Position numbers and translations under genes: made by a program. From Rhodobacter ferrooxidans (GTDB lineage Bacteria > Pseudomonadota > Alphaproteobacteria > Rhodobacterales > Rhodobacteraceae): 64,000 nucleotides of DNA. The notes beneath the pieces were generated by a model that was not told the DNA's origin, searched no databases, and saw only the letters and a program-made list of their open reading frames with translations. The stretch is taken from contig NZ_ACYY01000001.1 in the NCBI RefSeq assembly GCF_000176015.1, positions 62,001-126,000 of the forward strand, in the 5' to 3' direction. Numbering within the stretch: the first letter of the stretch is position 1; the number at the start of each line of letters is the position of its first letter. Of this stretch, positions 1-64,000 are shown in pieces.

Positions 1-1328
1 AGGCCCCGGATCAGGCTGTAGATATCGAACTTCGCGCCCACATCGACGCCACGGGTCGGCTCGTCCAGCAGCAGCACCTTCGGCCGCCCCAGCAAGGCAC
101 GGGCGAACAGCACCTTCTGCTGATTGCCACCGCTCAACTGCCCCACCGGCTGCCCCGGCCCCCGCGCCTTCAGCCGCACCTCGGCCCCGCGTGCCGCCAC
201 CGCACCGCGTTCGGCCCGCCGGTCCAGAAACCCCAGCCGCGACAACGCGCCCAAGTGTGGCAAGCTGACGGTTTCCGCCAGCGCCCGCAGCAACATCACC
301 CCCTCGGCCCGCCGCTCGCGCGGAACGTAAGCCAGCCCCTGCGCCCAGGTGCCCGCCGGAGTGACCGCCAGTGCCGCCCCCGCCAGTTCCACCCGCCCCC
401 GCCGCGCCACCGCCCCGATCAGCGCCTTCAACGCCGCGTTGCGCCCCGATCCGGCAAGGCCCGCCAGCCCCACCACCTCGCCCGCCCGCAGATCAAGGTC
501 CAGCGACGCCAGCCCAGCCGCCGCCAACCCCCGCACCGACAGCAGCACCGGCCCCAAAGCCGCCGTCTGTCGCGCCGGATACATGTCGCTCAATTCACGC
601 CCGGTCATCGCATGGATTAGCCGCGCCTGATCGGTGTCGGCCCGCGCCTCGGTGCTGGTATGCGCGCCGTCGCGCAGCACCGTCACCCGGTCGGCCAGTG
701 CCAACACCTCGTCCATCCGGTGCGAGACATACAAGACCCCCGCCCCCGCCGCCTTCAACCGCGCAATCGCCGTAAACAACCGCGCGGCCTCGGCCCCGGT
801 CAGCGCCGCGGTCGGCTCGTCCAGCACATAAAGCCAGGGCGCAGGCCCCGAACCTTGCAGCAAGGTCGCGGCAATCCGCACCAGCATCTGATCGCCCGGC
901 CCCAGCCGCGCCATCGGCACCCGGGCACCGATATGTCCGACCCCCAGCCGCTGCAACGCCGCCTCGGCCGCAAGATGCAGCGCCCGCCAGTCCACCAGCC
1001 CGAACCGTGTCGGATAGTCCCGCGCCAGATGCATGTTCTCGGCCACCGACAAGCCCGGCACCACCTGCAATTCCTGATGCAGGAACCGCAGCCCCGCCGC
1101 CTCGGCCGCCGCCGGACTGCCCAGCGTCAGCACCCGGCCGTCCAGCAAAATCTCGCCCGCATCCGCCCGTTCCAGCCCCGCCAGAATCCGGATCAGCGTG
1201 CTTTTCCCGGCACCGTTTTCCCCCATCAGCGCATGCACTTCGCCGCCGCGCAGCACCAGCCCCGCACCGTCCAGCGCACGCGCCGCACCATAGGTCTTGA
1301 CCAGACCGGAAAGGCTCAATTGGGGCAT
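1..1328 (-). CDS. Sugar ABC transporter, ATP-binding subunit (RbsA/MglA type), partial
   Basis: ATPase that powers import of a monosaccharide through a CUT2-type transporter. The reading frame starts at ATG 1328 and runs off the window edge after 442 codons; the family is about 500 residues, so the C-terminus lies outside. Two nucleotide-binding halves are visible. The first has Walker A GENGAGKST (about residues 36-44) and Walker B LYVLDEPTAAL. The second has the degenerate P-loop GLAGSGRN typical of RbsA, the signature LSGGNQQKV (about 398) and Walker B VLLLDEPTRGVD. It follows the binding-protein gene on the same strand with a full family A repeat between them. The permease is presumably beyond the edge. 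The substrate is not determinable; the neighbouring kinase suggests a pentose or polyol. Confidence 0.9.
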   Translation of the reverse strand, partial: MPQLSLSGLVKTYGAARALDGAGLVLRGGEVHALMGENGAGKSTLIRILAGLERADAGEILLDGRVLTLGSPAAAEAAGLRFLHQELQVVPGLSVAENMHLARDYPTRFGLVDWRALHLAAEAALQRLGVGHIGARVPMARLGPGDQMLVRIAATLLQGSGPAPWLYVLDEPTAALTGAEAARLFTAIARLKAAGAGVLYVSHRMDEVLALADRVTVLRDGAHTSTEARADTDQARLIHAMTGRELSDMYPARQTAALGPVLLSVRGLAAAGLASLDLDLRAGEVVGLAGLAGSGRNAALKALIGAVARRGRVELAGAALAVTPAGTWAQGLAYVPRERRAEGVMLLRALAETVSLPHLGALSRLGFLDRRAERGAVAARGAEVRLKARGPGQPVGQLSGGNQQKVLFARALLGRPKVLLLDEPTRGVDVGAKFDIYSLIRG

Positions 1329-1366
1329 GGGCAAACCAGAAACCGGCTTCGCATTCACCTTTGCTC

Positions 1367-1423
1367 AAATATCCCCGCCGGAGGCACCCAGCCCATCGGC
1401 AGGAGCCTCCGGCGGGGATATTT
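1367..1423. repeat. Family A inverted repeat, full copy 1
   Basis: Left arm AAATATCCCCGCCGGAGGC (1367-1385) and right arm GCCTCCGGCGGGGATATTT (1405-1423) are perfect 19-bp complements around a 19-nt loop. On the plus strand the right arm is followed by the recurring tail (TTTCGCAAAGATGAAG). The copy lies inside the sugar ABC operon, between the binding-protein stop and the ATPase start. By analogy with REP elements it may protect upstream mRNA or attenuate read-through, which is inference. Confidence 0.9.
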
Positions 1424-1447
1424 TCGCAAAGATGAAGCCGAAAGGCC

Positions 1448-2386
1448 TTATTTCGCGTCCTTCACATTGGCCGCGGTGATCAGCACGGTCGGCACATAGA
1501 CCACGTTCTGCCGCAGCACCTCGCCCGCCAGCACGCGCGCAACGGTGTCGGCGGTGGTGCGGCCAATACCGGCAAAGTCCTGCGCCACCGAGGCTTCGAA
1601 ATTGCCGCCCGCGGCGATGGCGTCGCGCGCCTGCGGATTGGCGTCGATACCGGTGATCACGATGCCTTCACCGCCACGCCCCGCCGCCTCGATCGCCTGC
1701 AAGGCACCCAGGGCAGGCTGGTCCCACGCCGCCCAGACCGCCTTGATGCTGCCCGGCTCGGGGTTGGCGGCCAGGATCGCCTCCATCTTGGCGCGGCTGT
1801 CGGCGATGCCGCCGTCATCGACGTTGGGAGTGATGCGGTCCAACACCTTGATGTCGGGGAAGTTGGCGAACACCGCATCGGCCACCACGCCGCGCACCTG
1901 CACCGGCGGGAAGGCGTCGAAGGTGAACATCACCACATTGCCCGCGCCCGCGATGCGATTGGCGACATAGACCGCGGTTTCGGCGGCCATCGCATAGCCG
2001 TTCGAGGTGACATTGGCGCGCACCAGCGGGTCGGTTCCGGCGTCCATGCCGATCACCGGAATGTTGGCCGCCGCAGCCGCGGCCAACCCCGCCCCCACCT
2101 GTGCCGGATCGACGTTGATCACGATGGCACTGACGCCTTGCGTCGTCACATCCTCCATCCGCGCGATCACCGCCGCCACGTCGCCCGCGGTGTCGATCAC
2201 GTTGACTTCCCAGCCCAATTCGGCGGCACGGGCCTGAAACGCCTCGACATAGAACTGGGTGCCGGGCTGCGCGAGGTAGGGCGTGATCAGCGCCACCTTC
2301 TCGCCCTGCGCCACAGCCATGCTGGCCGAAAGGGCGGCGAAACCGGCCGCCATGATCGCCGCGCGCCGTGTGAACTGAAGTGCCAT
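1448..2386 (-). CDS. Sugar ABC transporter substrate-binding protein (periplasmic, ribose/galactose family)
   Basis: Periplasmic receptor that captures a sugar and delivers it to the membrane transporter. The 312-residue product starts at ATG 2386 after GGGGAGAA with good spacing. An N-terminal Sec signal (RR, hydrophobic stretch, then AVAQ) ends near residue 26. The mature part has the two-lobed periplasmic-binding-protein pattern: KVALITPYLAQPG at the start, AIVINVDPAQ and IPVIGMDAG in the first lobe, and a hinge and second lobe with AVWAAWDQPALGALQAI and VITGIDANPQA. This matches the Peripla_BP_4 family. It is first in an operon with the downstream ATPase and divergent from a xylulokinase-like gene, so the two probably serve one sugar pathway. 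Confidence 0.9.
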   Translation of the reverse strand: MALQFTRRAAIMAAGFAALSASMAVAQGEKVALITPYLAQPGTQFYVEAFQARAAELGWEVNVIDTAGDVAAVIARMEDVTTQGVSAIVINVDPAQVGAGLAAAAAANIPVIGMDAGTDPLVRANVTSNGYAMAAETAVYVANRIAGAGNVVMFTFDAFPPVQVRGVVADAVFANFPDIKVLDRITPNVDDGGIADSRAKMEAILAANPEPGSIKAVWAAWDQPALGALQAIEAAGRGGEGIVITGIDANPQARDAIAAGGNFEASVAQDFAGIGRTTADTVARVLAGEVLRQNVVYVPTVLITAANVKDAK

Positions 2387-2477
2387 GGACCGTTCTCCCC
2401 TGGGGACAATTTGCTTGCGGGGCAATCTTTGGCAGGCCAGTCTGCCCGCGTCCAGCAATTTGCGTGAGAGCAGCGAT
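2387..2477. promoter_or_regulatory. Divergent intergenic control region (sugar ABC operon / carbohydrate kinase)
   Basis: These 91 bases separate the divergent starts of the binding protein and the kinase and must hold both sets of expression signals. The octamer CAATTTGC occurs twice in direct orientation (2407-2414 and 2456-2463), and a related GGGGCAATC lies between. They could be operator half-sites for a sugar-responsive repressor, but no regulator gene is present in the window and I find no clear -35/-10 pair. Confidence 0.3.
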
Positions 2478-3929
2478 ATGTCCCGGCAGACCCTGATCGG
2501 CATCGACATCGGCACGACCTCGGTCAAGGCGGTGATGATCGGCACCGACGGGCAGCGGCTGGCGGAGAGCTGCGCACGTTACCCCACGTCGCACCCCGCA
2601 GCCGGGCTGGCCGAGCAGGACCCCGCCGACTGGTTGCGGCTGGTGCTGGCGGCATTAACCGATTTCGACCGTCACCCCGCACGCGGGGATCTGCGGGCGA
2701 TCTGTCTGACTTCGCAGGTCAATACCCATGTTTTTGTCGATGCCGCCCTTGCGGTATTGCACCCGGCGCTGGTCTGGCAGGATGGCCGGGCGGCAGGTGC
2801 CGGGGTGGCGATTGATGCCGGGATTTCGGCGGCGGAAAAGATCGGCTGGCTGGGCGCGCCGATCCCGGTGGATGCCAGTCACGCGCTGGCGCGGATGGGG
2901 TGGATGGCCGACGCGCATCCCGAGCTTTGGGCGCAGACCGCGCATGTCTTGCTGCCGCGCGATTTCGTGCTGGCGCGGCTGTGCGGGCGGGTGGTCAGCG
3001 ATCCGATCTCGGCGGTGGGGCTGGTGGGCACCGATCTGACCTATGCCGCGGCGCTGATTGCGCTTGTGCCGGGGGCGGCGGGGCGGTTGCCGCCATTGGC
3101 CGATCCGTTGGCGGTGGTGGGGCAGATCGGCAAGGGCTTTCCCTGCGCCGGGGTGCCGCTGGTCTTGGGCACCATGGACGCCTGGGCCAGCATGTTCGGG
3201 CTGGGTGTCGTCGCTGAAGGCCAGGCGATGTATCTGAGCGGCACCAGCGAGGTGCTGGGGCTGATCTCGGACATGGTGACCGCCGAGCCGGGGGTGATCA
3301 CCTTTGCGCCGTGGTCCGGCATCACCCTGCATGCCGGGCCGACCCAAGGCGGTGGCGCCTCGCTGGGCTGGCTGTCGCGGCTGTTGGGCAGGCCCGAGGC
3401 GGAACTGGCGGCGATGGCCGCGCCGATCACCGCGCAAAGCCCGCTGTTTCTGCCGCATCTTTCAGGCGAACGCGCGCCCATCTGGGATGCGCAGGCGCGC
3501 GGCGCCTTTGCCGGGCTGACCTCGGGAACGGGGCCTGCCGAGATGGCGGCGGCGGTGCTGGAGGGGGTGGCGTTTTCGGCAAGGCTGGCGTTGGAGGCGT
3601 TGCAACGCTCGGGTGGCGTGGTGCCGGAAAGACTGCGCTGCGGTGGCGGCGGGGCGGCGTCAGACCGCTGGTGCCAGATCCGCGCCGATGCCTTGGGCCG
3701 CGTGTTGATCCGCATGCAGGGCAGCGACCCCGGAGCAGTTGGCGCGGCGGTGATGGCCGGGGTGGGCAGCGGCCTGATGCCCGATCTGGCGCAGGCAGCG
3801 CAGCGGCTGGTGCTGGAGGATCGGCGTTTTGTGCCCGACCCGCAGGCGGCAAAGCTGGCCGAAGCACGCTTTGCGCTCTGGCAGCAGCTTTACCAGCAGA
3901 TGCGCCCGATCAACGCAGGCTTGGCCTAA
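2478..3929 (+). CDS. xylB: Carbohydrate kinase of the FGGY family, xylulokinase-like
   Basis: Phosphorylates a keto-sugar or polyol with ATP, most likely xylulose to xylulose-5-phosphate, for entry into the pentose phosphate pathway. The 483-residue product starts at ATG 2478 (GAGAG about 7 bases upstream); a longer frame back to 2385 overlaps the divergent gene and lacks a ribosome site. The N-terminal phosphate-binding loop GIDIGTTSVKAV, the substrate-side LVWQDGRA and GTMDAWASMFG, the sugar-binding LPHLSGERAPIWD and the C-terminal adenosine loop CGGGGAASDRWCQI are all in family order. The stop overlaps the stop of the convergent MFS gene by two bases. Exact substrate is inferred; other FGGY kinases remain possible. 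Confidence 0.82.
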   Translation: MSRQTLIGIDIGTTSVKAVMIGTDGQRLAESCARYPTSHPAAGLAEQDPADWLRLVLAALTDFDRHPARGDLRAICLTSQVNTHVFVDAALAVLHPALVWQDGRAAGAGVAIDAGISAAEKIGWLGAPIPVDASHALARMGWMADAHPELWAQTAHVLLPRDFVLARLCGRVVSDPISAVGLVGTDLTYAAALIALVPGAAGRLPPLADPLAVVGQIGKGFPCAGVPLVLGTMDAWASMFGLGVVAEGQAMYLSGTSEVLGLISDMVTAEPGVITFAPWSGITLHAGPTQGGGASLGWLSRLLGRPEAELAAMAAPITAQSPLFLPHLSGERAPIWDAQARGAFAGLTSGTGPAEMAAAVLEGVAFSARLALEALQRSGGVVPERLRCGGGGAASDRWCQIRADALGRVLIRMQGSDPGAVGAAVMAGVGSGLMPDLAQAAQRLVLEDRRFVPDPQAAKLAEARFALWQQLYQQMRPINAGLA

Positions 3930-5068
3930 CGGGCCCGCGTCATCATCGGCGCCAGTGCCACCACCACGAGCAAGGCCAGAGCGGCAAAGCCGAAGGCCGC
4001 GCGCAGGCCAAAGGCGCCCGCAATGAAGCCCAGTGTCGGCGGCCCGAAGAAATAGCCGAAATACCCCAGCACCGTGGCCCGCGCCACCGCCCGCGCCCGC
4101 GCCTCGGGCGCCGCCATCTGCCCCACCAGTGAAAACGCCGTCGGCGCGACGACCGAGGCCCCCAGCCCCAGCACGATGAACCCGGCATAGGCCATCGCTG
4201 GCCCTGTCGCCGCCGCCGCCACCAGCGCCCCGAACGCCGCCAGCAGCGCCCCGCCGGTCAGCAGCATCCGCGCCGAGATGCGCGACAGCAGCCCCTGCCC
4301 CGCCAGCCGCGCCAGCCCCATGGTCAGCGCCATCACCGCAGGCCCCAGACTGCCCTGCGTCGGGCTGCCGCCAAGGGTCTTTTCGATATGCAAAGCCGAC
4401 CAGTTCTCGGCGGCGTTTTCCGACAGGAAGGCGATCAGCACAATCGCCCCGCCGATCAGCGGCACCACGCCCAGACCGGCCACCTTTTCGCCCTTGGGTT
4501 TCTTCAACCCGACAATCCGGCCATCGCGCTCATAGGCCAGCAACGCCAACCCCACCGAAACCGCCGCCGCCGCCCCCAGCACCATGCCCGGCGTCCACCC
4601 CGCACCACGGGCAAGACCGGTGGCCAGCGCCCCCGCGGCATAGCCCAGCGAATAGGCGGCGTGGCACAGGTTCATCAGATGGATGCCGCGATCGTTTTCC
4701 AGTGCCGCGACGCGCGCGTTCATCAGCACGTCCAGCGTGCCGGTGCTGGCACCACAAGCCGCCATGCTCAGCGCGAACACCCACAAAACCGCCGCCTGCC
4801 CCGGCAGAAAGAACGCGCCAGCCATCGCCAGCATCCCCAAAGGCAGCGCCAGCCGCCCCAGCACCCCGGCGGTAAAAGGCGCTGCCAGCATTGCAGAAAC
4901 CGCTGCCACCGGGGCTGCCAGCATCAGCAGACCCAGCGTCGCCTCGTTGATCCCCAGCATCGCCTTGGTGTCGGGCAACACCGCCGCAAAGCTGCCCCAT
5001 AGCACGCCCATGGCGGCAAAAGCCGCCAGCGCCGGACGGGCGACAACAAGGGTGGACGAAAGGCGCAT
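3926..5068 (-). CDS. MFS transporter (YbjJ-like)
   Basis: Inner-membrane secondary transporter of 380 residues with about 12 hydrophobic segments in two halves; substrate unknown. I chose ATG 5068, which has GGAG 8 bases upstream, over a GTG at 5095 with no spacer. The segment with DVLMNARVAALE and LCHAAYSLGYAAGA resembles the central region of YbjJ/FucP-like permeases. No sugar-binding signature allows a substrate call. It converges on the kinase gene, overlapping it by four bases at the stop codons, so it is probably not in the same transcription unit. Confidence 0.78.
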   Translation of the reverse strand: MRLSSTLVVARPALAAFAAMGVLWGSFAAVLPDTKAMLGINEATLGLLMLAAPVAAVSAMLAAPFTAGVLGRLALPLGMLAMAGAFFLPGQAAVLWVFALSMAACGASTGTLDVLMNARVAALENDRGIHLMNLCHAAYSLGYAAGALATGLARGAGWTPGMVLGAAAAVSVGLALLAYERDGRIVGLKKPKGEKVAGLGVVPLIGGAIVLIAFLSENAAENWSALHIEKTLGGSPTQGSLGPAVMALTMGLARLAGQGLLSRISARMLLTGGALLAAFGALVAAAATGPAMAYAGFIVLGLGASVVAPTAFSLVGQMAAPEARARAVARATVLGYFGYFFGPPTLGFIAGAFGLRAAFGFAALALLVVVALAPMMTRAR

Positions 5069-5256
5069 GAAGGGCTCCGGCGTGAAGGCAGACACCTACC
5101 CCGCGCCCATCAGACCGGCAAGCCTGCCCCCGACACGCGCCGGAACGGCGGCGACACCGATTCCCGCTTTCCTTTCGCGGCGAACTGGGCTAATGCCCCC
5201 CGGTCGCGCCATGCACCCTTGGAGGATGGCGGACTTATTAACAATGGAGAACCTCT

Positions 5257-5868
5257 ATGACTGGTAAGATCCCGGATCTTAGCGTCGAGGTACGGATGGG
5301 GACAGGCAAGGGGGCCGCCCGTCAAGCTCGTCGTGAGGGCTACGTACCCGGCATCGTTTATGGCGACGGCAAAGAGCCGCAGGCCATCAACGTGAAATAC
5401 TACACCCTGCTGAAGCGCCTGAAGGCCGGCCGCTTCCTGCAAACCCTGTTCAACCTCAAGATCGAGGGTCAGGACGACGTGCGCGTGATCTGCCGTGGCG
5501 TGCAGCGCGACGTGGTGAAAGACCTGCCGACGCATGTCGATTTCATGCGCCTGCATCAGGCCAGCCGGGTGAACCTGTTCATCCATGTGACCTTCATCAA
5601 CCACGAAGCCTCGCCGGGCCTGAAACGCGGTGGCGCGCTGGTGGTGGTGCGGCCGGAAGTCGAACTGGAAGTGACCGCGGGCGATATTCCCGATCACATC
5701 ACGGTTGACCTCGCGGGCCGCAACATCGGTGACGTGATCCACATCCAGGACGTGGTGCTGCCGGAAGGCGCCGCCCCGACCATCGACCGCAACTTCGTGA
5801 TCGCCAACATCTCGGCGCCCTCGGGTCTGCGCTCGTCGGACAACGAAGGCGAAGAAGCCGAAGCCTGA
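5257..5868 (+). CDS. rplY: 50S ribosomal protein L25/general stress protein Ctc
   Basis: Binds 5S rRNA in the large ribosomal subunit. The 203-residue length is the Ctc/TL5 form with an N-terminal L25 domain ([20 protein letters not shown]) and a C-terminal beta domain ([18 protein letters not shown]), ending in an acidic tail. ATG 5257 follows GGAG at short spacing. It is monocistronic here: a divergent MFS gene lies upstream and a strong hairpin terminator (5892-5925) lies 24 bases after the stop. In many alphaproteobacteria rplY is followed by pth. Here a glycosyltransferase on the opposite strand lies between them. Confidence 0.96.
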
Positions 5869-5891
5869 TCGGGTTTCAACGACATCAAGCG

Positions 5892-5925
5892 AAAGGCGCG
5901 GGCAGGGCAACCTCCCGCGCCTTTT
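5892..5925. terminator. Intrinsic terminator between rplY and the convergent glycosyltransferase gene
   Basis: An 11-bp perfect stem, AAAGGCGCGGG (5892-5902) with CCCGCGCCTTT (5914-5924), encloses an 11-base loop and continues into TTTT on the plus strand. The AAA on the left side becomes UUU on the minus strand, so it can work in both directions. It lies between the rplY stop (5868) and the glycosyltransferase stop (5927). Confidence 0.9.
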
Positions 5926-5926
5926 G

Positions 5927-6925
5927 CTATGCCGCTGGCCCCTCCAGCATCGCCCGCAGGTGATAGGCGTGGCGCGGGTCGTCGGCCACCGGCCGCCCGG
6001 CCTTGGCACAAAGCTGCGCCAGATAATCCAGACAGCAATGCTGGTGCAGAAGCGCCACTCCCGGCAGCGCCATCGCCTGCGCGTGCACCGCATCAAAGAC
6101 CGCGGCCTGCCGCAGCGCCGCGGCGTCGCGCTGTTCGTTGCGGTTGGTGGAATTGTAGTAGCTGTCGTTGTAACGGTCGCTCAGCGACACCGGCGACAGC
6201 GTGCCGCGCTTCAGCGCAAAGCTTTCCTCGCTGCGCAGCATGTAGTGGTTCATCTGCGCCGCCGTATGGCTGGCCAGCGCCCTTGGCAGCTTGCGCAGAT
6301 AGCCGGTGCCAGCGGGAGGCCAGTCGGGCACCGCCACACCATCGCAATTCACCATGCCACAACCGGGGGCGCCGACCTTCGCAGGGGCAAGCCTCTTCGG
6401 CCCGTGTTCGCCCAGCGCGCCAAACCAGCCCGGCTGGCGGTGCAGCACCTTGACCCAGCGCGAGATCGGGTCGGCCAGCAGCCCCGCCCGTTGAAACTGC
6501 CGGTGCACCAGCCCCTCGGCCCAGTTCTGCCGCCCGCCGGTGCCGAACACCTTCCAGTTGATCGCCATCGCCAGAAACCCCGGATCGGCCGTGGGCAACA
6601 GATCGCTGATCCGGCCTTCGCCGCTGTGGATCACCAGAAACTCGTCAACATCGCAGACCAGCAGCCAGTCAGCCCCCGCCACTGCCGGATGCAGCTTGGC
6701 TGCCTTTAGCTTGCGCGGGGTGATCCTTTGCCCCGCCGGCACGTCGCAACGCAGATGCGTGACCCAGCCCGCCGATTGCAATGCGTCCAGCAGGTCGGGC
6801 GAATGGTCGGTGCAATCGTTGGTCACCACCACGATGTCGGTGAAACCGATCTGCCGATACCAGCACACCCATTCCAGCAGGAACGGCCCCTCGTTGCGCA
6901 TCGAACAGACAACCGTGTACCGCAA
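5927..6925 (-). CDS. Glycosyltransferase family 2-like protein
   Basis: Probable sugar transferase acting on a cell-surface or secreted glycan. The conserved start of this family ([17 protein letters not shown]) is preserved and is followed by the nucleotide-sugar motif DVDEFL with its DxD. A mid-region HRQFQRAG and a C-terminal His/Cys-rich HQHCCLDYL complete the chain. The family normally begins before YTVVCS, but no ATG exists there. I propose TTG 6925 (AGGG just upstream), giving 332 residues; ATG 6901 is the alternative but would cut the first strand. The gene is divergent from pth and isolated, so the acceptor is unknown. Confidence 0.7.
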
Positions 6926-7057
6926 GGCCCTGCCACCGTTACCAAACCAGCCGCCAGCCTGCGCCGGGCCGCAGCTTACGTCAAGCGCCGCAAGCCCTTG
7001 CGCTGGGGGGGCTGCATCGGCGAAACTGGCCTTACACGCAACGGCGGAAAGACCGGC

Positions 7058-7765
7058 ATGAAACTCTTCGCAGGCCTCGGCAACCCCGGCGCGAAATACG
7101 CGGGCAACCGGCACAACATCGGCTTCATGGCGGTGGACCGGATCGCCGCCGACCACGGCTTTGGCCCCTGGCGGTCGCGGTTTCAGGGGCTGGCCGCCGA
7201 GGGCAGCTTGGGCGGTGAAAAGCTGGTGCTGCTGAAACCCGCCACCTTCATGAACCTGTCGGGCCAGTCGGTGGCCGAGGCGCTGCGGTTCTACAAGCTG
7301 ACGCCCGCCGATCTGGTGGTGTTCCACGACGAGCTTGACCTCGCCCCCGGCAAGGCGCGGGTGAAACAGGGCGGCGGCCATGCCGGCCACAACGGCCTGC
7401 GCTCGATCCACGCCCATATCGGCGAGGCTTACGGCCGGGTGCGGCTGGGCATCGGCCATCCGGGGCACAAGGATGCGGTGGCGGCCTATGTGCTGAACGA
7501 TTTCGCCAAGGCTGATGCGGACTGGCTGGAGGATTTGCTGCACGGCATCTCGGACGGTGCTGCCCTGCTGGCCGCAGGCGACGGCGCGCGCTTCCTGAAT
7601 GCCTTGGCGCTGCGCACCGCCCCGCCGCGGGTTTCCAGCGGTGCTGCGGATCGGCAACGGGCGGGCGCGGCCTCACTTGGTGAGGCCGCGCCCGCCCCCG
7701 CCCCGACAATCGAGCCCGCCGACACCCGCACCCCGCTGCAACGCCTGACCGACCGCTTCCGATGA
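7058..7765 (+). CDS. pth: Peptidyl-tRNA hydrolase
   Basis: Cytoplasmic esterase that recycles peptidyl-tRNA released from stalled ribosomes. The 235-residue product has the invariant GLGNPG near the N-terminus, catalytic His19 in NRHNIG, the FMNLSG substrate loop, HDELDL with its Asp, and GHNGLRSI. A Pro/Ala-rich tail of about 45 residues follows the core, as in Rhodobacter relatives. ATG 7058 follows GGAAAG. The stop overlaps the next gene's start in ATGA, suggesting translational coupling to the DUF2332 gene. Confidence 0.96.
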
Positions 7766-8819
7766 GCGCCGCCGCGGTGCTGGACAGTTTTCGGGCGCAG
7801 GCCATGGCTTGCGAAAATCACGGATCGCCCTTTGCCGCCCGGCTGCTGCGGCTGCTGACCAATCATCTTGCCCCCGGCACGCCACTGTCCGACCACATCC
7901 TGGGCTCGCCCGGCGACCCGACCACCCGCGGCGATGCGCTGGCGCTGCGGCTGGCGGCAGGGTTGCACGCGCTGGTGCTGTTGCAGCGCGACGCCGATTG
8001 GTCCCCGCCTAGGCCACGCCAGAAACCGACCTCTGGCCCGCCGTGCAGGCCGCACTTTTGCACCAACAGGCCTTCCTGCTGGACTGGCTGACCCGCCCGC
8101 CGCAAACCAACGAGCCGCGCCGGTCCGCCGTTCTAATCGCTGCCGCCCATTGGCTGACGGCGCGTTACCACCTGCCGCTGGTGCTTTCGGAACTGGGGGC
8201 CAGCGCCGGGGTCAACCTGATCTGGGATGCCTACGCGCTGGCGCTGCCGGGGCGGACGCTTGGCCCGGCCGATCCGGCGCTGACCCTGTCGCCCGACTGG
8301 CACGGGCCGCTGCCGCGGGCCACCCCGCCAAAGGTGATTGCCCGCGCCGGGGTGGACCTGAACCCGCTGGACCCCGAGCGCGACCGGCTGCGGCTGCTGG
8401 CCTATGTCTGGGCCGACCGGCTGACCCGGATGGACCGGGCGCTGCACGCCGTGGCCCGACTGCGGCCGCAGATCGAGCGCGCCGATGCGGTGGACTGGCT
8501 GCAAACCCGGCTGGCCACGCCGCGCCCGGGCGCGCTGCACCTGATCTTTCACACTGTCGCCTGGCAGTATTTCCCCGCGGCAGCGCAGGCGCGCGGCACG
8601 GCGATGCTGGCCGCAGCCGGTGCCCGCGCCACAGCCGCCGCACCGCTGGCGCATCTGGCGATGGAGGCCGATGCCACCCCGGGAAGTGCCGCGCTGACGC
8701 TGCACCTCTGGCCGGAAGACCGCCAGATCGCCCTTGGCCGGGCCGATTTCCATGGCCGCTGGCTCGACTGGCAAGCGCCGCCACATGACGCGGGGCTTGC
8801 GCCAAACGCGGTGCCGTGA
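7762..8819 (+). pseudogene. DUF2332 family protein, interrupted by a frameshift
   Basis: Two consecutive reading frames together make one DUF2332 protein. The first (7762-about 8010) gives FRAQAMACENHGSPFAARLL and VLLQRDADW. The second continues as TPETDLWPAVQAALL, PPQTNEPRRSAVL and LSELGASAGVNLIWDAY, the hallmark stretch of the family. In the second frame a TAG (8010-8012) directly precedes the homologous sequence, so neither frame alone encodes the product; one base is missing or two are extra, around 8002-8012. The function of DUF2332 is unknown; the GASAG motif is reminiscent of a methyltransferase-like nucleotide site. The start overlaps the pth stop. A sequencing error in a GC-rich run could also explain the break. 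Confidence 0.75.
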
Positions 8820-8851
8820 TCCCTTGGGCTGACCCAAACGAGGTTTGTCCG

Positions 8852-10015
8852 ATGCCGAAACTGCTCGGTCGCCTGCTGCGACTGGTTCTGCTGCTGGCCG
8901 TGGTGACGGCCGGCGTTGCCTTCTGGAAACGCGAAGAGGTCACCCGGCTTTACGCGGTAATGACGCTGTTCGAACCCGACCGCATCGTGCAGAACTTCAG
9001 CCACATGGACGCGGCCTTCCTGTCGGTGCCGCTGTACATTGGCACCACAGCGCCTTTGCCGCTGCCCCCCGGCCCGGCCGCGACGCTGCCCGCCGAAACC
9101 GACGCCTGGGTGGCAGACCGGGCGATCACCGCGCTGGTGGTGCTGAAAGGCGGCCAGTTAGTGCATGAAAGCTATTACCTCGGCACCGGGCCGCTGGACC
9201 GGCGCATCTCGTGGTCGGTGGCGAAAAGCTTTCTGTCGGCGCTGCTGGGGATCGAACTGGCCGAGGGCAAGATTGCCAGCCTCGACGATCCGGTGACGAA
9301 ATACGCGCCGCAACTGGTCGGCTCGGCCTACGAAGGCGCCAGCATCCGCAACGTGCTGAACATGGCCTCGGGGGTGAAGTTTGACGAGGATTACCTGGCG
9401 TTCTTCAGCGATATCAACAAGATGGGCAGGGTCATCGGCTTGGGCGGCTCGCTGGACGACTTTGCCGCCGGTCTAAGCGAACGCAGCGCACCACCCGGCA
9501 CGGCCTGGCAATATGTCTCGATCGACACGCATGTGCTGGGCATGGTGATCCGCGGTGCAACCGGGCGCGAGATCCCCGACCTCATGTCGGAAAAGCTGCT
9601 GGTGCCGCTGGGGCTGGAGGTGGCACCCTATTACGTCACCGACGGGCTAAGGCAGGCTTTCGTGCTGGGCGGGCTGAACCTGATCACCCGCGATTACGCC
9701 CGTTTCGGCCTGCTGTTCGCCAATGGAGGCGCAGCAAACGGCCAGCAGATCGTGCCCGCCGACTGGGTGGAGGCTTCGACCAAGGCCACGGCCCCGACAG
9801 CCTCCGGTGCCATCGGCTATGGCTTCCAGTGGTGGGTGCCCGAAGGGGCCGCCCCGGGCGAGTTCATGGCGCGCGGCGTCTATGGCCAGTATATATACGT
9901 CAACCGTGGCCTGGGCGTGGTGATTGCGGTCAATGCCGCCGACCGCGGCTTTACCGCCCCCGGTGTTGCCGAAGCCAACGTCGCGATGTTTCGTGCAATC
10001 GCCAACAGCCTGTAG
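8852..10015 (+). CDS. Serine hydrolase, beta-lactamase/class C penicillin-binding fold
   Basis: Likely periplasmic or membrane-tethered serine hydrolase of 387 residues. An N-terminal hydrophobic helix (about residues 7-24) acts as anchor or signal. The active-site SxxK is SVAK (Ser122, Lys125), followed by a YxS-type second motif in AWQYVSIDTHVLG near residue 220. The rest follows the EstB/AmpH-type class C fold, with LLGIELAEGKIASLDDPV and a C-terminal GVYGQYIYV strand. ATG 8852 has GAGG eight bases upstream; an earlier GTG at 8816 overlaps the previous gene and lacks this. The substrate (beta-lactam, ester or peptide) cannot be told. Confidence 0.8.
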   Translation: MPKLLGRLLRLVLLLAVVTAGVAFWKREEVTRLYAVMTLFEPDRIVQNFSHMDAAFLSVPLYIGTTAPLPLPPGPAATLPAETDAWVADRAITALVVLKGGQLVHESYYLGTGPLDRRISWSVAKSFLSALLGIELAEGKIASLDDPVTKYAPQLVGSAYEGASIRNVLNMASGVKFDEDYLAFFSDINKMGRVIGLGGSLDDFAAGLSERSAPPGTAWQYVSIDTHVLGMVIRGATGREIPDLMSEKLLVPLGLEVAPYYVTDGLRQAFVLGGLNLITRDYARFGLLFANGGAANGQQIVPADWVEASTKATAPTASGAIGYGFQWWVPEGAAPGEFMARGVYGQYIYVNRGLGVVIAVNAADRGFTAPGVAEANVAMFRAIANSL

Positions 10016-10024
10016 GAGAACCCC

Positions 10025-10393
10025 ATGCAAGACCCCTCGGTGAACGTGCTTGGCGGCGTGTTGCAGCCCTGCTCGACCACACCGCTGACCGGATTTTTCC
10101 GCAACGGCTGCTGCGATACCGGCCCGTCGGACCGTGGGCAGCACACGGTCTGCGCGGTGATGACGGCGGAATTTCTGGCGCTGTCGAAATACCTTGGCAA
10201 CGACCTGTCCACGCCGCACCCCGAATACGGCTTTGCCGGGCTGAAACCCGGCGACCGCTGGTGCCTGTGCGCGGGGCGGTTTCTGCAAGCGCATGACGAG
10301 GGGGCGGCGCCGCAGGTCAACCTTACCGCCACCCATGCCCGCACGCTGGACGTGGTGCCGCTGGAGGTGCTGCGGCTTTACGCGACCGACTGA
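10025..10393 (+). CDS. DUF2237 family protein
   Basis: A 122-residue cytoplasmic protein of unknown function. The family pattern is complete: NVLGGVLQPCS, PLTGFFRNGCC, HTVCAVMTAEFL, GNDLSTPHPEYGFAGLKPGD and RWCLCAGRF. Cysteines 16, 29, 30, 43, 80 and 82 are conserved and may bind metal. It starts 10 bases after the serine hydrolase stop with GGAGAA before ATG 10025, so the two probably share a transcript. Confidence 0.88.
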   Translation: MQDPSVNVLGGVLQPCSTTPLTGFFRNGCCDTGPSDRGQHTVCAVMTAEFLALSKYLGNDLSTPHPEYGFAGLKPGDRWCLCAGRFLQAHDEGAAPQVNLTATHARTLDVVPLEVLRLYATD

Positions 10394-10472
10394 CCGCCCG
10401 CTCATCAGCCCTGACAGGCTTCTTCGCTGGCAGAAAGCGATGAAAGGCCGTCAGGGCTTGAAGAGCGCCCGC

Positions 10473-11705
<1,233 letters not shown>

Positions 11706-11806
11706 GCTGGTCATCCCCTGAATGCGTTGCGCCCGTGTCTATCGCAAGGCCGGGGCGAAGAAAACCACATCGCGCAACCGGCCGACCTCGTGCATCATCT
11801 GTTCTC

Positions 11807-11863
11807 AAATATCCCCGCCGGAGGCTCCTGCGGATGGGCCGGGTGCCTCCGGCGGGGATATTT
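11807..11863. repeat. Family A inverted repeat, full copy 2
   Basis: Arms AAATATCCCCGCCGGAGGC (11807-11825) and GCCTCCGGCGGGGATATTT (11845-11863) are identical in sequence and spacing to copy 1, with a different 19-nt loop. The minus-strand outer flank reads GAGAACAGATGATG, the same tail seen at other copies. It sits in the 182-base gap between trpF and trpB. Confidence 0.9.
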
Positions 11864-11887
11864 TTCCAGAGAAGAATTGAAAAGGCG

Positions 11888-12529
11888 TCAGACCCGGGCG
11901 GTGCGCACGAAGGCTGCCATGCGGGCATGGTCCTTGATGCCTGGCGCACTTTCCACGCCCGAGGACACATCGACCTGCCGCGCATTGGTCAGCCTTATCG
12001 CCTCGGCGACGTTTTCCGGAGTCAGGCCACCCGCCAGCATCCAGGGCCGCAGCCAGCGGCGTTGGGCGACCAGCCGCCAGTCGAAGGCCAGACCATTGCC
12101 GCCGGGCAGGGCGGCGTCTTTGGGCGGTTTGGCGTCGATCAGCAACTGGTCGGCCACCAGCGAATAGTCGAAGGTCGCCGCAAGGTCGCCCTCATCGGCC
12201 ACGCCCACCGCCTTCATCACCGGCAGGCCATAGCGGGCGCGCACTTCGGCCACGCGGTCGGGCGATTCGTGCCCGTGCAGTTGCAGCATGTCCAGCGGCA
12301 TCGCCTCGGTGATGGCGTCCAGCGTCGCGTCATCGGCATCGACGGTCAGCGCCACCTTGGCCAGCCCGACCGGGGCCGCCAGTGCCAGCAGACGCGCCTG
12401 CGGCAGTTCAAGGTTGCGCGGTGACTTGGCGAAGAACACGAGGCCGATATAGGCCACCCCTGCCGAAGCGGCAGCCGCCACATCGGCTTCGGTCCGCAGA
12501 CCGCAGATTTTCACGCGGATTTCGGCCAA
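11888..12529 (-). CDS. trpF: Phosphoribosylanthranilate isomerase
   Basis: Amadori rearrangement step of tryptophan biosynthesis. The 213-residue TIM barrel starts [12 protein letters not shown], with catalytic Cys9, and carries the general acid Asp132 in LLIDAKPP. Phosphate-binding loops are GGLTPENV and DVSSGVE near the C-terminus. The start lies one base from the stop of the lapA-like gene upstream, so they are probably cotranscribed. TrpB lies downstream after the repeat. Confidence 0.96.
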
Positions 12530-12530
12530 G

Positions 12531-12899
12531 TCAGCTGGCCTTGCGCTGGCCCGACAGCAGCGTCAACACCTCGTCCTGCACGGCGGGCTTGGCGGTGCCG
12601 CCCCGCACCTGCGACAATTCACGCTCCAGCCGGGCGGCCTCGCGGGTCTTGGCATTGGCGCGCGAGCGGAACTTGTGCTCGCGGAACCATTCCAGCACAA
12701 AACCGATCAAGAGGCCCACCACCATACCGGCAAAGATCACCAGATACAGCGGAAGTTCCAGCGACCAGTTGCGGCCCAGCACATCAGCGATATCGGGCGG
12801 CAGCGCCGTTACCGGCACCGGCCCGCGATTGGCCATGGCCACCGTCACCAGAACGATCGCCACCACGGCGAGAAACGCATAGCGCAACAATCTCATCAT
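12531..12899 (-). CDS. LapA family (DUF1049) inner-membrane protein
   Basis: Small membrane protein of 122 residues with two transmembrane helices (about 6-24 and 48-68) and a basic, coiled-coil-like cytoplasmic tail ([15 protein letters not shown]). In E. coli LapA helps control lipopolysaccharide assembly with LapB; no LapB is adjacent here. The N-P-V pattern after the first helix ([12 protein letters not shown]) is typical. It is tightly placed between ihfB and trpF, an arrangement common in Rhodobacter relatives. ATG 12899 has GGAA upstream. Confidence 0.85.
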
Positions 12900-12936
12900 C
12901 GGTTCCGCATCGCCCCCGTTGGGCCGCTGGCACCCG

Positions 12937-13218
12937 TCACTTGCTGTTCAGACGGTCCCGCAGCAGTTTGCCGGTCTTGAAGAACGGCACTTTCTTGTCC
13001 TCAACCTCGACCGCCTCGCCGGTCCGCGGGTTGCGCCCCACTCTGGCATCGCGGGCCTTGACCGAGAATGCGCCGAAACCGCGCAGTTCGACCCGGTCAC
13101 CCTTGGCCAACGCCTCGATGATCTCTTCGAACACCGTATTCACGATGCGCTCGACATGGCGTTGCGTCAGATGCGGGTTCTCGTCCGCGATTTTCTGGAT
13201 CAGTTCCGAACGGATCAT
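12937..13218 (-). CDS. ihfB: Integration host factor beta subunit
   Basis: DNA-bending nucleoid protein that pairs with IHF alpha. The 93-residue product starts [18 protein letters not shown] and carries the conserved arm [12 protein letters not shown] and the GFGAFSV strand. The long upstream extension of the frame is not used: ATG 13218 has GGGGGGA about 9 bases upstream and gives the standard length. It lies downstream of rpsA, which is a classic neighbour, and upstream of the lapA-like gene. Confidence 0.96.
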
Positions 13219-13358
13219 CCGAAGTATCCCCCCTGTGGCGCCTTGCAGCCCGGGCCACGTTTTCCTGTTCACTCGACTATAGGCATAAAATTTCAGCACA
13301 CAAACAGGAAAAGTCATGCCCCAGCGGCCAGTTAGCGCGTAGGGGCGGTGAAATGCAA

Positions 13359-13384
13359 CAGGCCCCGCCTTTCAGCAGGGCCTG
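13359..13384 (-). terminator. Probable rpsA terminator hairpin
   Basis: On the minus strand CAGGCCC (13384-13378) can pair with GGGCCTG (13365-13359), followed by the moderately U-rich TTGCATTT. It lies 36 bases after the rpsA stop and before ihfB. The short 7-bp stem and the interrupted T tract make it a weaker candidate than the metK or rplY terminators. Confidence 0.45.
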
Positions 13385-13419
13385 CGTTCCATTGCCGGGG
13401 CCATTGCCGGGGCGATGGA

Positions 13420-15102
13420 TCAGTTCTTGTCGCCTTTCAGCGCCGCACCAAGGATGTCGCCCAGCGAGGCGCCCGAATCGGACGAACCATACTGTTCGAC
13501 GGCCTCTTTCTCTTCGGCGATCTCTTTCGCCTTGATCGAAAGGCCCAGACGGCGGGTCTTGCTGTCGACGTTGGTGACGCGGGCATCGACCTTGTCACCG
13601 ACCTGGAAACGCTCGGGGCGCTGGTCGGCACGGTCGCGGCTGAGGTCGCTGCGACGGATGAAAGCCTTCATGCCGTTGTAATCGACCTCGATGCCGCCTT
13701 CTTCGATGGCAGTCACGTTGCAGGTGATCACCGAGCCACGCTTCACGCCGTCAACGGCATCCGAGAAGGTATCGTCGCCAAGTGCCTTGACCGACAGCGA
13801 GATCCGCTCTTTTTCCACATCCACTTCCGTGACGGCGGCCTTGACCGTATCGCCCTTGCGGTAGTTCTGGATGGCGTCTTCGCCGCGCTGATCCCACGAC
13901 AGGTCCGACAAATGGACCATGCCGTCGATGTCGTTGTCGAGGCCAATGAACAGACCGAATTCGGTGATGTTCTTGACTTCGCCTTCGATCGACGAGCCGA
14001 CCGGATGGTTCTCGGCAAACACTTCCCACGGGTTGCGCTGGGTCTGCTTGAGGCCGAGGGAAACCCGACGCTTGGCGCTGTCGATTTCCAGAACCATGAC
14101 GTCGACTTCCTGGCTGGTCGAGACGATCTTGCCGGGGTGGACGTTTTTCTTGGTCCATGACATTTCGGAAACGTGCACCAGGCCTTCGACGCCCGGCTCC
14201 AGTTCCACGAACGCGCCGTAGTCGGTGATGTTGGTGACACGGCCCTTGTGCACCGAATGAAGCGGATAGGCGGTTTCAACGGCATCCCACGGATCGGATT
14301 GCAGTTGCTTCATCCCGAGGCTGATGCGGTGGGTGTCCTTGTTGATCTTGATGACCTGAACCTTGACGGTCTCGCCAATCGCCAGGATCTCCGACGGATG
14401 GTTGACGCGGCGCCAGGCCATGTCGGTGACGTGCAGCAAGCCGTCCACGCCGCCCAAGTCAACGAACGCACCGTATTCGGTGATGTTCTTGACCACGCCG
14501 TCGATCGACTGGCCTTCGGTCAGGTTGCCGATGACTTCGGCGCGCTGCTCGGCACGGCTTTCTTCCAGAATGGCGCGGCGCGACACCACGATGTTGCCAC
14601 GGCGACGGTCCATCTTCAAAATCTGGAACGGCTGCTTCATGCCCATCAGCGGGCCCGCATCACGCACCGGACGCACATCGACCTGCGAACCGGGAAGGAA
14701 CGCCACGGCGCCGCCCAGATCGACGGTAAAGCCGCCCTTGACCCGCCCGAAGATCGCGCCATCGACGCGGGTTTCGTCGGCATAGGCTTTTTCCAGCCGG
14801 TCCCAGGCTTCTTCGCGCTTGGCCTTGTCGCGGCTGATCTGCGCTTCGCCGCGCGAGTTTTCCACGCGGTCAAGATACACTTCGACCTCGTCGCCAACGG
14901 CGATCTCGACGTTGCCCGACAGATCGGCAAATTCTTTCAGATCGACGCGGCCTTCCATCTTGTAGCCGACGTCGATGATGGCCTGACCCGCTTCAATCGC
15001 GATGACCCGGCCTTTGACAACAGACCCCTCCTCGGGGGTGTCAATCTCGAAGCTTTCCTTCAACAGGGCTTCGAATTCTTCCATGGAAGCTTTAGCGCAC
15101 AT
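13420..15102 (-). CDS. rpsA: 30S ribosomal protein S1
   Basis: Binds mRNA leaders and docks them on the small subunit. The 560-residue chain starts at ATG 15102 (MCAKASMEEFEALL, with AAGGAT upstream) and holds six S1 repeats. Examples are GSVVKGRVIAIEAGQAIIDV, IDGVVKNITEYGAFVDLGG, KGRVTNITDYGAFVELEPG and IEGEVKNITEFGLFIGL. A much longer in-frame extension to 15417 runs into the upstream orphan gene and is not coding. A sigma70-like promoter lies 125 bases upstream, so rpsA need not depend on the cmk transcript. Confidence 0.97.
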   Translation of the reverse strand: MCAKASMEEFEALLKESFEIDTPEEGSVVKGRVIAIEAGQAIIDVGYKMEGRVDLKEFADLSGNVEIAVGDEVEVYLDRVENSRGEAQISRDKAKREEAWDRLEKAYADETRVDGAIFGRVKGGFTVDLGGAVAFLPGSQVDVRPVRDAGPLMGMKQPFQILKMDRRRGNIVVSRRAILEESRAEQRAEVIGNLTEGQSIDGVVKNITEYGAFVDLGGVDGLLHVTDMAWRRVNHPSEILAIGETVKVQVIKINKDTHRISLGMKQLQSDPWDAVETAYPLHSVHKGRVTNITDYGAFVELEPGVEGLVHVSEMSWTKKNVHPGKIVSTSQEVDVMVLEIDSAKRRVSLGLKQTQRNPWEVFAENHPVGSSIEGEVKNITEFGLFIGLDNDIDGMVHLSDLSWDQRGEDAIQNYRKGDTVKAAVTEVDVEKERISLSVKALGDDTFSDAVDGVKRGSVITCNVTAIEEGGIEVDYNGMKAFIRRSDLSRDRADQRPERFQVGDKVDARVTNVDSKTRRLGLSIKAKEIAEEKEAVEQYGSSDSGASLGDILGAALKGDKN

Positions 15103-15226
15103 GCAGTTTTGATCCTTTTCATACGTTTTCACTGGCCATGCGGTTGGCTCCGCCGGTCTTGTCTGCCCGATGCAGGAAATCATCGCCGGAAAACCGGCCG
15201 TAACGACTCTGCCACAGGATTGGGGG

Positions 15227-15255
15227 CCTATAGCCGCTTGCGGCCTTGCTGGCAA
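15227..15255 (-). promoter_or_regulatory. Sigma70-type promoter of rpsA
   Basis: On the minus strand a -35 TTGCCA (15255-15250) and a -10 TATAGG (15232-15227) are separated by exactly 17 bases. This fits alphaproteobacterial housekeeping promoters. Transcription would start near 15220, leaving a leader of about 118 bases that contains a GCCGG-TTTT-CCGGC hairpin (15184-15200). Confidence 0.65.
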
Positions 15256-15305
15256 GGGAAAGCCCGCGTTTGGGTCAGCCCGCCGCCATCCGCGCCGCCG
15301 ATTCT

Positions 15306-15887
15306 TCAGTATAGCCGAAAAACCGGCCAATGCTCGGATACTCCAGGGACGTAGTCCATCAGGAAATGAGCCGCTCCGATGCCTGCACGCGGCGCGAAAG
15401 GCGCATTTGTCATCCACTGCCGGACCAATTCGCAGGAGAGATAAGTCTCTGCCGAATAAACGACTAGGAAATCGAACGGAACCTTTGCCTTTGCTGCCTT
15501 CTTGTCTAGCAACCGGTCGATATACGCGCGAAACCGCATTTCATCCCATTGGGCGCGCATGAACACAGTGCTATGATGCGATGTGATGCGCCGTCCGTCC
15601 TGCTCAGACCGAAATTTGAGTTCGGCCAAGAGTTCACCATCGACGAGTTCAGTCAGTTCAATGCCAACTTGTCGCCCATTGACCGAAGCAACGCAGTCTG
15701 GTGGGTCCGCAGGATTCGACCTGATTTCAGTAACATCCAATCCGAAAACTGCCGCCGCGGAACGAGCCCATTCTAAGGCCACCGAAAGTTCCAGGTCACG
15801 GCGCTCGAGTATCCCGCGCTGTTGCGCGAAGACGCCCGCATGACCGCGCGAGTTAATGAGATTGACCAGGTCTTCCCAATCGCTCAT
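15306..15887 (-). CDS. Orphan protein with possible PD-(D/E)xK-like fold, inserted between cmk and rpsA
   Basis: A 193-residue soluble protein I do not recognise. The middle carries [19 protein letters not shown] (Asp64, Glu77, Thr79), which resembles the D-x(n)-ExK core of restriction-endonuclease-fold proteins with the lysine replaced. FDFLVVYS and a C-terminal HFLMDYVPG follow. There is no signal peptide or membrane helix. Its base composition is visibly lower in GC than the flanking genes and the codons are more AT-ended, suggesting recent acquisition. The start overlaps the cmk stop in ATGA, so translation is coupled to cmk. cmk and rpsA are usually direct neighbours in this order. Function unknown. 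Confidence 0.75.
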
Positions 15888-16492
15888 CCCATCCGCGCCG
15901 CAATCAACGCCACCGCCTGCGCCACCGCCTCGTCAATGCTCATGCCCGAGGTGTCCAGCAACAGCGCATCATCCGCTGGCTTCAACGGTGCAGTCGCCCG
16001 CTCGCGGTCGCGCGCGTCGCGTTCCCGCAACTGCGCCAGCACATCCGCCTCGCTGACCGCCTCGTTGCCCGCACTCAGTTCCAGCCAACGCCGGTGCGCC
16101 CGAACCTCATCGCTGGCGGTGACGAAAAGCTTCACCTCGGCGCCCGGGCAGATCACCGTGCCGATATCGCGCCCGTCCAGCACCGCGCCGCCATCGCGCC
16201 GGGCAAACTGCTGCTGAAACCCCACCAGCGCCGCCCGAACCTTCGGCAAGGCCGCGATCTTCGAGGCCGCCTGCCCCACCTTGGCGGTGCGCAACCCCGC
16301 CCGCTCGAAATCCTGCGGCAACAGCGCTTTGGCCGCCGCCACCGGGTCCATGCCGTCCAGCACCTTGCGGGCGGTGGCGCGATACAAGAGCCCCGTATCC
16401 AGATAGGCAAAGCCGAAATGCGCCGCCACCGCCTTGGCGATGGTGCCCTTGCCCGCCGCCGCCGGCCCGTCAATCGCCACCGTGAACTGCAT
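15884..16492 (-). CDS. cmk: Cytidylate kinase
   Basis: Phosphorylates CMP and dCMP. The 202-residue product starts at ATG 16492 ([17 protein letters not shown]); a TTG one codon earlier is less likely. The P-loop GPAAAGKGT spans about residues 9-17, followed by [10 protein letters not shown], the [11 protein letters not shown] substrate loop and the lid-region [21 protein letters not shown] typical of CMP kinases. It is downstream of aroA, with a half family A repeat in the gap, and upstream of the orphan gene, whose start it overlaps. Confidence 0.95.
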
Positions 16493-16520
16493 CAATCCGC
16501 CCGCCCATTCATCTGTTCAA

Positions 16521-16542
16521 AAATATCCCCGCCGGAGGCACC
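16521..16542. repeat. Family A half repeat, copy 3
   Basis: Only the AAATATCCCCGCCGGAGGC arm is present (16521-16539), with no complementary arm nearby. On the minus strand it is followed by TTTTTGAACAGATGAATGGG and then, 20 bases later, by the cmk start. It occupies most of the 58-base gap between aroA and cmk. Confidence 0.8.
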
Positions 16543-16550
16543 TGCCCGCG

Positions 16551-17900
16551 TCACGCGCGCACCCGGTCCAGAACCGCCCCAAGCCCGGTCATCAACCCCT
16601 CGAACACCGGAAACGACGTCGCAATCGGCGAGGCATCATCCACCGTCACCGGGGCTTTTGCCGCCATCCCCAGCACCAGAAAACTCATGGCAATCCGGTG
16701 GTCCAGATGCACGGCACAAGTGGCCCCGCCCGGCACGCCACCCGCCCCCATGCCGTGCACGATCAGCGTATCCTCGTCCTCCTCGACCCGCACCCCGCAA
16801 GCCTCCAGCCCTCGCGCCATCGCGTCGATCCGGTCGCTTTCCTTCACCCGCAACTCCTTGACCCCGCGCATCACCGTGCGCCCCTCGGCGAATGCCGCCA
16901 CCACCGCCAGGATCGGGTATTCGTCGATCATGCTCGGCGCCCGTTCGGGCGGCACCTCAATGCCCCGCAACGGGCCGAACCGCACCCGCAAATCCGCCAC
17001 CGGCTCGCCCCCCTCGCTGCGCGGGTTCTGGAACGCGATATCGGCGCCCATTTCCACCAATGTCAGAAAAAGCCCATTCCGGGTCAGGTTCTGACTGACT
17101 CCCGGCACGAAAATGTCCGATCCCTCCACCACCAGCGCCGCGCAAACCGGAAACGCAGCCGAAGAAGGATCGCGCGGAACCGCCACCACCTGCGGGCGCA
17201 ACTCCGGCTGGCCGGTCAGAGTGATCACCCGGCCCTCGGCACTGTCTTCAACGAAAAGCTCGGCGCCAAAGCCCAGCAGCATCCGCTCGCTATGGTCCCG
17301 CGTCGGCTCGCGCTCGATCACCACGGTCTGCCCCGGCGCGTTCAGCCCCGCCAGCAGCACCGCCGATTTCACCTGCGCCGAGGGCACCGGCGTCGTATAG
17401 CGCACCGGCACAGGCTGCGCTGCACCCACCACGGTCATCGGCAACCGCCCGCCCTTGCGGCCATAGCTGCGCGCGCCGAACAGCGCCAAAGGTTCCGTCA
17501 CCCGCCCCATCGGCCGCTTGCGCAGACTGGCATCGCCGGTAAAGGTCGCGGTCATGGCATGGGTCGCCATGCAGCCCATGATCAGCCGCACCCCGGTGCC
17601 CGAGTTGCCACAGTCGATCACATCCGCCGGTTCGGCAAACCCGCCAACGCCGACCCCGTGCACCGACCAACTGCCAGCCCCATGCTGCACCACCTGCGCC
17701 CCAAACGCCCGCATCGCCCGGGCGGTATCCAGCACGTCCTGCCCTTCCAGCAGACCGGAAATTCGGGTTTCCCCCACCGCCATCGCGCCAAAGATCAGCG
17801 CCCGGTGGCTGATCGACTTGTCGCCCGGCACCTCGGCCACGCCACGCAGCGGGCCGGATTTCCGGGCGGTCATCGGTTGCGCATCACCAGCAGCAGACAT
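16551..17900 (-). CDS. aroA: 3-phosphoshikimate 1-carboxyvinyltransferase (EPSP synthase), class II-like
   Basis: Transfers enolpyruvyl from PEP to shikimate-3-phosphate in the aromatic pathway. The 449-residue protein starts at ATG 17900 after GAGGGAA. Conserved blocks are [59 protein letters not shown] and [13 protein letters not shown]. Overall sequence resembles the Agrobacterium CP4-type class II enzymes, but the PEP loop reads GNSGTG rather than the GNAATG of CP4. It is between trmB and cmk on the same strand. Confidence 0.96.
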
Positions 17901-17963
17901 GCAATTCCCTCGCGTCAAACTCGGGTCCGGTCTATCCAAAGCCCCCGCCCCGGTCCAGCCCGT

Positions 17964-18671
17964 TCACTGCCGCCGGAACGTCGCGTATTGCGGCACCCGG
18001 CCCTCGCGCAGCGCCTTCTGCTCGTAACGGGTGGAAATCCAGTCACCCCAAGGCACGCCGCCCAGATCGACCAGATCGAATCCCGCCAAAGGCACCTCCT
18101 CCAGCGCCTGCCGCATGTAGTCAGCGATATCCGTCGCCACCCGGAACTCCGCCCCCGGCACGAGCACCCGCGCCAGCGGCAGCAGATGATCCTGCGTCAC
18201 GAACCGCCGCCGGTGATGCCGCTTCTTCGGCCAGGGGTCGGGGTAATTCAGAAACGCCCGCGCCACTGAAGCCTCGGGCAGCACATCGAACAAATCCCGC
18301 ACATCGCCCGGATGCACCAGCAAGTTCCCCACCCCCGCCGCCCGGATCTTGCCCAGCAGCATCGCCACGCCGTTGATGTAAGGCTCGCAACCGATGATGC
18401 CGATGTCCGGGTAACTCTGCGCCATATGCACCAGATGCTCGCCGCCGCCAAAGCCGATCTCCAGCCAGACCGGACAATCCCGCCCGAACATCGCCACCGG
18501 GTCCAGCACCTGCCGCCCGGGGTTTTCCGCCACCGAAATCCCCCAGGGCCGAACCGATTCCAGATCGTGGCTCAGATAGCCCTTCTGGCTGGAGCGCAGC
18601 GTATGGCCAAACCGCCGCCCGTAAAAATTGCGGCGCGGCACCCCTGCTTCGCCCGGACCCTCATCGCTCAT
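17964..18671 (-). CDS. trmB: tRNA (guanine-N7-)-methyltransferase
   Basis: Methylates G46 of tRNA using SAM. The 235-residue product starts MSDEGPGEAGVPRRNFYGRR at ATG 18671, after GGGGGATG. The SAM-binding loop is LEIGFGGGEHL, and the DPWPKKRHHRRR signature of the TrmB family follows. It is downstream of metK, the SAM-producing enzyme, but a strong metK terminator and a second hairpin lie between them, so independent transcription is likely. Confidence 0.95.
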   Translation of the reverse strand: MSDEGPGEAGVPRRNFYGRRFGHTLRSSQKGYLSHDLESVRPWGISVAENPGRQVLDPVAMFGRDCPVWLEIGFGGGEHLVHMAQSYPDIGIIGCEPYINGVAMLLGKIRAAGVGNLLVHPGDVRDLFDVLPEASVARAFLNYPDPWPKKRHHRRRFVTQDHLLPLARVLVPGAEFRVATDIADYMRQALEEVPLAGFDLVDLGGVPWGDWISTRYEQKALREGRVPQYATFRRQ

Positions 18672-18754
18672 CGCATCCCCCAAACCGGCACCGGCTGCAC
18701 CTATGCCCCGCCAACACACCCGTCAAGCCACCCGCCGAAATCCGGGTGCCAAAG

Positions 18755-18787
18755 CCGTTCTGGCGGGCTCGATGCCCGCCGGAACGG
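18755..18787. terminator. Second hairpin between metK and trmB
   Basis: CCGTTCTGGCGGGC (18755-18768) pairs with GCCCGCCGGAACGG (18774-18787) as a 14-bp stem with one G-U pair and a 5-base loop. It lies 13 bases beyond the metK terminator in the minus direction and 84 bases before the trmB start. The flanking U tract is poor (CTTTGG), so it may be a back-up terminator or a leader structure. Confidence 0.5.
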
Positions 18788-18799
18788 CCCCCCCGCCAA

Positions 18800-18831
18800 A
18801 CAAAAGGCCCCGGCAGTTCCCCGCCGGAGCC
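18800..18831 (-). terminator. Intrinsic terminator of metK
   Basis: On the minus strand GGCTCCGGC (18831-18823) and GCCGGGGCC (18814-18806) form a 9-bp stem with one G-U pair, followed by TTTTGTTT. It begins 24 bases after the metK stop codon. Stem, loop and U tract fit a classic Rho-independent terminator. Confidence 0.85.
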
Positions 18832-18854
18832 TATCCTTGCGGTGCTGCCCTGCG

Positions 18855-20021
18855 TCAGACCGCTTTCTTCAACGCCTCGATCAGATCGGTGCGCTCCCAG
18901 GAAAAGCCGCCATCGGATTCCGGTGCCCGGCCAAAGTGGCCATAGGCCGAGGTCCGGGCATAGATCGGCCGCGTCAGTTGCAGATGCTCGCGGATGCCGC
19001 GTGGCGTGAGATCCATGCACTCGGCCACGGCACGCTCGATCTGCGCTTCGTCAACCTTGCCGGTGCCGTGGGTGTCAACGTAGATCGACAGCGGCTTGGC
19101 CACCCCAATCGCATAGGACACCTGCAGCGTGCAGCGATCCGCCAGCCCCGACGCCACCACGTTCTTCGCCAGATAGCGCGCGGCATAGGCGGCCGAGCGG
19201 TCCACCTTGGTCGGGTCTTTGCCCGAGAACGCCCCGCCGCCATGCGGTGCCGCACCGCCATAGGTATCGACGATGATCTTGCGCCCGGTCAGCCCGGCGT
19301 CGCCATCCGGCCCGCCGATCACAAACGTCCCGGTCGGGTTCACCCACCATTCGGTCTTCTCGGTGATCCAGCCCGAGGGCAGCACTTCGCGGATATACGG
19401 CTCCACAATCGCGCGGATATCGTCCGACCCCTGGCTTTCCAGCGCATGCTGGGTCGAAAGCACGATCGAGGTCACTTCGACCGGCTTGCCATCCTCATAA
19501 CGCAACGAAAGCTGCGATTTGGCATCCGGGCGCAGCGTCGGCTCCTGCCCGGATTTGCGAACCTCGGCCAGACGCCGCAGGATCGCATGGGCATATTGAA
19601 TCGGCGCCGGCATCAGCTCGGGCGTCTCGCGGCAGGCGTAACCGAACATGATGCCCTGATCGCCGGCCCCGTCCTTGTCCACGCCCTGCGCGATATGCGC
19701 CGACTGCTTGTGCAGATAGTTCTGCACTTTCAGCGTGTTCCAGTGGAACTCGTCCTGCTCGTAGCCGATGTCCATCACACAGCCGCGAACGATGTCCTCG
19801 ACCCGGTCCATCATCTCTTTCAGGTGTTTCTTGTCCGACAGCCCGACCTCGCCGCCAACCACGACGCGGTTGGTGGTGGCAAAGGTTTCGCAGGCAACGC
19901 GGGCGTTGGGTTCCTCGGTCAGAAAGGCATCCAGCACGGCGTCGGAAACCCGGTCGCACAGCTTGTCGGGATGGCCCTCGGAAACCGACTCCGAGGTGAA
20001 GACGTAGTTCTTGCGTGTCAT
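18855..20021 (-). CDS. metK: S-adenosylmethionine synthetase
   Basis: Makes SAM from methionine and ATP in the cytoplasm. The 388-residue product starts [20 protein letters not shown] at ATG 20021. Family signatures include [18 protein letters not shown] and the P-loop-like [19 protein letters not shown]. The ribosome-binding GGAG is embedded in a SAM/SAH riboswitch just upstream, giving feedback control. An intrinsic terminator follows. lnt ends about 90 bases upstream. Confidence 0.97.
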
Positions 20022-20028
20022 GGGGAAG

Positions 20029-20072
20029 TGCTCCGTTGGGAAATTCCGCCACGCCAGGAAGCCGTTGTGACG
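20029..20072 (-). promoter_or_regulatory. SAM/SAH riboswitch controlling metK translation
   Basis: On the minus strand the leader reads CGTCACAACGGCTTCCTGGC, then GTGGCG, a short linker and CAACGGAGCAC before the start codon. CGUCAC (20072-20067) pairs with GUGGCG (20052-20047, one G-U) to make the main stem. The loop UUCC can pair with the Shine-Dalgarno GGAG (20034-20031) as a pseudoknot. This matches my recollection of the SAM/SAH class, reported in Rhodobacterales upstream of metK. Ligand binding would sequester the ribosome site and shut off SAM synthesis. Confidence 0.88.
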
Positions 20073-20110
20073 GTCGATGCCGCCTCCGCTACGCCTGCTT
20101 TGCCGGGGCG

Positions 20111-21595
20111 TCAAGCGACCATGCGGCGGCGGACCCCGATCAACCCGGCGGCGAGCCCCGCGAGCAACAGCCAGACCGGCACCTCGCCCCAGCGGGCGTA
20201 GGGCGTGGGCGGCAGCGCGCCGGGCAGCGCCGCATCATGGAACGCCGCCTGCCCCAGCGAAATTTCCGCCACCGTTCGGCCATGCGCGTCGATCACCGCC
20301 GAGACCCCGGTATTGGCCACCCGCACCAGCGGCAGCCCCTGTTCAATCGCCCGCAACCGCGCCTGCGCCAGATGCTGAAAGGGGCCGGTCAGCGTGCCGA
20401 ACCAGGCGTCATTGGTGATCTGCAGGATCCAGTCGGCCCGGCCCTCCGCCGCTGCCAGGTCTTGCGGAAACACCGCCTCGTAGCAGATCAGCGGCAGCGC
20501 CTTGCCCAACTTATCGCCCAGGTCCAGCAGCTTGGCCCCCGGCCCCGCCGAATAGCCGTTGCCCTCTTGCGCCGCAAAGGCCCGCAGCCCGAACCAGTCG
20601 GCCATGGCATCGCCGTAGGGAATGTATTCGCCGAACGGCACCAGATGGTGCTTGTCATATTGCGCCGTCACCGCCCCGCCGGGGCCGATCACCGCCAGAG
20701 TGTTGTAGCCGCGGGTGCCGTCAACCCGCTGCACCCCTGCCGCCACCGGCACCCCCTGCGCCGCCGCGGCAATCGCCAGCGCCGCCCCTTCGCCGGGGTG
20801 CAGAAGGTAGGGCACCGAGGTTTCCGGCCAGATCACCAGATCGACTGCAGGCCGCGCTGCGGTATAGGCCAGCAGCCGGTCGAAGGTGATCCGCGCCGGC
20901 CCCGGTTCCCATTTCAGCGCCTGTGCGGCATTTGGTTGCACCAGCCGCAAGGTCACCCCGCGCGGCGCCGGATCGGGCTGCGACAGCCGCCATTGGCCAA
21001 GCCCGAAGGTGGCCGCCAGCAGCGCCACCGACACCGCCGCCCCGCCAAAGCCCAAGGCCACCGGCAGCGCCGCCGCCAGTGTGGTCAGCAGCGTCAGCCC
21101 GTTCGGCCCACCATATGCCGCCAGTTGCGCCAGCGGTGTGTCGATCCAGATGTGCCCGATCAGCGCCCAGGGAAAGCCGGTCAACACCACGCCGCGCAAG
21201 CCCTCGACCGCCGTCAGGGTCAGCGCCAAGGGCAGGGCGGCAGCCCGACCCGCTGCGAAGGCGCGCGCCAGCGCCGCCGCAGCCGCCCAGAACAGCCCCA
21301 GCCCAAAGGCCATCAGCACCACGGCAAAGGGTGCCATCCAGCCGTATTGCTCGGGGTCCACCAGAAACGGCTCAATGATCCAGTTCAGCGCCAGCCCGAA
21401 ATGCCCGGCCCCTGCGAACAGCCCAAGCCACGCCGCCGCCTTGGCCCCATCCGCCCGCCCCACCAGCCAGATCACCCCGGCCAACGCCGGAACGGTGACA
21501 TACCACGCGCCCAAGGGCGCCTGCCCCGCCGCCATTGCAGCACCCAGGCCAAAGGCCAAAGCCGCAAGCCGCAACCCCGGCCAGCCCCAGACCAC
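20111..21595 (-). CDS. lnt: Apolipoprotein N-acyltransferase
   Basis: Adds the third acyl chain to lipoproteins in the inner membrane. The 494-residue protein has an N-terminal block of about six to seven hydrophobic helices, then a periplasmic nitrilase-like domain. Catalytic elements are Glu in [13 protein letters not shown], Lys in [11 protein letters not shown] and Cys in [10 protein letters not shown]; a last helix precedes the C-terminus. GTG 21595 lies two bases after the corC stop, so translation is coupled. Confidence 0.95.
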
Positions 21596-21597
21596 CG

Positions 21598-22527
21598 TCA
21601 GCCTTCGGATTTCGGCGCAGGTGCCGGCACCGCAGCCGCGGCCGCCGCACGCGCCGCGCCCGGCAGCCGCACCTTCAGCCGCTTCAGCCGCCGCGGATCG
21701 GCATCGACCACCTCGAACTCGACGCCGGATTCATGCGCCACGATCTCGCCCCGCGCCGGAACCCGGCCTGCGCGCAGGAACACCAGCCCACCCAGCGTGT
21801 CGATCTCTTCGTCGTCTTCGTCGGTGCGCAGCCGCACGCCGATCGCCGCCTCGAATTCCTGCAATGGTGCTGTGGGTTGCACCACATAGACGCCGGGCTT
21901 TTCCTCTTTCCACAACGCGCCTTCGGCCTCGTCGTGCTCGTCCTCGATTTCACCGATCACCGTCTCGATCAGGTCTTCAATGGTCACCAGCCCATCGACG
22001 CCACCATATTCGTCGATCACCAGCGCCATATGCACCCGGTCTTTCTGCATCTTCTGCAGCAACACCCCCAGGGGCATCGACGGCGGCGCATAAAGAATCG
22101 GCCGCAGCATCTTGCGCAGATTGAATCGCCCCGCCGCACCAAAGCCATGCAGCAGCGCCAGATCCTTCAGCAGCACCAGCCCCTGCGGATGGTCCAGCGT
22201 GCCCTTGTAAACCGGCAGCCGCGAATAGCCCGACTTGCGGAACGCCTCGACCAGATCATCCTTGCCGATGTCCAGCGGCACCGCCACGATCTCGACCTTG
22301 GGGATTGCCACGTCATCCACCCGCAACTTCCGCAGGTTGGCCATGCCAGGCAGCGTCAGCCCGCCTGCCGCCTGCGGTTTCGCCCGGCTGGGGGCGTCGT
22401 CGCCCTCGTCGGCGTTCTTGCCGCGGAAGATCCGCCCGAAGAACCCGCGCTGTGCCGGGTCTGCGCCTTCGGCGTCTTTCGCCTCTGCGCCAAATGCGTC
22501 CGAGACGTCGTCGTTGCTACTGCCCAT
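21598..22527 (-). CDS. Hemolysin/CorC family protein with CBS domains
   Basis: Soluble CorC-type protein of 309 residues, thought to influence divalent-cation handling. ATG 22527 follows AAAGGA. A tandem CBS pair spans about residues 70-190 (SGYSRLPVYKGTLDHPQGLV and ALVIDEYGGVDGLVTIED), and a C-terminal CorC/HlyC domain (VQPTAPLQEFEAAIG, DTLGGLVF) follows. The phoH-ybeY-corC-lnt order is widely conserved in proteobacteria. Confidence 0.92.
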   Translation of the reverse strand: MGSSNDDVSDAFGAEAKDAEGADPAQRGFFGRIFRGKNADEGDDAPSRAKPQAAGGLTLPGMANLRKLRVDDVAIPKVEIVAVPLDIGKDDLVEAFRKSGYSRLPVYKGTLDHPQGLVLLKDLALLHGFGAAGRFNLRKMLRPILYAPPSMPLGVLLQKMQKDRVHMALVIDEYGGVDGLVTIEDLIETVIGEIEDEHDEAEGALWKEEKPGVYVVQPTAPLQEFEAAIGVRLRTDEDDEEIDTLGGLVFLRAGRVPARGEIVAHESGVEFEVVDADPRRLKRLKVRLPGAARAAAAAAVPAPAPKSEG

Positions 22528-22565
22528 CTGTCCTTTGTCCAAAACTGCGCCCCACACCGGGCACC

Positions 22566-23072
22566 CTAGGCATAGGGATCAGCGATCCCCAGCCCCGCCA
22601 ATATGCCCGCCTCGGTGGTTTCCATCAATTCCGCATCGGCGTCATCGACATGATCATAGCCCAGCAGATGTAACACGCCATGCACGATCAGATGCGTCAC
22701 ATGCGCCACCTGCGGTTTGCCCTGCTCGGCGGCCTCGCGGGCGCAGGTCTCCCAGGCAATCGCGATATCGCCCAACTCCTCGGGGTCGTCCGCCGTGCCG
22801 GGTTCGGGCAATTCCGGCACGCCGCCGGGCACCTCGGCGGCCCGGTCTTCCGAGGGCCAACTGAGCACATTGGTCGCCTGCCCCTTGGCGCGGAATGCCG
22901 CGTTCAGCTCGGCAATGCGCGCATCATCGCAACCCATCAGGCACAGGGTAAAGCCCTGCGGGTCAAGACCCACCGCCGTCAGCGTGGCCTGCGCCGCCGC
23001 ATCGGCCAGCGTGGCCAGGTTCAGGTCCTGCCAGCGCGGGTCTTCGTAAACTGTATCAACCAGAGGCTCCAT
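22566..23072 (-). CDS. ybeY: Endoribonuclease YbeY (rRNA maturation factor)
   Basis: Zinc-dependent RNase involved in 16S rRNA 3' processing and ribosome quality control. The 168-residue product (MEPLVDTVYEDPRW) has the metal-binding HGVLHLLGYDH with His131, His135 and His141, and the conserved TNVLSWP. The start at 23072 overlaps the end of phoH by 17 bases; ATG 23084 is an alternative. It is in the phoH-ybeY-corC-lnt operon. Confidence 0.95.
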   Translation of the reverse strand: MEPLVDTVYEDPRWQDLNLATLADAAAQATLTAVGLDPQGFTLCLMGCDDARIAELNAAFRAKGQATNVLSWPSEDRAAEVPGGVPELPEPGTADDPEELGDIAIAWETCAREAAEQGKPQVAHVTHLIVHGVLHLLGYDHVDDADAELMETTEAGILAGLGIADPYA

Positions 23073-24078
23073 CGTCGGCTTCATACGCTTCGATGATGCG
23101 GGCGACAAGCGGGTGGCGCACCACGTCCTTCGAGGTGAAGTAGTTGAAGCTGACGCCCTTGACCCCGGCCAATATCCGCTCGGCATCCTGTAGCCCGCTG
23201 GCGGTGCCGCGCGGCAGGTCCACTTGCGTGCGGTCGCCGGTGATCACCATGCGGCTGCCCTCGCCCAGACGGGTCAGGAACATCTTCATCTGCATGGTGG
23301 TGGCGTTCTGCGCCTCGTCCAGCACCACGAAGGCGTTGGACAGCGTGCGGCCGCGCATGAACGCGAGGGGCGCAATCTCGATCCGCTTTTCCTCGAACAG
23401 CTTGGCAAGCTGCTTTTGCGGGATGAAATCGTTCAGCGCGTCGTAAAGCGGCTGCATGTAGGGGTCGATCTTTTCCTTCATGTCGCCGGGCAGGAAGCCC
23501 AGCCGCTCGCCTGCTTCCACGGCGGGGCGCGAGAGGATGATCTTGTCCACCATGCCGCCGATGAACATCGTCACCCCCACCGCCACCGCAAGGTAGGTCT
23601 TGCCGGTGCCCGCCGGGCCGATGCCGAAGCCCAGCTCGTTGGCGAACAGATTGGCGACATAGGCCTTCTGCGCCTCGGTGCGGGGTTCGACCGCCTTCTT
23701 GCGGGTGCGCAATTCGACCGAGCCGGGGCTGAACATCTCGATCTGGTCCAGCCCGGTCATGCGGTCGGGCATCGGGCGGCCAAGGCGGATGGCACTGTCG
23801 ATATCCGCCGCCAGCACGCCGCGCCCGGCCTCCAGCCGCGCATAAAGCCCGCGCAGCACCGCCGCCGCCGCATCGCGCGACGGCTTGTCACCGATCACCG
23901 CCAGCCGGTTGCCACGGCGCAGCACATGCACCCCCATCTGATGCTCGACCTGACTCAGGTTGCGGTCAAACTCGCCACACAGGCCGATCAGCAGCCGATT
24001 GTCAGGAAATTCCAGAAGCGTTTCCACAAGCTCTTCCGGCCGGGTCGGGGGGGTCAGCGCGCTGATGCCCAAGAACAT
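23056..24078 (-). CDS. phoH: PhoH family ATPase
   Basis: Cytoplasmic P-loop ATPase, RNA-linked in its YbeY partnership. The 340-residue product carries a KH-like N-terminal region and Walker A GPAGTGKT (about 154-161). FVVLDEAQNAT (Walker B) and MVITGDRTQVDLP follow. The chosen ATG 24078 is directly abutted by AAGGAG with no spacer, which is poor for initiation. The in-frame TTG 24072 has ideal spacing and may be the real start. A 170-base non-coding region upstream should hold the operon promoter. Confidence 0.93.
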   Translation of the reverse strand: MFLGISALTPPTRPEELVETLLEFPDNRLLIGLCGEFDRNLSQVEHQMGVHVLRRGNRLAVIGDKPSRDAAAAVLRGLYARLEAGRGVLAADIDSAIRLGRPMPDRMTGLDQIEMFSPGSVELRTRKKAVEPRTEAQKAYVANLFANELGFGIGPAGTGKTYLAVAVGVTMFIGGMVDKIILSRPAVEAGERLGFLPGDMKEKIDPYMQPLYDALNDFIPQKQLAKLFEEKRIEIAPLAFMRGRTLSNAFVVLDEAQNATTMQMKMFLTRLGEGSRMVITGDRTQVDLPRGTASGLQDAERILAGVKGVSFNYFTSKDVVRHPLVARIIEAYEADDGASG

Positions 24079-24250
24079 CTCCTTTTGCAGGCAGGTTGCA
24101 CGCCCCGAGTGTGCGGCCCGGGATGCATCCTGACAAGTCACATTCGGTCGATACCCCCTGCATCGCAGCGGAATGTGGAAGTTTGATGACAAACGCACAA
24201 GATATGGCCCACAACGCCGACCAAAACGCCGTTGCAGGCGCTGGCCGCCG

Positions 24251-25501
24251 TCAGCCCTGCCGCAACCGCGCCAGCAAGGCAAGCGACGGCTCGCCGGTCA
24301 CGGCCATGCCGACACGCGCCTGATAGGCCGAGATTGCAGCGCGGGTCTTGGTGCCGATCACCCCGTCCGAACCTTCGGTGTCGAACCCGGCGGCGGTCAG
24401 CAGGCGCTGCATCTCCTGGCGGTCGTCGATGGTCATGCCTTGGGCATCGGGCGGAAAGGCGCCCTGAATCGCCGGGCCGCCACGCAGCCGGTCCGACAGA
24501 TGCCCCACCCCCAGCGCGTAATTCTCGGCGTTGTTGTAGCGCAGGATGACGTTGAAGTTCTGGAACACCATGAAGGCCGGACCACTGGCCCCCGCCGGCA
24601 GCAGGATCGAGCCTGCGCCGTGGTTCGGCACCTGCCCGCCTTGCACGCTGCGCACCCCCATGGCGGCCCAGTCGGCCGGACTGCGGCCCTTGCCCCGCCC
24701 GGCAAGCCCGGTATTGAAGCCTGCGGGCAGCCGCACCTCCACCCCCCAGGGCTGGCCACGGGTCCAGCCCGAGCGCGACAGATACGCCGCCGCCGAGGCC
24801 AGCGCGTCGGTCGGATCGTCCGACCAGATGTCGCGCCGCCCGTCGCCGCGGAAATCGACGGCATAGGCCAGATACGAGGTCGGGATGAACTGGGTATGCC
24901 CCATGGCACCGGCCCAACTGCCGGTCATGCCCGCAGGCGTCACGTCGCCATTGGCCAGAATTTTCAGCGCCGCGATCAGCTGGCTTTCGAAAAACGCCGC
25001 CCGCCGCCCCTCGTAGGCCAGCGTCGCCAGCGCCGAGACAACCGGCACGCTGCCGCGCCTGGTGCCGAAAAAGCTTTCCAGCCCCCAAATCGCCGCCACC
25101 ACGTTGGATTCAACGCCGAACCGCTGCTCGATCTCGGCCAGCACGCCGCCGTATTGCCCCAGCGCCGCCCGCCCGGTGGACAGCCGCTCGTCCGAGGCGG
25201 CGATGGCCAGATAATCCTCGGTGGTGCGGGTGAATTCGGTCTGGTTGCGGTCACGCTCGATCACGCCGGGCAGGAAACCGGCGCTGCGAAAGGCGGCGTC
25301 CAGCGTGCCCGCCGGGATGCCCTTGGCGGCGGCACGGGGCCGGAACGCCGCCACCCAGGCGTCGAATCCGGAGTTGGGCACCATCGGCATCGCCGCCTCA
25401 GGGCTGCGCCCCGCACGCGGCGCCATCCGTGTGCCGCCCACACAGGCCGACAAGACCGTTGCCAGAAGCCCGAAACCCACCGCCCGCCGTGTTGCCCTCA
25501 T
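24251..25501 (-). CDS. Lytic murein transglycosylase (MltB type), lipoprotein
   Basis: Cleaves peptidoglycan glycan strands in the periplasm. The signal peptide ends in a lipobox LSAC with Cys20, so the protein is probably an outer-membrane lipoprotein. The SLT_2 catalytic domain has [10 protein letters not shown] with the catalytic Glu, [17 protein letters not shown] and [11 protein letters not shown]. The last about 60 residues form a peptidoglycan-binding domain ([20 protein letters not shown]). Length 416. ATG 25501 has GAGGGCAGA upstream. A paralogue with the same architecture but no lipobox lies at 52572-53825. Confidence 0.93.
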
Positions 25502-25643
25502 TCTGCCCTCGCCTTTGGTTGTTTTGCCGCTATCCTATCGCAAAGCGCTGGCACAGCAAAGCTTTCGCGCGGGCATTGGCCGCCCTGTCATGCCAGCCAT
25601 GATCACCGCCCCGCCGCGGGCACCCCTGCTTTCGGAGACTGCC

Positions 25644-26426
25644 ATGACCATCCGCGTCACCGTTTTCGGCGAAAACGTCCATGAACAGACCAACCGGGTG
25701 GTGGCCGAGATCTACCCCCAGGGCATGCACGGCTGCATCGCGGCGACCTTGAACGCCAACGGCATGGATGCCAGCACCGTGACGCTGCAACAGCCCGACC
25801 ACGGGCTGACCGCCGAAAAACTGGCCGCAACCGATGTGCTGATCTGGTGGGGCCATGCCGCGCATGGCGCGGTGCAGGATGCGGTGGTGGACCGGGTCTG
25901 CGACGCGGTCTGGGGCGGCATGGGGATGATCTTCCTGCACTCGGCGCATTTCTCCAAACCTTTCAAGCGGTTGATGGGCAGCCCCTGCAACCTGACCTGG
26001 CGCGAGGCGGGCGAGCGCGAGCGGCTGTGGGTCACCAGCCGCAACCACCCCATCGCCTCCGATCTGCCGGAGCATTTCGAGCTGGAACACGAGGAAATGT
26101 ATGGCGAACCCTTCGGCGTGCCCGAACCGCTGGAGACGGTGTTCATCAGCTGGTTTCAGGGCGGCGAGGTGTTCCGATCCGGCCTGACCTACAAGCGGGG
26201 CGCGGGGAATGTGTTCTACTTCCGCCCGGGGCACGAGACCTATCCCACCTATCACGACGCCAACGTGCAGCGGGTGATTTGCAACGCAGTGAGATGGGCG
26301 CACAACCCCGCAGCGCGGATTGCCGACCCCAATGACGCGCCCAACACGCCCGTGCAGCAGGCGCTGGAGCCGATCGTGGAACACGGCCCCCGGCTGCACC
26401 ACGATGGCGACAAGGGGCTGCGTTAG
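25644..26426 (+). CDS. thuA: ThuA-like domain protein (trehalose utilisation type)
   Basis: The ThuA/ThuB pair acts in catabolism of 3-keto derivatives of disaccharides in Sinorhizobium; that is the basis of the call. The 260-residue product starts [15 protein letters not shown] at ATG 25644, with GGAGACTGCC upstream. The glutamine-amidotransferase-like fold shows [11 protein letters not shown] and [16 protein letters not shown], then the His-rich [11 protein letters not shown] and a [20 protein letters not shown] block. Three bases separate it from the ThuB-like gene. No disaccharide ABC transporter is next to it, so the substrate is inferred only. Confidence 0.8.
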
Positions 26427-26429
26427 GCC

Positions 26430-27488
26430 ATGCCCCGCCCGATCCGCCTGCTGATCCTTGGCACCGGCGGCATGGCTCGCCAGCACGCCGAGCATTTCGC
26501 CGCAATTCCCGGCGTGTCGCTGGTGGCCGGGGTCGATCCGCGTGCCGAACCGCTGGCGGCGTTCTGCGCGACGCATGGCATCGCCAACCGCTTTGCGACC
26601 CTGACCGAAGCGCTGGACTGGGGCCAGTTTGACGCCGCCACCAACGTCACCCCCGACGCCGCCCACCATGCCACCACCCTGCCCTTGCTGGCGGCGGGCA
26701 AGCCTGTGCTGTGCGAAAAGCCCTTGGCCACCAATGCCACCGACGCCGCCGAAATGGCCGATGCGGCGGCCCGTGCGGGCGTGGTGGCCATGGTCAACCT
26801 GACCTACCGCAACGTGCCCGCGGTGCAGCAGGCGGCCGCCATGGTCGCTGCCGGCGCCATCGGCACCATCCGGCATTTCGAGGCCTCTTATCTGCAAAGC
26901 TGGCTGACCCAGCCCGCCTGGGGCGACTGGAAAACCGAAAGCCAGTGGCTGTGGCGGCTTGCCACGGCGCATGGGTCAAAGGGCGTGCTGGGCGATGTCG
27001 GCATCCATATTCTGGACTACGCCAGCTTCATAGCCGGCCTTGACCCGGTAGAGGTTTCGGCCCGGCTGGCCACATTCGACAAGGCGCCGGGCGGGCGGAT
27101 TGGCGATTATGTGCTGGACGCCAACGACAGTGTGACCATGCAGCTTCGGCTGGCCAATGGCGCCTTGGGCACGCTGTCGGCCAGCCGCTTTGCCACCGGC
27201 CATCTGAATGACCTGCGGCTGCGGATTTATGGCGACAAAGGCGGGCTGGAGGTGCTGTTCGAACACGGCATCAGCCGGTTGAACGCCTGCCTTGCCCCCG
27301 ATCTGCAAAGCGCCGTCTGGACCGAGGTGCCCTGCCCCGCCGTGCCGACGGTCTATCAGCGCTTCATCGACGCCATCCGCGGCGACGGACCGCCTACCCC
27401 GGATTTTGCCCGGGGCGCGGCGCTGCAACGGATGCTGGATACCGCCGAATATTCGGCAGGGCAGCAAGGGCTGGCGCTGCCGTTGTGA
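26430..27488 (+). CDS. Gfo/Idh/MocA family oxidoreductase (ThuB-like)
   Basis: NAD(P)-dependent sugar or inositol dehydrogenase of 352 residues. The N-terminal Rossmann loop is LILGTGGMARQHAEHF, the EKPLA motif (about 96-100) is intact and DVGIHILDYA holds the likely catalytic histidine. It is placed directly after the ThuA-like gene, with a 3-base gap. Together they suggest oxidation or reduction of a keto-disaccharide. Downstream it converges on the amino-acid ABC permease gene. Confidence 0.82.
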   Translation: MPRPIRLLILGTGGMARQHAEHFAAIPGVSLVAGVDPRAEPLAAFCATHGIANRFATLTEALDWGQFDAATNVTPDAAHHATTLPLLAAGKPVLCEKPLATNATDAAEMADAAARAGVVAMVNLTYRNVPAVQQAAAMVAAGAIGTIRHFEASYLQSWLTQPAWGDWKTESQWLWRLATAHGSKGVLGDVGIHILDYASFIAGLDPVEVSARLATFDKAPGGRIGDYVLDANDSVTMQLRLANGALGTLSASRFATGHLNDLRLRIYGDKGGLEVLFEHGISRLNACLAPDLQSAVWTEVPCPAVPTVYQRFIDAIRGDGPPTPDFARGAALQRMLDTAEYSAGQQGLALPL

Positions 27489-27581
27489 TCCGGCTTGGAT
27501 GCGCGGCTTGCAAAGCAGCCGCAACGCCGCTGCCACCGTCGATCAGCAGTCCCATGGTCGCGTTGGTGACTTGCCCTCGCC

Positions 27582-28382
27582 TCAGCGCTGTTCGCTGCGC
27601 TGCCGCAGTCGCGCCTCCAGCTTGCGCAGGCCCAGCGACAGCGTCACCGTCATGGTCAGATAGATCAGTGCCACCACATTATAGGTCTCGAAATAGCGGA
27701 AATTTCCGGCCGAGGTGACCTTGCCCAGTTGCGTGACATCCGCCACCCCAAGCACCGACACCAGGCTGGAATCCTTCACCATCGCCACGAAATCATTGCC
27801 CAGCGGCGGCAGGATGGTGCGGAAGGCCTGCGGGAACACGATATGGCGAAACCGCTGCCAGCCGTTCAGGCCCAGCGCCTGCGCCGCCTCGATCTGGCCC
27901 TTGTCCACCGACAGAAGACCCGCCCGGAACACCTCGGCCAGAAACGCCGCATAGGCCAGGGTCAGCGCGATCACCGCCCGCCACAGCAGGCTGAAATCCC
28001 GCGATTTCAGCGGGTCGAACCCCAAGGGCCCGGTGGCCCAGTTCCACGCCAGCACCAGCGCCGGCGTGGCCGCGAAGGCCACATACAGCAGCAGCACGAT
28101 GATCGGCACACCGCGCACCACTTCGACATAGAACCGCGCCGCCTGCCGCAACGCCAGGAACCGCGATTGCGCCGCCAGCGCCAGCCCCAGCCCGATCAGG
28201 CAGGCCAGCGCAAAGCCCACCAGTGTCACGAACACGGTGATGCGGATGCCCTTGGACAGAGTCGCCAGCACCTGCGCATAGACCGGGCTGGCCCAGACCT
28301 CGTAGAACATCCAGCAGACCAAGCCCGCCAGCAGCACCAGCCACCACGGAAAATCCCGGTCGGAATCGTGACGTGAAGCCAT
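27582..28382 (-). CDS. Amino-acid ABC transporter permease (HisM/ArtQ family)
   Basis: Inner-membrane channel subunit for a polar amino-acid importer. The 266-residue product has five to six hydrophobic helices and the EAA loop EAAQALGLNGWQRFRHIVFP that docks the ATPase. VVRGVPIIVLLLYV in the middle is typical of the HisMQ permeases. It follows the binding-protein gene by 38 bases. No ATP-binding gene is found within this cluster, so it must use a subunit encoded elsewhere. Confidence 0.88.
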   Translation of the reverse strand: MASRHDSDRDFPWWLVLLAGLVCWMFYEVWASPVYAQVLATLSKGIRITVFVTLVGFALACLIGLGLALAAQSRFLALRQAARFYVEVVRGVPIIVLLLYVAFAATPALVLAWNWATGPLGFDPLKSRDFSLLWRAVIALTLAYAAFLAEVFRAGLLSVDKGQIEAAQALGLNGWQRFRHIVFPQAFRTILPPLGNDFVAMVKDSSLVSVLGVADVTQLGKVTSAGNFRYFETYNVVALIYLTMTVTLSLGLRKLEARLRQRSEQR

Positions 28383-28420
28383 GTCAACCGGCCCCTAGGC
28401 GGACCCGGGGGCCAGACGGG

Positions 28421-29209
28421 TCATTGGCCCATCTTGTAGTCGAGGAACCACTTGGTGTTCAGCTTGTCCAAGGTGCCATCAGCCTTCATCTCGGCAATCG
28501 CCGCGTTGACCGGCGCCACCAGATCCGAGCCCTTGGGGAAGATGAAGCCGAAATCCTCGGCCCCCAGCTTGTCACCGACGATCTTCAGCTTGCCCTCCGA
28601 GGAGGCCACATAGCCGTTGCCCGCCGTGCCATCGGTCAGCACCAGATCGACATCGCCCGCGCGCAAGGCTTCGACGCCGGCGCCGAAGGTCTCGAACATC
28701 TTGATGCGCGGGTTGGCCTCGTTGCCGTCCAGCACCTCGTAGACGCCCACATAGAACGGCGTGGTGCCGGGCTGGGCGGCCATCAGCAATTCAGGGTTGG
28801 CGCCGAAAGATTTGGCATCGGTAAAACGCGCCTCGTCGCCACGCACCAGCATCACCATTTCCGAGCGCATGTAGGGATCAGAGAAATCAACCTGTTCCTT
28901 GCGGTCGTCGCGGATGGTGATGCCGGTCATCCCCATGTCGTATTCGCCGCCCGACACCGCCGGGATCATCGCATCCCAACTGCTGTTGGCATAGCTGACC
29001 TTCAGGTTCAGCCGCTTGGCCATCTCGGCCACCGCATCATATTCCCAGCCGATCGCCGCCCCCTGCGCATCCAGAAACTGCAACGGCGGATAGGCGTTTT
29101 CGGTCACCACCACCACCTCGCGCCCGGCCAGATCGGGCAAGGCTTCGGCGGCGGCAAAATTGGCACCCAGGGCCAGAACCAGCCCGGCAAAGGCAGCAGT
29201 CAGTTTCAT
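28421..29209 (-). CDS. Amino-acid ABC transporter substrate-binding protein
   Basis: Periplasmic receptor of the SBP_bac_3 family, 262 residues, starting [20 protein letters not shown] at ATG 29209 with GGAG 7 bases upstream. A Sec signal is removed near residue 20. Typical strands are [36 protein letters not shown] and [17 protein letters not shown]-terminal [18 protein letters not shown] closes the fold. It heads an operon with the downstream permease. The ligand cannot be told. Confidence 0.9.
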
Positions 29210-29281
29210 CAGGGGACTCCATGTCACGAGCGATGCGTGACTATGGCCGCGCCCCTGCCGGTATGCAAGCGGGTGCCAGCG

Positions 29282-30073
29282 TCAGGGCAGGATTCCCAGC
29301 AGCGATTTCACCCCCACCGGATCACCGCCGGGCCGCAAACCGGCCAGACTGCCGACCGGCGATTTGCGGCGCTTGGCATAGAAGGCGGTCGAGATCGGCG
29401 GTGCCAGCGCCAGCACCGAAAACGTCATCTCGGTGCGCGCCACCTCGCCGCAAATCTCGGTGTCGTGGTTGGCCGCGTCGGTATAATCCTTGGTCATCGA
29501 GAATTCGGTGGCATTGGGCAGCGAGTTGAACGAGTTGTGCACCGTCACCGGGCCAAAGCCCAGCCGTCCCAGCGCAGCACCGCTGAAGGCCACCGAATCC
29601 GCCAGCACCAGGCCGTTGCAGGGGCCGCGCGGCTCCCATCCCAGAAATTTTGCCACCGGATCGGTGACCGAGCCCAAGGCAAAACCCAGCGCCGCGCCGA
29701 TCGGCCCGCCAATGGCACCGATGGCGGTGGTCAGGATCTCGTCCATGATCTTCAGTTGCAGCCGTTCGGCGTCCTGATCCGAGATCTGGCTGTCGCTGGT
29801 ATTGGTTGCAGTAAAGATCACGTCCACCGCGTCGTCGGGCTCCAGTTCGAAAGGCCCGATGATCCAGTTCAGTGCCGCGCCGCGCCGGCTGGTCATCGCC
29901 ACCGCCGCCGTCGGCACTTGCGTATTGTCGGCCAGCGCCGGAAACAGCCCCGCACCCGCGCCGCGCTCGACCTTGTTGACCAGCACCGCAAAGGTCACCA
30001 CATCGGAATCGGTCAGCTTGCCGCGCTTCACCAGCACATGCAAAAGATCCAGCCGGAAAGCGTAAAGTGCCAT
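29282..30073 (-). CDS. Unassigned 263-residue protein with central glycine-rich hydrophobic stretch
   Basis: I do not recognise this family. There is no signal peptide. The N-terminal part is predicted strand-rich (ALYAFRLDLLHVLV, PAALNWIIGPF-like segments), followed by an acidic DAERLQLKIM helix. The segment TTAIGAIGGPIGAALGFALG (about 115-134) is a hydrophobic glycine-zipper-like stretch. The C-terminal half has PCNGLVLADSVAFS and TEICGEVARTEMTF, with Cys152 and Cys208. ATG 30073 has GGGGGG six bases upstream; GTG 30079 lacks spacing. It follows 12 bases after the 149-residue partner gene, so the two form an operon. Function unknown. Confidence 0.6.
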   Translation of the reverse strand: MALYAFRLDLLHVLVKRGKLTDSDVVTFAVLVNKVERGAGAGLFPALADNTQVPTAAVAMTSRRGAALNWIIGPFELEPDDAVDVIFTATNTSDSQISDQDAERLQLKIMDEILTTAIGAIGGPIGAALGFALGSVTDPVAKFLGWEPRGPCNGLVLADSVAFSGAALGRLGFGPVTVHNSFNSLPNATEFSMTKDYTDAANHDTEICGEVARTEMTFSVLALAPPISTAFYAKRRKSPVGSLAGLRPGGDPVGVKSLLGILP

Positions 30074-30085
30074 GGCCACGCCCCC

Positions 30086-30535
30086 CTATTCGGTGCCGGT
30101 GACGCGGGCACCCAGCGCGATCTGCCGCCAGGAGGTGAGGGTCAGCGACCGCCCCCTGCCTTCGCAGAGCCACAGCGAGGTGGTCGGCTCCATCAGCACC
30201 ACCTCGTTGTCACCGACATGCTCGACCACCAGCAGATCGCCAATGGCGCCGTCTTTCGGCAACCTGGCGGTGGCAGGCGTGGTCGATTGCGTCAGCACCC
30301 GCAGGCTGGCGCGCAACCCGTTGATGGTGACGCCACCGGGATAGTCGTTGTTGAAATTGATCGTCAGCCCGTCGCTTTGATCATGCACCAGTGCGCGGCG
30401 GAACGGCCCGCCATGCCCGCCGCGGCGCGCGGCCGAGTCGAGGATCACGTCGGTTCCCTTGACGTTCAGCACATTGGCCTCGACGGTGACCCAGCTTGCG
30501 TCACTGCCGTCATTGAGTTTCACATCGCTCGACAT
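30086..30535 (-). CDS. Unassigned 149-residue protein, first gene of a two-gene operon
   Basis: A soluble, apparently beta-rich protein without signal peptide or membrane helix; I cannot assign it. It opens SSDVKLNDGSDASWVTVEAN and continues with INFNNDYPGGVTINGL and LLVVEHVGDNEVVLMEPT, ending with a Trp/Cys-containing strand (SLWLCEGRGRSL). ATG 30535 has GAGGATCGG upstream. GC content matches the neighbours. The partner downstream (29282-30073) probably depends on it. The upstream region is shared with a divergent hydrolase gene. Confidence 0.6.
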   Translation of the reverse strand: MSSDVKLNDGSDASWVTVEANVLNVKGTDVILDSAARRGGHGGPFRRALVHDQSDGLTINFNNDYPGGVTINGLRASLRVLTQSTTPATARLPKDGAIGDLLVVEHVGDNEVVLMEPTTSLWLCEGRGRSLTLTSWRQIALGARVTGTE

Positions 30536-30882
30536 TTCCGATCCTCATGTTGGCACCCTCGGCTGGCGCTGGGCCAACCGGTTGGGCGAATGGATGGGTT
30601 TCAAGCCAGAAGCGCGCGCACAGCGGTTGCTGTGTCGGTCGCTGAAACAATTGAAATCAACAGGAATCCGCCCGAAAATCAGGGCAGCAAGACACCGGCA
30701 AAGGCCGCAAGAATCATTCATTCACAATACATGTTTCAAGGCGAAAATCAACGTGGCAGTCGGCCCGCCCCGCAGCGCCACGGCAGGCGAAACAGTCGCA
30801 GCCCGCAGTACGGGCGGTGGTTTGACAAGACCCGCCCGCAGGTCCACCTTGCGCGCGGCCCCTGCAACAGGAACCGGCACCG
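30536..30882. other. Intergenic region upstream of the unassigned operon and the divergent hydrolase
   Basis: A 347-base non-coding gap, the lowest-GC part being 30600-30740. It contains the perfect 12-bp palindrome CCAACCGGTTGG (30574-30585), a possible operator. No conserved reading frame, no strong terminator and no clear -35/-10 pair were found. Both divergent genes presumably start transcription here. Confidence 0.4.
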
Positions 30883-31683
30883 ATGACAACCGACCCGATC
30901 CGGCTATATTTCCACGGCCTGCCCGGCAGCCCGTCCGAGCTTGCCGCCCTTGGCCTGCCCGATGATGCCCCGGCCCTGCACCCGGTCGCTCGGCTGTCGC
31001 TGCTGGACAAGGCCGCCGACCATGCCGCAGGCATCGACGCCCTTGCCGCCGCAATCGCCAAAAACCACCCGCAAGGCCCGCTGCATCTGGTGGGCTTTTC
31101 ACTGGGGGCGATGACGGCGCTGATGGTCGCGGCACGCTTGGGCGCGCGGGTGGAAAAGATCGAGCTGATCTCTGCCGCAGCCCCGCTGGAGCTGGGCGAT
31201 TTCCTGCCGCAGATGGCGGGGCGCGCGGTGTTCAAGGCCGCCCGCGATGGCGGCTTGAAGTTCACCGCCCTGATGGCCGCCGAGCGCGCCTTTGCCCACA
31301 AGATGCCGCTGCACCTGTTCAACACGCTGTTTGCCGGGGCCAACGGTGCCGATGCCGCACTTGCCACCCAGCCGCGCTTCAAGACCGGCATTGCGGCCTG
31401 CATCCGCGGTTGCGTGGTTGACCACCTGCCCGCCTACAAGGCCGAGCTGTTGGCCTATGCCCACCCCTGGGCCACGGTGCTGGACGGCATCACCACCCCG
31501 GTCACGCTGTGGCATGGCAGCGACGACACCTGGACGCCAGTGGCCATGGCGCAGGTGATGCAGGCCCGCCTGCCCAATGCGACGCTGATCGAACTGCCGG
31601 GCCTGTCGCATTACGCGACGCTGATCGAGGTGCTGGGCGCGCGCAAGCTTCAGGCCGACCCGCCGCAGACCGCACAGCCCTGA
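30883..31683 (+). CDS. Alpha/beta-fold hydrolase
   Basis: Predicted cytoplasmic esterase or hydrolase of 266 residues. It opens IRLYFHGLPGSPSEL, an oxyanion-hole HG motif, and has the nucleophile elbow LVGFSLGAM, the acid region LWHGSDDTWTP and the catalytic His in PGLSHYATL. AGGAAC precedes ATG 30883. Its 3' end overlaps the convergent MoeB gene by 34 bases. Substrate unknown; no operon partner is present. Confidence 0.82.
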   Translation: MTTDPIRLYFHGLPGSPSELAALGLPDDAPALHPVARLSLLDKAADHAAGIDALAAAIAKNHPQGPLHLVGFSLGAMTALMVAARLGARVEKIELISAAAPLELGDFLPQMAGRAVFKAARDGGLKFTALMAAERAFAHKMPLHLFNTLFAGANGADAALATQPRFKTGIAACIRGCVVDHLPAYKAELLAYAHPWATVLDGITTPVTLWHGSDDTWTPVAMAQVMQARLPNATLIELPGLSHYATLIEVLGARKLQADPPQTAQP

Positions 31684-32675
31684 CGCTTTTGCACGCCGAT
31701 CACCCGGCTTTCGCCATATAGCCCATCAAAGATCACCAGCCGCCCGCGCAAACCCTGGCCTGCGCCGGTGATCTCTTTTACCGCCTCCAGTGCCATCATC
31801 GCACCAATCACTCCCGGCAAGGGCGCCGCCACCCCCGCCTCGGCGCAGGTCGGCACCACACCGGGGGCAGGGCGCAGCGGGAACACACATTCGTAGCACG
31901 GCCCGCCGCGCGCCGGATCGTAAAGCCCGATCTGCCCCTCCCACTGGGTGATTGCCGCCGAAATCAACGGCTTGCCCAGGGTCACGCAGACCCGGTTCAC
32001 CAGATAGCGGGTGTCGAAATTGTCCGACCCGTCCAGCACCAGATCATATTCCGCCACCAGTTCCGCCGCGATATCTTCGGTCAGCCGCCGATTGTAGGGG
32101 CGCACCTCCACCAATGGATTAAGCGCCCGCATGACGATGGTGGCCGATTGCACCTTGGCCATGCCAAGCCGCGCGTCGGAGTGGATGATCTGGCGTTGCA
32201 GGTTGCTGACCTCGACCACGTCATCGTCAATCACCCCGATGCAACCCACCCCGCTGGCCGCCAGATACAACAGCGCCGAAGAGCCAAGCCCCCCCGCGCC
32301 GATCACCAGCACCTTCGCCGCGCGCAGCTTTTTCTGCCCCGGCCCGCCGATCTCGCGCAGCATGATGTGGCGGGCATAGCGTTCCGCCTCGCTTGGCGGC
32401 GCCACTGTGGCCACCACAGGCGCCAGCCGCCGCCGCAGCCGCCTGACCACCGCGCCATAGCCCAGCCCCAGCGCCACCGCCCCGCCCAGCACTGCCCAGA
32501 CCCGTGCCGATCCCCCCACCGCCACCCGCAAGCCATTGCCCTCAGGCAGCACCAGATGCGCCAGCATCACCGCCGCCCACAGCGCCGCAATCGCCGCCAG
32601 CCGCACCGAACCTGGCACCCGCATCCACGCGCCAAGCGCCCAGATCGCCAGCGCCAGCCCCAGAACCAGCCCCAT
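31650..32675 (-). CDS. moeB: MoeB/ThiF/HesA family adenylyltransferase with N-terminal membrane segments
   Basis: E1-like enzyme that adenylates a ubiquitin-like sulfur carrier, probably MoaD in molybdopterin synthesis. The first about 90 residues hold two or three hydrophobic segments and a basic RRLRRRL, a membrane anchor absent from E. coli MoeB. The catalytic domain starts at YARHIMLREIG. The nucleotide loop is VIGAGGLGSSAL (126-131), the adenylation region DGSDNFDTRYL, and the zinc cysteines lie in CYEC and CAVCG. There is no C-terminal rhodanese domain. Length 341. The start overlaps the dut stop by one base (TGATG). Confidence 0.87.
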   Translation of the reverse strand: MGLVLGLALAIWALGAWMRVPGSVRLAAIAALWAAVMLAHLVLPEGNGLRVAVGGSARVWAVLGGAVALGLGYGAVVRRLRRRLAPVVATVAPPSEAERYARHIMLREIGGPGQKKLRAAKVLVIGAGGLGSSALLYLAASGVGCIGVIDDDVVEVSNLQRQIIHSDARLGMAKVQSATIVMRALNPLVEVRPYNRRLTEDIAAELVAEYDLVLDGSDNFDTRYLVNRVCVTLGKPLISAAITQWEGQIGLYDPARGGPCYECVFPLRPAPGVVPTCAEAGVAAPLPGVIGAMMALEAVKEITGAGQGLRGRLVIFDGLYGESRVIGVQKRQGCAVCGGSA

Positions 32676-33154
32676 CAGCCCCGCCCCGTCGAGCCGAACC
32701 CGCCCTCGCCCCGCGCCGTATCGCTCAGGCTTTCCACCAGCGCGAACCGCGCCTGCACCACCGGCGCCACGATCAGTTGCGCAATCCGGTCGCCATGGTG
32801 GATGGTGTAAGGCTCCGACCCCAGGTTGACCAAAGCCACCCCCAAAGGCCCGCGATAATCGCTGTCGATGGTGCCCGGCGTGTTGGGCAAAGTGATGCCG
32901 AACTGCAGCGCCAGCCCCGAGCGTGGCCGGATCTGCATCTCGAACCCCTGCGGGATTTCCACCCGCAGCCCGGTCGCGATCACCGCCCGCCGCATCGGAT
33001 CAAGGGTAAATCCCGTCGCCCGATCCTCGGGCCGCAGATTGGCGCGAATGTCCGCCCCCGCCGCCCCCGGCGTCTCGTAGCTTGGCAAGGGCAAGGACCG
33101 GTCGGCCCAATCTTCCCAGATCACCCGCAATTCCGGCCCCATGCCTGACCCCAT
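32675..33154 (-). CDS. dut: Deoxyuridine 5'-triphosphate nucleotidohydrolase
   Basis: Hydrolyses dUTP to dUMP, keeping uracil out of DNA. The 159-residue trimeric-type dUTPase shows the five motifs: GAAGADIRA, RPRSGLALQFGI, LPNTPGTIDSDYRG, GDRIAQLIV and a C-terminal glycine-rich GEGGFGSTGRG. The start is ambiguous: ATG 33154 has AGAGAAG upstream; ATG 33142 is possible. Adjacent to coaBC upstream and moeB downstream, as in many relatives. Confidence 0.96.
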   Translation of the reverse strand: MGSGMGPELRVIWEDWADRSLPLPSYETPGAAGADIRANLRPEDRATGFTLDPMRRAVIATGLRVEIPQGFEMQIRPRSGLALQFGITLPNTPGTIDSDYRGPLGVALVNLGSEPYTIHHGDRIAQLIVAPVVQARFALVESLSDTARGEGGFGSTGRG

Positions 33155-33166
33155 TCTTCTCTGCTC

Positions 33167-33187
33167 AAATATCCCCGCGCGGAGCGC
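33167..33187. repeat. Family A half repeat, copy 4 (degenerate)
   Basis: AAATATCCCCGCGCGGAGCGC differs from the consensus arm at several positions after AAATATCCCCGC. On the minus strand it is followed by TTTGAGCAGAGAAGAATGGG, where the ATG is the dut start. It lies in the short gap after the coaBC stop (33190). Confidence 0.65.
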
Positions 33188-33189
33188 AG

Positions 33190-34386
33190 CTACGCCAATG
33201 CCGCCGCAATCCGCTCCGCCAGCCTGCGCGCCACCTCGGCCTTCGCCATTCGTGGCCAGACCTCCTGGCCATCGGCGCTGATCAAGGTCACTGCATTCTC
33301 AGCCCCGCCCATGATCCCGGTCGCGGGGCTGACATCATTGGCCACGATCCAGTCGCAGCCCTTGCGCAACCGCTTGGCGGACGCATGCGCCAGCACGTCG
33401 TCGGTTTCCGCTGCAAACCCCACCACCAGCCGCGGCCGCCCCGAAGCCATCTGCGCCACAGTCGCAAGAATGTCCGGATTCTCGGTAAATTCCAGCACTG
33501 GCGGCTTGCCCGAGGCGTCTTTCTTGATCTTCCCCGCAGCCGCCCGCACCACCCGCCAATCCGCCACCGCCGCGGCAAACACCGCCGCATCGGCAGGCAG
33601 CGCCGCCTGCACCGCCGCCAGCATCTGCGCCGCGGTTTCCACCGCCACCAACCGCACCCCCGCAGGCGGTGCAACCGCCGCAGGTCCGGTGACGAAAGTC
33701 ACCTGCGCCCCGAGTGCAACGAGGGCCCCGGCAATCGCCGCCCCCTGCGCCCCCGAGGACCGGTTGGCAATATAGCGCACCGGATCAATCGGCTCATGCG
33801 TCGGACCCGAGGTCACCAGCACATGCTTGCCACGCAACGGCCCTGCCCCAAGTGCGGCCTCGATCGCCACCACGATCTCCAGCGGCTCCGCCATCCGCCC
33901 CGGCCCGTATTCGCCGCAGGCCATCTCGCCGTCATTCGGCCCCACGGTCAGAACCCCATCCGCCCGCAACTGCGCCAGATTGCGTTGCGTGGCGGCGTGC
34001 TGCCACATCCGCAAATTCATCGCCGGGGCCAGCAGCACCCGCTTGTCGGTGGCCAACAGCAGGGTCGAGGCCAGATCGCCCGCCAACCCATGCGCCATCT
34101 TCGCCATCAGATCGGCGGTGGCCGGTGCCACCACCAGCAGATCGGCGCTGCGGCTTAACTGGATATGCCCCATCTCGGCCTCGTCGGTCAGATCGAACAG
34201 ATCGCGGTACACCTTCGCCCCAGCCAAAGCCGAAACCGACAAGGGCGTGACAAACTCCCCCCCGGCCTGCGTCAACACCGGCACCACCGCAGCCCCGCGT
34301 TCGCGCAAACGACGGATCAGATCCAGCGCCTTGTAGGCCGCGATACCGCCGCCGATGATCAGAAGAATACGCTTGCCCGCCAGCAT
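33190..34386 (-). CDS. coaBC: Bifunctional phosphopantothenoylcysteine decarboxylase/synthetase (CoaBC)
   Basis: Two steps of coenzyme A synthesis: coupling cysteine to 4'-phosphopantothenate and decarboxylation. The 398-residue fusion has the FMN decarboxylase half first, with His74 in GHIQLSRSADL, PAMN (Asn124) and Cys157 in GEMACGEYG. The CoaB half follows from about residue 185 (VLVTSGPTHEPIDPVRYI, KIKKDASGKPP). It is followed by dut at 36 bases, with a degenerate half repeat between. Confidence 0.96.
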   Translation of the reverse strand: MLAGKRILLIIGGGIAAYKALDLIRRLRERGAAVVPVLTQAGGEFVTPLSVSALAGAKVYRDLFDLTDEAEMGHIQLSRSADLLVVAPATADLMAKMAHGLAGDLASTLLLATDKRVLLAPAMNLRMWQHAATQRNLAQLRADGVLTVGPNDGEMACGEYGPGRMAEPLEIVVAIEAALGAGPLRGKHVLVTSGPTHEPIDPVRYIANRSSGAQGAAIAGALVALGAQVTFVTGPAAVAPPAGVRLVAVETAAQMLAAVQAALPADAAVFAAAVADWRVVRAAAGKIKKDASGKPPVLEFTENPDILATVAQMASGRPRLVVGFAAETDDVLAHASAKRLRKGCDWIVANDVSPATGIMGGAENAVTLISADGQEVWPRMAKAEVARRLAERIAAALA

Positions 34387-34482
34387 CTGCGGCTCCTGTA
34401 CAGGGGTCTGTCACAGGTGTAGGCGGCAAGACAGGCGAACTCAACCGGTTCTTGCCCCACCGCAGATGCCGCAGAGCGGCAG

Positions 34483-34525
34483 AAAACTTTTCCAAAAGTT
34501 TTAGCAAAAATCTTCGAAGATTTTT
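34483..34525. repeat. Family B tandem palindromes, copy 1
   Basis: Two adjacent perfect inverted repeats: AAAACTTTTCCAAAAGTTTT (34483-34502) and AAAAATCTTCGAAGATTTTT (34506-34525). They begin 17 bases after the rpoH2 stop on the minus strand. The AT-rich stems and T runs could terminate transcription. The same arrangement in the same orientation recurs at 63861-63904. Confidence 0.85.
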
Positions 34526-34542
34526 GGCTTTGGCCCGACGTC

Positions 34543-35421
34543 TCAGCCCAGAAAATGATGCAACTCGCGGGTCTGACCTTCCAGCGAGCGCCGCAGCTTG
34601 GCAAAGGCCGCGGCCTCAAGCTGCCGCACCCGCTCCTTGGAAAGCCCCAGTTCCGCCCCAAGGCTTTCCAGCGTGCGCCCGTCACCGCGCAGCTTGCGCT
34701 CGGTCACGATGAACCTCTCGCGCGGGTTCAGCGCCGCCATCGCCACCACCAGCCAGCCGCGCAGCCGGGCGGCATCATGCGCGCCCTCCACCGCTTCGGC
34801 GGCCTGCACGCCGTCATCTTCCAGCGCGTCGATCCATTCGCGGCCCTCGTCTTCCGACGATTGCGTGGCGTTCAGCGAGAAGTCCGAGCCCGCCAGCCGC
34901 CCCTCCATCATCTCGACATCGGCCAGCGGCACGCCGACCTCGCGCGCCACCATCTCGCGCAACTGGTGGCCGTCCAGCGACTCGCCACGCTGCGCCGCCT
35001 CGCGCTCCAGCTTGGCCTGCACCCGCTTCAGATTGAAAAACAACGACTTCTGGCTGGAGGTCGAGCCTGTGCGCACCATCGACCAGTTGCGCATCACATA
35101 ATCCTGGATGCTGGCCTTGATCCACCACACCGCATAGGTCGAAAACCGCACGCCACGGTCGGGGTCGAACTTGTCGGCGGCTTTCATCAAGCCAAGGCTG
35201 GCTTCCTGGATCAGGTCGTTCATCGGCGCGCCATAGCGGCGGAACTTCGCGGCCATCGAGATTGCCAGCCGCATGTAGGCGGTGATCAGCCGGTGCAGCG
35301 CCGCTTCATCCCGCTGGTCGCGCCAGGCATAGGCCAGCCGCAATTCGGTTTCGGCGTCCAGCAATTCGGCCTTCATCGCTTGGCGCGACAGCCTTGCGTC
35401 GGTATATCCGTCTAGCGCCAT
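34543..35421 (-). CDS. rpoH2: RNA polymerase sigma-32 family factor, RpoHII type
   Basis: Alternative sigma factor of 292 residues. It starts MALDGYTDARLSRQAMKAEL at ATG 35421 after GGGGAGG. Region 2 (YMRLAISMAAKFRRYG, DLIQEASLGLMKAADKFDPDRG, FSTYAVWWIKASIQDYV), the RpoH-type box region SLFFNLKRVQAKLE and region 4.2 (LGLSKERVRQLEAAAFAKLR) are intact. The N-terminus fits the RpoHII subgroup that in Rhodobacter sphaeroides responds to singlet oxygen downstream of RpoE. The TGATCC-type promoter upstream supports this. It is divergent from cobU and followed by family B palindromes. Confidence 0.92.
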   Translation of the reverse strand: MALDGYTDARLSRQAMKAELLDAETELRLAYAWRDQRDEAALHRLITAYMRLAISMAAKFRRYGAPMNDLIQEASLGLMKAADKFDPDRGVRFSTYAVWWIKASIQDYVMRNWSMVRTGSTSSQKSLFFNLKRVQAKLEREAAQRGESLDGHQLREMVAREVGVPLADVEMMEGRLAGSDFSLNATQSSEDEGREWIDALEDDGVQAAEAVEGAHDAARLRGWLVVAMAALNPRERFIVTERKLRGDGRTLESLGAELGLSKERVRQLEAAAFAKLRRSLEGQTRELHHFLG

Positions 35422-35458
35422 GACAACCTCCCCACCGGCTGTAGTGCGTCCGATACAC

Positions 35459-35488
35459 ATTCTACGAGGCAAAGACGTGACTGGATCA
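35459..35488 (-). promoter_or_regulatory. Sigma-E (ECF)-type promoter of rpoH2
   Basis: On the minus strand TGATCC (35488-35483) is followed after 18 bases by TAGAAT (35464-35459). The TGATCC -35 is the hallmark of the Rhodobacter singlet-oxygen sigma-E regulon, which includes rpoHII. Transcription would begin near 35452, about 31 bases from the start codon. The -35 lies within the first codons of the divergent cobU gene. Confidence 0.65.
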
Positions 35489-36037
35489 ATCCTTAAAGCC
35501 GAATCCCTGCCACATCTTTGCATGGTGCTTGGTGGCGCACGTTCTGGCAAGTCACGACTGGCGGAGCGGCTGGTGATTTCTTCCGGCCGCCCGCGGGTCT
35601 ATATCGCCACGGCACAGGCCTGGGATGACGAGATGCAGGCGCGGATTGCCGCGCATCGCAGCGACCGTGGCGGCGGCTGGCACACCGTCGAGGCGCCGCT
35701 TTACCTTGGGCCTGCGCTGGCCGAGGTGCCCGCGGGGGCTGTGGTGCTGGTCGATTGCGCGACGCTGTGGCTGTCCAACCAGATGCTGGCCGAGGCTGAT
35801 CTTGAGGCCGAAACCGACGCGCTGCTGGCCGCGATTGCCGGTTGTGCAGCCCCGGTGGTGGTGGTCAGCAACGAGGTCGGCTGGTCGATCGTGCCGGAAA
35901 ACGCGCTCGCCCGGCGGTTCCGCGATGCGCAGGGGCGGCTGAACCAGCGCCTTGCCGGGCAGGCCGGGCTGGTGGTGGCGGTGATGGCGGGCTTGCCGAT
36001 GGTGCTGAAGGGCACGCTGCCAAAGGGTGTGGCATGA
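35477..36037 (+). CDS. cobU: Adenosylcobinamide kinase/adenosylcobinamide-phosphate guanylyltransferase
   Basis: Late cobalamin synthesis: phosphorylates adenosylcobinamide, then attaches GMP. The 186-residue product has P-loop GGARSGKS (about 19-26), YIATAQAWDDEMQARIAAH and VSNEVGWSIVPENALARRFRD. GTG 35477 (GAGG eight bases upstream) is preferred; an earlier ATG 35420 sits opposite the rpoH2 start. The stop overlaps the phosphatase start in ATGA. I see no cobalamin riboswitch upstream; the gap is too short. Confidence 0.92.
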   Translation: MTGSILKAESLPHLCMVLGGARSGKSRLAERLVISSGRPRVYIATAQAWDDEMQARIAAHRSDRGGGWHTVEAPLYLGPALAEVPAGAVVLVDCATLWLSNQMLAEADLEAETDALLAAIAGCAAPVVVVSNEVGWSIVPENALARRFRDAQGRLNQRLAGQAGLVVAVMAGLPMVLKGTLPKGVA

Positions 36038-36612
36038 CAAGGCTGTGGTGGGTGCGGCACGGCCCGACGCATGAACGCGCCTTTGTCGGCTGGCGCGATG
36101 TGCCCGCCGATCTTTCCGACGCCGCCCGCATTGCCCGGCTGCACGCCTATCTGCCGCCACGTGCGCTGCTGGTGTCCTCCGATCTGATCCGCGCCTCGGC
36201 CACCGCCGATGCCGTGGCCAAGGGCCGCCAGCGCCTGCCGCACATGCCCGGCCTGCGCGAGTTCAACCTGGGCGACTGGGATGGCCGCCTGTTCACCGAA
36301 GTTGCCGAAACCCACCCCGACCTCAGCCGCGCCTATTGGGAGACGCCGGGCGATACCACCCCACCGAATGGCGAAAGCTGGAACGCGGCTTCGGCGCGGG
36401 TGGCGGCGGCGGTGGCGCAGCTGCTGGCCGACCATCAGGGCCGCGACATCATCGTGGTGGCGCATGTCGGCGTGATCCTGACCCAGGTGCAGGCGGCGCT
36501 GGGGGTCAGCCCCTATCAGGCGCTTGGGCACAAGATCGACAACCTTTCGGTCACCCGCATCGCGCATCTGCCGAACGCGCGGCGGGCCGAGGTGATCAAT
36601 CACCTTCCGTGA
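36034..36612 (+). CDS. Histidine phosphatase family protein (CobC-like)
   Basis: Probably removes the phosphate from alpha-ribazole-phosphate in cobalamin assembly, judged by coupling to cobU. The 192-residue product has the RHG motif VRHGPTHE, LREFNLGDWDG and the second catalytic VVAHVGVI. The ATGA overlap with cobU shows translational coupling. Other phosphoglycerate-mutase-like phosphatases share these motifs, so the substrate is inferred from context. Confidence 0.82.
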   Translation: MTRLWWVRHGPTHERAFVGWRDVPADLSDAARIARLHAYLPPRALLVSSDLIRASATADAVAKGRQRLPHMPGLREFNLGDWDGRLFTEVAETHPDLSRAYWETPGDTTPPNGESWNAASARVAAAVAQLLADHQGRDIIVVAHVGVILTQVQAALGVSPYQALGHKIDNLSVTRIAHLPNARRAEVINHLP

Positions 36613-36684
36613 TCGGCCTGCGCACAAATCCGCGCTTGGCTTAGGCAGGCCGTGCCGCCTAACCTGCCGGAAACCGGAGGTAAC

Positions 36685-37557
36685 ATGACCTACACCCTTG
36701 CGATCGGCGACCGCGGCTATTCCAGTTGGTCCTTGCGCGGCTGGCTGTTGTTCGATGCTTTCGGCATCCCGGTGCAGACCCGCACCGCCCGGCTTTACAC
36801 CGACGAGCTTCCCCGCCTGCTGGCCGATTTCCCGCCTGCCCGCACCGTGCCGGTGATGCGCACCCCCGACGGCTGCGTCGTGCCGGAAAGCCTGGCGATT
36901 GCCGAGGAACTGGCAAGCCGTCACCCCGAGGCCGGTCTGTGGCCCGCCGATCCGAAGGCCCGCGCCACCGCCCGGGTGCTGGCCTGCGAGATGCACGCCG
37001 GTTTTGTCGCCCTGCGCAACCATTGCCCGATGAACCTGCGGGTCAGCTATCAGACCTGCGAACCGCCCGAGGCGGTGCTGGCAGACCTCGCCCGGCTGGA
37101 AACCGTCTGGGCCTGGGCGCGCGCGCAGTCTGGCAGCACCGGCCCCTGGCTCTGCGGTGCCTATTCGGCGGCGGATGCGTTCTACAGCCCGGTGGCCAGC
37201 CGCATCGCCACCTACAACCTGCCGGTCAGCACCGAAGCTGCGGCTTATGTAGCCGCGCATCTGGCGCACCCGTCGTTCCGGCGCTGGCGGGCGATGGGCA
37301 TGGTTGATGGTGCCGATCAGGACTTTTATCGGCGCGACTATCCGCAGCGGCCCTGGCCCGGCCCACAGCCATTGGCGGCCAAGGCGGTGGCCTCCGGCCC
37401 CTCGGTCAACCCCACCTGCCCCTATTCCGGCAAGCCCGTCACCGATTTCATGGAACTCGGCGGCAAGACCTGGGGTTTTTGCAACCCGTTCTGCCGCGAC
37501 AAGACCGCCGCCGACCCAGAAGCCTGGCCGAAATTCGTTGAAATTTACCAATCTTAA
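36685..37557 (+). CDS. Glutathione S-transferase with C-terminal cysteine-rich domain
   Basis: The 290-residue product starts at ATG 36685 after GGAGGT. Residues 1 to about 215 form a GST: an N-terminal thioredoxin-like half (YSSWSLRGWLLFDAFGIP, VPVMRTPDGCVVPESLAI) and a helical C-terminal half. The last 49 residues (242-290) are a separate module with CPYSGKPV, then GFCNPFCRDK (Cys245, Cys266 and Cys270), reminiscent of a YHS/TRASH-like metal site. Substrate unknown. Single gene between the cobalamin pair and comM. Confidence 0.82.
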   Translation: MTYTLAIGDRGYSSWSLRGWLLFDAFGIPVQTRTARLYTDELPRLLADFPPARTVPVMRTPDGCVVPESLAIAEELASRHPEAGLWPADPKARATARVLACEMHAGFVALRNHCPMNLRVSYQTCEPPEAVLADLARLETVWAWARAQSGSTGPWLCGAYSAADAFYSPVASRIATYNLPVSTEAAAYVAAHLAHPSFRRWRAMGMVDGADQDFYRRDYPQRPWPGPQPLAAKAVASGPSVNPTCPYSGKPVTDFMELGGKTWGFCNPFCRDKTAADPEAWPKFVEIYQS

Positions 37558-37602
37558 ACCATTCCCGCCTAGCCGTTAACCAAGGTGAACGGGAGCAGCG
37601 GC

Positions 37603-39117
37603 ATGGTGGCACGGGCCTATACAGTGGCCTTCGAAGGCGTCGAGGCCCGCATCGTCGAGGTGCAATGCGCCATCGCCGCCGGGCTGCCATCTTTCTCCAT
37701 CGTCGGCCTGCCCGACAAGGCGGTTTCCGAGGCGCGCGAACGGGTGCGGGCGGCGCTGGCGTCGATGTCGATCGCGCTGCCGTCAAAGCGGATCACCGTC
37801 AACCTTTCCCCCGCCGATCTGCCCAAGGAAGGCTCGCATTTCGACCTGCCGGTGGCGCTGGCGCTGCTGGCGGCGCTGGAGATCATTCCGAAGGACGAGG
37901 TGGAACAGACGGTGGCGCTGGGCGAATTGTCGCTGGACGGGCGGCTGATCGCGGTGATCGGCGCGCTGCCCGCGGCGATGGCGGCGGCAGAGGGCGACCG
38001 CAGCCTGCTGTGCCCCAAGGCCTGCGGCGCCGAAGCCGCCTGGGTGGGTGCCACGCAGGTGCTGGCCGCCGCCACGCTGGGCGAGGTGGTGCGGCATTTC
38101 ACCGGCCAGGCGCCGCTGACCCCCGCCGAGGCCGGCGAAGTGCAGCCCGGACCGCTGGGCCGCGATTTCCGTGACGTGAAGGGCCAGGAACGCGCCAAAC
38201 GGGCGCTGGAGATTGCCGCCGCCGGGCGACACCACGCGCTGATGGTCGGCAGCCCCGGTTCCGGCAAATCCATGCTGGCGGCGCGGTTGCCCGGCATCCT
38301 GCCGCCACTTTCAGCGGTCGAGGCGTTGGAAACCTCGATGATCCATTCGCTGGCGGGGCTGCTGTCGGAAGGCGGCATCTCGCGCGCAAGGCCGTTCCGC
38401 GAGCCGCATCACACGGCGTCGATGGCCGCCATCGTCGGCGGCGGGCGCGGTGCCAAGCCGGGCGAGATCAGCCTGGCGCATAACGGCGTGCTGTTCATGG
38501 ACGAATTCCCCGAATTTCCCCGCCCGGTGCTGGAAACCCTGCGCCAACCGATCGAGACCGGCGAGATCGTGGTGGCGCGGGCCAATGCGCATGTGCGCTA
38601 TCCCTGCCGATTTTTGCTGGTGGCGGCGGCCAACCCCTGCAAATGCGGCTATCTGACCGACCCCGCGCGGGCTTGCGCGCGAGTGCCTGTTTGCGGCGAG
38701 GATTACCTTGGCCGCATCTCCGGCCCGCTGATGGACCGCTTCGATCTGCGAATCGAGGTGCCGCCGGTGGCCTATACCGACCTCGATCTGCCGCCCTCCG
38801 GCGACACCTCGGCGATGGTCGCAGCAAGGGTCGCTACTGCCCGGGCGATCCAGACCGCGCGATTCGCTGGGCATGCGGGGATGCGGGTGAACGCCGATGC
38901 CGAGGGCGCGGTGTTGGAGGAAATCGCCGCCCCCGATGCCGAAGGCCGTGACCTGCTGGCGCGGGTCGCTGAACGCTTCGGGCTGTCGGCGCGCGGTTAT
39001 CACCGGGTGCTGCGGGTGGCGCGCACCATCGCTGATCTGGAAGGTGTAGCGGGTGTGCGCAAGAATCATGTGGCCGAAGCGGTCAGCTACCGGCTGGCGA
39101 TCGGCACCAAACACTGA
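37603..39117 (+). CDS. comM: YifB/ComM family AAA+ ATPase
   Basis: Hexameric helicase-like ATPase linked to branch migration during natural transformation. The 504-residue product starts MVARAYTVAFEGVEARI at ATG 37603, with GGGAG upstream. An N-terminal Lon-substrate-binding-like domain (GLPSFSIVGLPDKAVSEA) is followed by the Mg-chelatase module: MVGSPGSGKSML (Walker A), GVLFMDEFPEF (Walker B) and a zinc-like CKCGYLTDPARAC. A C-terminal domain ends with RVARTIADLEG. Convergent with gshB. Confidence 0.93.
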   Translation: MVARAYTVAFEGVEARIVEVQCAIAAGLPSFSIVGLPDKAVSEARERVRAALASMSIALPSKRITVNLSPADLPKEGSHFDLPVALALLAALEIIPKDEVEQTVALGELSLDGRLIAVIGALPAAMAAAEGDRSLLCPKACGAEAAWVGATQVLAAATLGEVVRHFTGQAPLTPAEAGEVQPGPLGRDFRDVKGQERAKRALEIAAAGRHHALMVGSPGSGKSMLAARLPGILPPLSAVEALETSMIHSLAGLLSEGGISRARPFREPHHTASMAAIVGGGRGAKPGEISLAHNGVLFMDEFPEFPRPVLETLRQPIETGEIVVARANAHVRYPCRFLLVAAANPCKCGYLTDPARACARVPVCGEDYLGRISGPLMDRFDLRIEVPPVAYTDLDLPPSGDTSAMVAARVATARAIQTARFAGHAGMRVNADAEGAVLEEIAAPDAEGRDLLARVAERFGLSARGYHRVLRVARTIADLEGVAGVRKNHVAEAVSYRLAIGTKH

Positions 39118-39186
39118 CCCGCCGCTCTTCCCTTCCTTGCGGTCGGTCATCGCTGCTGCGAAGACGGCTGTCAGGCCGGATGAGCG

Positions 39187-40128
39187 TCACCGACGCTTGG
39201 CCTCGATCACTTCCCATATCCGCGCCGCGGCATTGGTGCCGTCGAACCGCTCCAACTCCTGCAAGCCGGTGGGCGATGTCACGTTGATCTCGGTCAGATA
39301 GTCGCCGATCACGTCGATGCCGACGAAAACCTGGCCCTTTTCGCGCAGCACCGGGCCGATGGTGGCACAAATCTCCAGATCGCGCGGCGTCAGCCCGATC
39401 TTTTCCGGCCGCCCGCCCGCATGCATGTTGGAGCGGGTCTCGCCGGCCTGCGGCACCCGGTTGATCGCGCCTACCGGCTCGCCGTCGACCAGAATCACCC
39501 GCTTGTCGCCCTTGGCCACATCCGGCAGGAACTTCTGCACGATCAGCGGCTCGCGGCTCATGCTGATGAACAACTCGTGCAGCGAGGCCAGATTGCGGTC
39601 GTTCGGGTCCAGCCGGAAGACGCCCGCGCCGCCATTGCCGTAAAGCGGCTTCAGAATGATGTCGCCGTGCCGCGCCTTGAACTCGCGAATCGTCGCCAGA
39701 TCGCGAGCAATCGCCGTCGGCGGGATAAGTCCCGGAAACCGCAGCACCAGCAGCTTTTCCGGACTGTTGCGCACCCAGAATGGGTCATTCACCACCAGCG
39801 TGCGCGGATGGATCATCTCCAAGAGATGGGTGGTGGTGATATAGCCCATGTCGAACGGCGGGTCCTGTCGCAGCCAGACCACGTCGAACTCGCCCAGATC
39901 GACCTCAGTCTCGGCGCCGTAGCTGACATGATTGCCCATCTCACGCCGCAACTCGATCGGCCAGCCGCGCGCCAACACCCGGCCCTCGACAAAAGCCAAC
40001 CGGTCCGGCGTGTAGAAAAACAGACTGTGCCCGCGCGCCAACGCCTCCAGACCAATGCGGAACGTGCTGTCACCATCAATGTTGACAGCCCCGATCGGGT
40101 CCATTTGCAGTGCAACCTTCAGGCTCAT
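39187..40128 (-). CDS. gshB: Glutathione synthetase
   Basis: ATP-grasp ligase joining gamma-glutamylcysteine to glycine. The 313-residue product starts [18 protein letters not shown] at ATG 40128, with GGGGAG seven bases upstream. Conserved blocks are [32 protein letters not shown] and [21 protein letters not shown]. It follows yraN and rsmI on the same strand, a common alphaproteobacterial cluster. Confidence 0.96.
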
Positions 40129-40191
40129 CGGCATCTCCCCGGCTTCCCGCCCTAGATGCCGCATGCCCGTGCAGGATGCAATCGCCCGCCG

Positions 40192-40545
40192 TCATGCGGC
40201 AAAGGCGTTTTCCAGAATCTCGATCCGGCCCACCGAATCCACCAGCGCCACGTCGAACCGCGCTTCGGTGCCTTGCCCCGCCGGTTCCCCGGCCAGAAAC
40301 TCCGACGCCGAGGCATAAATCCGATCCATCTGCCGCCGGGTCAGATGTTCGGCGGCCAGCGCATGGGTGGAACTTTTCTTGACCTCGATAAAGATCACTT
40401 CGGCACCGTCGCGTGCAATCAGGTCGATCTCGCCCGCCGAACCACGCCAGCGGGTAGCGGCAATCGACCGCCCGGAGCGGGCATAAAGCTGCGCCACTGC
40501 CGTCTCGGCAGCCAGGCCTGCGTGATAGGATACCAACCCGCTCAT
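40192..40545 (-). CDS. YraN family (UPF0102) putative endonuclease
   Basis: A 117-residue protein with the PD-(D/E)xK core GEIDLIARDGAEVIFIEVKK (Glu39, Asp41, Glu54, Lys56). The biological role is unclear. The start overlaps the rsmI stop in ATGA, so the two are co-translated, an arrangement conserved across proteobacteria. Confidence 0.92.
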   Translation of the reverse strand: MSGLVSYHAGLAAETAVAQLYARSGRSIAATRWRGSAGEIDLIARDGAEVIFIEVKKSSTHALAAEHLTRRQMDRIYASASEFLAGEPAGQGTEARFDVALVDSVGRIEILENAFAA

Positions 40546-41417
40546 TCGTCCTCCGCCAGTTTCAGCGCCACCTGATAGACCTCGCGCCGCGGCAACCCAA
40601 GCGCCACGGCGACCGCGGCCGCAGCATCCTTCACCGATTGCCCCTGCAACGCCTGCACCAATGCCGCCTCCAATGTTTCCGCGTCAGCCTTCGCGCCCTG
40701 CGCGCGATCGACCAGCACGACAATCTCGCCCTTCACCGCCCGATCCGCAAAGCTGTGGGCCAGTTCGCCCAAAGTGCCGCGTGACACTTCCTCGAATCGT
40801 TTGGTCAGTTCACGGCAGACCGCCGCCTGTCTTTCTTCTCCGAAGCATCGCACCATTTCCCCTAATATTTTGCCAACGCGTTTGGGCGATTCGTAAAATA
40901 TAAGCGTCGCCTGCACCTGCCCTAGTTCCTGCAGGAATTTCAGCCGTGCCCCTGCGGTGGGCGGCGGAAAGCCTGCGAACAGGAACCGGTCGCTGGGCAG
41001 GCCTGAAACTGTCAGCGCCGCCAACACCGCCGACGGTCCCGGTGCTGCCAGCACCGCGAACCCTGCGGCAATCGCGGCTCGACCAAGCTGAAAGCCCGGG
41101 TCGGCCACCAAGGGCGTGCCGGCTTCCGAGGCATAGGCCACCGATTTGCCTTCCTCCAGTGCGCGTAACAGCTTTGGCCGCACAGCCTCGCCGTTGTGGT
41201 CGTGATAGGCCAGCACCTGCCGCCCGCCCAGCGCCACGCCGTGGATCTCCATCAGGTGCCGCAGGGTGCGGGTGTCTTCGGCCGCCAGCACGTCGGCGGC
41301 ACCCAGGATATCCAGCGCCCGCAGGGTGATGTCGCGCGCGGCCCCGATCGGGGTGGACACGAAGTATAGCCCCGCTGCCAGCGGGCGCTGCTGCGGCCTG
41401 GTCTCGCCGATGGTCAC
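40542..41417 (-). CDS. rsmI: 16S rRNA (cytidine-2'-O-)-methyltransferase RsmI
   Basis: Methylates C1402 of 16S rRNA using SAM. The 291-residue product has the family signatures YFVSTPIGAARDITLRAL, AAEDTRTLRHLM, AYHDHNGEAV, YASEAGTPLVADPGF and GPSAVLAALTVSGLPSDRFLF. It starts at GTG 41417 because no ATG precedes the conserved N-terminus. It is divergent from the lipoprotein gene at 41507, as in E. coli. Confidence 0.95.
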   Translation of the reverse strand: MTIGETRPQQRPLAAGLYFVSTPIGAARDITLRALDILGAADVLAAEDTRTLRHLMEIHGVALGGRQVLAYHDHNGEAVRPKLLRALEEGKSVAYASEAGTPLVADPGFQLGRAAIAAGFAVLAAPGPSAVLAALTVSGLPSDRFLFAGFPPPTAGARLKFLQELGQVQATLIFYESPKRVGKILGEMVRCFGEERQAAVCRELTKRFEEVSRGTLGELAHSFADRAVKGEIVVLVDRAQGAKADAETLEAALVQALQGQSVKDAAAAVAVALGLPRREVYQVALKLAEDE

Positions 41418-41506
41418 GCGGTGGTCCCCCTGACAAGTTTACATCGCATCCCGGAACGCTTAACCTGCATCGGTCTGTTGCGCTCCCGGGGGATGAGGAA
41501 TTCCGC

Positions 41507-42676
41507 ATGTTGTCTGTTTTGAGTCTTGCCCGCAAGTCGTTGGGTCGCCTTGCCGCCGTGATTGCCGCTGCGGCCGCGCTGACCGCCTGCACGCCGGGGG
41601 CAACGCCCAGTGGCGGGCCGCGGGTCGATACGTCGGCTGCGGTGCCGGTGGCCTTGCTGGTGCCGGGCGGCTCGGGGCAGGCGAGTGACGAGTTGCTGGC
41701 GCGCAGCCTGCAGAACGCCGCCCGGTTGGCCATCTCCGATCTGGGCAACGTCAAGATCGACCTGCGGGTTTACAACACCGCCGGGCAGCCGGGGCAAGCG
41801 CAGGCGATGGCGGCGAAGGCGGTCGATGAGGGTGCCCTCATCATTCTTGGCCCGGTGTTCGCGCAAGAGGCCAATGCCGCAGGGGCGGCGGTGGCGGCGC
41901 GCGGCATCAATGTGCTCAGCTTCTCCAACAACACCGACATTGCCGGGGGCAACGTCTATGTGCTGGGGCCGACCTTCCAGAACACCGCCAACCGGCTGGC
42001 CACCTATGCCGTGCGGCAGGGCAAGTCGAAGATCATGGTGGTGCACGACCGCAACACGGCAGGCGAGGCCGGGCGGGCGGCCATTCAGGCGGGGGTCACC
42101 CGCGCCGGGGGCAGCGTGGTGTCGGTGTCGGGCTATGAATTCTCGCAGAACGGCATCGTTGCGGCGATGCCGGGCATTGCCACGGCGGCCAAGACCACCG
42201 GGGCGCAGGCGGTGTTTCTGACCGCCGATACCGCGGGGGCCTTGCCGCTGGTGACGCAGCTTTTGCGTGACAACGGGGTGACCGCCGCCTTCATCGGCCT
42301 GACCCGCTGGGATATTCCGGCCGCCACGCTGGCGCTGCCGGGGGTGCAGGGCGGGTGGTTCGCACTGCCCGACCCGTCACTTTATACCCAATACCAGTCG
42401 CGCTACCAAACAGCGTTCGGCGAGGCGCCGCATCCGATTTCGGGGCTTGCCTATGACGGCATCGCCGCCATTGGCGCGCTGATCAAGCAGGGCAATTCCA
42501 ACGCCCTGACCGGCGCCGCGCTGACCCAAGGGTCGGGCTTTGTCGGCGTCAGCGGCATCTTCCGGCTGCGCGCCGATGGCACCAACGAGCGGGGTCTCGC
42601 GGTGGCGCAGATTTCCAATAACCAGTTGGTGGTGATCGACGCCGCGCCGCGCAGCTTTGCCGGTGCCGGCTTCTAG
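41507..42676 (+). CDS. Penicillin-binding protein activator-like lipoprotein (LpoA-type)
   Basis: Outer-membrane lipoprotein of 389 residues that probably stimulates a peptidoglycan synthase. The lipobox LTAC gives a lipidated Cys28. The rest is a periplasmic-binding-protein-like fold (VALLVPGGSGQASDELLA, ALIILGPVFAQEANAAG, VFLTADTAGALPLVTQL). GAGGAA precedes ATG 41507. Its place opposite rsmI matches LpoA of gammaproteobacteria. Confidence 0.82.
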   Translation: MLSVLSLARKSLGRLAAVIAAAAALTACTPGATPSGGPRVDTSAAVPVALLVPGGSGQASDELLARSLQNAARLAISDLGNVKIDLRVYNTAGQPGQAQAMAAKAVDEGALIILGPVFAQEANAAGAAVAARGINVLSFSNNTDIAGGNVYVLGPTFQNTANRLATYAVRQGKSKIMVVHDRNTAGEAGRAAIQAGVTRAGGSVVSVSGYEFSQNGIVAAMPGIATAAKTTGAQAVFLTADTAGALPLVTQLLRDNGVTAAFIGLTRWDIPAATLALPGVQGGWFALPDPSLYTQYQSRYQTAFGEAPHPISGLAYDGIAAIGALIKQGNSNALTGAALTQGSGFVGVSGIFRLRADGTNERGLAVAQISNNQLVVIDAAPRSFAGAGF

Positions 42677-42710
42677 GCCGGGATGAATTGCAGCACCCGG
42701 ATCTGATGCC

Positions 42711-45455
42711 ATGACCACGATGATCCTGCCGGGGGCCGAGTTCATCGACCCGCGCGCGCTGTTTGCCGCGATCCGCGCCGATATCCCCGGTGTCCCCGAA
42801 GGCCGTGCCGCCCGCGCCATTGCCGTGCGGCATCTGGCGCAGGCCAAGGCCAGCGGCAACGCTCAACTGGCCGCAGCCTTTGCCGCCCGCCCGCACGAGT
42901 CGCGCCCACTGACCCGGGCGCAGGCACATCTGACCGACGCGCTGGTGATCACCGCGCTGGAGGTGGCAAAGCTTCTGCACCCGCTGGCCAACCCGACCGA
43001 GGCCGAGCGCATTGCCGTTCTGGCGGTGGGCGGTTACGGCCGGGCCGAAATGGCGCCACATTCCGATGTGGACCTTTTGTTCCTGACGCCGTGGAAGATC
43101 ACGCCTTGGGCGGAATCGGTGATCGAAAGCATGCTTTACATGCTGTGGGACCTGAAGCTGAAGGTCGGCCACGCCAGCCGCACGGTGAAGGATTGCCTGC
43201 GGCTGGGCCGCGACGACATCACCATCCGCACTGCCCTGCTGGAGCATCGCTTTCTGGCGGGCGATCCAGGCTTGGCCAAGGATCTGGACGACAAGCTGTG
43301 GGCCGAGCTGTTCCGCAACACCGGCCCCGAATTCATCGAGGCCAAGCTGGTCGAGCGGGCCGAGCGGCACAAGCGGCAGGGTGGCCAGCGCTATGTGCTG
43401 GAACCCAATGTCAAAGAAGGCAAGGGCGGTCTGCGCGACCTGCAGACGTTGTACTGGATCGGCAAATACCTGCACCGGGTGCCCTCGTCCGAAGGCTTGG
43501 TGGCGGCGGGCCTTTTGACGCGCGAGGAATACGACACCTTCACCCGCGCCGAGGATTTCCTGTGGGCGGTGCGCTGCCATCTGCATTATATCGGCGGGCG
43601 TCCGGTCGATCAGTTGACTTTTGATATGCAGGTCGAGGTGGCCGCCCGCATGGGATACCGCGACAGCGCCGGGCGCCGGGCGGTCGAACATTTCATGCAG
43701 GATTACTTCCGCCATGCCACCAAGGTGGGCGAACTGACCCGGGTGTTCCTGACCCAGCTGGAAGCGCGCCACGCCAAGGCCGAGGCGGTATCCTTGCTGG
43801 GCATGTTCCAGCGCCGCAAGAAGCTGCGGGCGGGGTTCAAGCTGATGCAGGGCCGGATCGACGCCGCAAGCCCGGACATCTTTGCCAAGGACAAGCTGAA
43901 CCTGCTGCGCGCCTTTGAAGAGGGGTTGCGCACCGGCTATCTGCTGCATCCCAACATCATGCGGCTGATCGCCTCGAACCTGCATCTGATCGACGACGAA
44001 ATGCGCGCCAGCCCGGAAGCGGCGCAAATCTTCCTGGACATGCTGCTGAAATATGGCAACCCCGACCGGGCGCTGCGCCGGATGAACGAGCTTGGCGCGC
44101 TGGCCGCCTACATGCCGGAATTCGAGCCGATCGTGGCGATGATGCAGTTCAACGTCTATCACCACTTCACGGTGGACGAGCACATCATCCAGTGCATCAC
44201 CGCGCTGGACCAGATCGAGCGCGGCGAGTTGGTCGAGGAACTGCCGCTGGTCAGTGGCATCATGGCGCAGGGGGTGAACCGCAAGGTGATCTATCTCGCC
44301 ATCCTGATGCACGACATCGGCAAGGGCCGGCCCGAGGATCACTCGATCCTGGGGGCGCAGATCGCCCGCAAGGTGGCCCCGCGGCTGGGGCTTAACCCTG
44401 AGGAAACCGAAACCGTCGAATGGCTGGTGCGCTATCACCTGCTGATGTCGGACATGGCGCAAAAGCGCGACATCAGTGACCCGCGCACGGTGCGCGACTT
44501 TGCCAAGCTGGTGAAGACCCGCAAGCGGCTGGATCTGCTGACGGTGCTGACGGTCTGCGATATCCGCGGTGTCGGCCCGAACACCTGGAACAACTGGAAG
44601 GCCATGCTGCTGCGGCAGTTGCACCGCGACACCGCGGCGGCGCTGGAAGGCGGGCTGGAGATGCTGAACCGCGAAAACCGCGAAAACGCGGCCAAGAAGG
44701 CGTTGCGCGACCGGCTGTCGGGCTGGGAAGCCCGAGACCTGCGCGAGGAAACCGCGCGGCACTACACGCCCTACTGGCAAGCCCTGTCCACCGACACCCA
44801 TGCGGTGTTTGCCCGGCTGTTGCAGGGCCTCGGCGACGCCGAAATCCGCATCGACCTGCACCCCGACGCCGACCGCGACGCGACGCGCGCCTGTTTCGCG
44901 CTGCACGACCATCCCGGCATCTTCTCGCGGCTGGCGGGTGCGCTGGCGCTGGTGGGGGCCAATATCGTCGATGCCCGCACCTATACCTCGAAGGACGGCT
45001 ATGCCACGGCGGTGTTCTGGGTGCAGGACAGCGAAGGTCGCCCGTACGAGGTCGCCCGCCTGCCCCGGCTGCGCGGCATGATCGACAAGACCCTGAAAGG
45101 CGAAGTGCTGCCGCGCGAGGCGCTTGCCGACCGCGACAAGGTGAAAAAACGCGAACGCGAGTTCCGCTTTCCCACCCATATCACCTTCGACAACGAGGGG
45201 TCCGAGATCTACACCATCATCGAGGTCGATACCCGCGACCGGCCCGGCCTGCTGTATGACCTGACCCGGACGCTGGCGGCCTCCAACATCTATATCGCCT
45301 CGGCGGTGATCGCCACCTTCGGGGCGCAGGTGGTCGATACCTTCTATGTCAAGGACATGTTCGGCCTGAAGCTGCACACCAAGGCCAAGCAGGAGGCGCT
45401 TGAAACAAAGCTGCGGCAGGCGATTGCCGAGGGTGCCGAGCGGGCGGCGACATGA
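42711..45455 (+). CDS. glnD: Bifunctional [protein-PII] uridylyltransferase/uridylyl-removing enzyme
   Basis: Main sensor of nitrogen status: uridylylates PII when glutamine is low and removes UMP when high. The 914-residue protein has the nucleotidyltransferase core GGYGRAEMAPHSDVDLLFL (about 108-125, Asp119 and Asp121), a GlnD-linker, an HD domain (LAILMHDIGKGRPEDHS) and two C-terminal ACT domains (DHPGIFSRLAGALAL and DRPGLLYDLTRTLAA). The stop overlaps the murJ start in ATGA. The ribosome site is weak. Confidence 0.97.
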   Translation: MTTMILPGAEFIDPRALFAAIRADIPGVPEGRAARAIAVRHLAQAKASGNAQLAAAFAARPHESRPLTRAQAHLTDALVITALEVAKLLHPLANPTEAERIAVLAVGGYGRAEMAPHSDVDLLFLTPWKITPWAESVIESMLYMLWDLKLKVGHASRTVKDCLRLGRDDITIRTALLEHRFLAGDPGLAKDLDDKLWAELFRNTGPEFIEAKLVERAERHKRQGGQRYVLEPNVKEGKGGLRDLQTLYWIGKYLHRVPSSEGLVAAGLLTREEYDTFTRAEDFLWAVRCHLHYIGGRPVDQLTFDMQVEVAARMGYRDSAGRRAVEHFMQDYFRHATKVGELTRVFLTQLEARHAKAEAVSLLGMFQRRKKLRAGFKLMQGRIDAASPDIFAKDKLNLLRAFEEGLRTGYLLHPNIMRLIASNLHLIDDEMRASPEAAQIFLDMLLKYGNPDRALRRMNELGALAAYMPEFEPIVAMMQFNVYHHFTVDEHIIQCITALDQIERGELVEELPLVSGIMAQGVNRKVIYLAILMHDIGKGRPEDHSILGAQIARKVAPRLGLNPEETETVEWLVRYHLLMSDMAQKRDISDPRTVRDFAKLVKTRKRLDLLTVLTVCDIRGVGPNTWNNWKAMLLRQLHRDTAAALEGGLEMLNRENRENAAKKALRDRLSGWEARDLREETARHYTPYWQALSTDTHAVFARLLQGLGDAEIRIDLHPDADRDATRACFALHDHPGIFSRLAGALALVGANIVDARTYTSKDGYATAVFWVQDSEGRPYEVARLPRLRGMIDKTLKGEVLPREALADRDKVKKREREFRFPTHITFDNEGSEIYTIIEVDTRDRPGLLYDLTRTLAASNIYIASAVIATFGAQVVDTFYVKDMFGLKLHTKAKQEALETKLRQAIAEGAERAAT

Positions 45456-46996
45456 AACCGATCCGGCTGATCCGCAGCATCGTCACCGTCGGCGGCTGGA
45501 CCCTGCTTTCCCGTGGCGTGGGCTTTGCCCGCGACGTGATGATGGCGGCCTATCTGGGGGCCGGGCCGGTGGCCGAGGCGTTCCTGATCGCGTTTTCCCT
45601 GCCCAACATGTTCCGCCGCTTCTTTGCCGAGGGCGCCTTCAACATGGCCTTCGTGCCGATGTTCGCCAAGAAGCTGGAGGGTGGCGAGGATGCCGCCAAG
45701 TTCGCCCGCGACGCGTTCAGCGGGTTGGCCGGGGTGCTGGTGCTGTTCACGCTGCTGGGCACGCTGGCGATGCCCTGGTTGGTGTGGATCATGGCTTCGG
45801 GCTTTGCCAACGATGCCCGCTTTGACATGGCCGTGACCTTCGGGCGGATTTCCTTCTCCTACATCCTGTTCATCAGTCTGGTGGCGCTGCTGTCGGGGGT
45901 GCTGAACGCCTTCGGCCGCTTTACCGAGGCCTCTTTTGTGCCGGTTCTGATGAACCTGATGTTCATCGCCGCGATGCTGATGGCCGATCACTGGGGCTGG
46001 GACATGGGGCTGACCCTGGCCTGGACAGTGCCGGTGACCGGGGTGGCGCAACTGGCCTTCACCTGGATTTCGGCGCATCGGGCCGGGTTTCACATGGGGC
46101 TGGCGCTGCCGCACATGACGCCCGATCTGAAGCGGCTGGCGCGGATCGCCGCCCCCGCGGTGTTGGCGGGCGGGGTGGTGCAGATCAATCTGGTGGTGGG
46201 GCGGCAGGTGGCGTCGTTCACCGAGGGCGCGGTGGCCTGGCTGTCCTACGCCGACCGGCTGTATCAGTTGCCGCTGGGGGTGGTTGGCATCGCCATCGGC
46301 ACCGTGCTGCTGCCGGACCTCTCGCGCCGTCTGCGGGCGGGCGATCTGGAGGGCGGGCGCTCCTCCTTCAACCGTGGTGCGGAGTTTGCGCTGATGCTGA
46401 CGCTGCCTGCCGCGGTGGCGCTGGTGGTGATTGCCCTGCCGCTGATCGAGGTGCTGTTCCAGCGGGGGGCTTTTGGCCCCGACGATACCGCCAACACCGC
46501 GTTGGCGCTGGCCGCCTATGGCGCCGGGCTGCCGGCCTTCGTGCTGCACAAGGTGTTGCAGCCGCTGTATTATGCCCGCGAGGATACCCGCCGCCCCTTC
46601 ATTTATGCCATGGTCGCCATGCTGGTGAACGCCGGGTTCGCGGTGGGGCTGATGCCCGTGCTGGGGTTCTTTGCCGCAGCCTTGGCCACCACGGTGTCGG
46701 CCTGGGTGATGGTCTGGCAGCTTTGGCGCGGGGCGCGCGGCATGGGCGATGCCGCCCGCTTTGACGCGCGGTTCCGCAGCCGCCTGCCGCGCATCATCAT
46801 GGCCTCGGTCGGTATGGGGGTGGTGCTGTGGCTGGCCTGGCTGATGCTTGGCACGCTGCTGGGCAGCCCGGGCTGGCGTTATCTGGGGCTGGCGCTGCTG
46901 GTCGGCAGCGGCATCGTCAGCTATTTCGCCATCGGCGGGTTGATCGGTGCCTTCCGTCTGGGTGATTTTGCATCCGCCCTGCGCCGCAAGCGGTAG
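45452..46996 (+). CDS. murJ: Lipid II flippase MurJ
   Basis: Flips lipid II for peptidoglycan synthesis. The 514-residue product has about 14 hydrophobic helices of the MOP superfamily. Signatures are SRGVGFARDVMMAAYLG, FSLPNMFRRFFAEGAFNMAF and LLSGVLNAFGRF. ATG 45452 overlaps the glnD stop (ATGA). It abuts the convergent rhomboid gene with one base between stop codons. Confidence 0.96.
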   Translation: MKPIRLIRSIVTVGGWTLLSRGVGFARDVMMAAYLGAGPVAEAFLIAFSLPNMFRRFFAEGAFNMAFVPMFAKKLEGGEDAAKFARDAFSGLAGVLVLFTLLGTLAMPWLVWIMASGFANDARFDMAVTFGRISFSYILFISLVALLSGVLNAFGRFTEASFVPVLMNLMFIAAMLMADHWGWDMGLTLAWTVPVTGVAQLAFTWISAHRAGFHMGLALPHMTPDLKRLARIAAPAVLAGGVVQINLVVGRQVASFTEGAVAWLSYADRLYQLPLGVVGIAIGTVLLPDLSRRLRAGDLEGGRSSFNRGAEFALMLTLPAAVALVVIALPLIEVLFQRGAFGPDDTANTALALAAYGAGLPAFVLHKVLQPLYYAREDTRRPFIYAMVAMLVNAGFAVGLMPVLGFFAAALATTVSAWVMVWQLWRGARGMGDAARFDARFRSRLPRIIMASVGMGVVLWLAWLMLGTLLGSPGWRYLGLALLVGSGIVSYFAIGGLIGAFRLGDFASALRRKR

Positions 46997-46997
46997 C

Positions 46998-47690
46998 TTA
47001 ACGGTCGCGGATCTTTTGCATCACCCGGCCCCAGCCGCCGGGGCTGACCACGAAAGACAGCACGAACCCGGTGGCAAAGCCCGCAAGATCGGCCACCCAG
47101 TCCAGGCCGCCGCCGAAGGCCAGCCCGAACACCAACTGAAACCCCAGCAGAAAGCCGATCAGGCTGAAGGCGCGGTATTTGTTCGCCCCCGTTGCCGCCA
47201 GATTGACCCACAAAAGAAAAGTGAACGCCCCAATCAGCCCATAGACCGGCGGATAGCCCCCGATCAGCGGCGCCGCCGTGCCCGGCACCAGCGCATAGGC
47301 CAGCGCCCCCACCGCCGCGGCGCCAAAAAACACCACCAGCACCGCCCACCACCGGAACACCTCGCCCACCATCTTGCCCAGCGCCAGCAGGATCACCACC
47401 ACGAACAGCGCATGGGTGAAATTGGCATGCACCAGCGGATAGCTGATCAGGCGCATCATGCCGTCGAGGGGGAATTGCCCGGCATCCCACATTGCCCGCA
47501 TCAGCGCCGAGGAGAAGGCGAATTTCTCGACCGCATCCAGCCGCCAGCCCACCGCCATCGGCCCGCCCACCAGCCCGCGCGCGCCCAGGCTGATCACCAC
47601 CTCCATGGCGATGATCGGCAGCGCCAGCAGCCAGACCACCGGCGGCAGCGGGTTCAGCGGTGCGGCATTGTGATCGGTCTGCATGGGCAT
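46998..47690 (-). CDS. Rhomboid-family membrane protein, likely protease-dead
   Basis: A 230-residue membrane protein with about six helices. The HANFTHAL pair (88-93) matches the rhomboid His-x4-His region, but the active-site helix reads GGYPPVYGLIGAF (144-156), where the GxSG serine is Pro. The catalytic-His helix reads ADLAGFATGF with Ala in place of His. ATG 47690 has GGAGG five bases upstream. It is divergent from trpS. Function therefore is probably substrate binding or chaperoning rather than cleavage. Confidence 0.75.
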   Translation of the reverse strand: MPMQTDHNAAPLNPLPPVVWLLALPIIAMEVVISLGARGLVGGPMAVGWRLDAVEKFAFSSALMRAMWDAGQFPLDGMMRLISYPLVHANFTHALFVVVILLALGKMVGEVFRWWAVLVVFFGAAAVGALAYALVPGTAAPLIGGYPPVYGLIGAFTFLLWVNLAATGANKYRAFSLIGFLLGFQLVFGLAFGGGLDWVADLAGFATGFVLSFVVSPGGWGRVMQKIRDR

Positions 47691-47779
47691 CCTGTCCTCC
47701 GGCATCCGATTGACGCCCCCTGCCGCCAGCGATAAGCCGAACCGGCAGCAATTTCCAGTCACCAGAAACGGAGCACCCC

Positions 47780-48823
47780 ATGGCCGAGCCGGTCCAAACG
47801 CCTCAGGCTTTCGCAAAGCGCATCTTCTCGGGCATCCAGCCGTCGGGCGGGCTGACCTTGGGCAACTATCTGGGGGCGCTGAAACGCTTTGTCGAAAAGC
47901 AGGACGAGGGCATCGAGACGGTCTATTGCCTGGTGGACATGCACGCCATCACCGTCTGGCAAGACCCGGCCAAGCTGCGCCAGCAAACGCGCGAGGCGGC
48001 GGCGGGCTTCATTGCGGCGGGCATCGACCCCAGCCGCTCGATCCTGTTCAACCAGAGCCAGGTGACGGCGCATGTCGAATTGGCGTGGATTTTCAACTGC
48101 GTGGCGCGGATGGGCTGGATGAGCCGGATGACGCAGTTCAAGGACAAGGCCGGGAAGAATTCCGAGAATGTCAGCCTTGGCCTGTTCGCCTACCCCTCGC
48201 TGATGGCCGCCGACATCATGGCCTACAAGGCGACGCATGTGCCGGTGGGCGAGGATCAGAAGCAGCACCTGGAGCTGACCCGCGACATCGCCATCAAGTT
48301 CAACAACGACTACGGGGTGAATTTCTTCCCCATCGTCGAGCCGATCATCGAAGGTGCCGCCACCCGGGTGATGTCCTTGCGCGATGGCACCAAGAAGATG
48401 TCGAAATCCGACCCTTCCGATCAAAGCCGCATCAACCTGACCGACGATGCCGACACGATTTCCAAGAAGATCCGCAAGGCGAAGACCGACCCGGAACCAC
48501 TGCCGTCGGAGTTGGAGGGCCTGAAAGACCGCCCCGAGGCGCGCAATCTGGTGAACATCTATGCAGCCCTTGCCGGGCACACCGCCGAACAGGTGATCCG
48601 CGATTTCGGCGGAGCGCAGTTCGGCAGCTTCAAACCGGCGCTGGCCGATCTGGCGGTGGCCAAGCTGTCGCCGATCACCACCGAGATGAGCCGCCTGATG
48701 CAGGACCCGGCCGAGATCGACCGCATCCTTGGCGCCGGGTCCGAACGGGCCGAGGCGATTGCCCGGCCGATCGTCGATCAGGTCTATGACATCGTTGGCA
48801 TGATCCGCAGCCGCGGGCGCTGA
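47780..48823 (+). CDS. trpS: Tryptophanyl-tRNA synthetase
   Basis: Charges tRNA-Trp. The 347-residue class I enzyme has the HIGH-type [13 protein letters not shown] (about 21-33), the DMHAITVW tryptophan-pocket region, [15 protein letters not shown] and the KMSKS loop. GGAG precedes ATG 47780. A long 3' region with a strong terminator follows. Confidence 0.97.
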
Positions 48824-49015
48824 GGCAGCCCTGATCCGGCGGGTGTTCTGGCACCTGTCATTTTGCCGATTCAATCCTGCGCCAGGGTGGCCCTGCGGCA
48901 TCCCACCGCAACGGGCCATCCTGTCCCCCAAGACTGCGGCACCTCTGTCCCCTTGGTGCCGCATCGCGCCCGATCTGCCCCCGGACCCATTCCCCTCGGG
49001 TCCGGGGGTCTTTTT
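48824..49015 (+). ncRNA. Structured trpS 3' region, possible small RNA
   Basis: About 155 bases separate the trpS stop from a strong terminator. In between, TGCGGCACC (48935-48943) pairs with GGTGCCGCA (48955-48963), and a GGTGG/CCACC pair lies further upstream. No open frame with a ribosome site was seen. The region may be a long 3' untranslated tail or the source of a 3'-derived small RNA; I see no clear promoter inside it. Confidence 0.35.
48978..49015 (+). terminator. Strong intrinsic terminator downstream of trpS
   Basis: CCCCCGGACCC (48978-48988) and GGGTCCGGGGG (48998-49008) form an 11-bp perfect stem with a 9-base loop, followed by TCTTTTT. This is a classic Rho-independent terminator in the plus direction. 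Confidence 0.92.
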
Positions 49016-49057
49016 CCCCGATGTCCGGTTTGCGCAGAGCCTGTGCGGCGCCTTGCC

Positions 49058-49086
49058 TTAACGCAGCGCCGCATCCGGCCTATGTT
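49058..49086 (+). promoter_or_regulatory. Candidate promoter of the VOC protein gene
   Basis: TTAACG (49058-49063) and TATGTT (49081-49086) are 17 bases apart, placed so that transcription would begin about 22 bases before ATG 49115. The -35 is a weak match, so this is tentative. Confidence 0.3.
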
Positions 49087-49114
49087 CAGCGCAACGCACA
49101 ACCGGAGACCCGCC

Positions 49115-49600
49115 ATGACCGCCATCCTGCCCCCCGAAACCCGCATCGGCCACGTCCACCTGAAAGTCGCCGATCTTGACCGCGCCATCGGCTTCTATGC
49201 CGGGGTGCTGGGCTTCGAGGTGACGCAACGCTTTGGCACCCAGGCCGCCTTCCTGTCGGCGGGCGGCTACCACCACCACATCGGCCTGAACACCTGGGAA
49301 AGCCGTGGCGCCACCCCGCCGCCGCCCGGCCATACCGGGCTTTACCACACCGCCTTCCTGTTCCCCGACCGCGCCAGCCTTGGCGCCGTGCTGAAACGCC
49401 TGCTTGCCGCCGGCGTGCCGCTGGAAGGTGCCGCCGACCATGGCGTGTCGGAAGCGTTGTATCTCACCGACCCCGACGGCAACGGCGTCGAGCTTTACCG
49501 CGACCGCGCGCCAGCCGAATGGCCGCGTGATCCGCAAGGCAACCTGCAGATGATCACCGCCAGGCTTGATGTGAACGCCCTGCTGGCCGAAGCTGCCTGA
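49115..49600 (+). CDS. VOC family protein (glyoxalase/extradiol dioxygenase fold)
   Basis: A 161-residue metal-dependent enzyme of the vicinal-oxygen-chelate superfamily, resembling catechol 2,3-dioxygenase-type proteins. It has RIGHVHLKVADLDRAIGFYA, an early metal His, GLYHTAFLFPDRASL with the second His, and the C-terminal YLTDPDGNGVELYRDR with the Glu ligand. ATG 49115 has GGAGACC. Substrate not determinable. A full family A repeat follows its stop. Confidence 0.85.
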   Translation: MTAILPPETRIGHVHLKVADLDRAIGFYAGVLGFEVTQRFGTQAAFLSAGGYHHHIGLNTWESRGATPPPPGHTGLYHTAFLFPDRASLGAVLKRLLAAGVPLEGAADHGVSEALYLTDPDGNGVELYRDRAPAEWPRDPQGNLQMITARLDVNALLAEAA

Positions 49601-49620
49601 CGCCACGGGCTTCACCTTTG

Positions 49621-49683
49621 CTCAAATATCCCCGCCGGAGGCTCTGACGGCAAGGCCCGGAGCCTCCGGCGGGGATATTTGAG
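49621..49683. repeat. Family A inverted repeat, full copy 5 (longest)
   Basis: CTCAAATATCCCCGCCGGAGGCTC (49621-49644) and its exact complement (49660-49683) make a 24-bp perfect stem with a 15-base loop. The right arm runs into GAGAACAGATGAAATTG. It lies between the convergent VOC gene (stop 49600) and dnaE2 (stop 49698), where it may act as a bidirectional terminator. Confidence 0.92.
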
Positions 49684-49697
49684 AACAGATGAAATTG

Positions 49698-52487
49698 TCA
49701 GGCCATCGCTGGCGTCAGCAGATGCCGCAGCAGGGCCATCGGGTGGCGGCGCAGGGTCAGACGCATGGCCACATAGTCCTCGACCACCTGCTCGCCCTCG
49801 GTCATCGCGGCAAAACGCAGGTTGGGCTCGATGATGCCTTCACCGTCGATGTCATTGGCAAACAGCGGCAGCGGCGTGTCGGCCGGCAGCGCCCGTGCCG
49901 CCCACAGCGTATCGCGACGGCTCAGGTTCAGGCTGGCAAAGCAGTCGGCTTCGGCCAGCCGGGTCAGGGTGGCGGGCGGAATGGCGGCGCGGCGCCAGAC
50001 GTCCTCGGGCGCGGTATAGCCGTTGCCGCGCGCCGCCACGATCCACAGCGCCTCGTCTTCCGCCACGCCCTTGATCTGGCGAAAGCCCAGCCGCAGCGCC
50101 AGTTGGTCGCCGCAGGCTTCCATCACGTTGTCCCAGTGGCTGGCGTTGATGCAGGGCGGCAGCACCCGCACGCCATGCGCCCGGGCATCGCGCACGATCT
50201 GCGCCGGGGCATAGAAGCCCATCGGTTGCGAATTCAGCAGCGCACAGGCGAAGATGCCGGGGTGGTGGTGTTTGATCCAGGCCGAGGCATAGACCAGAAA
50301 GGCAAAGCTGGCGGCGTGGCTTTCGGGGAAACCATAGCTGCCGAAGCCCTCGATCTGGCTGAAACAGCGGTTCGAGAAGTCTTCCTCGTAGCCGTTCGCC
50401 GCCATGCCTTGCAGGAACCGCTCTTTCAGTGCCGTGACGTTGCCGTGCTTCTTGAAGGTGGCCAGTGCGCGGCGCAGACGGTCGGCCTCCAGCGGCGAAA
50501 ACCCCGCACCGATGATGGCGATCTGCATCGCCTGTTCCTGAAACAGCGGCACGCCCAGGGTCTTGCCCAGCACGCGGCCCAACTCGTCCGACGGAAAGGT
50601 GACCACCTCCTGCCCGTTGCGCCGCCGCAGGTAGGGATGCACCATGTCGCCCTGAATCGGCCCGGGCCGGATGATCGCCACCTGGATCACCAGATCGTAG
50701 AACTTGCGCGGCCGCATCCGCGGCAGGAAGTTCATCTGCGCCCGGCTTTCCACCTGGAAAACGCCCAAGGAGTCCGCCCGGCACAGCATGTCATAGGTGG
50801 CGGCATCCTCGGCCGGCAGGGTGGCCAGCGAATAGCGGGTGTGGTGGTGTTTCTCCAGCAGATCGAATGCCTTGCGGATGCACGACAGCATCCCCAGCGC
50901 CAGGATATCGACCTTCAGGATGCCCAGCGCGTCGATATCGTCCTTGTCCCAGCAGATCACGGTGCGGTCGTCCATCGTGGCATTCTCGATCGGCACCAGC
51001 TCGTCCAGCCGGCCTTCGGTGATGATGAAACCGCCGACATGCTGCGACAGGTGGCGGGGAAAGCCCTGAATCTCCTCGACCAGCGCCAGTGTCTGCGCCA
51101 ACCGCTTGTCGGCGGGATCCAGCCCGATCTCGCGCAGCCGCGCGTCGTTGATGCCCTTGCCGCCCCAGCCCCAGATCTGGCTGGACATCGCCGCCAGCGT
51201 GTCTTCCGACAGCCCCATGGCGCGGCCGACCTCGCGCACCGCCCGCTTGCCGCGGTAATGGATCACCGTGGCGCAAAGCCCGGCGCGGTGGCGGCCATAG
51301 CGGGCGTAGATGTGCTGGATCACCTCTTCGCGGCGCTCGTGTTCGAAATCGACGTCGATGTCGGGCGGCTCATCGCGCGCCTCCGAGACAAACCGTTCGA
51401 ACACCATGGTGCCGATCTCGGGCGAGACCGAGGTGACGCCCAGCGCGTAGCAAACCACCGAATTGGCCGCCGAGCCCCGGCCCTGACACAGGATGCCGCG
51501 CCCGCGGGCAAAGGCCACGATGTCATGCACGGTCAGGAAGTAGGGTTCGTAGTGCAGCTTGGAAATCAGCGCCAGTTCATGCGCCAGTTGCGCCTGCGGC
51601 TTGGCCGGGATGCCCGCCGGGTAGCGCCAGTGCAGCCCGGCCTGCGCCAGCCGCGCCAGCCGCCCGGCCGCGGTTTCGCCCTCGGTGATCTCGGACGGGT
51701 ATTCATAGCGCAGCATATCCAGGCTGAACTCCAGCCGGGCGGCGATCTCGGCGCTGCGGGCGACCGCCGCCTCGAAACCCGCGAACAGCCGCAGCATCTC
51801 GGGTTCCGACCGCAGCCGCTGTTCGGCATGCGGCAGGGCGCGGCGGCCAAGCTGTTCCACCCGGCAGCCCAGCCGGATCGCCGCCAGCACATCGGCCAGC
51901 TTGCGCCGCGCGCCGTGGTGCATCATCGGCAGGGCCGAGGCGACGGTGGGAATGCCCAGCCGCGCCGCGACACCTTCCAGCCGGGCAAAGCGCGCGGCGT
52001 CCTGCCCGTCATAACGCGGCGCCAGCAGCAGGCTGACCTGACCGGGGAACTGCCGCGCCAGCCGCCCGGCCTGTGCGACCCAACCGGCGTAACGGGCCGG
52101 GTGCAGCAGCATCTCCTGCCCCTCGCCCCAGTCCAGCAGATCGTCCAGCCCCAGATCGCAGGCCCCCTTGGCCGCCCGCCTGCGCCCCAGCGTCAGCAAC
52201 CGGCACAGCCGCCCCCAGGCCGCCCGGTCGCGCGGCAGCACGGTGGCTACAAAACCGTCGCGGGTGACGATGCGCGCCGCCGGGATCAGCCTTGGCGCTT
52301 GCCCGTCGCTGCGCGCTATCTCGCGCGCCGCCACATGCGCCCGCACGATACCCGCCACCGAGTTCTCGTCGGCAATCGCCAGCGCCGGTTGGCCCAGCTC
52401 ATGCGCCCGCTGCATCAGCTCCTCGGGGTGCGAGGCGCCGGTCAGGAAGCTGAAGTTGGAGGTGGCGGAAAGCTCGACGAAGGGCAT
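49698..52487 (-). CDS. dnaE2: Error-prone DNA polymerase DnaE2, C-terminally truncated
   Basis: Damage-inducible alpha-subunit-like polymerase for translesion synthesis. The 929-residue product opens with the DnaE2-type PHP domain (SNFSFLTGASHPEELM, ALAIADENSVAGIVRAH). It has the polymerase aspartates in PPDIDVDF and KVDILALGML. It ends at RRHPMALLRHLLTPAMA, where relatives (about 1050-1150 residues) continue into an OB-fold and C-terminal domain; these are missing. The stop is 15 bases from a full family A repeat. The imuA/imuB partners are not adjacent. A LexA box lies 12 bases upstream of ATG 52487. Function may be reduced or lost. Confidence 0.88.
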   Translation of the reverse strand: MPFVELSATSNFSFLTGASHPEELMQRAHELGQPALAIADENSVAGIVRAHVAAREIARSDGQAPRLIPAARIVTRDGFVATVLPRDRAAWGRLCRLLTLGRRRAAKGACDLGLDDLLDWGEGQEMLLHPARYAGWVAQAGRLARQFPGQVSLLLAPRYDGQDAARFARLEGVAARLGIPTVASALPMMHHGARRKLADVLAAIRLGCRVEQLGRRALPHAEQRLRSEPEMLRLFAGFEAAVARSAEIAARLEFSLDMLRYEYPSEITEGETAAGRLARLAQAGLHWRYPAGIPAKPQAQLAHELALISKLHYEPYFLTVHDIVAFARGRGILCQGRGSAANSVVCYALGVTSVSPEIGTMVFERFVSEARDEPPDIDVDFEHERREEVIQHIYARYGRHRAGLCATVIHYRGKRAVREVGRAMGLSEDTLAAMSSQIWGWGGKGINDARLREIGLDPADKRLAQTLALVEEIQGFPRHLSQHVGGFIITEGRLDELVPIENATMDDRTVICWDKDDIDALGILKVDILALGMLSCIRKAFDLLEKHHHTRYSLATLPAEDAATYDMLCRADSLGVFQVESRAQMNFLPRMRPRKFYDLVIQVAIIRPGPIQGDMVHPYLRRRNGQEVVTFPSDELGRVLGKTLGVPLFQEQAMQIAIIGAGFSPLEADRLRRALATFKKHGNVTALKERFLQGMAANGYEEDFSNRCFSQIEGFGSYGFPESHAASFAFLVYASAWIKHHHPGIFACALLNSQPMGFYAPAQIVRDARAHGVRVLPPCINASHWDNVMEACGDQLALRLGFRQIKGVAEDEALWIVAARGNGYTAPEDVWRRAAIPPATLTRLAEADCFASLNLSRRDTLWAARALPADTPLPLFANDIDGEGIIEPNLRFAAMTEGEQVVEDYVAMRLTLRRHPMALLRHLLTPAMA

Positions 52488-52498
52488 GGGGTGAACCT

Positions 52499-52513
52499 GA
52501 ACGAAACAGGAAC
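52499..52513 (-). promoter_or_regulatory. LexA (SOS) box of dnaE2
   Basis: GAACGAAACAGGAAC reads as GTTC-N7-GTTC on the minus strand, the alphaproteobacterial LexA operator form. It lies 12 bases upstream of the dnaE2 start, so SOS repression of this gene is likely. A further GAAC at 52493-52496 overlaps partly. Confidence 0.8.
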
Positions 52514-52571
52514 AAACCTAGCGCATGACCGGCAGTTTGGCCAGCGGTCAGGCAGACAGCCACCTTGCCGT

Positions 52572-53825
52572 TCAGCGCAGCCGGGTCAGGATATCCAGAC
52601 TGGCATAACCATCCGGCACCAACCCGTTGGCGCGCTGGAACGCCTTGACCCCGGCCACGGTGTTCGGCCCGATCCGGCCATCCACCGCGTCGGCATAGAA
52701 CCCGGCGCGGGCCAGCAGCGCCTGCAACTCCAGCCGCTCGTCGGGGGTCAGCAAGCGGTCCTCGCGCGGCCACGCAGCCTGGATCGGCGGCCCACCGGCG
52801 ATGCGGTCGGCCAGATGCCCCACGCCGATCACATAGGCATCGGCCGGGTTATAGGCCTCGATGGCGGTGAAGTTGTGAAACACCAGAAACGCCGCGCCGC
52901 GCGCACCCGCTGGCAGCAGCACCGATCCCGCGCCGTCCTCGGGCAGGTCGCCGCCCGCCGCCGGTCGCACCCCCAGCGCCCGCCACTCGGCCACCGGCTT
53001 TTTCACGAAACTGCCGGTCAGTTCATAGTCAAACCCGGCGGGCAGGTTGACCTCCAGCCCCCAGTGCTGCCCCGCCTGCCAGCCGAAGTGCCGCAGATAG
53101 GCGGCGGTCGAGGCCAGCGCATCCGCCGGATCGTCGCCCCAGATGTCACGCCTGCCATCGCCGTTGAAATCAACGGCATGGGCCAGATAGGACGAGGGCA
53201 TGAACTGGGTGTGCCCGGTCGCCCCCGCCCAACTGCAGATCATCTCCTCCAGCCGGGCATCGCCGCTTTGCACGATCTTCAGCGCCGCCAGCAACTCGGT
53301 CTCGAAGAAACTGCGCCGCCGCCCGTCATAGGCCAGCGAGGCCAGAGCCTCGATCAGCCCGTAGTTGCCGCGCACCGCGCCATAGCTGGTCTCCAGCCCC
53401 CAGACCGCCAGCAGGATGTGCTTGTCCACGCCGTAAGTGTCCTCGATCCGCTGCAACAACGGGCCATGCGCCTGCAACGCCTTGCGGCCCGCGTTCACCC
53501 GGTCGTCCGAGGTGGCGATGTCCAGATAGGCCCAGATCGTCTTGGTGAACTCGGCCTGATGCCGGTCACGGTCGATCACCTGCGCGTTGAACGCAACACC
53601 ACGGAACGCCTGATCGAATGTGGCCTCGGAGATCCCCATCGCCAGCGCCCTTGGCCGGAACCCGGCAATCCAGGCCTGCAACCCCGCGTCGGTTCCTGCA
53701 GTTTCAGCCAATTCCACCCCTCCCTTACCCTCCTGCGCCTGTGCCAAAGGCGCGGCAAAAAACGCCAACACCACCCCCAGCACCACCGCTCCTGCCCGCA
53801 TCGCCCCGACCGCACCCCGTTTCAT
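52572..53825 (-). CDS. Lytic murein transglycosylase (MltB type), secreted
   Basis: Cleaves peptidoglycan glycan strands. The 417-residue product has a Sec signal (VVLGVVLAFFAAPLAQA) but no lipobox cysteine, so it is likely free in the periplasm. The SLT_2 domain shows AVWGLETSYG with catalytic Glu, SWAGATGHTQFMPSSYL and [11 protein letters not shown]; a peptidoglycan-binding domain (LLARAGFYADAVDGRIGPN) closes the chain. It is a paralogue of 24251-25501. The start ATG 53825 lies inside the tail of a half family A repeat; ATG 53801 is an alternative. Confidence 0.92.
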   Translation of the reverse strand: MKRGAVGAMRAGAVVLGVVLAFFAAPLAQAQEGKGGVELAETAGTDAGLQAWIAGFRPRALAMGISEATFDQAFRGVAFNAQVIDRDRHQAEFTKTIWAYLDIATSDDRVNAGRKALQAHGPLLQRIEDTYGVDKHILLAVWGLETSYGAVRGNYGLIEALASLAYDGRRRSFFETELLAALKIVQSGDARLEEMICSWAGATGHTQFMPSSYLAHAVDFNGDGRRDIWGDDPADALASTAAYLRHFGWQAGQHWGLEVNLPAGFDYELTGSFVKKPVAEWRALGVRPAAGGDLPEDGAGSVLLPAGARGAAFLVFHNFTAIEAYNPADAYVIGVGHLADRIAGGPPIQAAWPREDRLLTPDERLELQALLARAGFYADAVDGRIGPNTVAGVKAFQRANGLVPDGYASLDILTRLR

Positions 53826-53831
53826 CTGTTC

Positions 53832-53854
53832 TCAAATATCCCCGCCGGAGGCTC
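53832..53854. repeat. Family A half repeat, copy 6
   Basis: TCAAATATCCCCGCCGGAGGCTC without a second arm. On the minus strand it reads GCCTCCGGCGGGGATATTTG then AGAACAGATGAAACGG, in which ATG is the start of the transglycosylase gene. It is in the 56-base gap between rnr and this gene. Confidence 0.85.
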
Positions 53855-53881
53855 CCGCATCTCCACCATCCCGCCGCCCGG

Positions 53882-56131
53882 TCATTTGCGCTTGCGGCTG
53901 ACCCGCCGCTTGGCCTCGCGCGCCGCCGCCTGCCCGGGCTTGCGCGGCGCATAGCGGCCCCGCGGGGCCTGCCCCACCGGCAGGGCGCGTTCTTCCAGCG
54001 TCAGCAGTTCCAGCATCAGCCCGCCGGTCATCGGCACCGCCTCGGCCAGCCGCACCGTCACCCGCTGGCCAAGGCCCAGCGTCATGCCGGTATCGGCGCC
54101 GCGCAGGGTCTGGCTGTCGGCGTCATAGTGGAAGAACTCGCGCCCGACCGAGCGGATCGGGATCAGCCCGTCCGCCCCGGTCTCATCCAGCTTCACGAAC
54201 AAACCGAAGCGCTGCACGCCCGAGATTCGCCCGGTGAACTCCGCCCCCACGCGATCCGACAGATAGGCCGCCAGATATCGGTCGGTGGTGTCGCGTTCGG
54301 CCATCATGCTGCGCCGCTCGGTGTCGGAAATCAGCTTGGCGGTTTCGGCCAAGGTGTCGATATCCTGCTTGGACAACCCGTCATCGCCCCAGCCATGCGC
54401 CAATATCAGCGCCCGATGCACGATCAGGTCGGAATAACGCCGGATCGGCGAGGTGAAATGCGCGTAGTTCCGCAAGGCCAGCCCGAAATGCCCGAAATTC
54501 TGCGGGTTGTAATAGGCTTGGGTCATCGAGCGCAGCGTGGTGATGTTCATCAACTCGTCAAACTCGGTGCCCTGGGCCTGCGCCAGCAGCCGGTTCAGGT
54601 GGCTGGTCTTCAGCACCTGCCCCTTGGCCAGCGTGAAGCCCGAGGCCTCGGCCACATCGCGCAGCGCCTCCAGCTTTTCGGGGCTGGGTTCTTCATGCAC
54701 CCGGAACAGCAGCGGCCGGCGCAACCGCACCAGTTCTTCGGCGGCCGAGACGTTGGCCAGAATCATGAACTCCTCGATCAGCCGATGCGCGTCATAGCGC
54801 GGCGCATAGGCGACCGAGGCCACGCGGCCATCCTCGCCCAGCACGATCTTGCGTTCGGGCAGATCAAGGTCCAGCGGTTGCCGCACCGCCCGCGCCTGCT
54901 TGCAGGCCTCGTAGGCGGCATAGAGCGGCTTCAGCACCGGCTCCAGCAACGGCGCGGTTTTGGCGGTCTGCCGCCCCTCGATGGCGTCCTGCACCTGCGC
55001 ATAGTCCAGCGAGCCTGCCGAGCGCATCAGCCCGCGCACAAACCGGTGGCTCAGCTTGGCGCCATGGGCATCCAGCTTCATCCGCACCGCCATGCAGGCG
55101 CGATCGACATGTTCGTGCAAGCTGCACAGGTCGCCCGACAGGATATCGGGCAGCATCGGCACCACCCGGTCGGGGAAATAGCTGGAGTTGCCGCGCTTGC
55201 GGGCCTCGACATCCAGCGCCGAGCCGGGGCGGACGTAATGCGCCACATCGGCAATCGCCACCCAGACGATATGGCCGCCGGGGTTTGCCGGGTCGGTATC
55301 GGCCTCGGCATAGACCGCATCATCGCGGTCGCGGGCGTCCACCGGGTCGATGGTGATCAGGTTGATGCCGCGCAGATCCTCACGCTCGCCAAGGGCCACC
55401 TTCGGGTCGGCGGCATCGGCTTCGGCAATCACCGCATCGGGGAACTGGTCGGGGATGCCGTGCTGGTGGATGGCGATCAGGCTGACGGCACGGGGGCCGG
55501 AGGGGTCGCCCAGCCGCGCCAGAATCCGCGCCTGCGGCAGGCCAAGCCGCTTGGGGCCGACCTGTTCCGCCTCGACCAGCTCGCCATCCTTGGCACCGCC
55601 GGCCATGTCGCGGGAAACGCGCCATTCCTTGTCGCTGCCCTTGTCGATCGGCACGATGCGCCCACCTTCAGACCCGGCCCGGAAAACCCCCAGCAGCCGC
55701 AACGGGTTCGAGCCGATCTTGCGGATCAGCCGCCCTTCGTGGCTGTGGCCCTCGCCCTCCACATCGGTCAGCCGCGCCAGAATCCGGTCGCCCTCGCCCA
55801 ATGCCGGGTCGGATTTGTTGGGGATCAGCAGCACCAGCGGTTCGGGGCCAGTGCCTGTCCATTCCAAAGGCCGCGCCCACAGATCGCCCTGCGCATCCGG
55901 CGCCAGCACCTGCAGGATGCAGACCGGCGGCAGCGCCTCGGCATCGCGGTAACTGCGGGCGCGCTTGGTCAAGGCACCTTCGGCCTCCATCTCGCGCAGC
56001 AGGCGCTTCAACTCGATGCGCGCCGCACTGCCCTTGATGCCAAAGGCCCGCGCGATGTCGCGCTTGGCGACAAGCGTCGGGTTGTCGTTGATCCACTGCA
56101 GGATCTGCTGTTTGCCGGGTATCTGGTCCAT
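53882..56131 (-). CDS. rnr: Ribonuclease R
   Basis: 3'-5' exoribonuclease that degrades structured RNA. The 749-residue product starts MDQIPGKQQILQWI at ATG 56131. It has cold-shock domains (RLTDVEGEGHSHEGRLIRKI), the RNB catalytic block DPVDARDRDDAVYAE, EFMILANVSAAEEL and HFTSPIRRYSDLIVHRAL. An S1 domain (VGAEFTGRISGVQRFGLFVKL) follows, and then a basic tail rich in Arg/Lys. The transglycosylase gene follows at 56 bases with a half repeat between. Confidence 0.96.
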   Translation of the reverse strand: MDQIPGKQQILQWINDNPTLVAKRDIARAFGIKGSAARIELKRLLREMEAEGALTKRARSYRDAEALPPVCILQVLAPDAQGDLWARPLEWTGTGPEPLVLLIPNKSDPALGEGDRILARLTDVEGEGHSHEGRLIRKIGSNPLRLLGVFRAGSEGGRIVPIDKGSDKEWRVSRDMAGGAKDGELVEAEQVGPKRLGLPQARILARLGDPSGPRAVSLIAIHQHGIPDQFPDAVIAEADAADPKVALGEREDLRGINLITIDPVDARDRDDAVYAEADTDPANPGGHIVWVAIADVAHYVRPGSALDVEARKRGNSSYFPDRVVPMLPDILSGDLCSLHEHVDRACMAVRMKLDAHGAKLSHRFVRGLMRSAGSLDYAQVQDAIEGRQTAKTAPLLEPVLKPLYAAYEACKQARAVRQPLDLDLPERKIVLGEDGRVASVAYAPRYDAHRLIEEFMILANVSAAEELVRLRRPLLFRVHEEPSPEKLEALRDVAEASGFTLAKGQVLKTSHLNRLLAQAQGTEFDELMNITTLRSMTQAYYNPQNFGHFGLALRNYAHFTSPIRRYSDLIVHRALILAHGWGDDGLSKQDIDTLAETAKLISDTERRSMMAERDTTDRYLAAYLSDRVGAEFTGRISGVQRFGLFVKLDETGADGLIPIRSVGREFFHYDADSQTLRGADTGMTLGLGQRVTVRLAEAVPMTGGLMLELLTLEERALPVGQAPRGRYAPRKPGQAAAREAKRRVSRKRK

Positions 56132-56244
56132 GCCCCTGCCTAACACGCGGCGCCCGCTTCTTCAAACACCCGCTCTTCCGCCCGCACGGGCGTCATCGCT
56201 GTTATTGCAGCGAAGAGGGACCGCAAGGGACCGATGAGCGCGCG

Positions 56245-56667
56245 CTACAGCAGCAGAACCATCTCGCGGTGCGGGATACCGGCGTCGTCGAACACCGGCC
56301 CCTGCGCCACAAAGCCCAGCTTTTCATAGAATCCCAGCGCATGGGTCTGCGCCCCCAGCTTGACCTTCGCCACCCCCGGCATGGCGCCAAACTCCTGCAC
56401 CGCCGCCCGCATCAGCGCCGCCCCCAGCCCGGTGCCACGCTGATCGGCCAGCACGCAGACCCGGCCGATCTTGCCCACCGCGCCCTGCACCAGCAGCCGG
56501 GCCGAGCCGACCGGACGGCCCTCCAGCCATGCCAGCAGATGCACCGCCTGCCCGTCCAGATCGTCCACCTCGTCGGCCTCGGAAACCCCCTGCTCCTCGA
56601 TGAACACCACCCGGCGCAGGGCGCGGCAGGTGGCGATATCGTCGGTGACGGCAATCACCAGACTCAT
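56245..56667 (-). CDS. GNAT family N-acetyltransferase
   Basis: Acetyl-CoA-dependent transferase of 140 residues, similar to ElaA/YjcF-type proteins. The N-terminal [21 protein letters not shown] and the acetyl-CoA loop [17 protein letters not shown] are conserved, and the C-terminal [22 protein letters not shown] is typical. The start overlaps the dapE stop in ATGA, so the two are coupled. Substrate unknown. Confidence 0.87.
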
Positions 56668-57809
56668 GCGAAATAATCCCGCAAGATCCGGCCATAGATC
56701 GCCTTCAGCGCCAAAATCTGCGCCACCTCCACCCGTTCATCGACCTGATGCATGGTCTTGCCCACCAACCCGAATTCCACCACCGGGCAGTGGTCCTTGA
56801 CGAACCGCGCATCCGAAGTGCCGCCCGAGGTCGAAGCCACCGGCAGCCGCCCGGTCTCCGCCTGCACCGAGGCCGCCACCAGCGCCGAAAACTCCCCCGG
56901 CGGCGTCAGGAAGCTTTCGCCGGAAATGCTGACCGCAACAGCGATCTCCACCCCGGTCTGCGCCTGAACCGCCGCTGCCTCGGCCCGCAGCCAGTCCGAC
57001 AGGCTGGCCCCCGAATGGGCGTCGTTGAAGCGGATGTTCACCGTGCCGCGGCAGACCGCCGGAATCACATTGGTCGCCGGATTGCCGGTGTCGATGGTGG
57101 TGATCGCCAGCGTCGAGGCATCAAAATGCGCGGTCCCCGCATCCAGCGGCTGCGCCTCCAGCTGCGCCATCAAGGCCACCATCGCCGTCACCGGGTTTTT
57201 CGCGCGGTGCGGATAGGCCGAATGGCCCTGCACGCCGCGGGCGGTGAAATATGCGGTCAAGGAACCACGGCGACCGATCTTCATCATCTCGCCCATCACC
57301 TCGGGGCAGGTCGGCTCGCCCACCAGACAATGGCTCATCGCCTCGCCATTCGCGGCCATCCAGTCCAGCAGGGCGCGGGTGCCATCGACGCTTTCGCCCT
57401 CCTCGTCGCCGGTGATCGCCAGGATCACCGCGCCATCGGGGGGCGTGTCGGTGACGAAATCCACCGCCGCCGCGACAAAGGCGGCGACACCGGATTTCAT
57501 GTCGGTGGCACCGCGGCCATACATCCAGCCATCGACCACCGCGGCGCCGAACGGGTCTTGCGTCCAGGCGGCGGCATCGCCCACCGGCACCACATCGGTA
57601 TGGCCGTTGAAGCCGAACGCCTTGTTCGCGCCCTTGCGGCCCCAGCGAGCGTAAAGATTGGCGATACCGCCACGGTCCACCCGCGTGCAGTCAAACCCCG
57701 CGCCTTGCAGAACCGCCTGCAACACCCCCAGCGCGCCACCTTCTGCCGGCGTGACCGACGGACAGCGGATCAGATCGGCGGTCAGGGCGACCGGGTCGAT
57801 GGCGGGCAT
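56664..57809 (-). CDS. dapE: Succinyl-diaminopimelate desuccinylase
   Basis: Zinc enzyme of lysine and peptidoglycan-precursor synthesis. The 381-residue product starts [20 protein letters not shown] at ATG 57809 after AAGGAG. Metal and active-site residues are His70 and Asp72 ([10 protein letters not shown]), Asp103 ([10 protein letters not shown]) and Glu136/Glu137 (TGDEEGE), with a final zinc His in KTMHQVDE. The GNAT gene follows with a 4-base overlap. Confidence 0.96.
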
Positions 57810-58159
57810 GGCAGGCTCCTTGCTGGCAGATGGCGGCCCAGACATAGCCGCGTCCGCTCCCCCGCGCAACGGCGCCACCCGGTGGGTGTGGCCGGGGCGA
57901 CACCGCTTTGCGCCATGGCAAATACCCCGATGACAAATCCCGCACCTGTGGCCTATGATTGGGCAATAACACGTCCCGAGGCAGGGTAAACGCGGGGTCA
58001 ACGCACCCCAGAGCAGTCATCGCATCGCCAGAGCCGCCAAAGCGGCCTGTCCTGCGGCGTTTGGCGTGCCTTTGAAAACAGAGGCAATGATGGCGGCAGG
58101 CGCCGGGCTTTCACATCCATCTGGTGCAAGGCATCAGGCTGCGGCGGCGGCCTGAACCG
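57810..58159. other. Intergenic region between dapE and the Hint-domain gene
   Basis: A 350-base gap between divergent starts, so both promoters should be here. I found no convincing -35/-10 pair, riboswitch or conserved frame. The part near 57900-57970 is lower in GC (GGCAAATACCCCGATGACAA). A frame with GTG 58124 continues into the Hint gene but has no ribosome site. Confidence 0.35.
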
Positions 58160-59167
58160 ATGGCCGACTGGATCGCCCTTTCCGACCGCGCCGAGCCGCT
58201 GGAGCCGGACACTCCGGCGCTGCTGATGCAGGGTGCGCTGGTGATGGAACTGGCGCTGCCGCTGGAAGTGCCCTGCGTGTTGCTGGATTACCGCCTGACC
58301 GGCGCCGAGCCGCGGGCGCTGTCGGTGTTCCACGACCCGAAGATGGGCATCGGCATCCTGCACCGGCAGGGCGAGCGGCTGGTGCGCCATACCCTGCCGG
58401 GACCGCTGCCGCGCGACATCGGCATTGCCCGGCTGATCCTGCGCTGGGACGCCCCGGCGCGAACCTGGGGCCTGCGCTACGAATTGCCGGAAAGCGGCGT
58501 GTTCGTCGATTCCTGCGGGGTCAATCCGCTGCCCTTGCCGCTGGCCGACCTGCTGGCGCTGTGCGGCGGCATTGGCATCACCCAGCGGCACCCGGCGCTG
58601 TTGTGGTTTGGTGCCACCCGCGGCGAAAACCCGCCGGAACGCGCGCCCTGGATCGGGCTGCGCACGCCGGTGGCGACGGCGATGGGCTACTGCCCGGCTG
58701 GCACGCTGAAACCCGGCGATGTGGTGCTGACCGCCGATGGCGGGGCGCGCGCCGTGCAATCGGTGCGCAAGATGGACCTGCCCAGCCGCGGCTTCTTTGC
58801 GCCGGTGCTGCTGCGCGGCCCGTATTTTGCCGACCGCACCGATCTGCTGGTCTCGGCCGATCAGTTGATCGCGCTGTCGGGGCCGGAGGTCGAATACCTG
58901 TTTGCCGAGGACGAGGTGCTGGCCGAGGCGCGACACCTGACCGACGGCTGGTCGGCGCTGTTCGATGACCGCCGCGCCGTGACCTCTTGTGTGTCGATTG
59001 ATCTCGGCAGCCCGGACCTGTTGCAAAGCGACGGCTGCCTGCTGGCCAGCCATCACAACGGCCCGCTGGCCAGCCGCCCGCCGCTGCTGCGCCGCCTTCT
59101 GCACAGTTATGAAGCGGTGCCTCTGCTGGCATTGCTGGGGCGCGGCAACGGTCGGCGCGCGGCCTGA
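58160..59167 (+). CDS. Hint-domain protein (Hedgehog/intein type), probably degenerate
   Basis: A 335-residue protein of the type common in Rhodobacteraceae: an N-terminal beta-rich domain (WIALSDRAEPLEPDTPALLM, LILRWDAPARTWGLRYEL) then a Hint_2-like domain (TPVATAMG, LKPGDVVLTADGG, ADQLIALSGPEVEYLF). The start of the Hint core reads GLRTPVATAMG, without the Cys-Phe-x-x-Gly-Thr that normally supplies the nucleophile. Function unknown, perhaps self-processing-defective. ATG 58160 is chosen by homology; the ribosome site is weak. Convergent with rppH. Confidence 0.7.
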   Translation: MADWIALSDRAEPLEPDTPALLMQGALVMELALPLEVPCVLLDYRLTGAEPRALSVFHDPKMGIGILHRQGERLVRHTLPGPLPRDIGIARLILRWDAPARTWGLRYELPESGVFVDSCGVNPLPLPLADLLALCGGIGITQRHPALLWFGATRGENPPERAPWIGLRTPVATAMGYCPAGTLKPGDVVLTADGGARAVQSVRKMDLPSRGFFAPVLLRGPYFADRTDLLVSADQLIALSGPEVEYLFAEDEVLAEARHLTDGWSALFDDRRAVTSCVSIDLGSPDLLQSDGCLLASHHNGPLASRPPLLRRLLHSYEAVPLLALLGRGNGRRAA

Positions 59168-59248
59168 TCGCCTTGGCGCGAACGGTGCTGGCGGCGATGC
59201 CGGGTCAGGTCTGCAGCGGTTTGAACCCGATTGCCGCCACGACCGGCG

Positions 59249-59737
59249 TCAGGCCAGATGGTCGCGGAACGTCGTGATCACCTGGTCATAGACCGCGCGT
59301 TTGAAGGGCACGATCGAGGCCAGCATGGCGTCGGCTTCGGTCCATTGCCAGCGGTCGAACTCGGGGTGTTCGGTGGCGATGTTGATCTGGTCGTCACGGC
59401 CCAGAAAGCGCATCAGGAACCAGCGTTGGCGCTGGCCGCGGTATTTGCCGCCCCAGACCCGGCCCAGCAGCTCGGGCGGCAGATCATAGCTCAGCCAATC
59501 GGGCGATTTGGCCAGGATTTCAACCAGATCGGCGGTGATGCCGGTTTCCTCCCACAGTTCGCGCAGCGCTGCGGCGCGGGGTTTTTCGTCCGCATCAATA
59601 CCGCCCTGCGGCATCTGCCAGGCCGGTTGCTGCGCGTCCAGACGCTGCCCGGCGAAGATCAGCCCCTGCGGGTTCAGCAGCATGATGCCGACGCAGGGGC
59701 GGTAGGGCAGGCTTGCGGGATCGGGGTTTTGGGTCAT
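59249..59737 (-). CDS. rppH: RNA pyrophosphohydrolase
   Basis: Removes pyrophosphate from mRNA 5' ends to start decay. The 162-residue protein carries the Nudix box (about 45-67, [20 protein letters not shown]) and the conserved [14 protein letters not shown] and [12 protein letters not shown] precedes ATG 59737. The gene is downstream of ctpA in the same direction. Confidence 0.95.
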
Positions 59738-59785
59738 GGTCTATCCGCTTGGAATGGGGAGCCGGTTTCCCGGCCCCCTTTCGCC

Positions 59786-61135
59786 TCAGGGCTTGGCGGC
59801 GATGGCGTTCAGGCCCTTCAGGATATCCACCGCATAGGCCAGTTGATAATCCTCGTCGCGCAGTTTCGCGGCCTCTTCGGCGCGGGCGCGCTCTTCTTCC
59901 AGCAGCCGCTTTTCATCCTCGGTCATCGAATCGTTGCTGATGATGCCGCGCAGATCGGCTTCCGACCGGCCACGGTTCGCCGCCGAGGTCGGGGTGTCGG
60001 CTTCTGTGCCTTCGGCCACCGGCGGCGGCACCGGCTGGTTGACGATGATGTCGGGCGACACGCCAAGCGCCTGGATCGAGCGGCCCGAGGGCGTGTAATA
60101 CCGCGCCGTGGTCAGCCGCATCGCGCCTTCGCCACGCAACGGGATCACCGTCTGCACCGAGCCTTTGCCGAAGCTCTTGGTGCCGACCACGATGGCGCGG
60201 CGGTGGTCCTGCAAGGCGCCGGTCACGATCTCCGATGCCGAGGCTGAACCGCCGTTGATCAGCACCACCATCGGCTTGCCGCCGGTCAGATCGCCCGGTG
60301 TGGCGTTGAAGCGCTCGCCATCGGCGGGGTTGCGGCCGCGGGTCGAGACGATCTCGCCGGTTTCCAGGAAGGCATCCGACACCTTGATGGCCTGGGTCAG
60401 CAACCCGCCAGGGTTGTTGCGCAGGTCCAGCACGAAGCCATCGACCTTGTCGATGCCGCCCAATTCCTTGACCGATTTCTCGATGCCTTCCACCAGGCCC
60501 GGATAGGTCTGGTCGTTGAAGGTGGTCAGGCGCACCACCACGGTATTGCCGACCACCCGCGATTTCGCCGCCGTCAGCTTGATGACGTCGCGGATGATCG
60601 ACACGTCGAACGGGTCGGCCACATCTTTGCGCACCACGGTGATGATGATCTCTGACCCGACCTCGCCGCGCATCTTGTCAACGGCAGCATCCAGCGTCAG
60701 GCCCAGCACCGATTCGCCGTTCACATGGGTGATAAAGTCGCCCGACTGGATGCCCGCCGCTGCCGCCGGGGTATCGTCGATCGGCGAGACCACCTTGATG
60801 AAGCCCTCTTCCTGCGTCACCTCGATGCCCAGCCCGCCGAACTCGCCGCGGGTCTGCACCTGCATGTCGTCGAAATCCTTCGGCGCCATATAGCTGGAAT
60901 GGGGGTCCAGCGAGGTCAGCATGCCGTTGATCGCCGCCTCGATCAGCTTGTCGGTCTGCACTTCCTCGACATATTGGGCGCGAATCCGCTCGAAGATGTC
61001 GCCGAACAGGTCAAGCTGTTCATAGACCGAGGCGCTGCGCGTGGCTTCCTGTGCGATCAGCGGCCCGGCCACCTGCGTGGTCAACAGTGCCCCGGCCACG
61101 GTGCCGCCCAGAGCGGCCATCACGAATTTCCTCAT
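59786..61135 (-). CDS. ctpA: Carboxy-terminal processing protease (S41 family)
   Basis: Periplasmic protease of 449 residues with an N-terminal signal or anchor (residues 4-28). A PDZ domain spans about 95-180 (GLGIEVTQEEGFIKVVSPI). The catalytic serine region is NGGSASASEIV (about 294-304) and the lysine is in KSFGKGSVQ (Lys324). The C-terminus is acidic and charged (EDEKRLLEEERARAEEAAK). It follows the EnvC-like gene by 7 bases, pointing to a cell-wall processing operon. Confidence 0.94.
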   Translation of the reverse strand: MRKFVMAALGGTVAGALLTTQVAGPLIAQEATRSASVYEQLDLFGDIFERIRAQYVEEVQTDKLIEAAINGMLTSLDPHSSYMAPKDFDDMQVQTRGEFGGLGIEVTQEEGFIKVVSPIDDTPAAAAGIQSGDFITHVNGESVLGLTLDAAVDKMRGEVGSEIIITVVRKDVADPFDVSIIRDVIKLTAAKSRVVGNTVVVRLTTFNDQTYPGLVEGIEKSVKELGGIDKVDGFVLDLRNNPGGLLTQAIKVSDAFLETGEIVSTRGRNPADGERFNATPGDLTGGKPMVVLINGGSASASEIVTGALQDHRRAIVVGTKSFGKGSVQTVIPLRGEGAMRLTTARYYTPSGRSIQALGVSPDIIVNQPVPPPVAEGTEADTPTSAANRGRSEADLRGIISNDSMTEDEKRLLEEERARAEEAAKLRDEDYQLAYAVDILKGLNAIAAKP

Positions 61136-61142
61136 AGCTCAG

Positions 61143-62270
61143 CTATTCTCCTGTAGTGGCGAACCATTCCGCCGGATCGACCGGCTTGGCCCCCTGTCTC
61201 AGTTCCATATAAAGCGTTTCGGTGCCCTGTGAACCACCGCCGTCCTGCACCGACACCATAAACTCGGCCACACCCGACACCGCGCCGCCCATCAGGCCCA
61301 GCGGGGCACCGGCATTGACCACTTCTCCCACCTCGCCATACACGGTTTCCAGCCCGGCAAGCACCAGAAGATAGCCGCCGCCGGGTTCAAGGATGATCAC
61401 ATTTCCGTAGTCGAGCAGCGGGCCGCGATAGCGGATGGTCGCAGGCCATGGGGCGGTAACCAGCGCGCGGGGCCTTGTGGCCAAAAGGATACCGGGGCGG
61501 CGCACCCCGGCGGCGTCAGCCTCGTTGGCCCGGCGCAGCAGCGTGCCCAGCACCGGCAGCGGCAGGCTGCCCTTGGCGGCGGTAAAATCGGTCATGCCTT
61601 CGATTTCGGCGGCGTTCAGCGCCAGACCCCCGGCAAAGGCTTCCAGCGTGTCGGCGCTTTGCAGCAGGCGTTTCAGCGCCTCGGGGTCTTCGGTGAAGCG
61701 TTTGGGCAGGTCGGTGCGGTCCGAGATTGCCTGGCTGAGCGCCGACCGCGCCTCTTGCACCGCGCGCAGGCCATCGGCCAGGGTGTCGCCCGCTGCCACC
61801 TGCAGGCCGCGCAGGTCGCGCAACTCCTGCAACTGGACGCGCAACGCCTCGGCCTCGGCCTGCAGTGCCGGGGTGACATCGGCCAGCATCATGCCCGACC
61901 GCACGGTGCCCAGCGGCCCGGTCGGGTGCAACAGCAGCAAGGGGCCGGGATCGGCCTCGATCCGGCTGAGAACGCCCACCAGTTGCGCCACCCGGTCGCG
62001 TTTGGCGTCGAATTGCAGCGCCAGTGCCGCCTCGCGGATGCTGGCCTGCCGCAACCCCTCGCGCAGCGCCGACAAGCCGCGTTCATAGGCCTGAATGGTC
62101 TGGGTCAGCGCCGACACCTGATCGCGCGCACCGCGAGCGTCGTCCAGTGCCGCCACCGCCGTTTGCAGATCGGCAGCCGCCTTGCCCGCCTGTTCGGCAA
62201 CCGTCTGCGCCGAGGCAGCAAGGCCCAGCGCCAGCCACAGCGACAGGGCAAGGCCGCAGCCGACCCGCAT
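61143..62270 (-). CDS. EnvC-like murein hydrolase activator (degenerate LytM/M23 domain)
   Basis: Secreted protein of 375 residues with a Sec signal (LSLWLALGLAASAQ), a long Ala/Gln/Arg-rich coiled coil (about 25-230) and a C-terminal LytM domain. The metal residues of M23 peptidases are lost: the HGxG position reads EPGGG, the YAHL position reads LAGL and the HFE position reads YME. As with E. coli EnvC, it probably activates amidases at division instead of cutting. Its start overlaps the gpmI stop by one base. Confidence 0.85.
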   Translation of the reverse strand: MRVGCGLALSLWLALGLAASAQTVAEQAGKAAADLQTAVAALDDARGARDQVSALTQTIQAYERGLSALREGLRQASIREAALALQFDAKRDRVAQLVGVLSRIEADPGPLLLLHPTGPLGTVRSGMMLADVTPALQAEAEALRVQLQELRDLRGLQVAAGDTLADGLRAVQEARSALSQAISDRTDLPKRFTEDPEALKRLLQSADTLEAFAGGLALNAAEIEGMTDFTAAKGSLPLPVLGTLLRRANEADAAGVRRPGILLATRPRALVTAPWPATIRYRGPLLDYGNVIILEPGGGYLLVLAGLETVYGEVGEVVNAGAPLGLMGGAVSGVAEFMVSVQDGGGSQGTETLYMELRQGAKPVDPAEWFATTGE

Positions 62271-63787
62271 CAGACGATCAGGCTTTCGCCGGTCATTTCA
62301 GGCGGTTGCGGCAGGCCCATCAGTTGCAGCAGCGTCGGCGCGAGGTCAGCCAGCCGGCCATGCCGCAGCTTGGCCCCCACAGGCCCGCCGAACAGGATCA
62401 CCGGCACCGGATTGGTGGTATGCGCGGTATGCGGCCCGCCGGTGACCGGATCGACCATGGTTTCGCAATTGCCGTGGTCGGCGGTGACGATCATCGCCCC
62501 ACCGGCCTTGCGCAAGGCGGCCACAGCCTTGCCCAGCCCTTCGTCCACCGCCTCGCAGGCCGCCATCGCCGCCGCCAGATTGCCGGTATGGCCGACCATG
62601 TCGGGGTTGGCAAAGTTGACCACGATCAGGTCGTAGCCCTGTTCGATGGCGCCCACCAGATGCTCGGCCACCTCGGGTTCCGACATCTCGGGTTGCAGAT
62701 CGTAAGTGGCCACCTTGGGCGATTTCGCCATGTAGCGGTCCTCGCCGGTTTCCGGTATCTCTTTGCCGCCGTTCAGGAAAAACGTGACATGCGGGTATTT
62801 CTCGGTTTCCGCCAGCCGGAACTGGCTACGACCATGGCTGGCCACCCATTCGCCCAGCGTGTTGTGCAGCACCTGTTTGGGGAAGGCGCTGGTCATGTAG
62901 GCGTCATGCGCCTTGGAATAATCGACCATCCCCAGCATCGCCGCCCATTTTGGCCGGATGCCGGTTTCAAAGCCGGTGAAGGCCGGGTCGCCCAAGGCCG
63001 CCAGAATCTCGCGCGCCCGGTCGGCGCGGAAGTTCAGGCAGAACAGGCCGTCGCCATCGCGGGCGCCGGTATAGGCGCCGATCACCGTGGGCGCGATGAA
63101 TTCGTCGAACTCGTTCTTGGCATAGCTGGCGGTCACCGCGGCCACCGCATCCACCGCAGCCTCACCCTGCCCGTGCAGCATGGCGGCGAAAGCCCGCGCC
63201 ACCCGGTCCCAGCGGTTGTCGCGGTCCATCGCCCAGTAGCGCCCGATCACCGTGCCGATGCTTGCCCCCGCAGGCAGGCCCGCCACCAGTTCCGCCATGA
63301 ACCGCGCGGCAGAATCCGGCGGCACATCGCGGCCATCGGTGATGGCATGCACCACCACCGGCACCCCGGCACCGGCCACCGCCCGCACCGCGGCCAACAG
63401 ATGCAGGATATGCCCATGCACCCCGCCATCGGACACCACGCCCATCAGATGCGCGGTGCCGCCGGTCGCCTTCAGCCTTGCCACAAAGGCCAGCAGCGCC
63501 GGATTCAGCGCAAACGACCCATCCTCGATCGCCAGATCAATCGCGCCCAGGTCCATCGCCACCACCCGGCCCGCGCCGATATTGGTGTGGCCGACCTCGG
63601 AGTTGCCCATCTGCCCGGTCGGCAACCCGACGTCGCGGCCATGCGTTACCAGCGTGTTGTGCGGGCAAGTGGCCATCAGCGCGTCGAAATTCGGGGTGTT
63701 GGCCAGCGCGGGGGCGTTGTTGGCGCGGTCCTCGCGCAGCCCCCAGCCATCAAGGATGCACAGCACAACGGGTTTGGGAACGCTCAT
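62270..63787 (-). CDS. gpmI: 2,3-bisphosphoglycerate-independent phosphoglycerate mutase
   Basis: Glycolytic interconversion of 3- and 2-phosphoglycerate with two Mn ions. The 505-residue product starts MSVPKPVVLCILDGWGLRED at ATG 63787 (AAGG upstream). The phosphoserine nucleophile is Ser63 in QMGNSEVGHTNIGAG. DGRDVPPDSA, FNFRADRARE and the C-terminal TADHGNCETM metal site are intact. It is downstream of rlmH with family B palindromes between. Confidence 0.96.
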   Translation of the reverse strand: MSVPKPVVLCILDGWGLREDRANNAPALANTPNFDALMATCPHNTLVTHGRDVGLPTGQMGNSEVGHTNIGAGRVVAMDLGAIDLAIEDGSFALNPALLAFVARLKATGGTAHLMGVVSDGGVHGHILHLLAAVRAVAGAGVPVVVHAITDGRDVPPDSAARFMAELVAGLPAGASIGTVIGRYWAMDRDNRWDRVARAFAAMLHGQGEAAVDAVAAVTASYAKNEFDEFIAPTVIGAYTGARDGDGLFCLNFRADRAREILAALGDPAFTGFETGIRPKWAAMLGMVDYSKAHDAYMTSAFPKQVLHNTLGEWVASHGRSQFRLAETEKYPHVTFFLNGGKEIPETGEDRYMAKSPKVATYDLQPEMSEPEVAEHLVGAIEQGYDLIVVNFANPDMVGHTGNLAAAMAACEAVDEGLGKAVAALRKAGGAMIVTADHGNCETMVDPVTGGPHTAHTTNPVPVILFGGPVGAKLRHGRLADLAPTLLQLMGLPQPPEMTGESLIV

Positions 63788-63860
63788 CTGGGGGCCTTTC
63801 ACTGCGATGCCGTGGTTTTACGCCGGACCGGGTGCAGGGGCAACCATTGCAGACTGGCGG

Positions 63861-63904
63861 CAAAACTTTTCGAAAAGTTTTGCAAAATCCTTCGAAGGAT
63901 TTTG
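63861..63904. repeat. Family B tandem palindromes, copy 2
   Basis: CAAAACTTTTCGAAAAGTTTTG (63861-63882) and CAAAATCCTTCGAAGGATTTTG (63883-63904) are two directly adjacent perfect 22-bp palindromes. On the minus strand they begin two bases after the rlmH stop. Order and orientation match copy 1 at 34483-34525. A role in termination or mRNA stability is plausible. Confidence 0.88.
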
Positions 63905-63906
63905 GG

Positions 63907-64000
63907 TCACACCCGGTGATACGGGCTTCCTGCCAAAATCGAGGCCGCGCGGTAAAGCTGTTCGGCCAGCATCACCCGCACCAGCATATGCGGCCAGACC
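63907..64000 (-). CDS. rlmH: Ribosomal large subunit methyltransferase RlmH (C-terminal fragment at window edge)
   Basis: The last 31 codons before the stop (63907-63909) read [20 protein letters not shown] then LAGSPYHRV, the conserved C-terminus of the SPOUT methyltransferase that modifies pseudouridine 1915 of 23S rRNA. The start lies outside the window. rlmH-gpmI is a common alphaproteobacterial order. Confidence 0.85.

Follow-up and report, generated by a model that had tools for sequence, protein, structure and literature searches.

Tail-fibre modules mostly occur as parts of long phage proteins, and a compact, free-standing copy outside phage would show such a binding module taken over for a different purpose. 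Other phyla may have proteins in which two beta domains surround a glycine zipper, accompanied by a C-[ND]-G...CG pattern. The locus described here brings a small protein with one such fibre module next to a protein with a glycine zipper; our literature search found nothing on this pair or on the module itself.

The two genes lie in tandem on the minus strand of the window (the whole stretch of 64,000 nucleotides that was analyzed). The upstream gene, P0001 (30086..30535, read from 30535 to 30086), encodes 149 aa from an ATG start; the downstream gene, P0002 (29282..30073, read from 30073 to 29282), encodes 263 aa, also from an ATG, and a GTG six bases 5′ of this codon would give an alternative product of 265 aa. 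The intergenic gap is 12 bases, a spacing that suggests co-transcription. Since the local DNA is 67% GC, long spurious open reading frames (ORFs) are common and many of them overlap the pair; we therefore compared all six frames. P0001 has a GC3 of 0.83 and a codon log-odds of +0.20 bits per codon, and P0002 has values of 0.80 and +0.39, respectively. Every competing frame has negative codon log-odds, including an ORF of 837 aa on the plus strand, and the GC3 and codon signature of neighboring known genes appears in the P0001 and P0002 frames only. Both are genuine coding genes, and the arrangement proposed in an earlier note on this DNA (two tandem genes of 149 and 263 residues, 12 bases apart) is borne out; the note had named no strand. 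The note had also reported that neither protein has a signal peptide, and by eye we too see no obvious signal peptide or export signal on either. Its description of both proteins as unassigned is correct insofar as neither has a significant match in Pfam, NCBIfam, PHROGs, PADLOC, or the PDB sequences (the anti-phage defence models of PADLOC also fail to match a divergent hydrolase nearby, described below), but it no longer applies to P0001.

Residues ∼15–78 of P0001 make up a phage tail-fibre module of ∼65 residues, present once (30302..30493, minus strand, ...GTDVILDSAARRGGHGGPFRRALVHDQSDGLTINFNNDYPGGVTING), located by alignment and hidden Markov model (HMM); the remainder (residues ∼80–149) is a unique, beta-rich C-terminal half. 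The RALVH/DYtGGV module is defined within the present analysis, with the consensus GTDf.lyn..RaG...h.gRALVH...D.L.iNY..DYtGGV.i.G. Across 10 aligned copies there are 11 invariant residues (RALVH, D, L, N, D, and GG), all of which are present in P0001, and a further set (G, D, R, Y, V, and G) is near-invariant. Against an HMM built from all other copies, with P0001 left out, P0001 scores 76.6 bits (E = 8.5e-23); against an HMM from the phage-contig fibre copies only, it scores 49.3 bits (E = 2.7e-14). The best of 1000 shuffles of P0001 reaches 12.0 bits, and no other ORF in the window has a comparable score. On these alignments and scores, P0001 almost certainly contains the tail-fibre module.

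Simpler searches did not reveal this relationship. P0001 as a lone query gave chance matches only in 398 genomes of the phylum, and tblastn of P0001 against plasmids and phages gave no match. A 65-aa query of guessed consensus sequence likewise gave chance matches only and carries no weight as evidence. With the improved module profile we find one copy in the present genome, whereas 145 other genera from the family have none. Pfam has no model for the module, although it recurs in fibres of phage contigs, in a P2-like prophage, and in bacteria; searched against the PDB, the module profile returns non-significant matches only, the best being a lactococcal phage baseplate receptor-binding protein (E = 0.76). 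For the C-terminal half no relative was detected, and its LWLC...WRQI motif pattern has no copy in the other module loci. The AlphaFold model of P0001, from two-sequence input, is unusable (pLDDT 34.5).

Other copies of the module were reached stepwise. Searching IMG/VR with a DNA pattern that encodes HDxxDGLT.N led to a relative of 153 aa (locus L011, 3662–4123), ∼42% identical to P0001 overall and ∼58% over the module, which directly follows two tail genes of P2 type, gpU and gpD, on the contig of a P2-like prophage; used as a tblastn query against plasmids and phages, it gave no match. Beside it, the prophage cargo (4902–7204 of the same locus) includes one protein weakly similar to type I restriction enzymes and another matching the candidate defence family PDC-M36A (2.7e-11). 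With a two-row profile of P0001 and this relative, a third copy turned up in the gammaproteobacterium G1375 (HMM E = 2e-17), in a 460-aa protein (L046, 7152–8534) with a Peptidase_S74 domain and many matches to tail-fibre PHROGs. Directly upstream of that protein (L046, 675–7091) is one of 2138 aa with Laminin_G_3 domains, and the two are possibly a functional pair. With a three-row profile, seven more viral contigs in IMG/VR (L047–L053) were recovered, in which the module lies, in some cases twice, inside fibre-like proteins of 733–2445 aa. The protein of L051 matches many PHROG tail-fibre families; those of L049 and L053 have no PHROG match, so that for these the label “fibre” rests on their repeat-rich architecture and the shared module. 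A second gammaproteobacterium, G1549, encodes a 709-aa protein (L055, 1033–3162; E = 6.6e-17) that joins the module to CTHRC1_C, a domain family whose name comes from a protein of animals. The module is found in the fibres of phage contigs, in a P2-like prophage, and in three or more bacterial genomes. Several candidates were discarded: a chance or antisense match (L002) opposite an RND efflux adaptor gene; matches L003, L004, L006, L007, and one in Shinella (L021), all chance or antisense of known genes; and matches in two genomes, G911 and G1024 (E ∼ 0.002), treated as chance.

P0002 has a central glycine-zipper segment and flanks that appear beta-rich by eye. The segment, TTAIGAIGGPIGAALGFALG, corresponds to residues 115–134 (29672..29731, minus strand), and a sequence scan shows that Gly122, 126, 130, and 134 make an exact GxxxGxxxGxxxG, which confirms the glycine-zipper-like stretch that the earlier note had pointed out. 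No other ORF of 100 aa or more in the window has a hydrophobic GxxxGxxxGxxxG. Averaged over 19 residues, Kyte-Doolittle hydropathy peaks at 1.61 (residues 113–131), a borderline value for a transmembrane helix; such a segment might insert into membranes or might mediate helix packing and oligomerisation. A pore-forming toxin was considered for P0002, but toward that reading the sequence offers this borderline hydrophobic zipper only. No Pfam family matches P0002 even at E = 10, including the Gly-zipper and outer-membrane 17-kDa antigen types. Searches within the phylum, in which the source genus is represented by one genome, gave chance matches only in 198 genomes of the same family and 390 of the same order (588 in all), and no relative was found in plasmids or phages (tblastn) or with patterns in GTDB contigs and IMG/VR. 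The single-sequence AlphaFold model is unusable (pLDDT 32.6). At the sensitivity reached here, P0002 is a true orphan. Both outcomes that the earlier note had set as refuting its idea of an undescribed system weigh on it: P0001 has a confident match to a phage tail-fibre module, and no P0002-like partner is found beside the other copies of the module, at either bacterial or phage loci. That idea is therefore not supported.

The pair sits in a segment of 2.4 kb (29228..31649) between thiF/moeB (31650–32675) and an ABC solute-binding gene (28421–29227). We compared this site with synteny in eight relatives from the family, drawn non-randomly from 20 in which the solute-binding gene is closely matched. 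Six of the eight have little or no DNA in the interval; the remaining two have ∼1 kb (L039) and ∼1.8 kb (L040). Since the interval is short or holds other cargo in relatives, the 2.4 kb represents a lineage-specific insertion at a variable site, unique to the present genome among these nine. On a small scale, the site resembles a hot spot for insertions. By eye, the cargo of L040 (∼5151–6819) is a family-3 glycoside hydrolase and that of L039 (∼1789–2865) a LigB-type dioxygenase. The insertion matches its surroundings in composition, and there are no repeats at its flanks that would point to a recent mobile element. It also carries the divergently transcribed alpha/beta hydrolase (30883..31683, plus strand; Pfam Abhydrolase_1, 5e-11). 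At E ≤ 1e-20 this gene is rare in the family, occurring in two of 61 genomes (the second copy is 37% identical), and it is absent at the syntenic site in all eight relatives; it may have arrived together with the pair. As for the flanking solute-binding gene, its listed GTG start is probably too early, and an ATG six codons in gives a normal-looking signal peptide.

We tentatively favor, with somewhat less than even confidence, a model in which a free-standing binder derived from a tail fibre is accompanied by a membrane-interacting orphan partner, the two having been acquired as lineage-specific accessory cargo between two conserved housekeeping genes. P0001 would consist of one beta-rich stalk module and, as its probable binding head, the short beta-rich C-terminal half. 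Because other copies of the module precede trimerising domains (Peptidase_S74 and CTHRC1_C) or, by eye, a coiled coil (L011), P0001 is by analogy probably a trimer, and probably binds a glycan or some other ligand on a surface. P0002 could be soluble or membrane-associated, with its central zipper segment inserting into or packing against a membrane, and P0001 would localise or present it. The pair might be used in surface attachment, or in antagonism towards other cells or phages. Given that no relative of P0002 accompanies the other module copies, the physical partnership that we infer rests on adjacency in one genome. Against the model also stand the borderline hydrophobicity of the zipper and the lack of a visible export signal that would bring either protein to a surface. 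We consider it improbable that the two genes make up a minimal system of their own, with a domesticated fibre protein of one module that targets a membrane-active zipper protein without a phage tail or secretion apparatus.

A degraded phage or prophage tail region could also have left such a pair behind, without present function. The fibre module itself, the position of the nearest full-length relative next to the tail genes of a P2-like prophage, and the variable site with its other cargo in relatives are all consistent with such an origin. However, both ORFs are intact, with the codon usage and GC content of the resident genome, and P0001 has the form of a compact gene that is complete in itself, not that of a fragment broken off a long fibre. 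Around the pair we see no integrase, no phage genes, and no att-like long direct or flanking repeats. We regard a remnant as unlikely, though worth keeping in view. Much the same weight is due to the view that the genes are functionally unrelated neighbors, P0001 a solitary fibre-type binder and P0002 an orphan that acts independently in the membrane or in stress. This accords with the occurrence of the module elsewhere without a P0002 relative and with the lack of any P0002 relatives, but the 12-base gap on one strand and the joint insertion at one site speak against it.

The genes on the other side of P0002 raise a further explanation, that P0001 and P0002 lead an amino-acid ABC transporter operon (28421–29227 and 27582–28382), contributing to its expression or merely riding on it. 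The strand is the same, and only 54 bases separate the stop of P0002 from the start codon annotated for the solute-binding gene. Yet the transporter genes occur at this site without the pair in eight relatives, and neither protein resembles a transporter part, which makes this explanation very doubtful.

Returning to the model of a free-standing binder with an orphan partner, we compare P0001 with the other contexts of its module. The flanking synteny block has no recognizable tail, baseplate, or secretion genes, which also weighs against the model. Since no phage genes were recognized in this block or among the listed ORFs, we regard P0001 as a free-standing relative of phage fibres rather than a phage fibre. 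The fibres of the viral contigs carry one or two copies of the module among many other segments, whereas P0001 has a single copy in 149 aa. The G1375 protein shares the module and, by eye, the lack of a signal peptide, but it has VGIGTT..P repeats and the Peptidase_S74 chaperone, a domain that Pfam does not detect in P0001, and its Laminin_G_3 neighbor has no similarity to P0002. The G1549 protein has a long N-terminal region and a C-terminal CTHRC1_C trimer domain, neither of which is present in P0001. The closest likeness is with the 153-aa protein of the P2-like prophage, which is also small and stand-alone with the module at its N terminus; it ends, by eye, in a coiled coil, in place of which P0001 has its own C-terminal half, and its downstream neighbor (205 aa) is unrelated to P0002. 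P0002 remains an orphan, and P0001 departs only slightly from a kind of part already known; at 149 aa it is also well suited to expression and structure determination.
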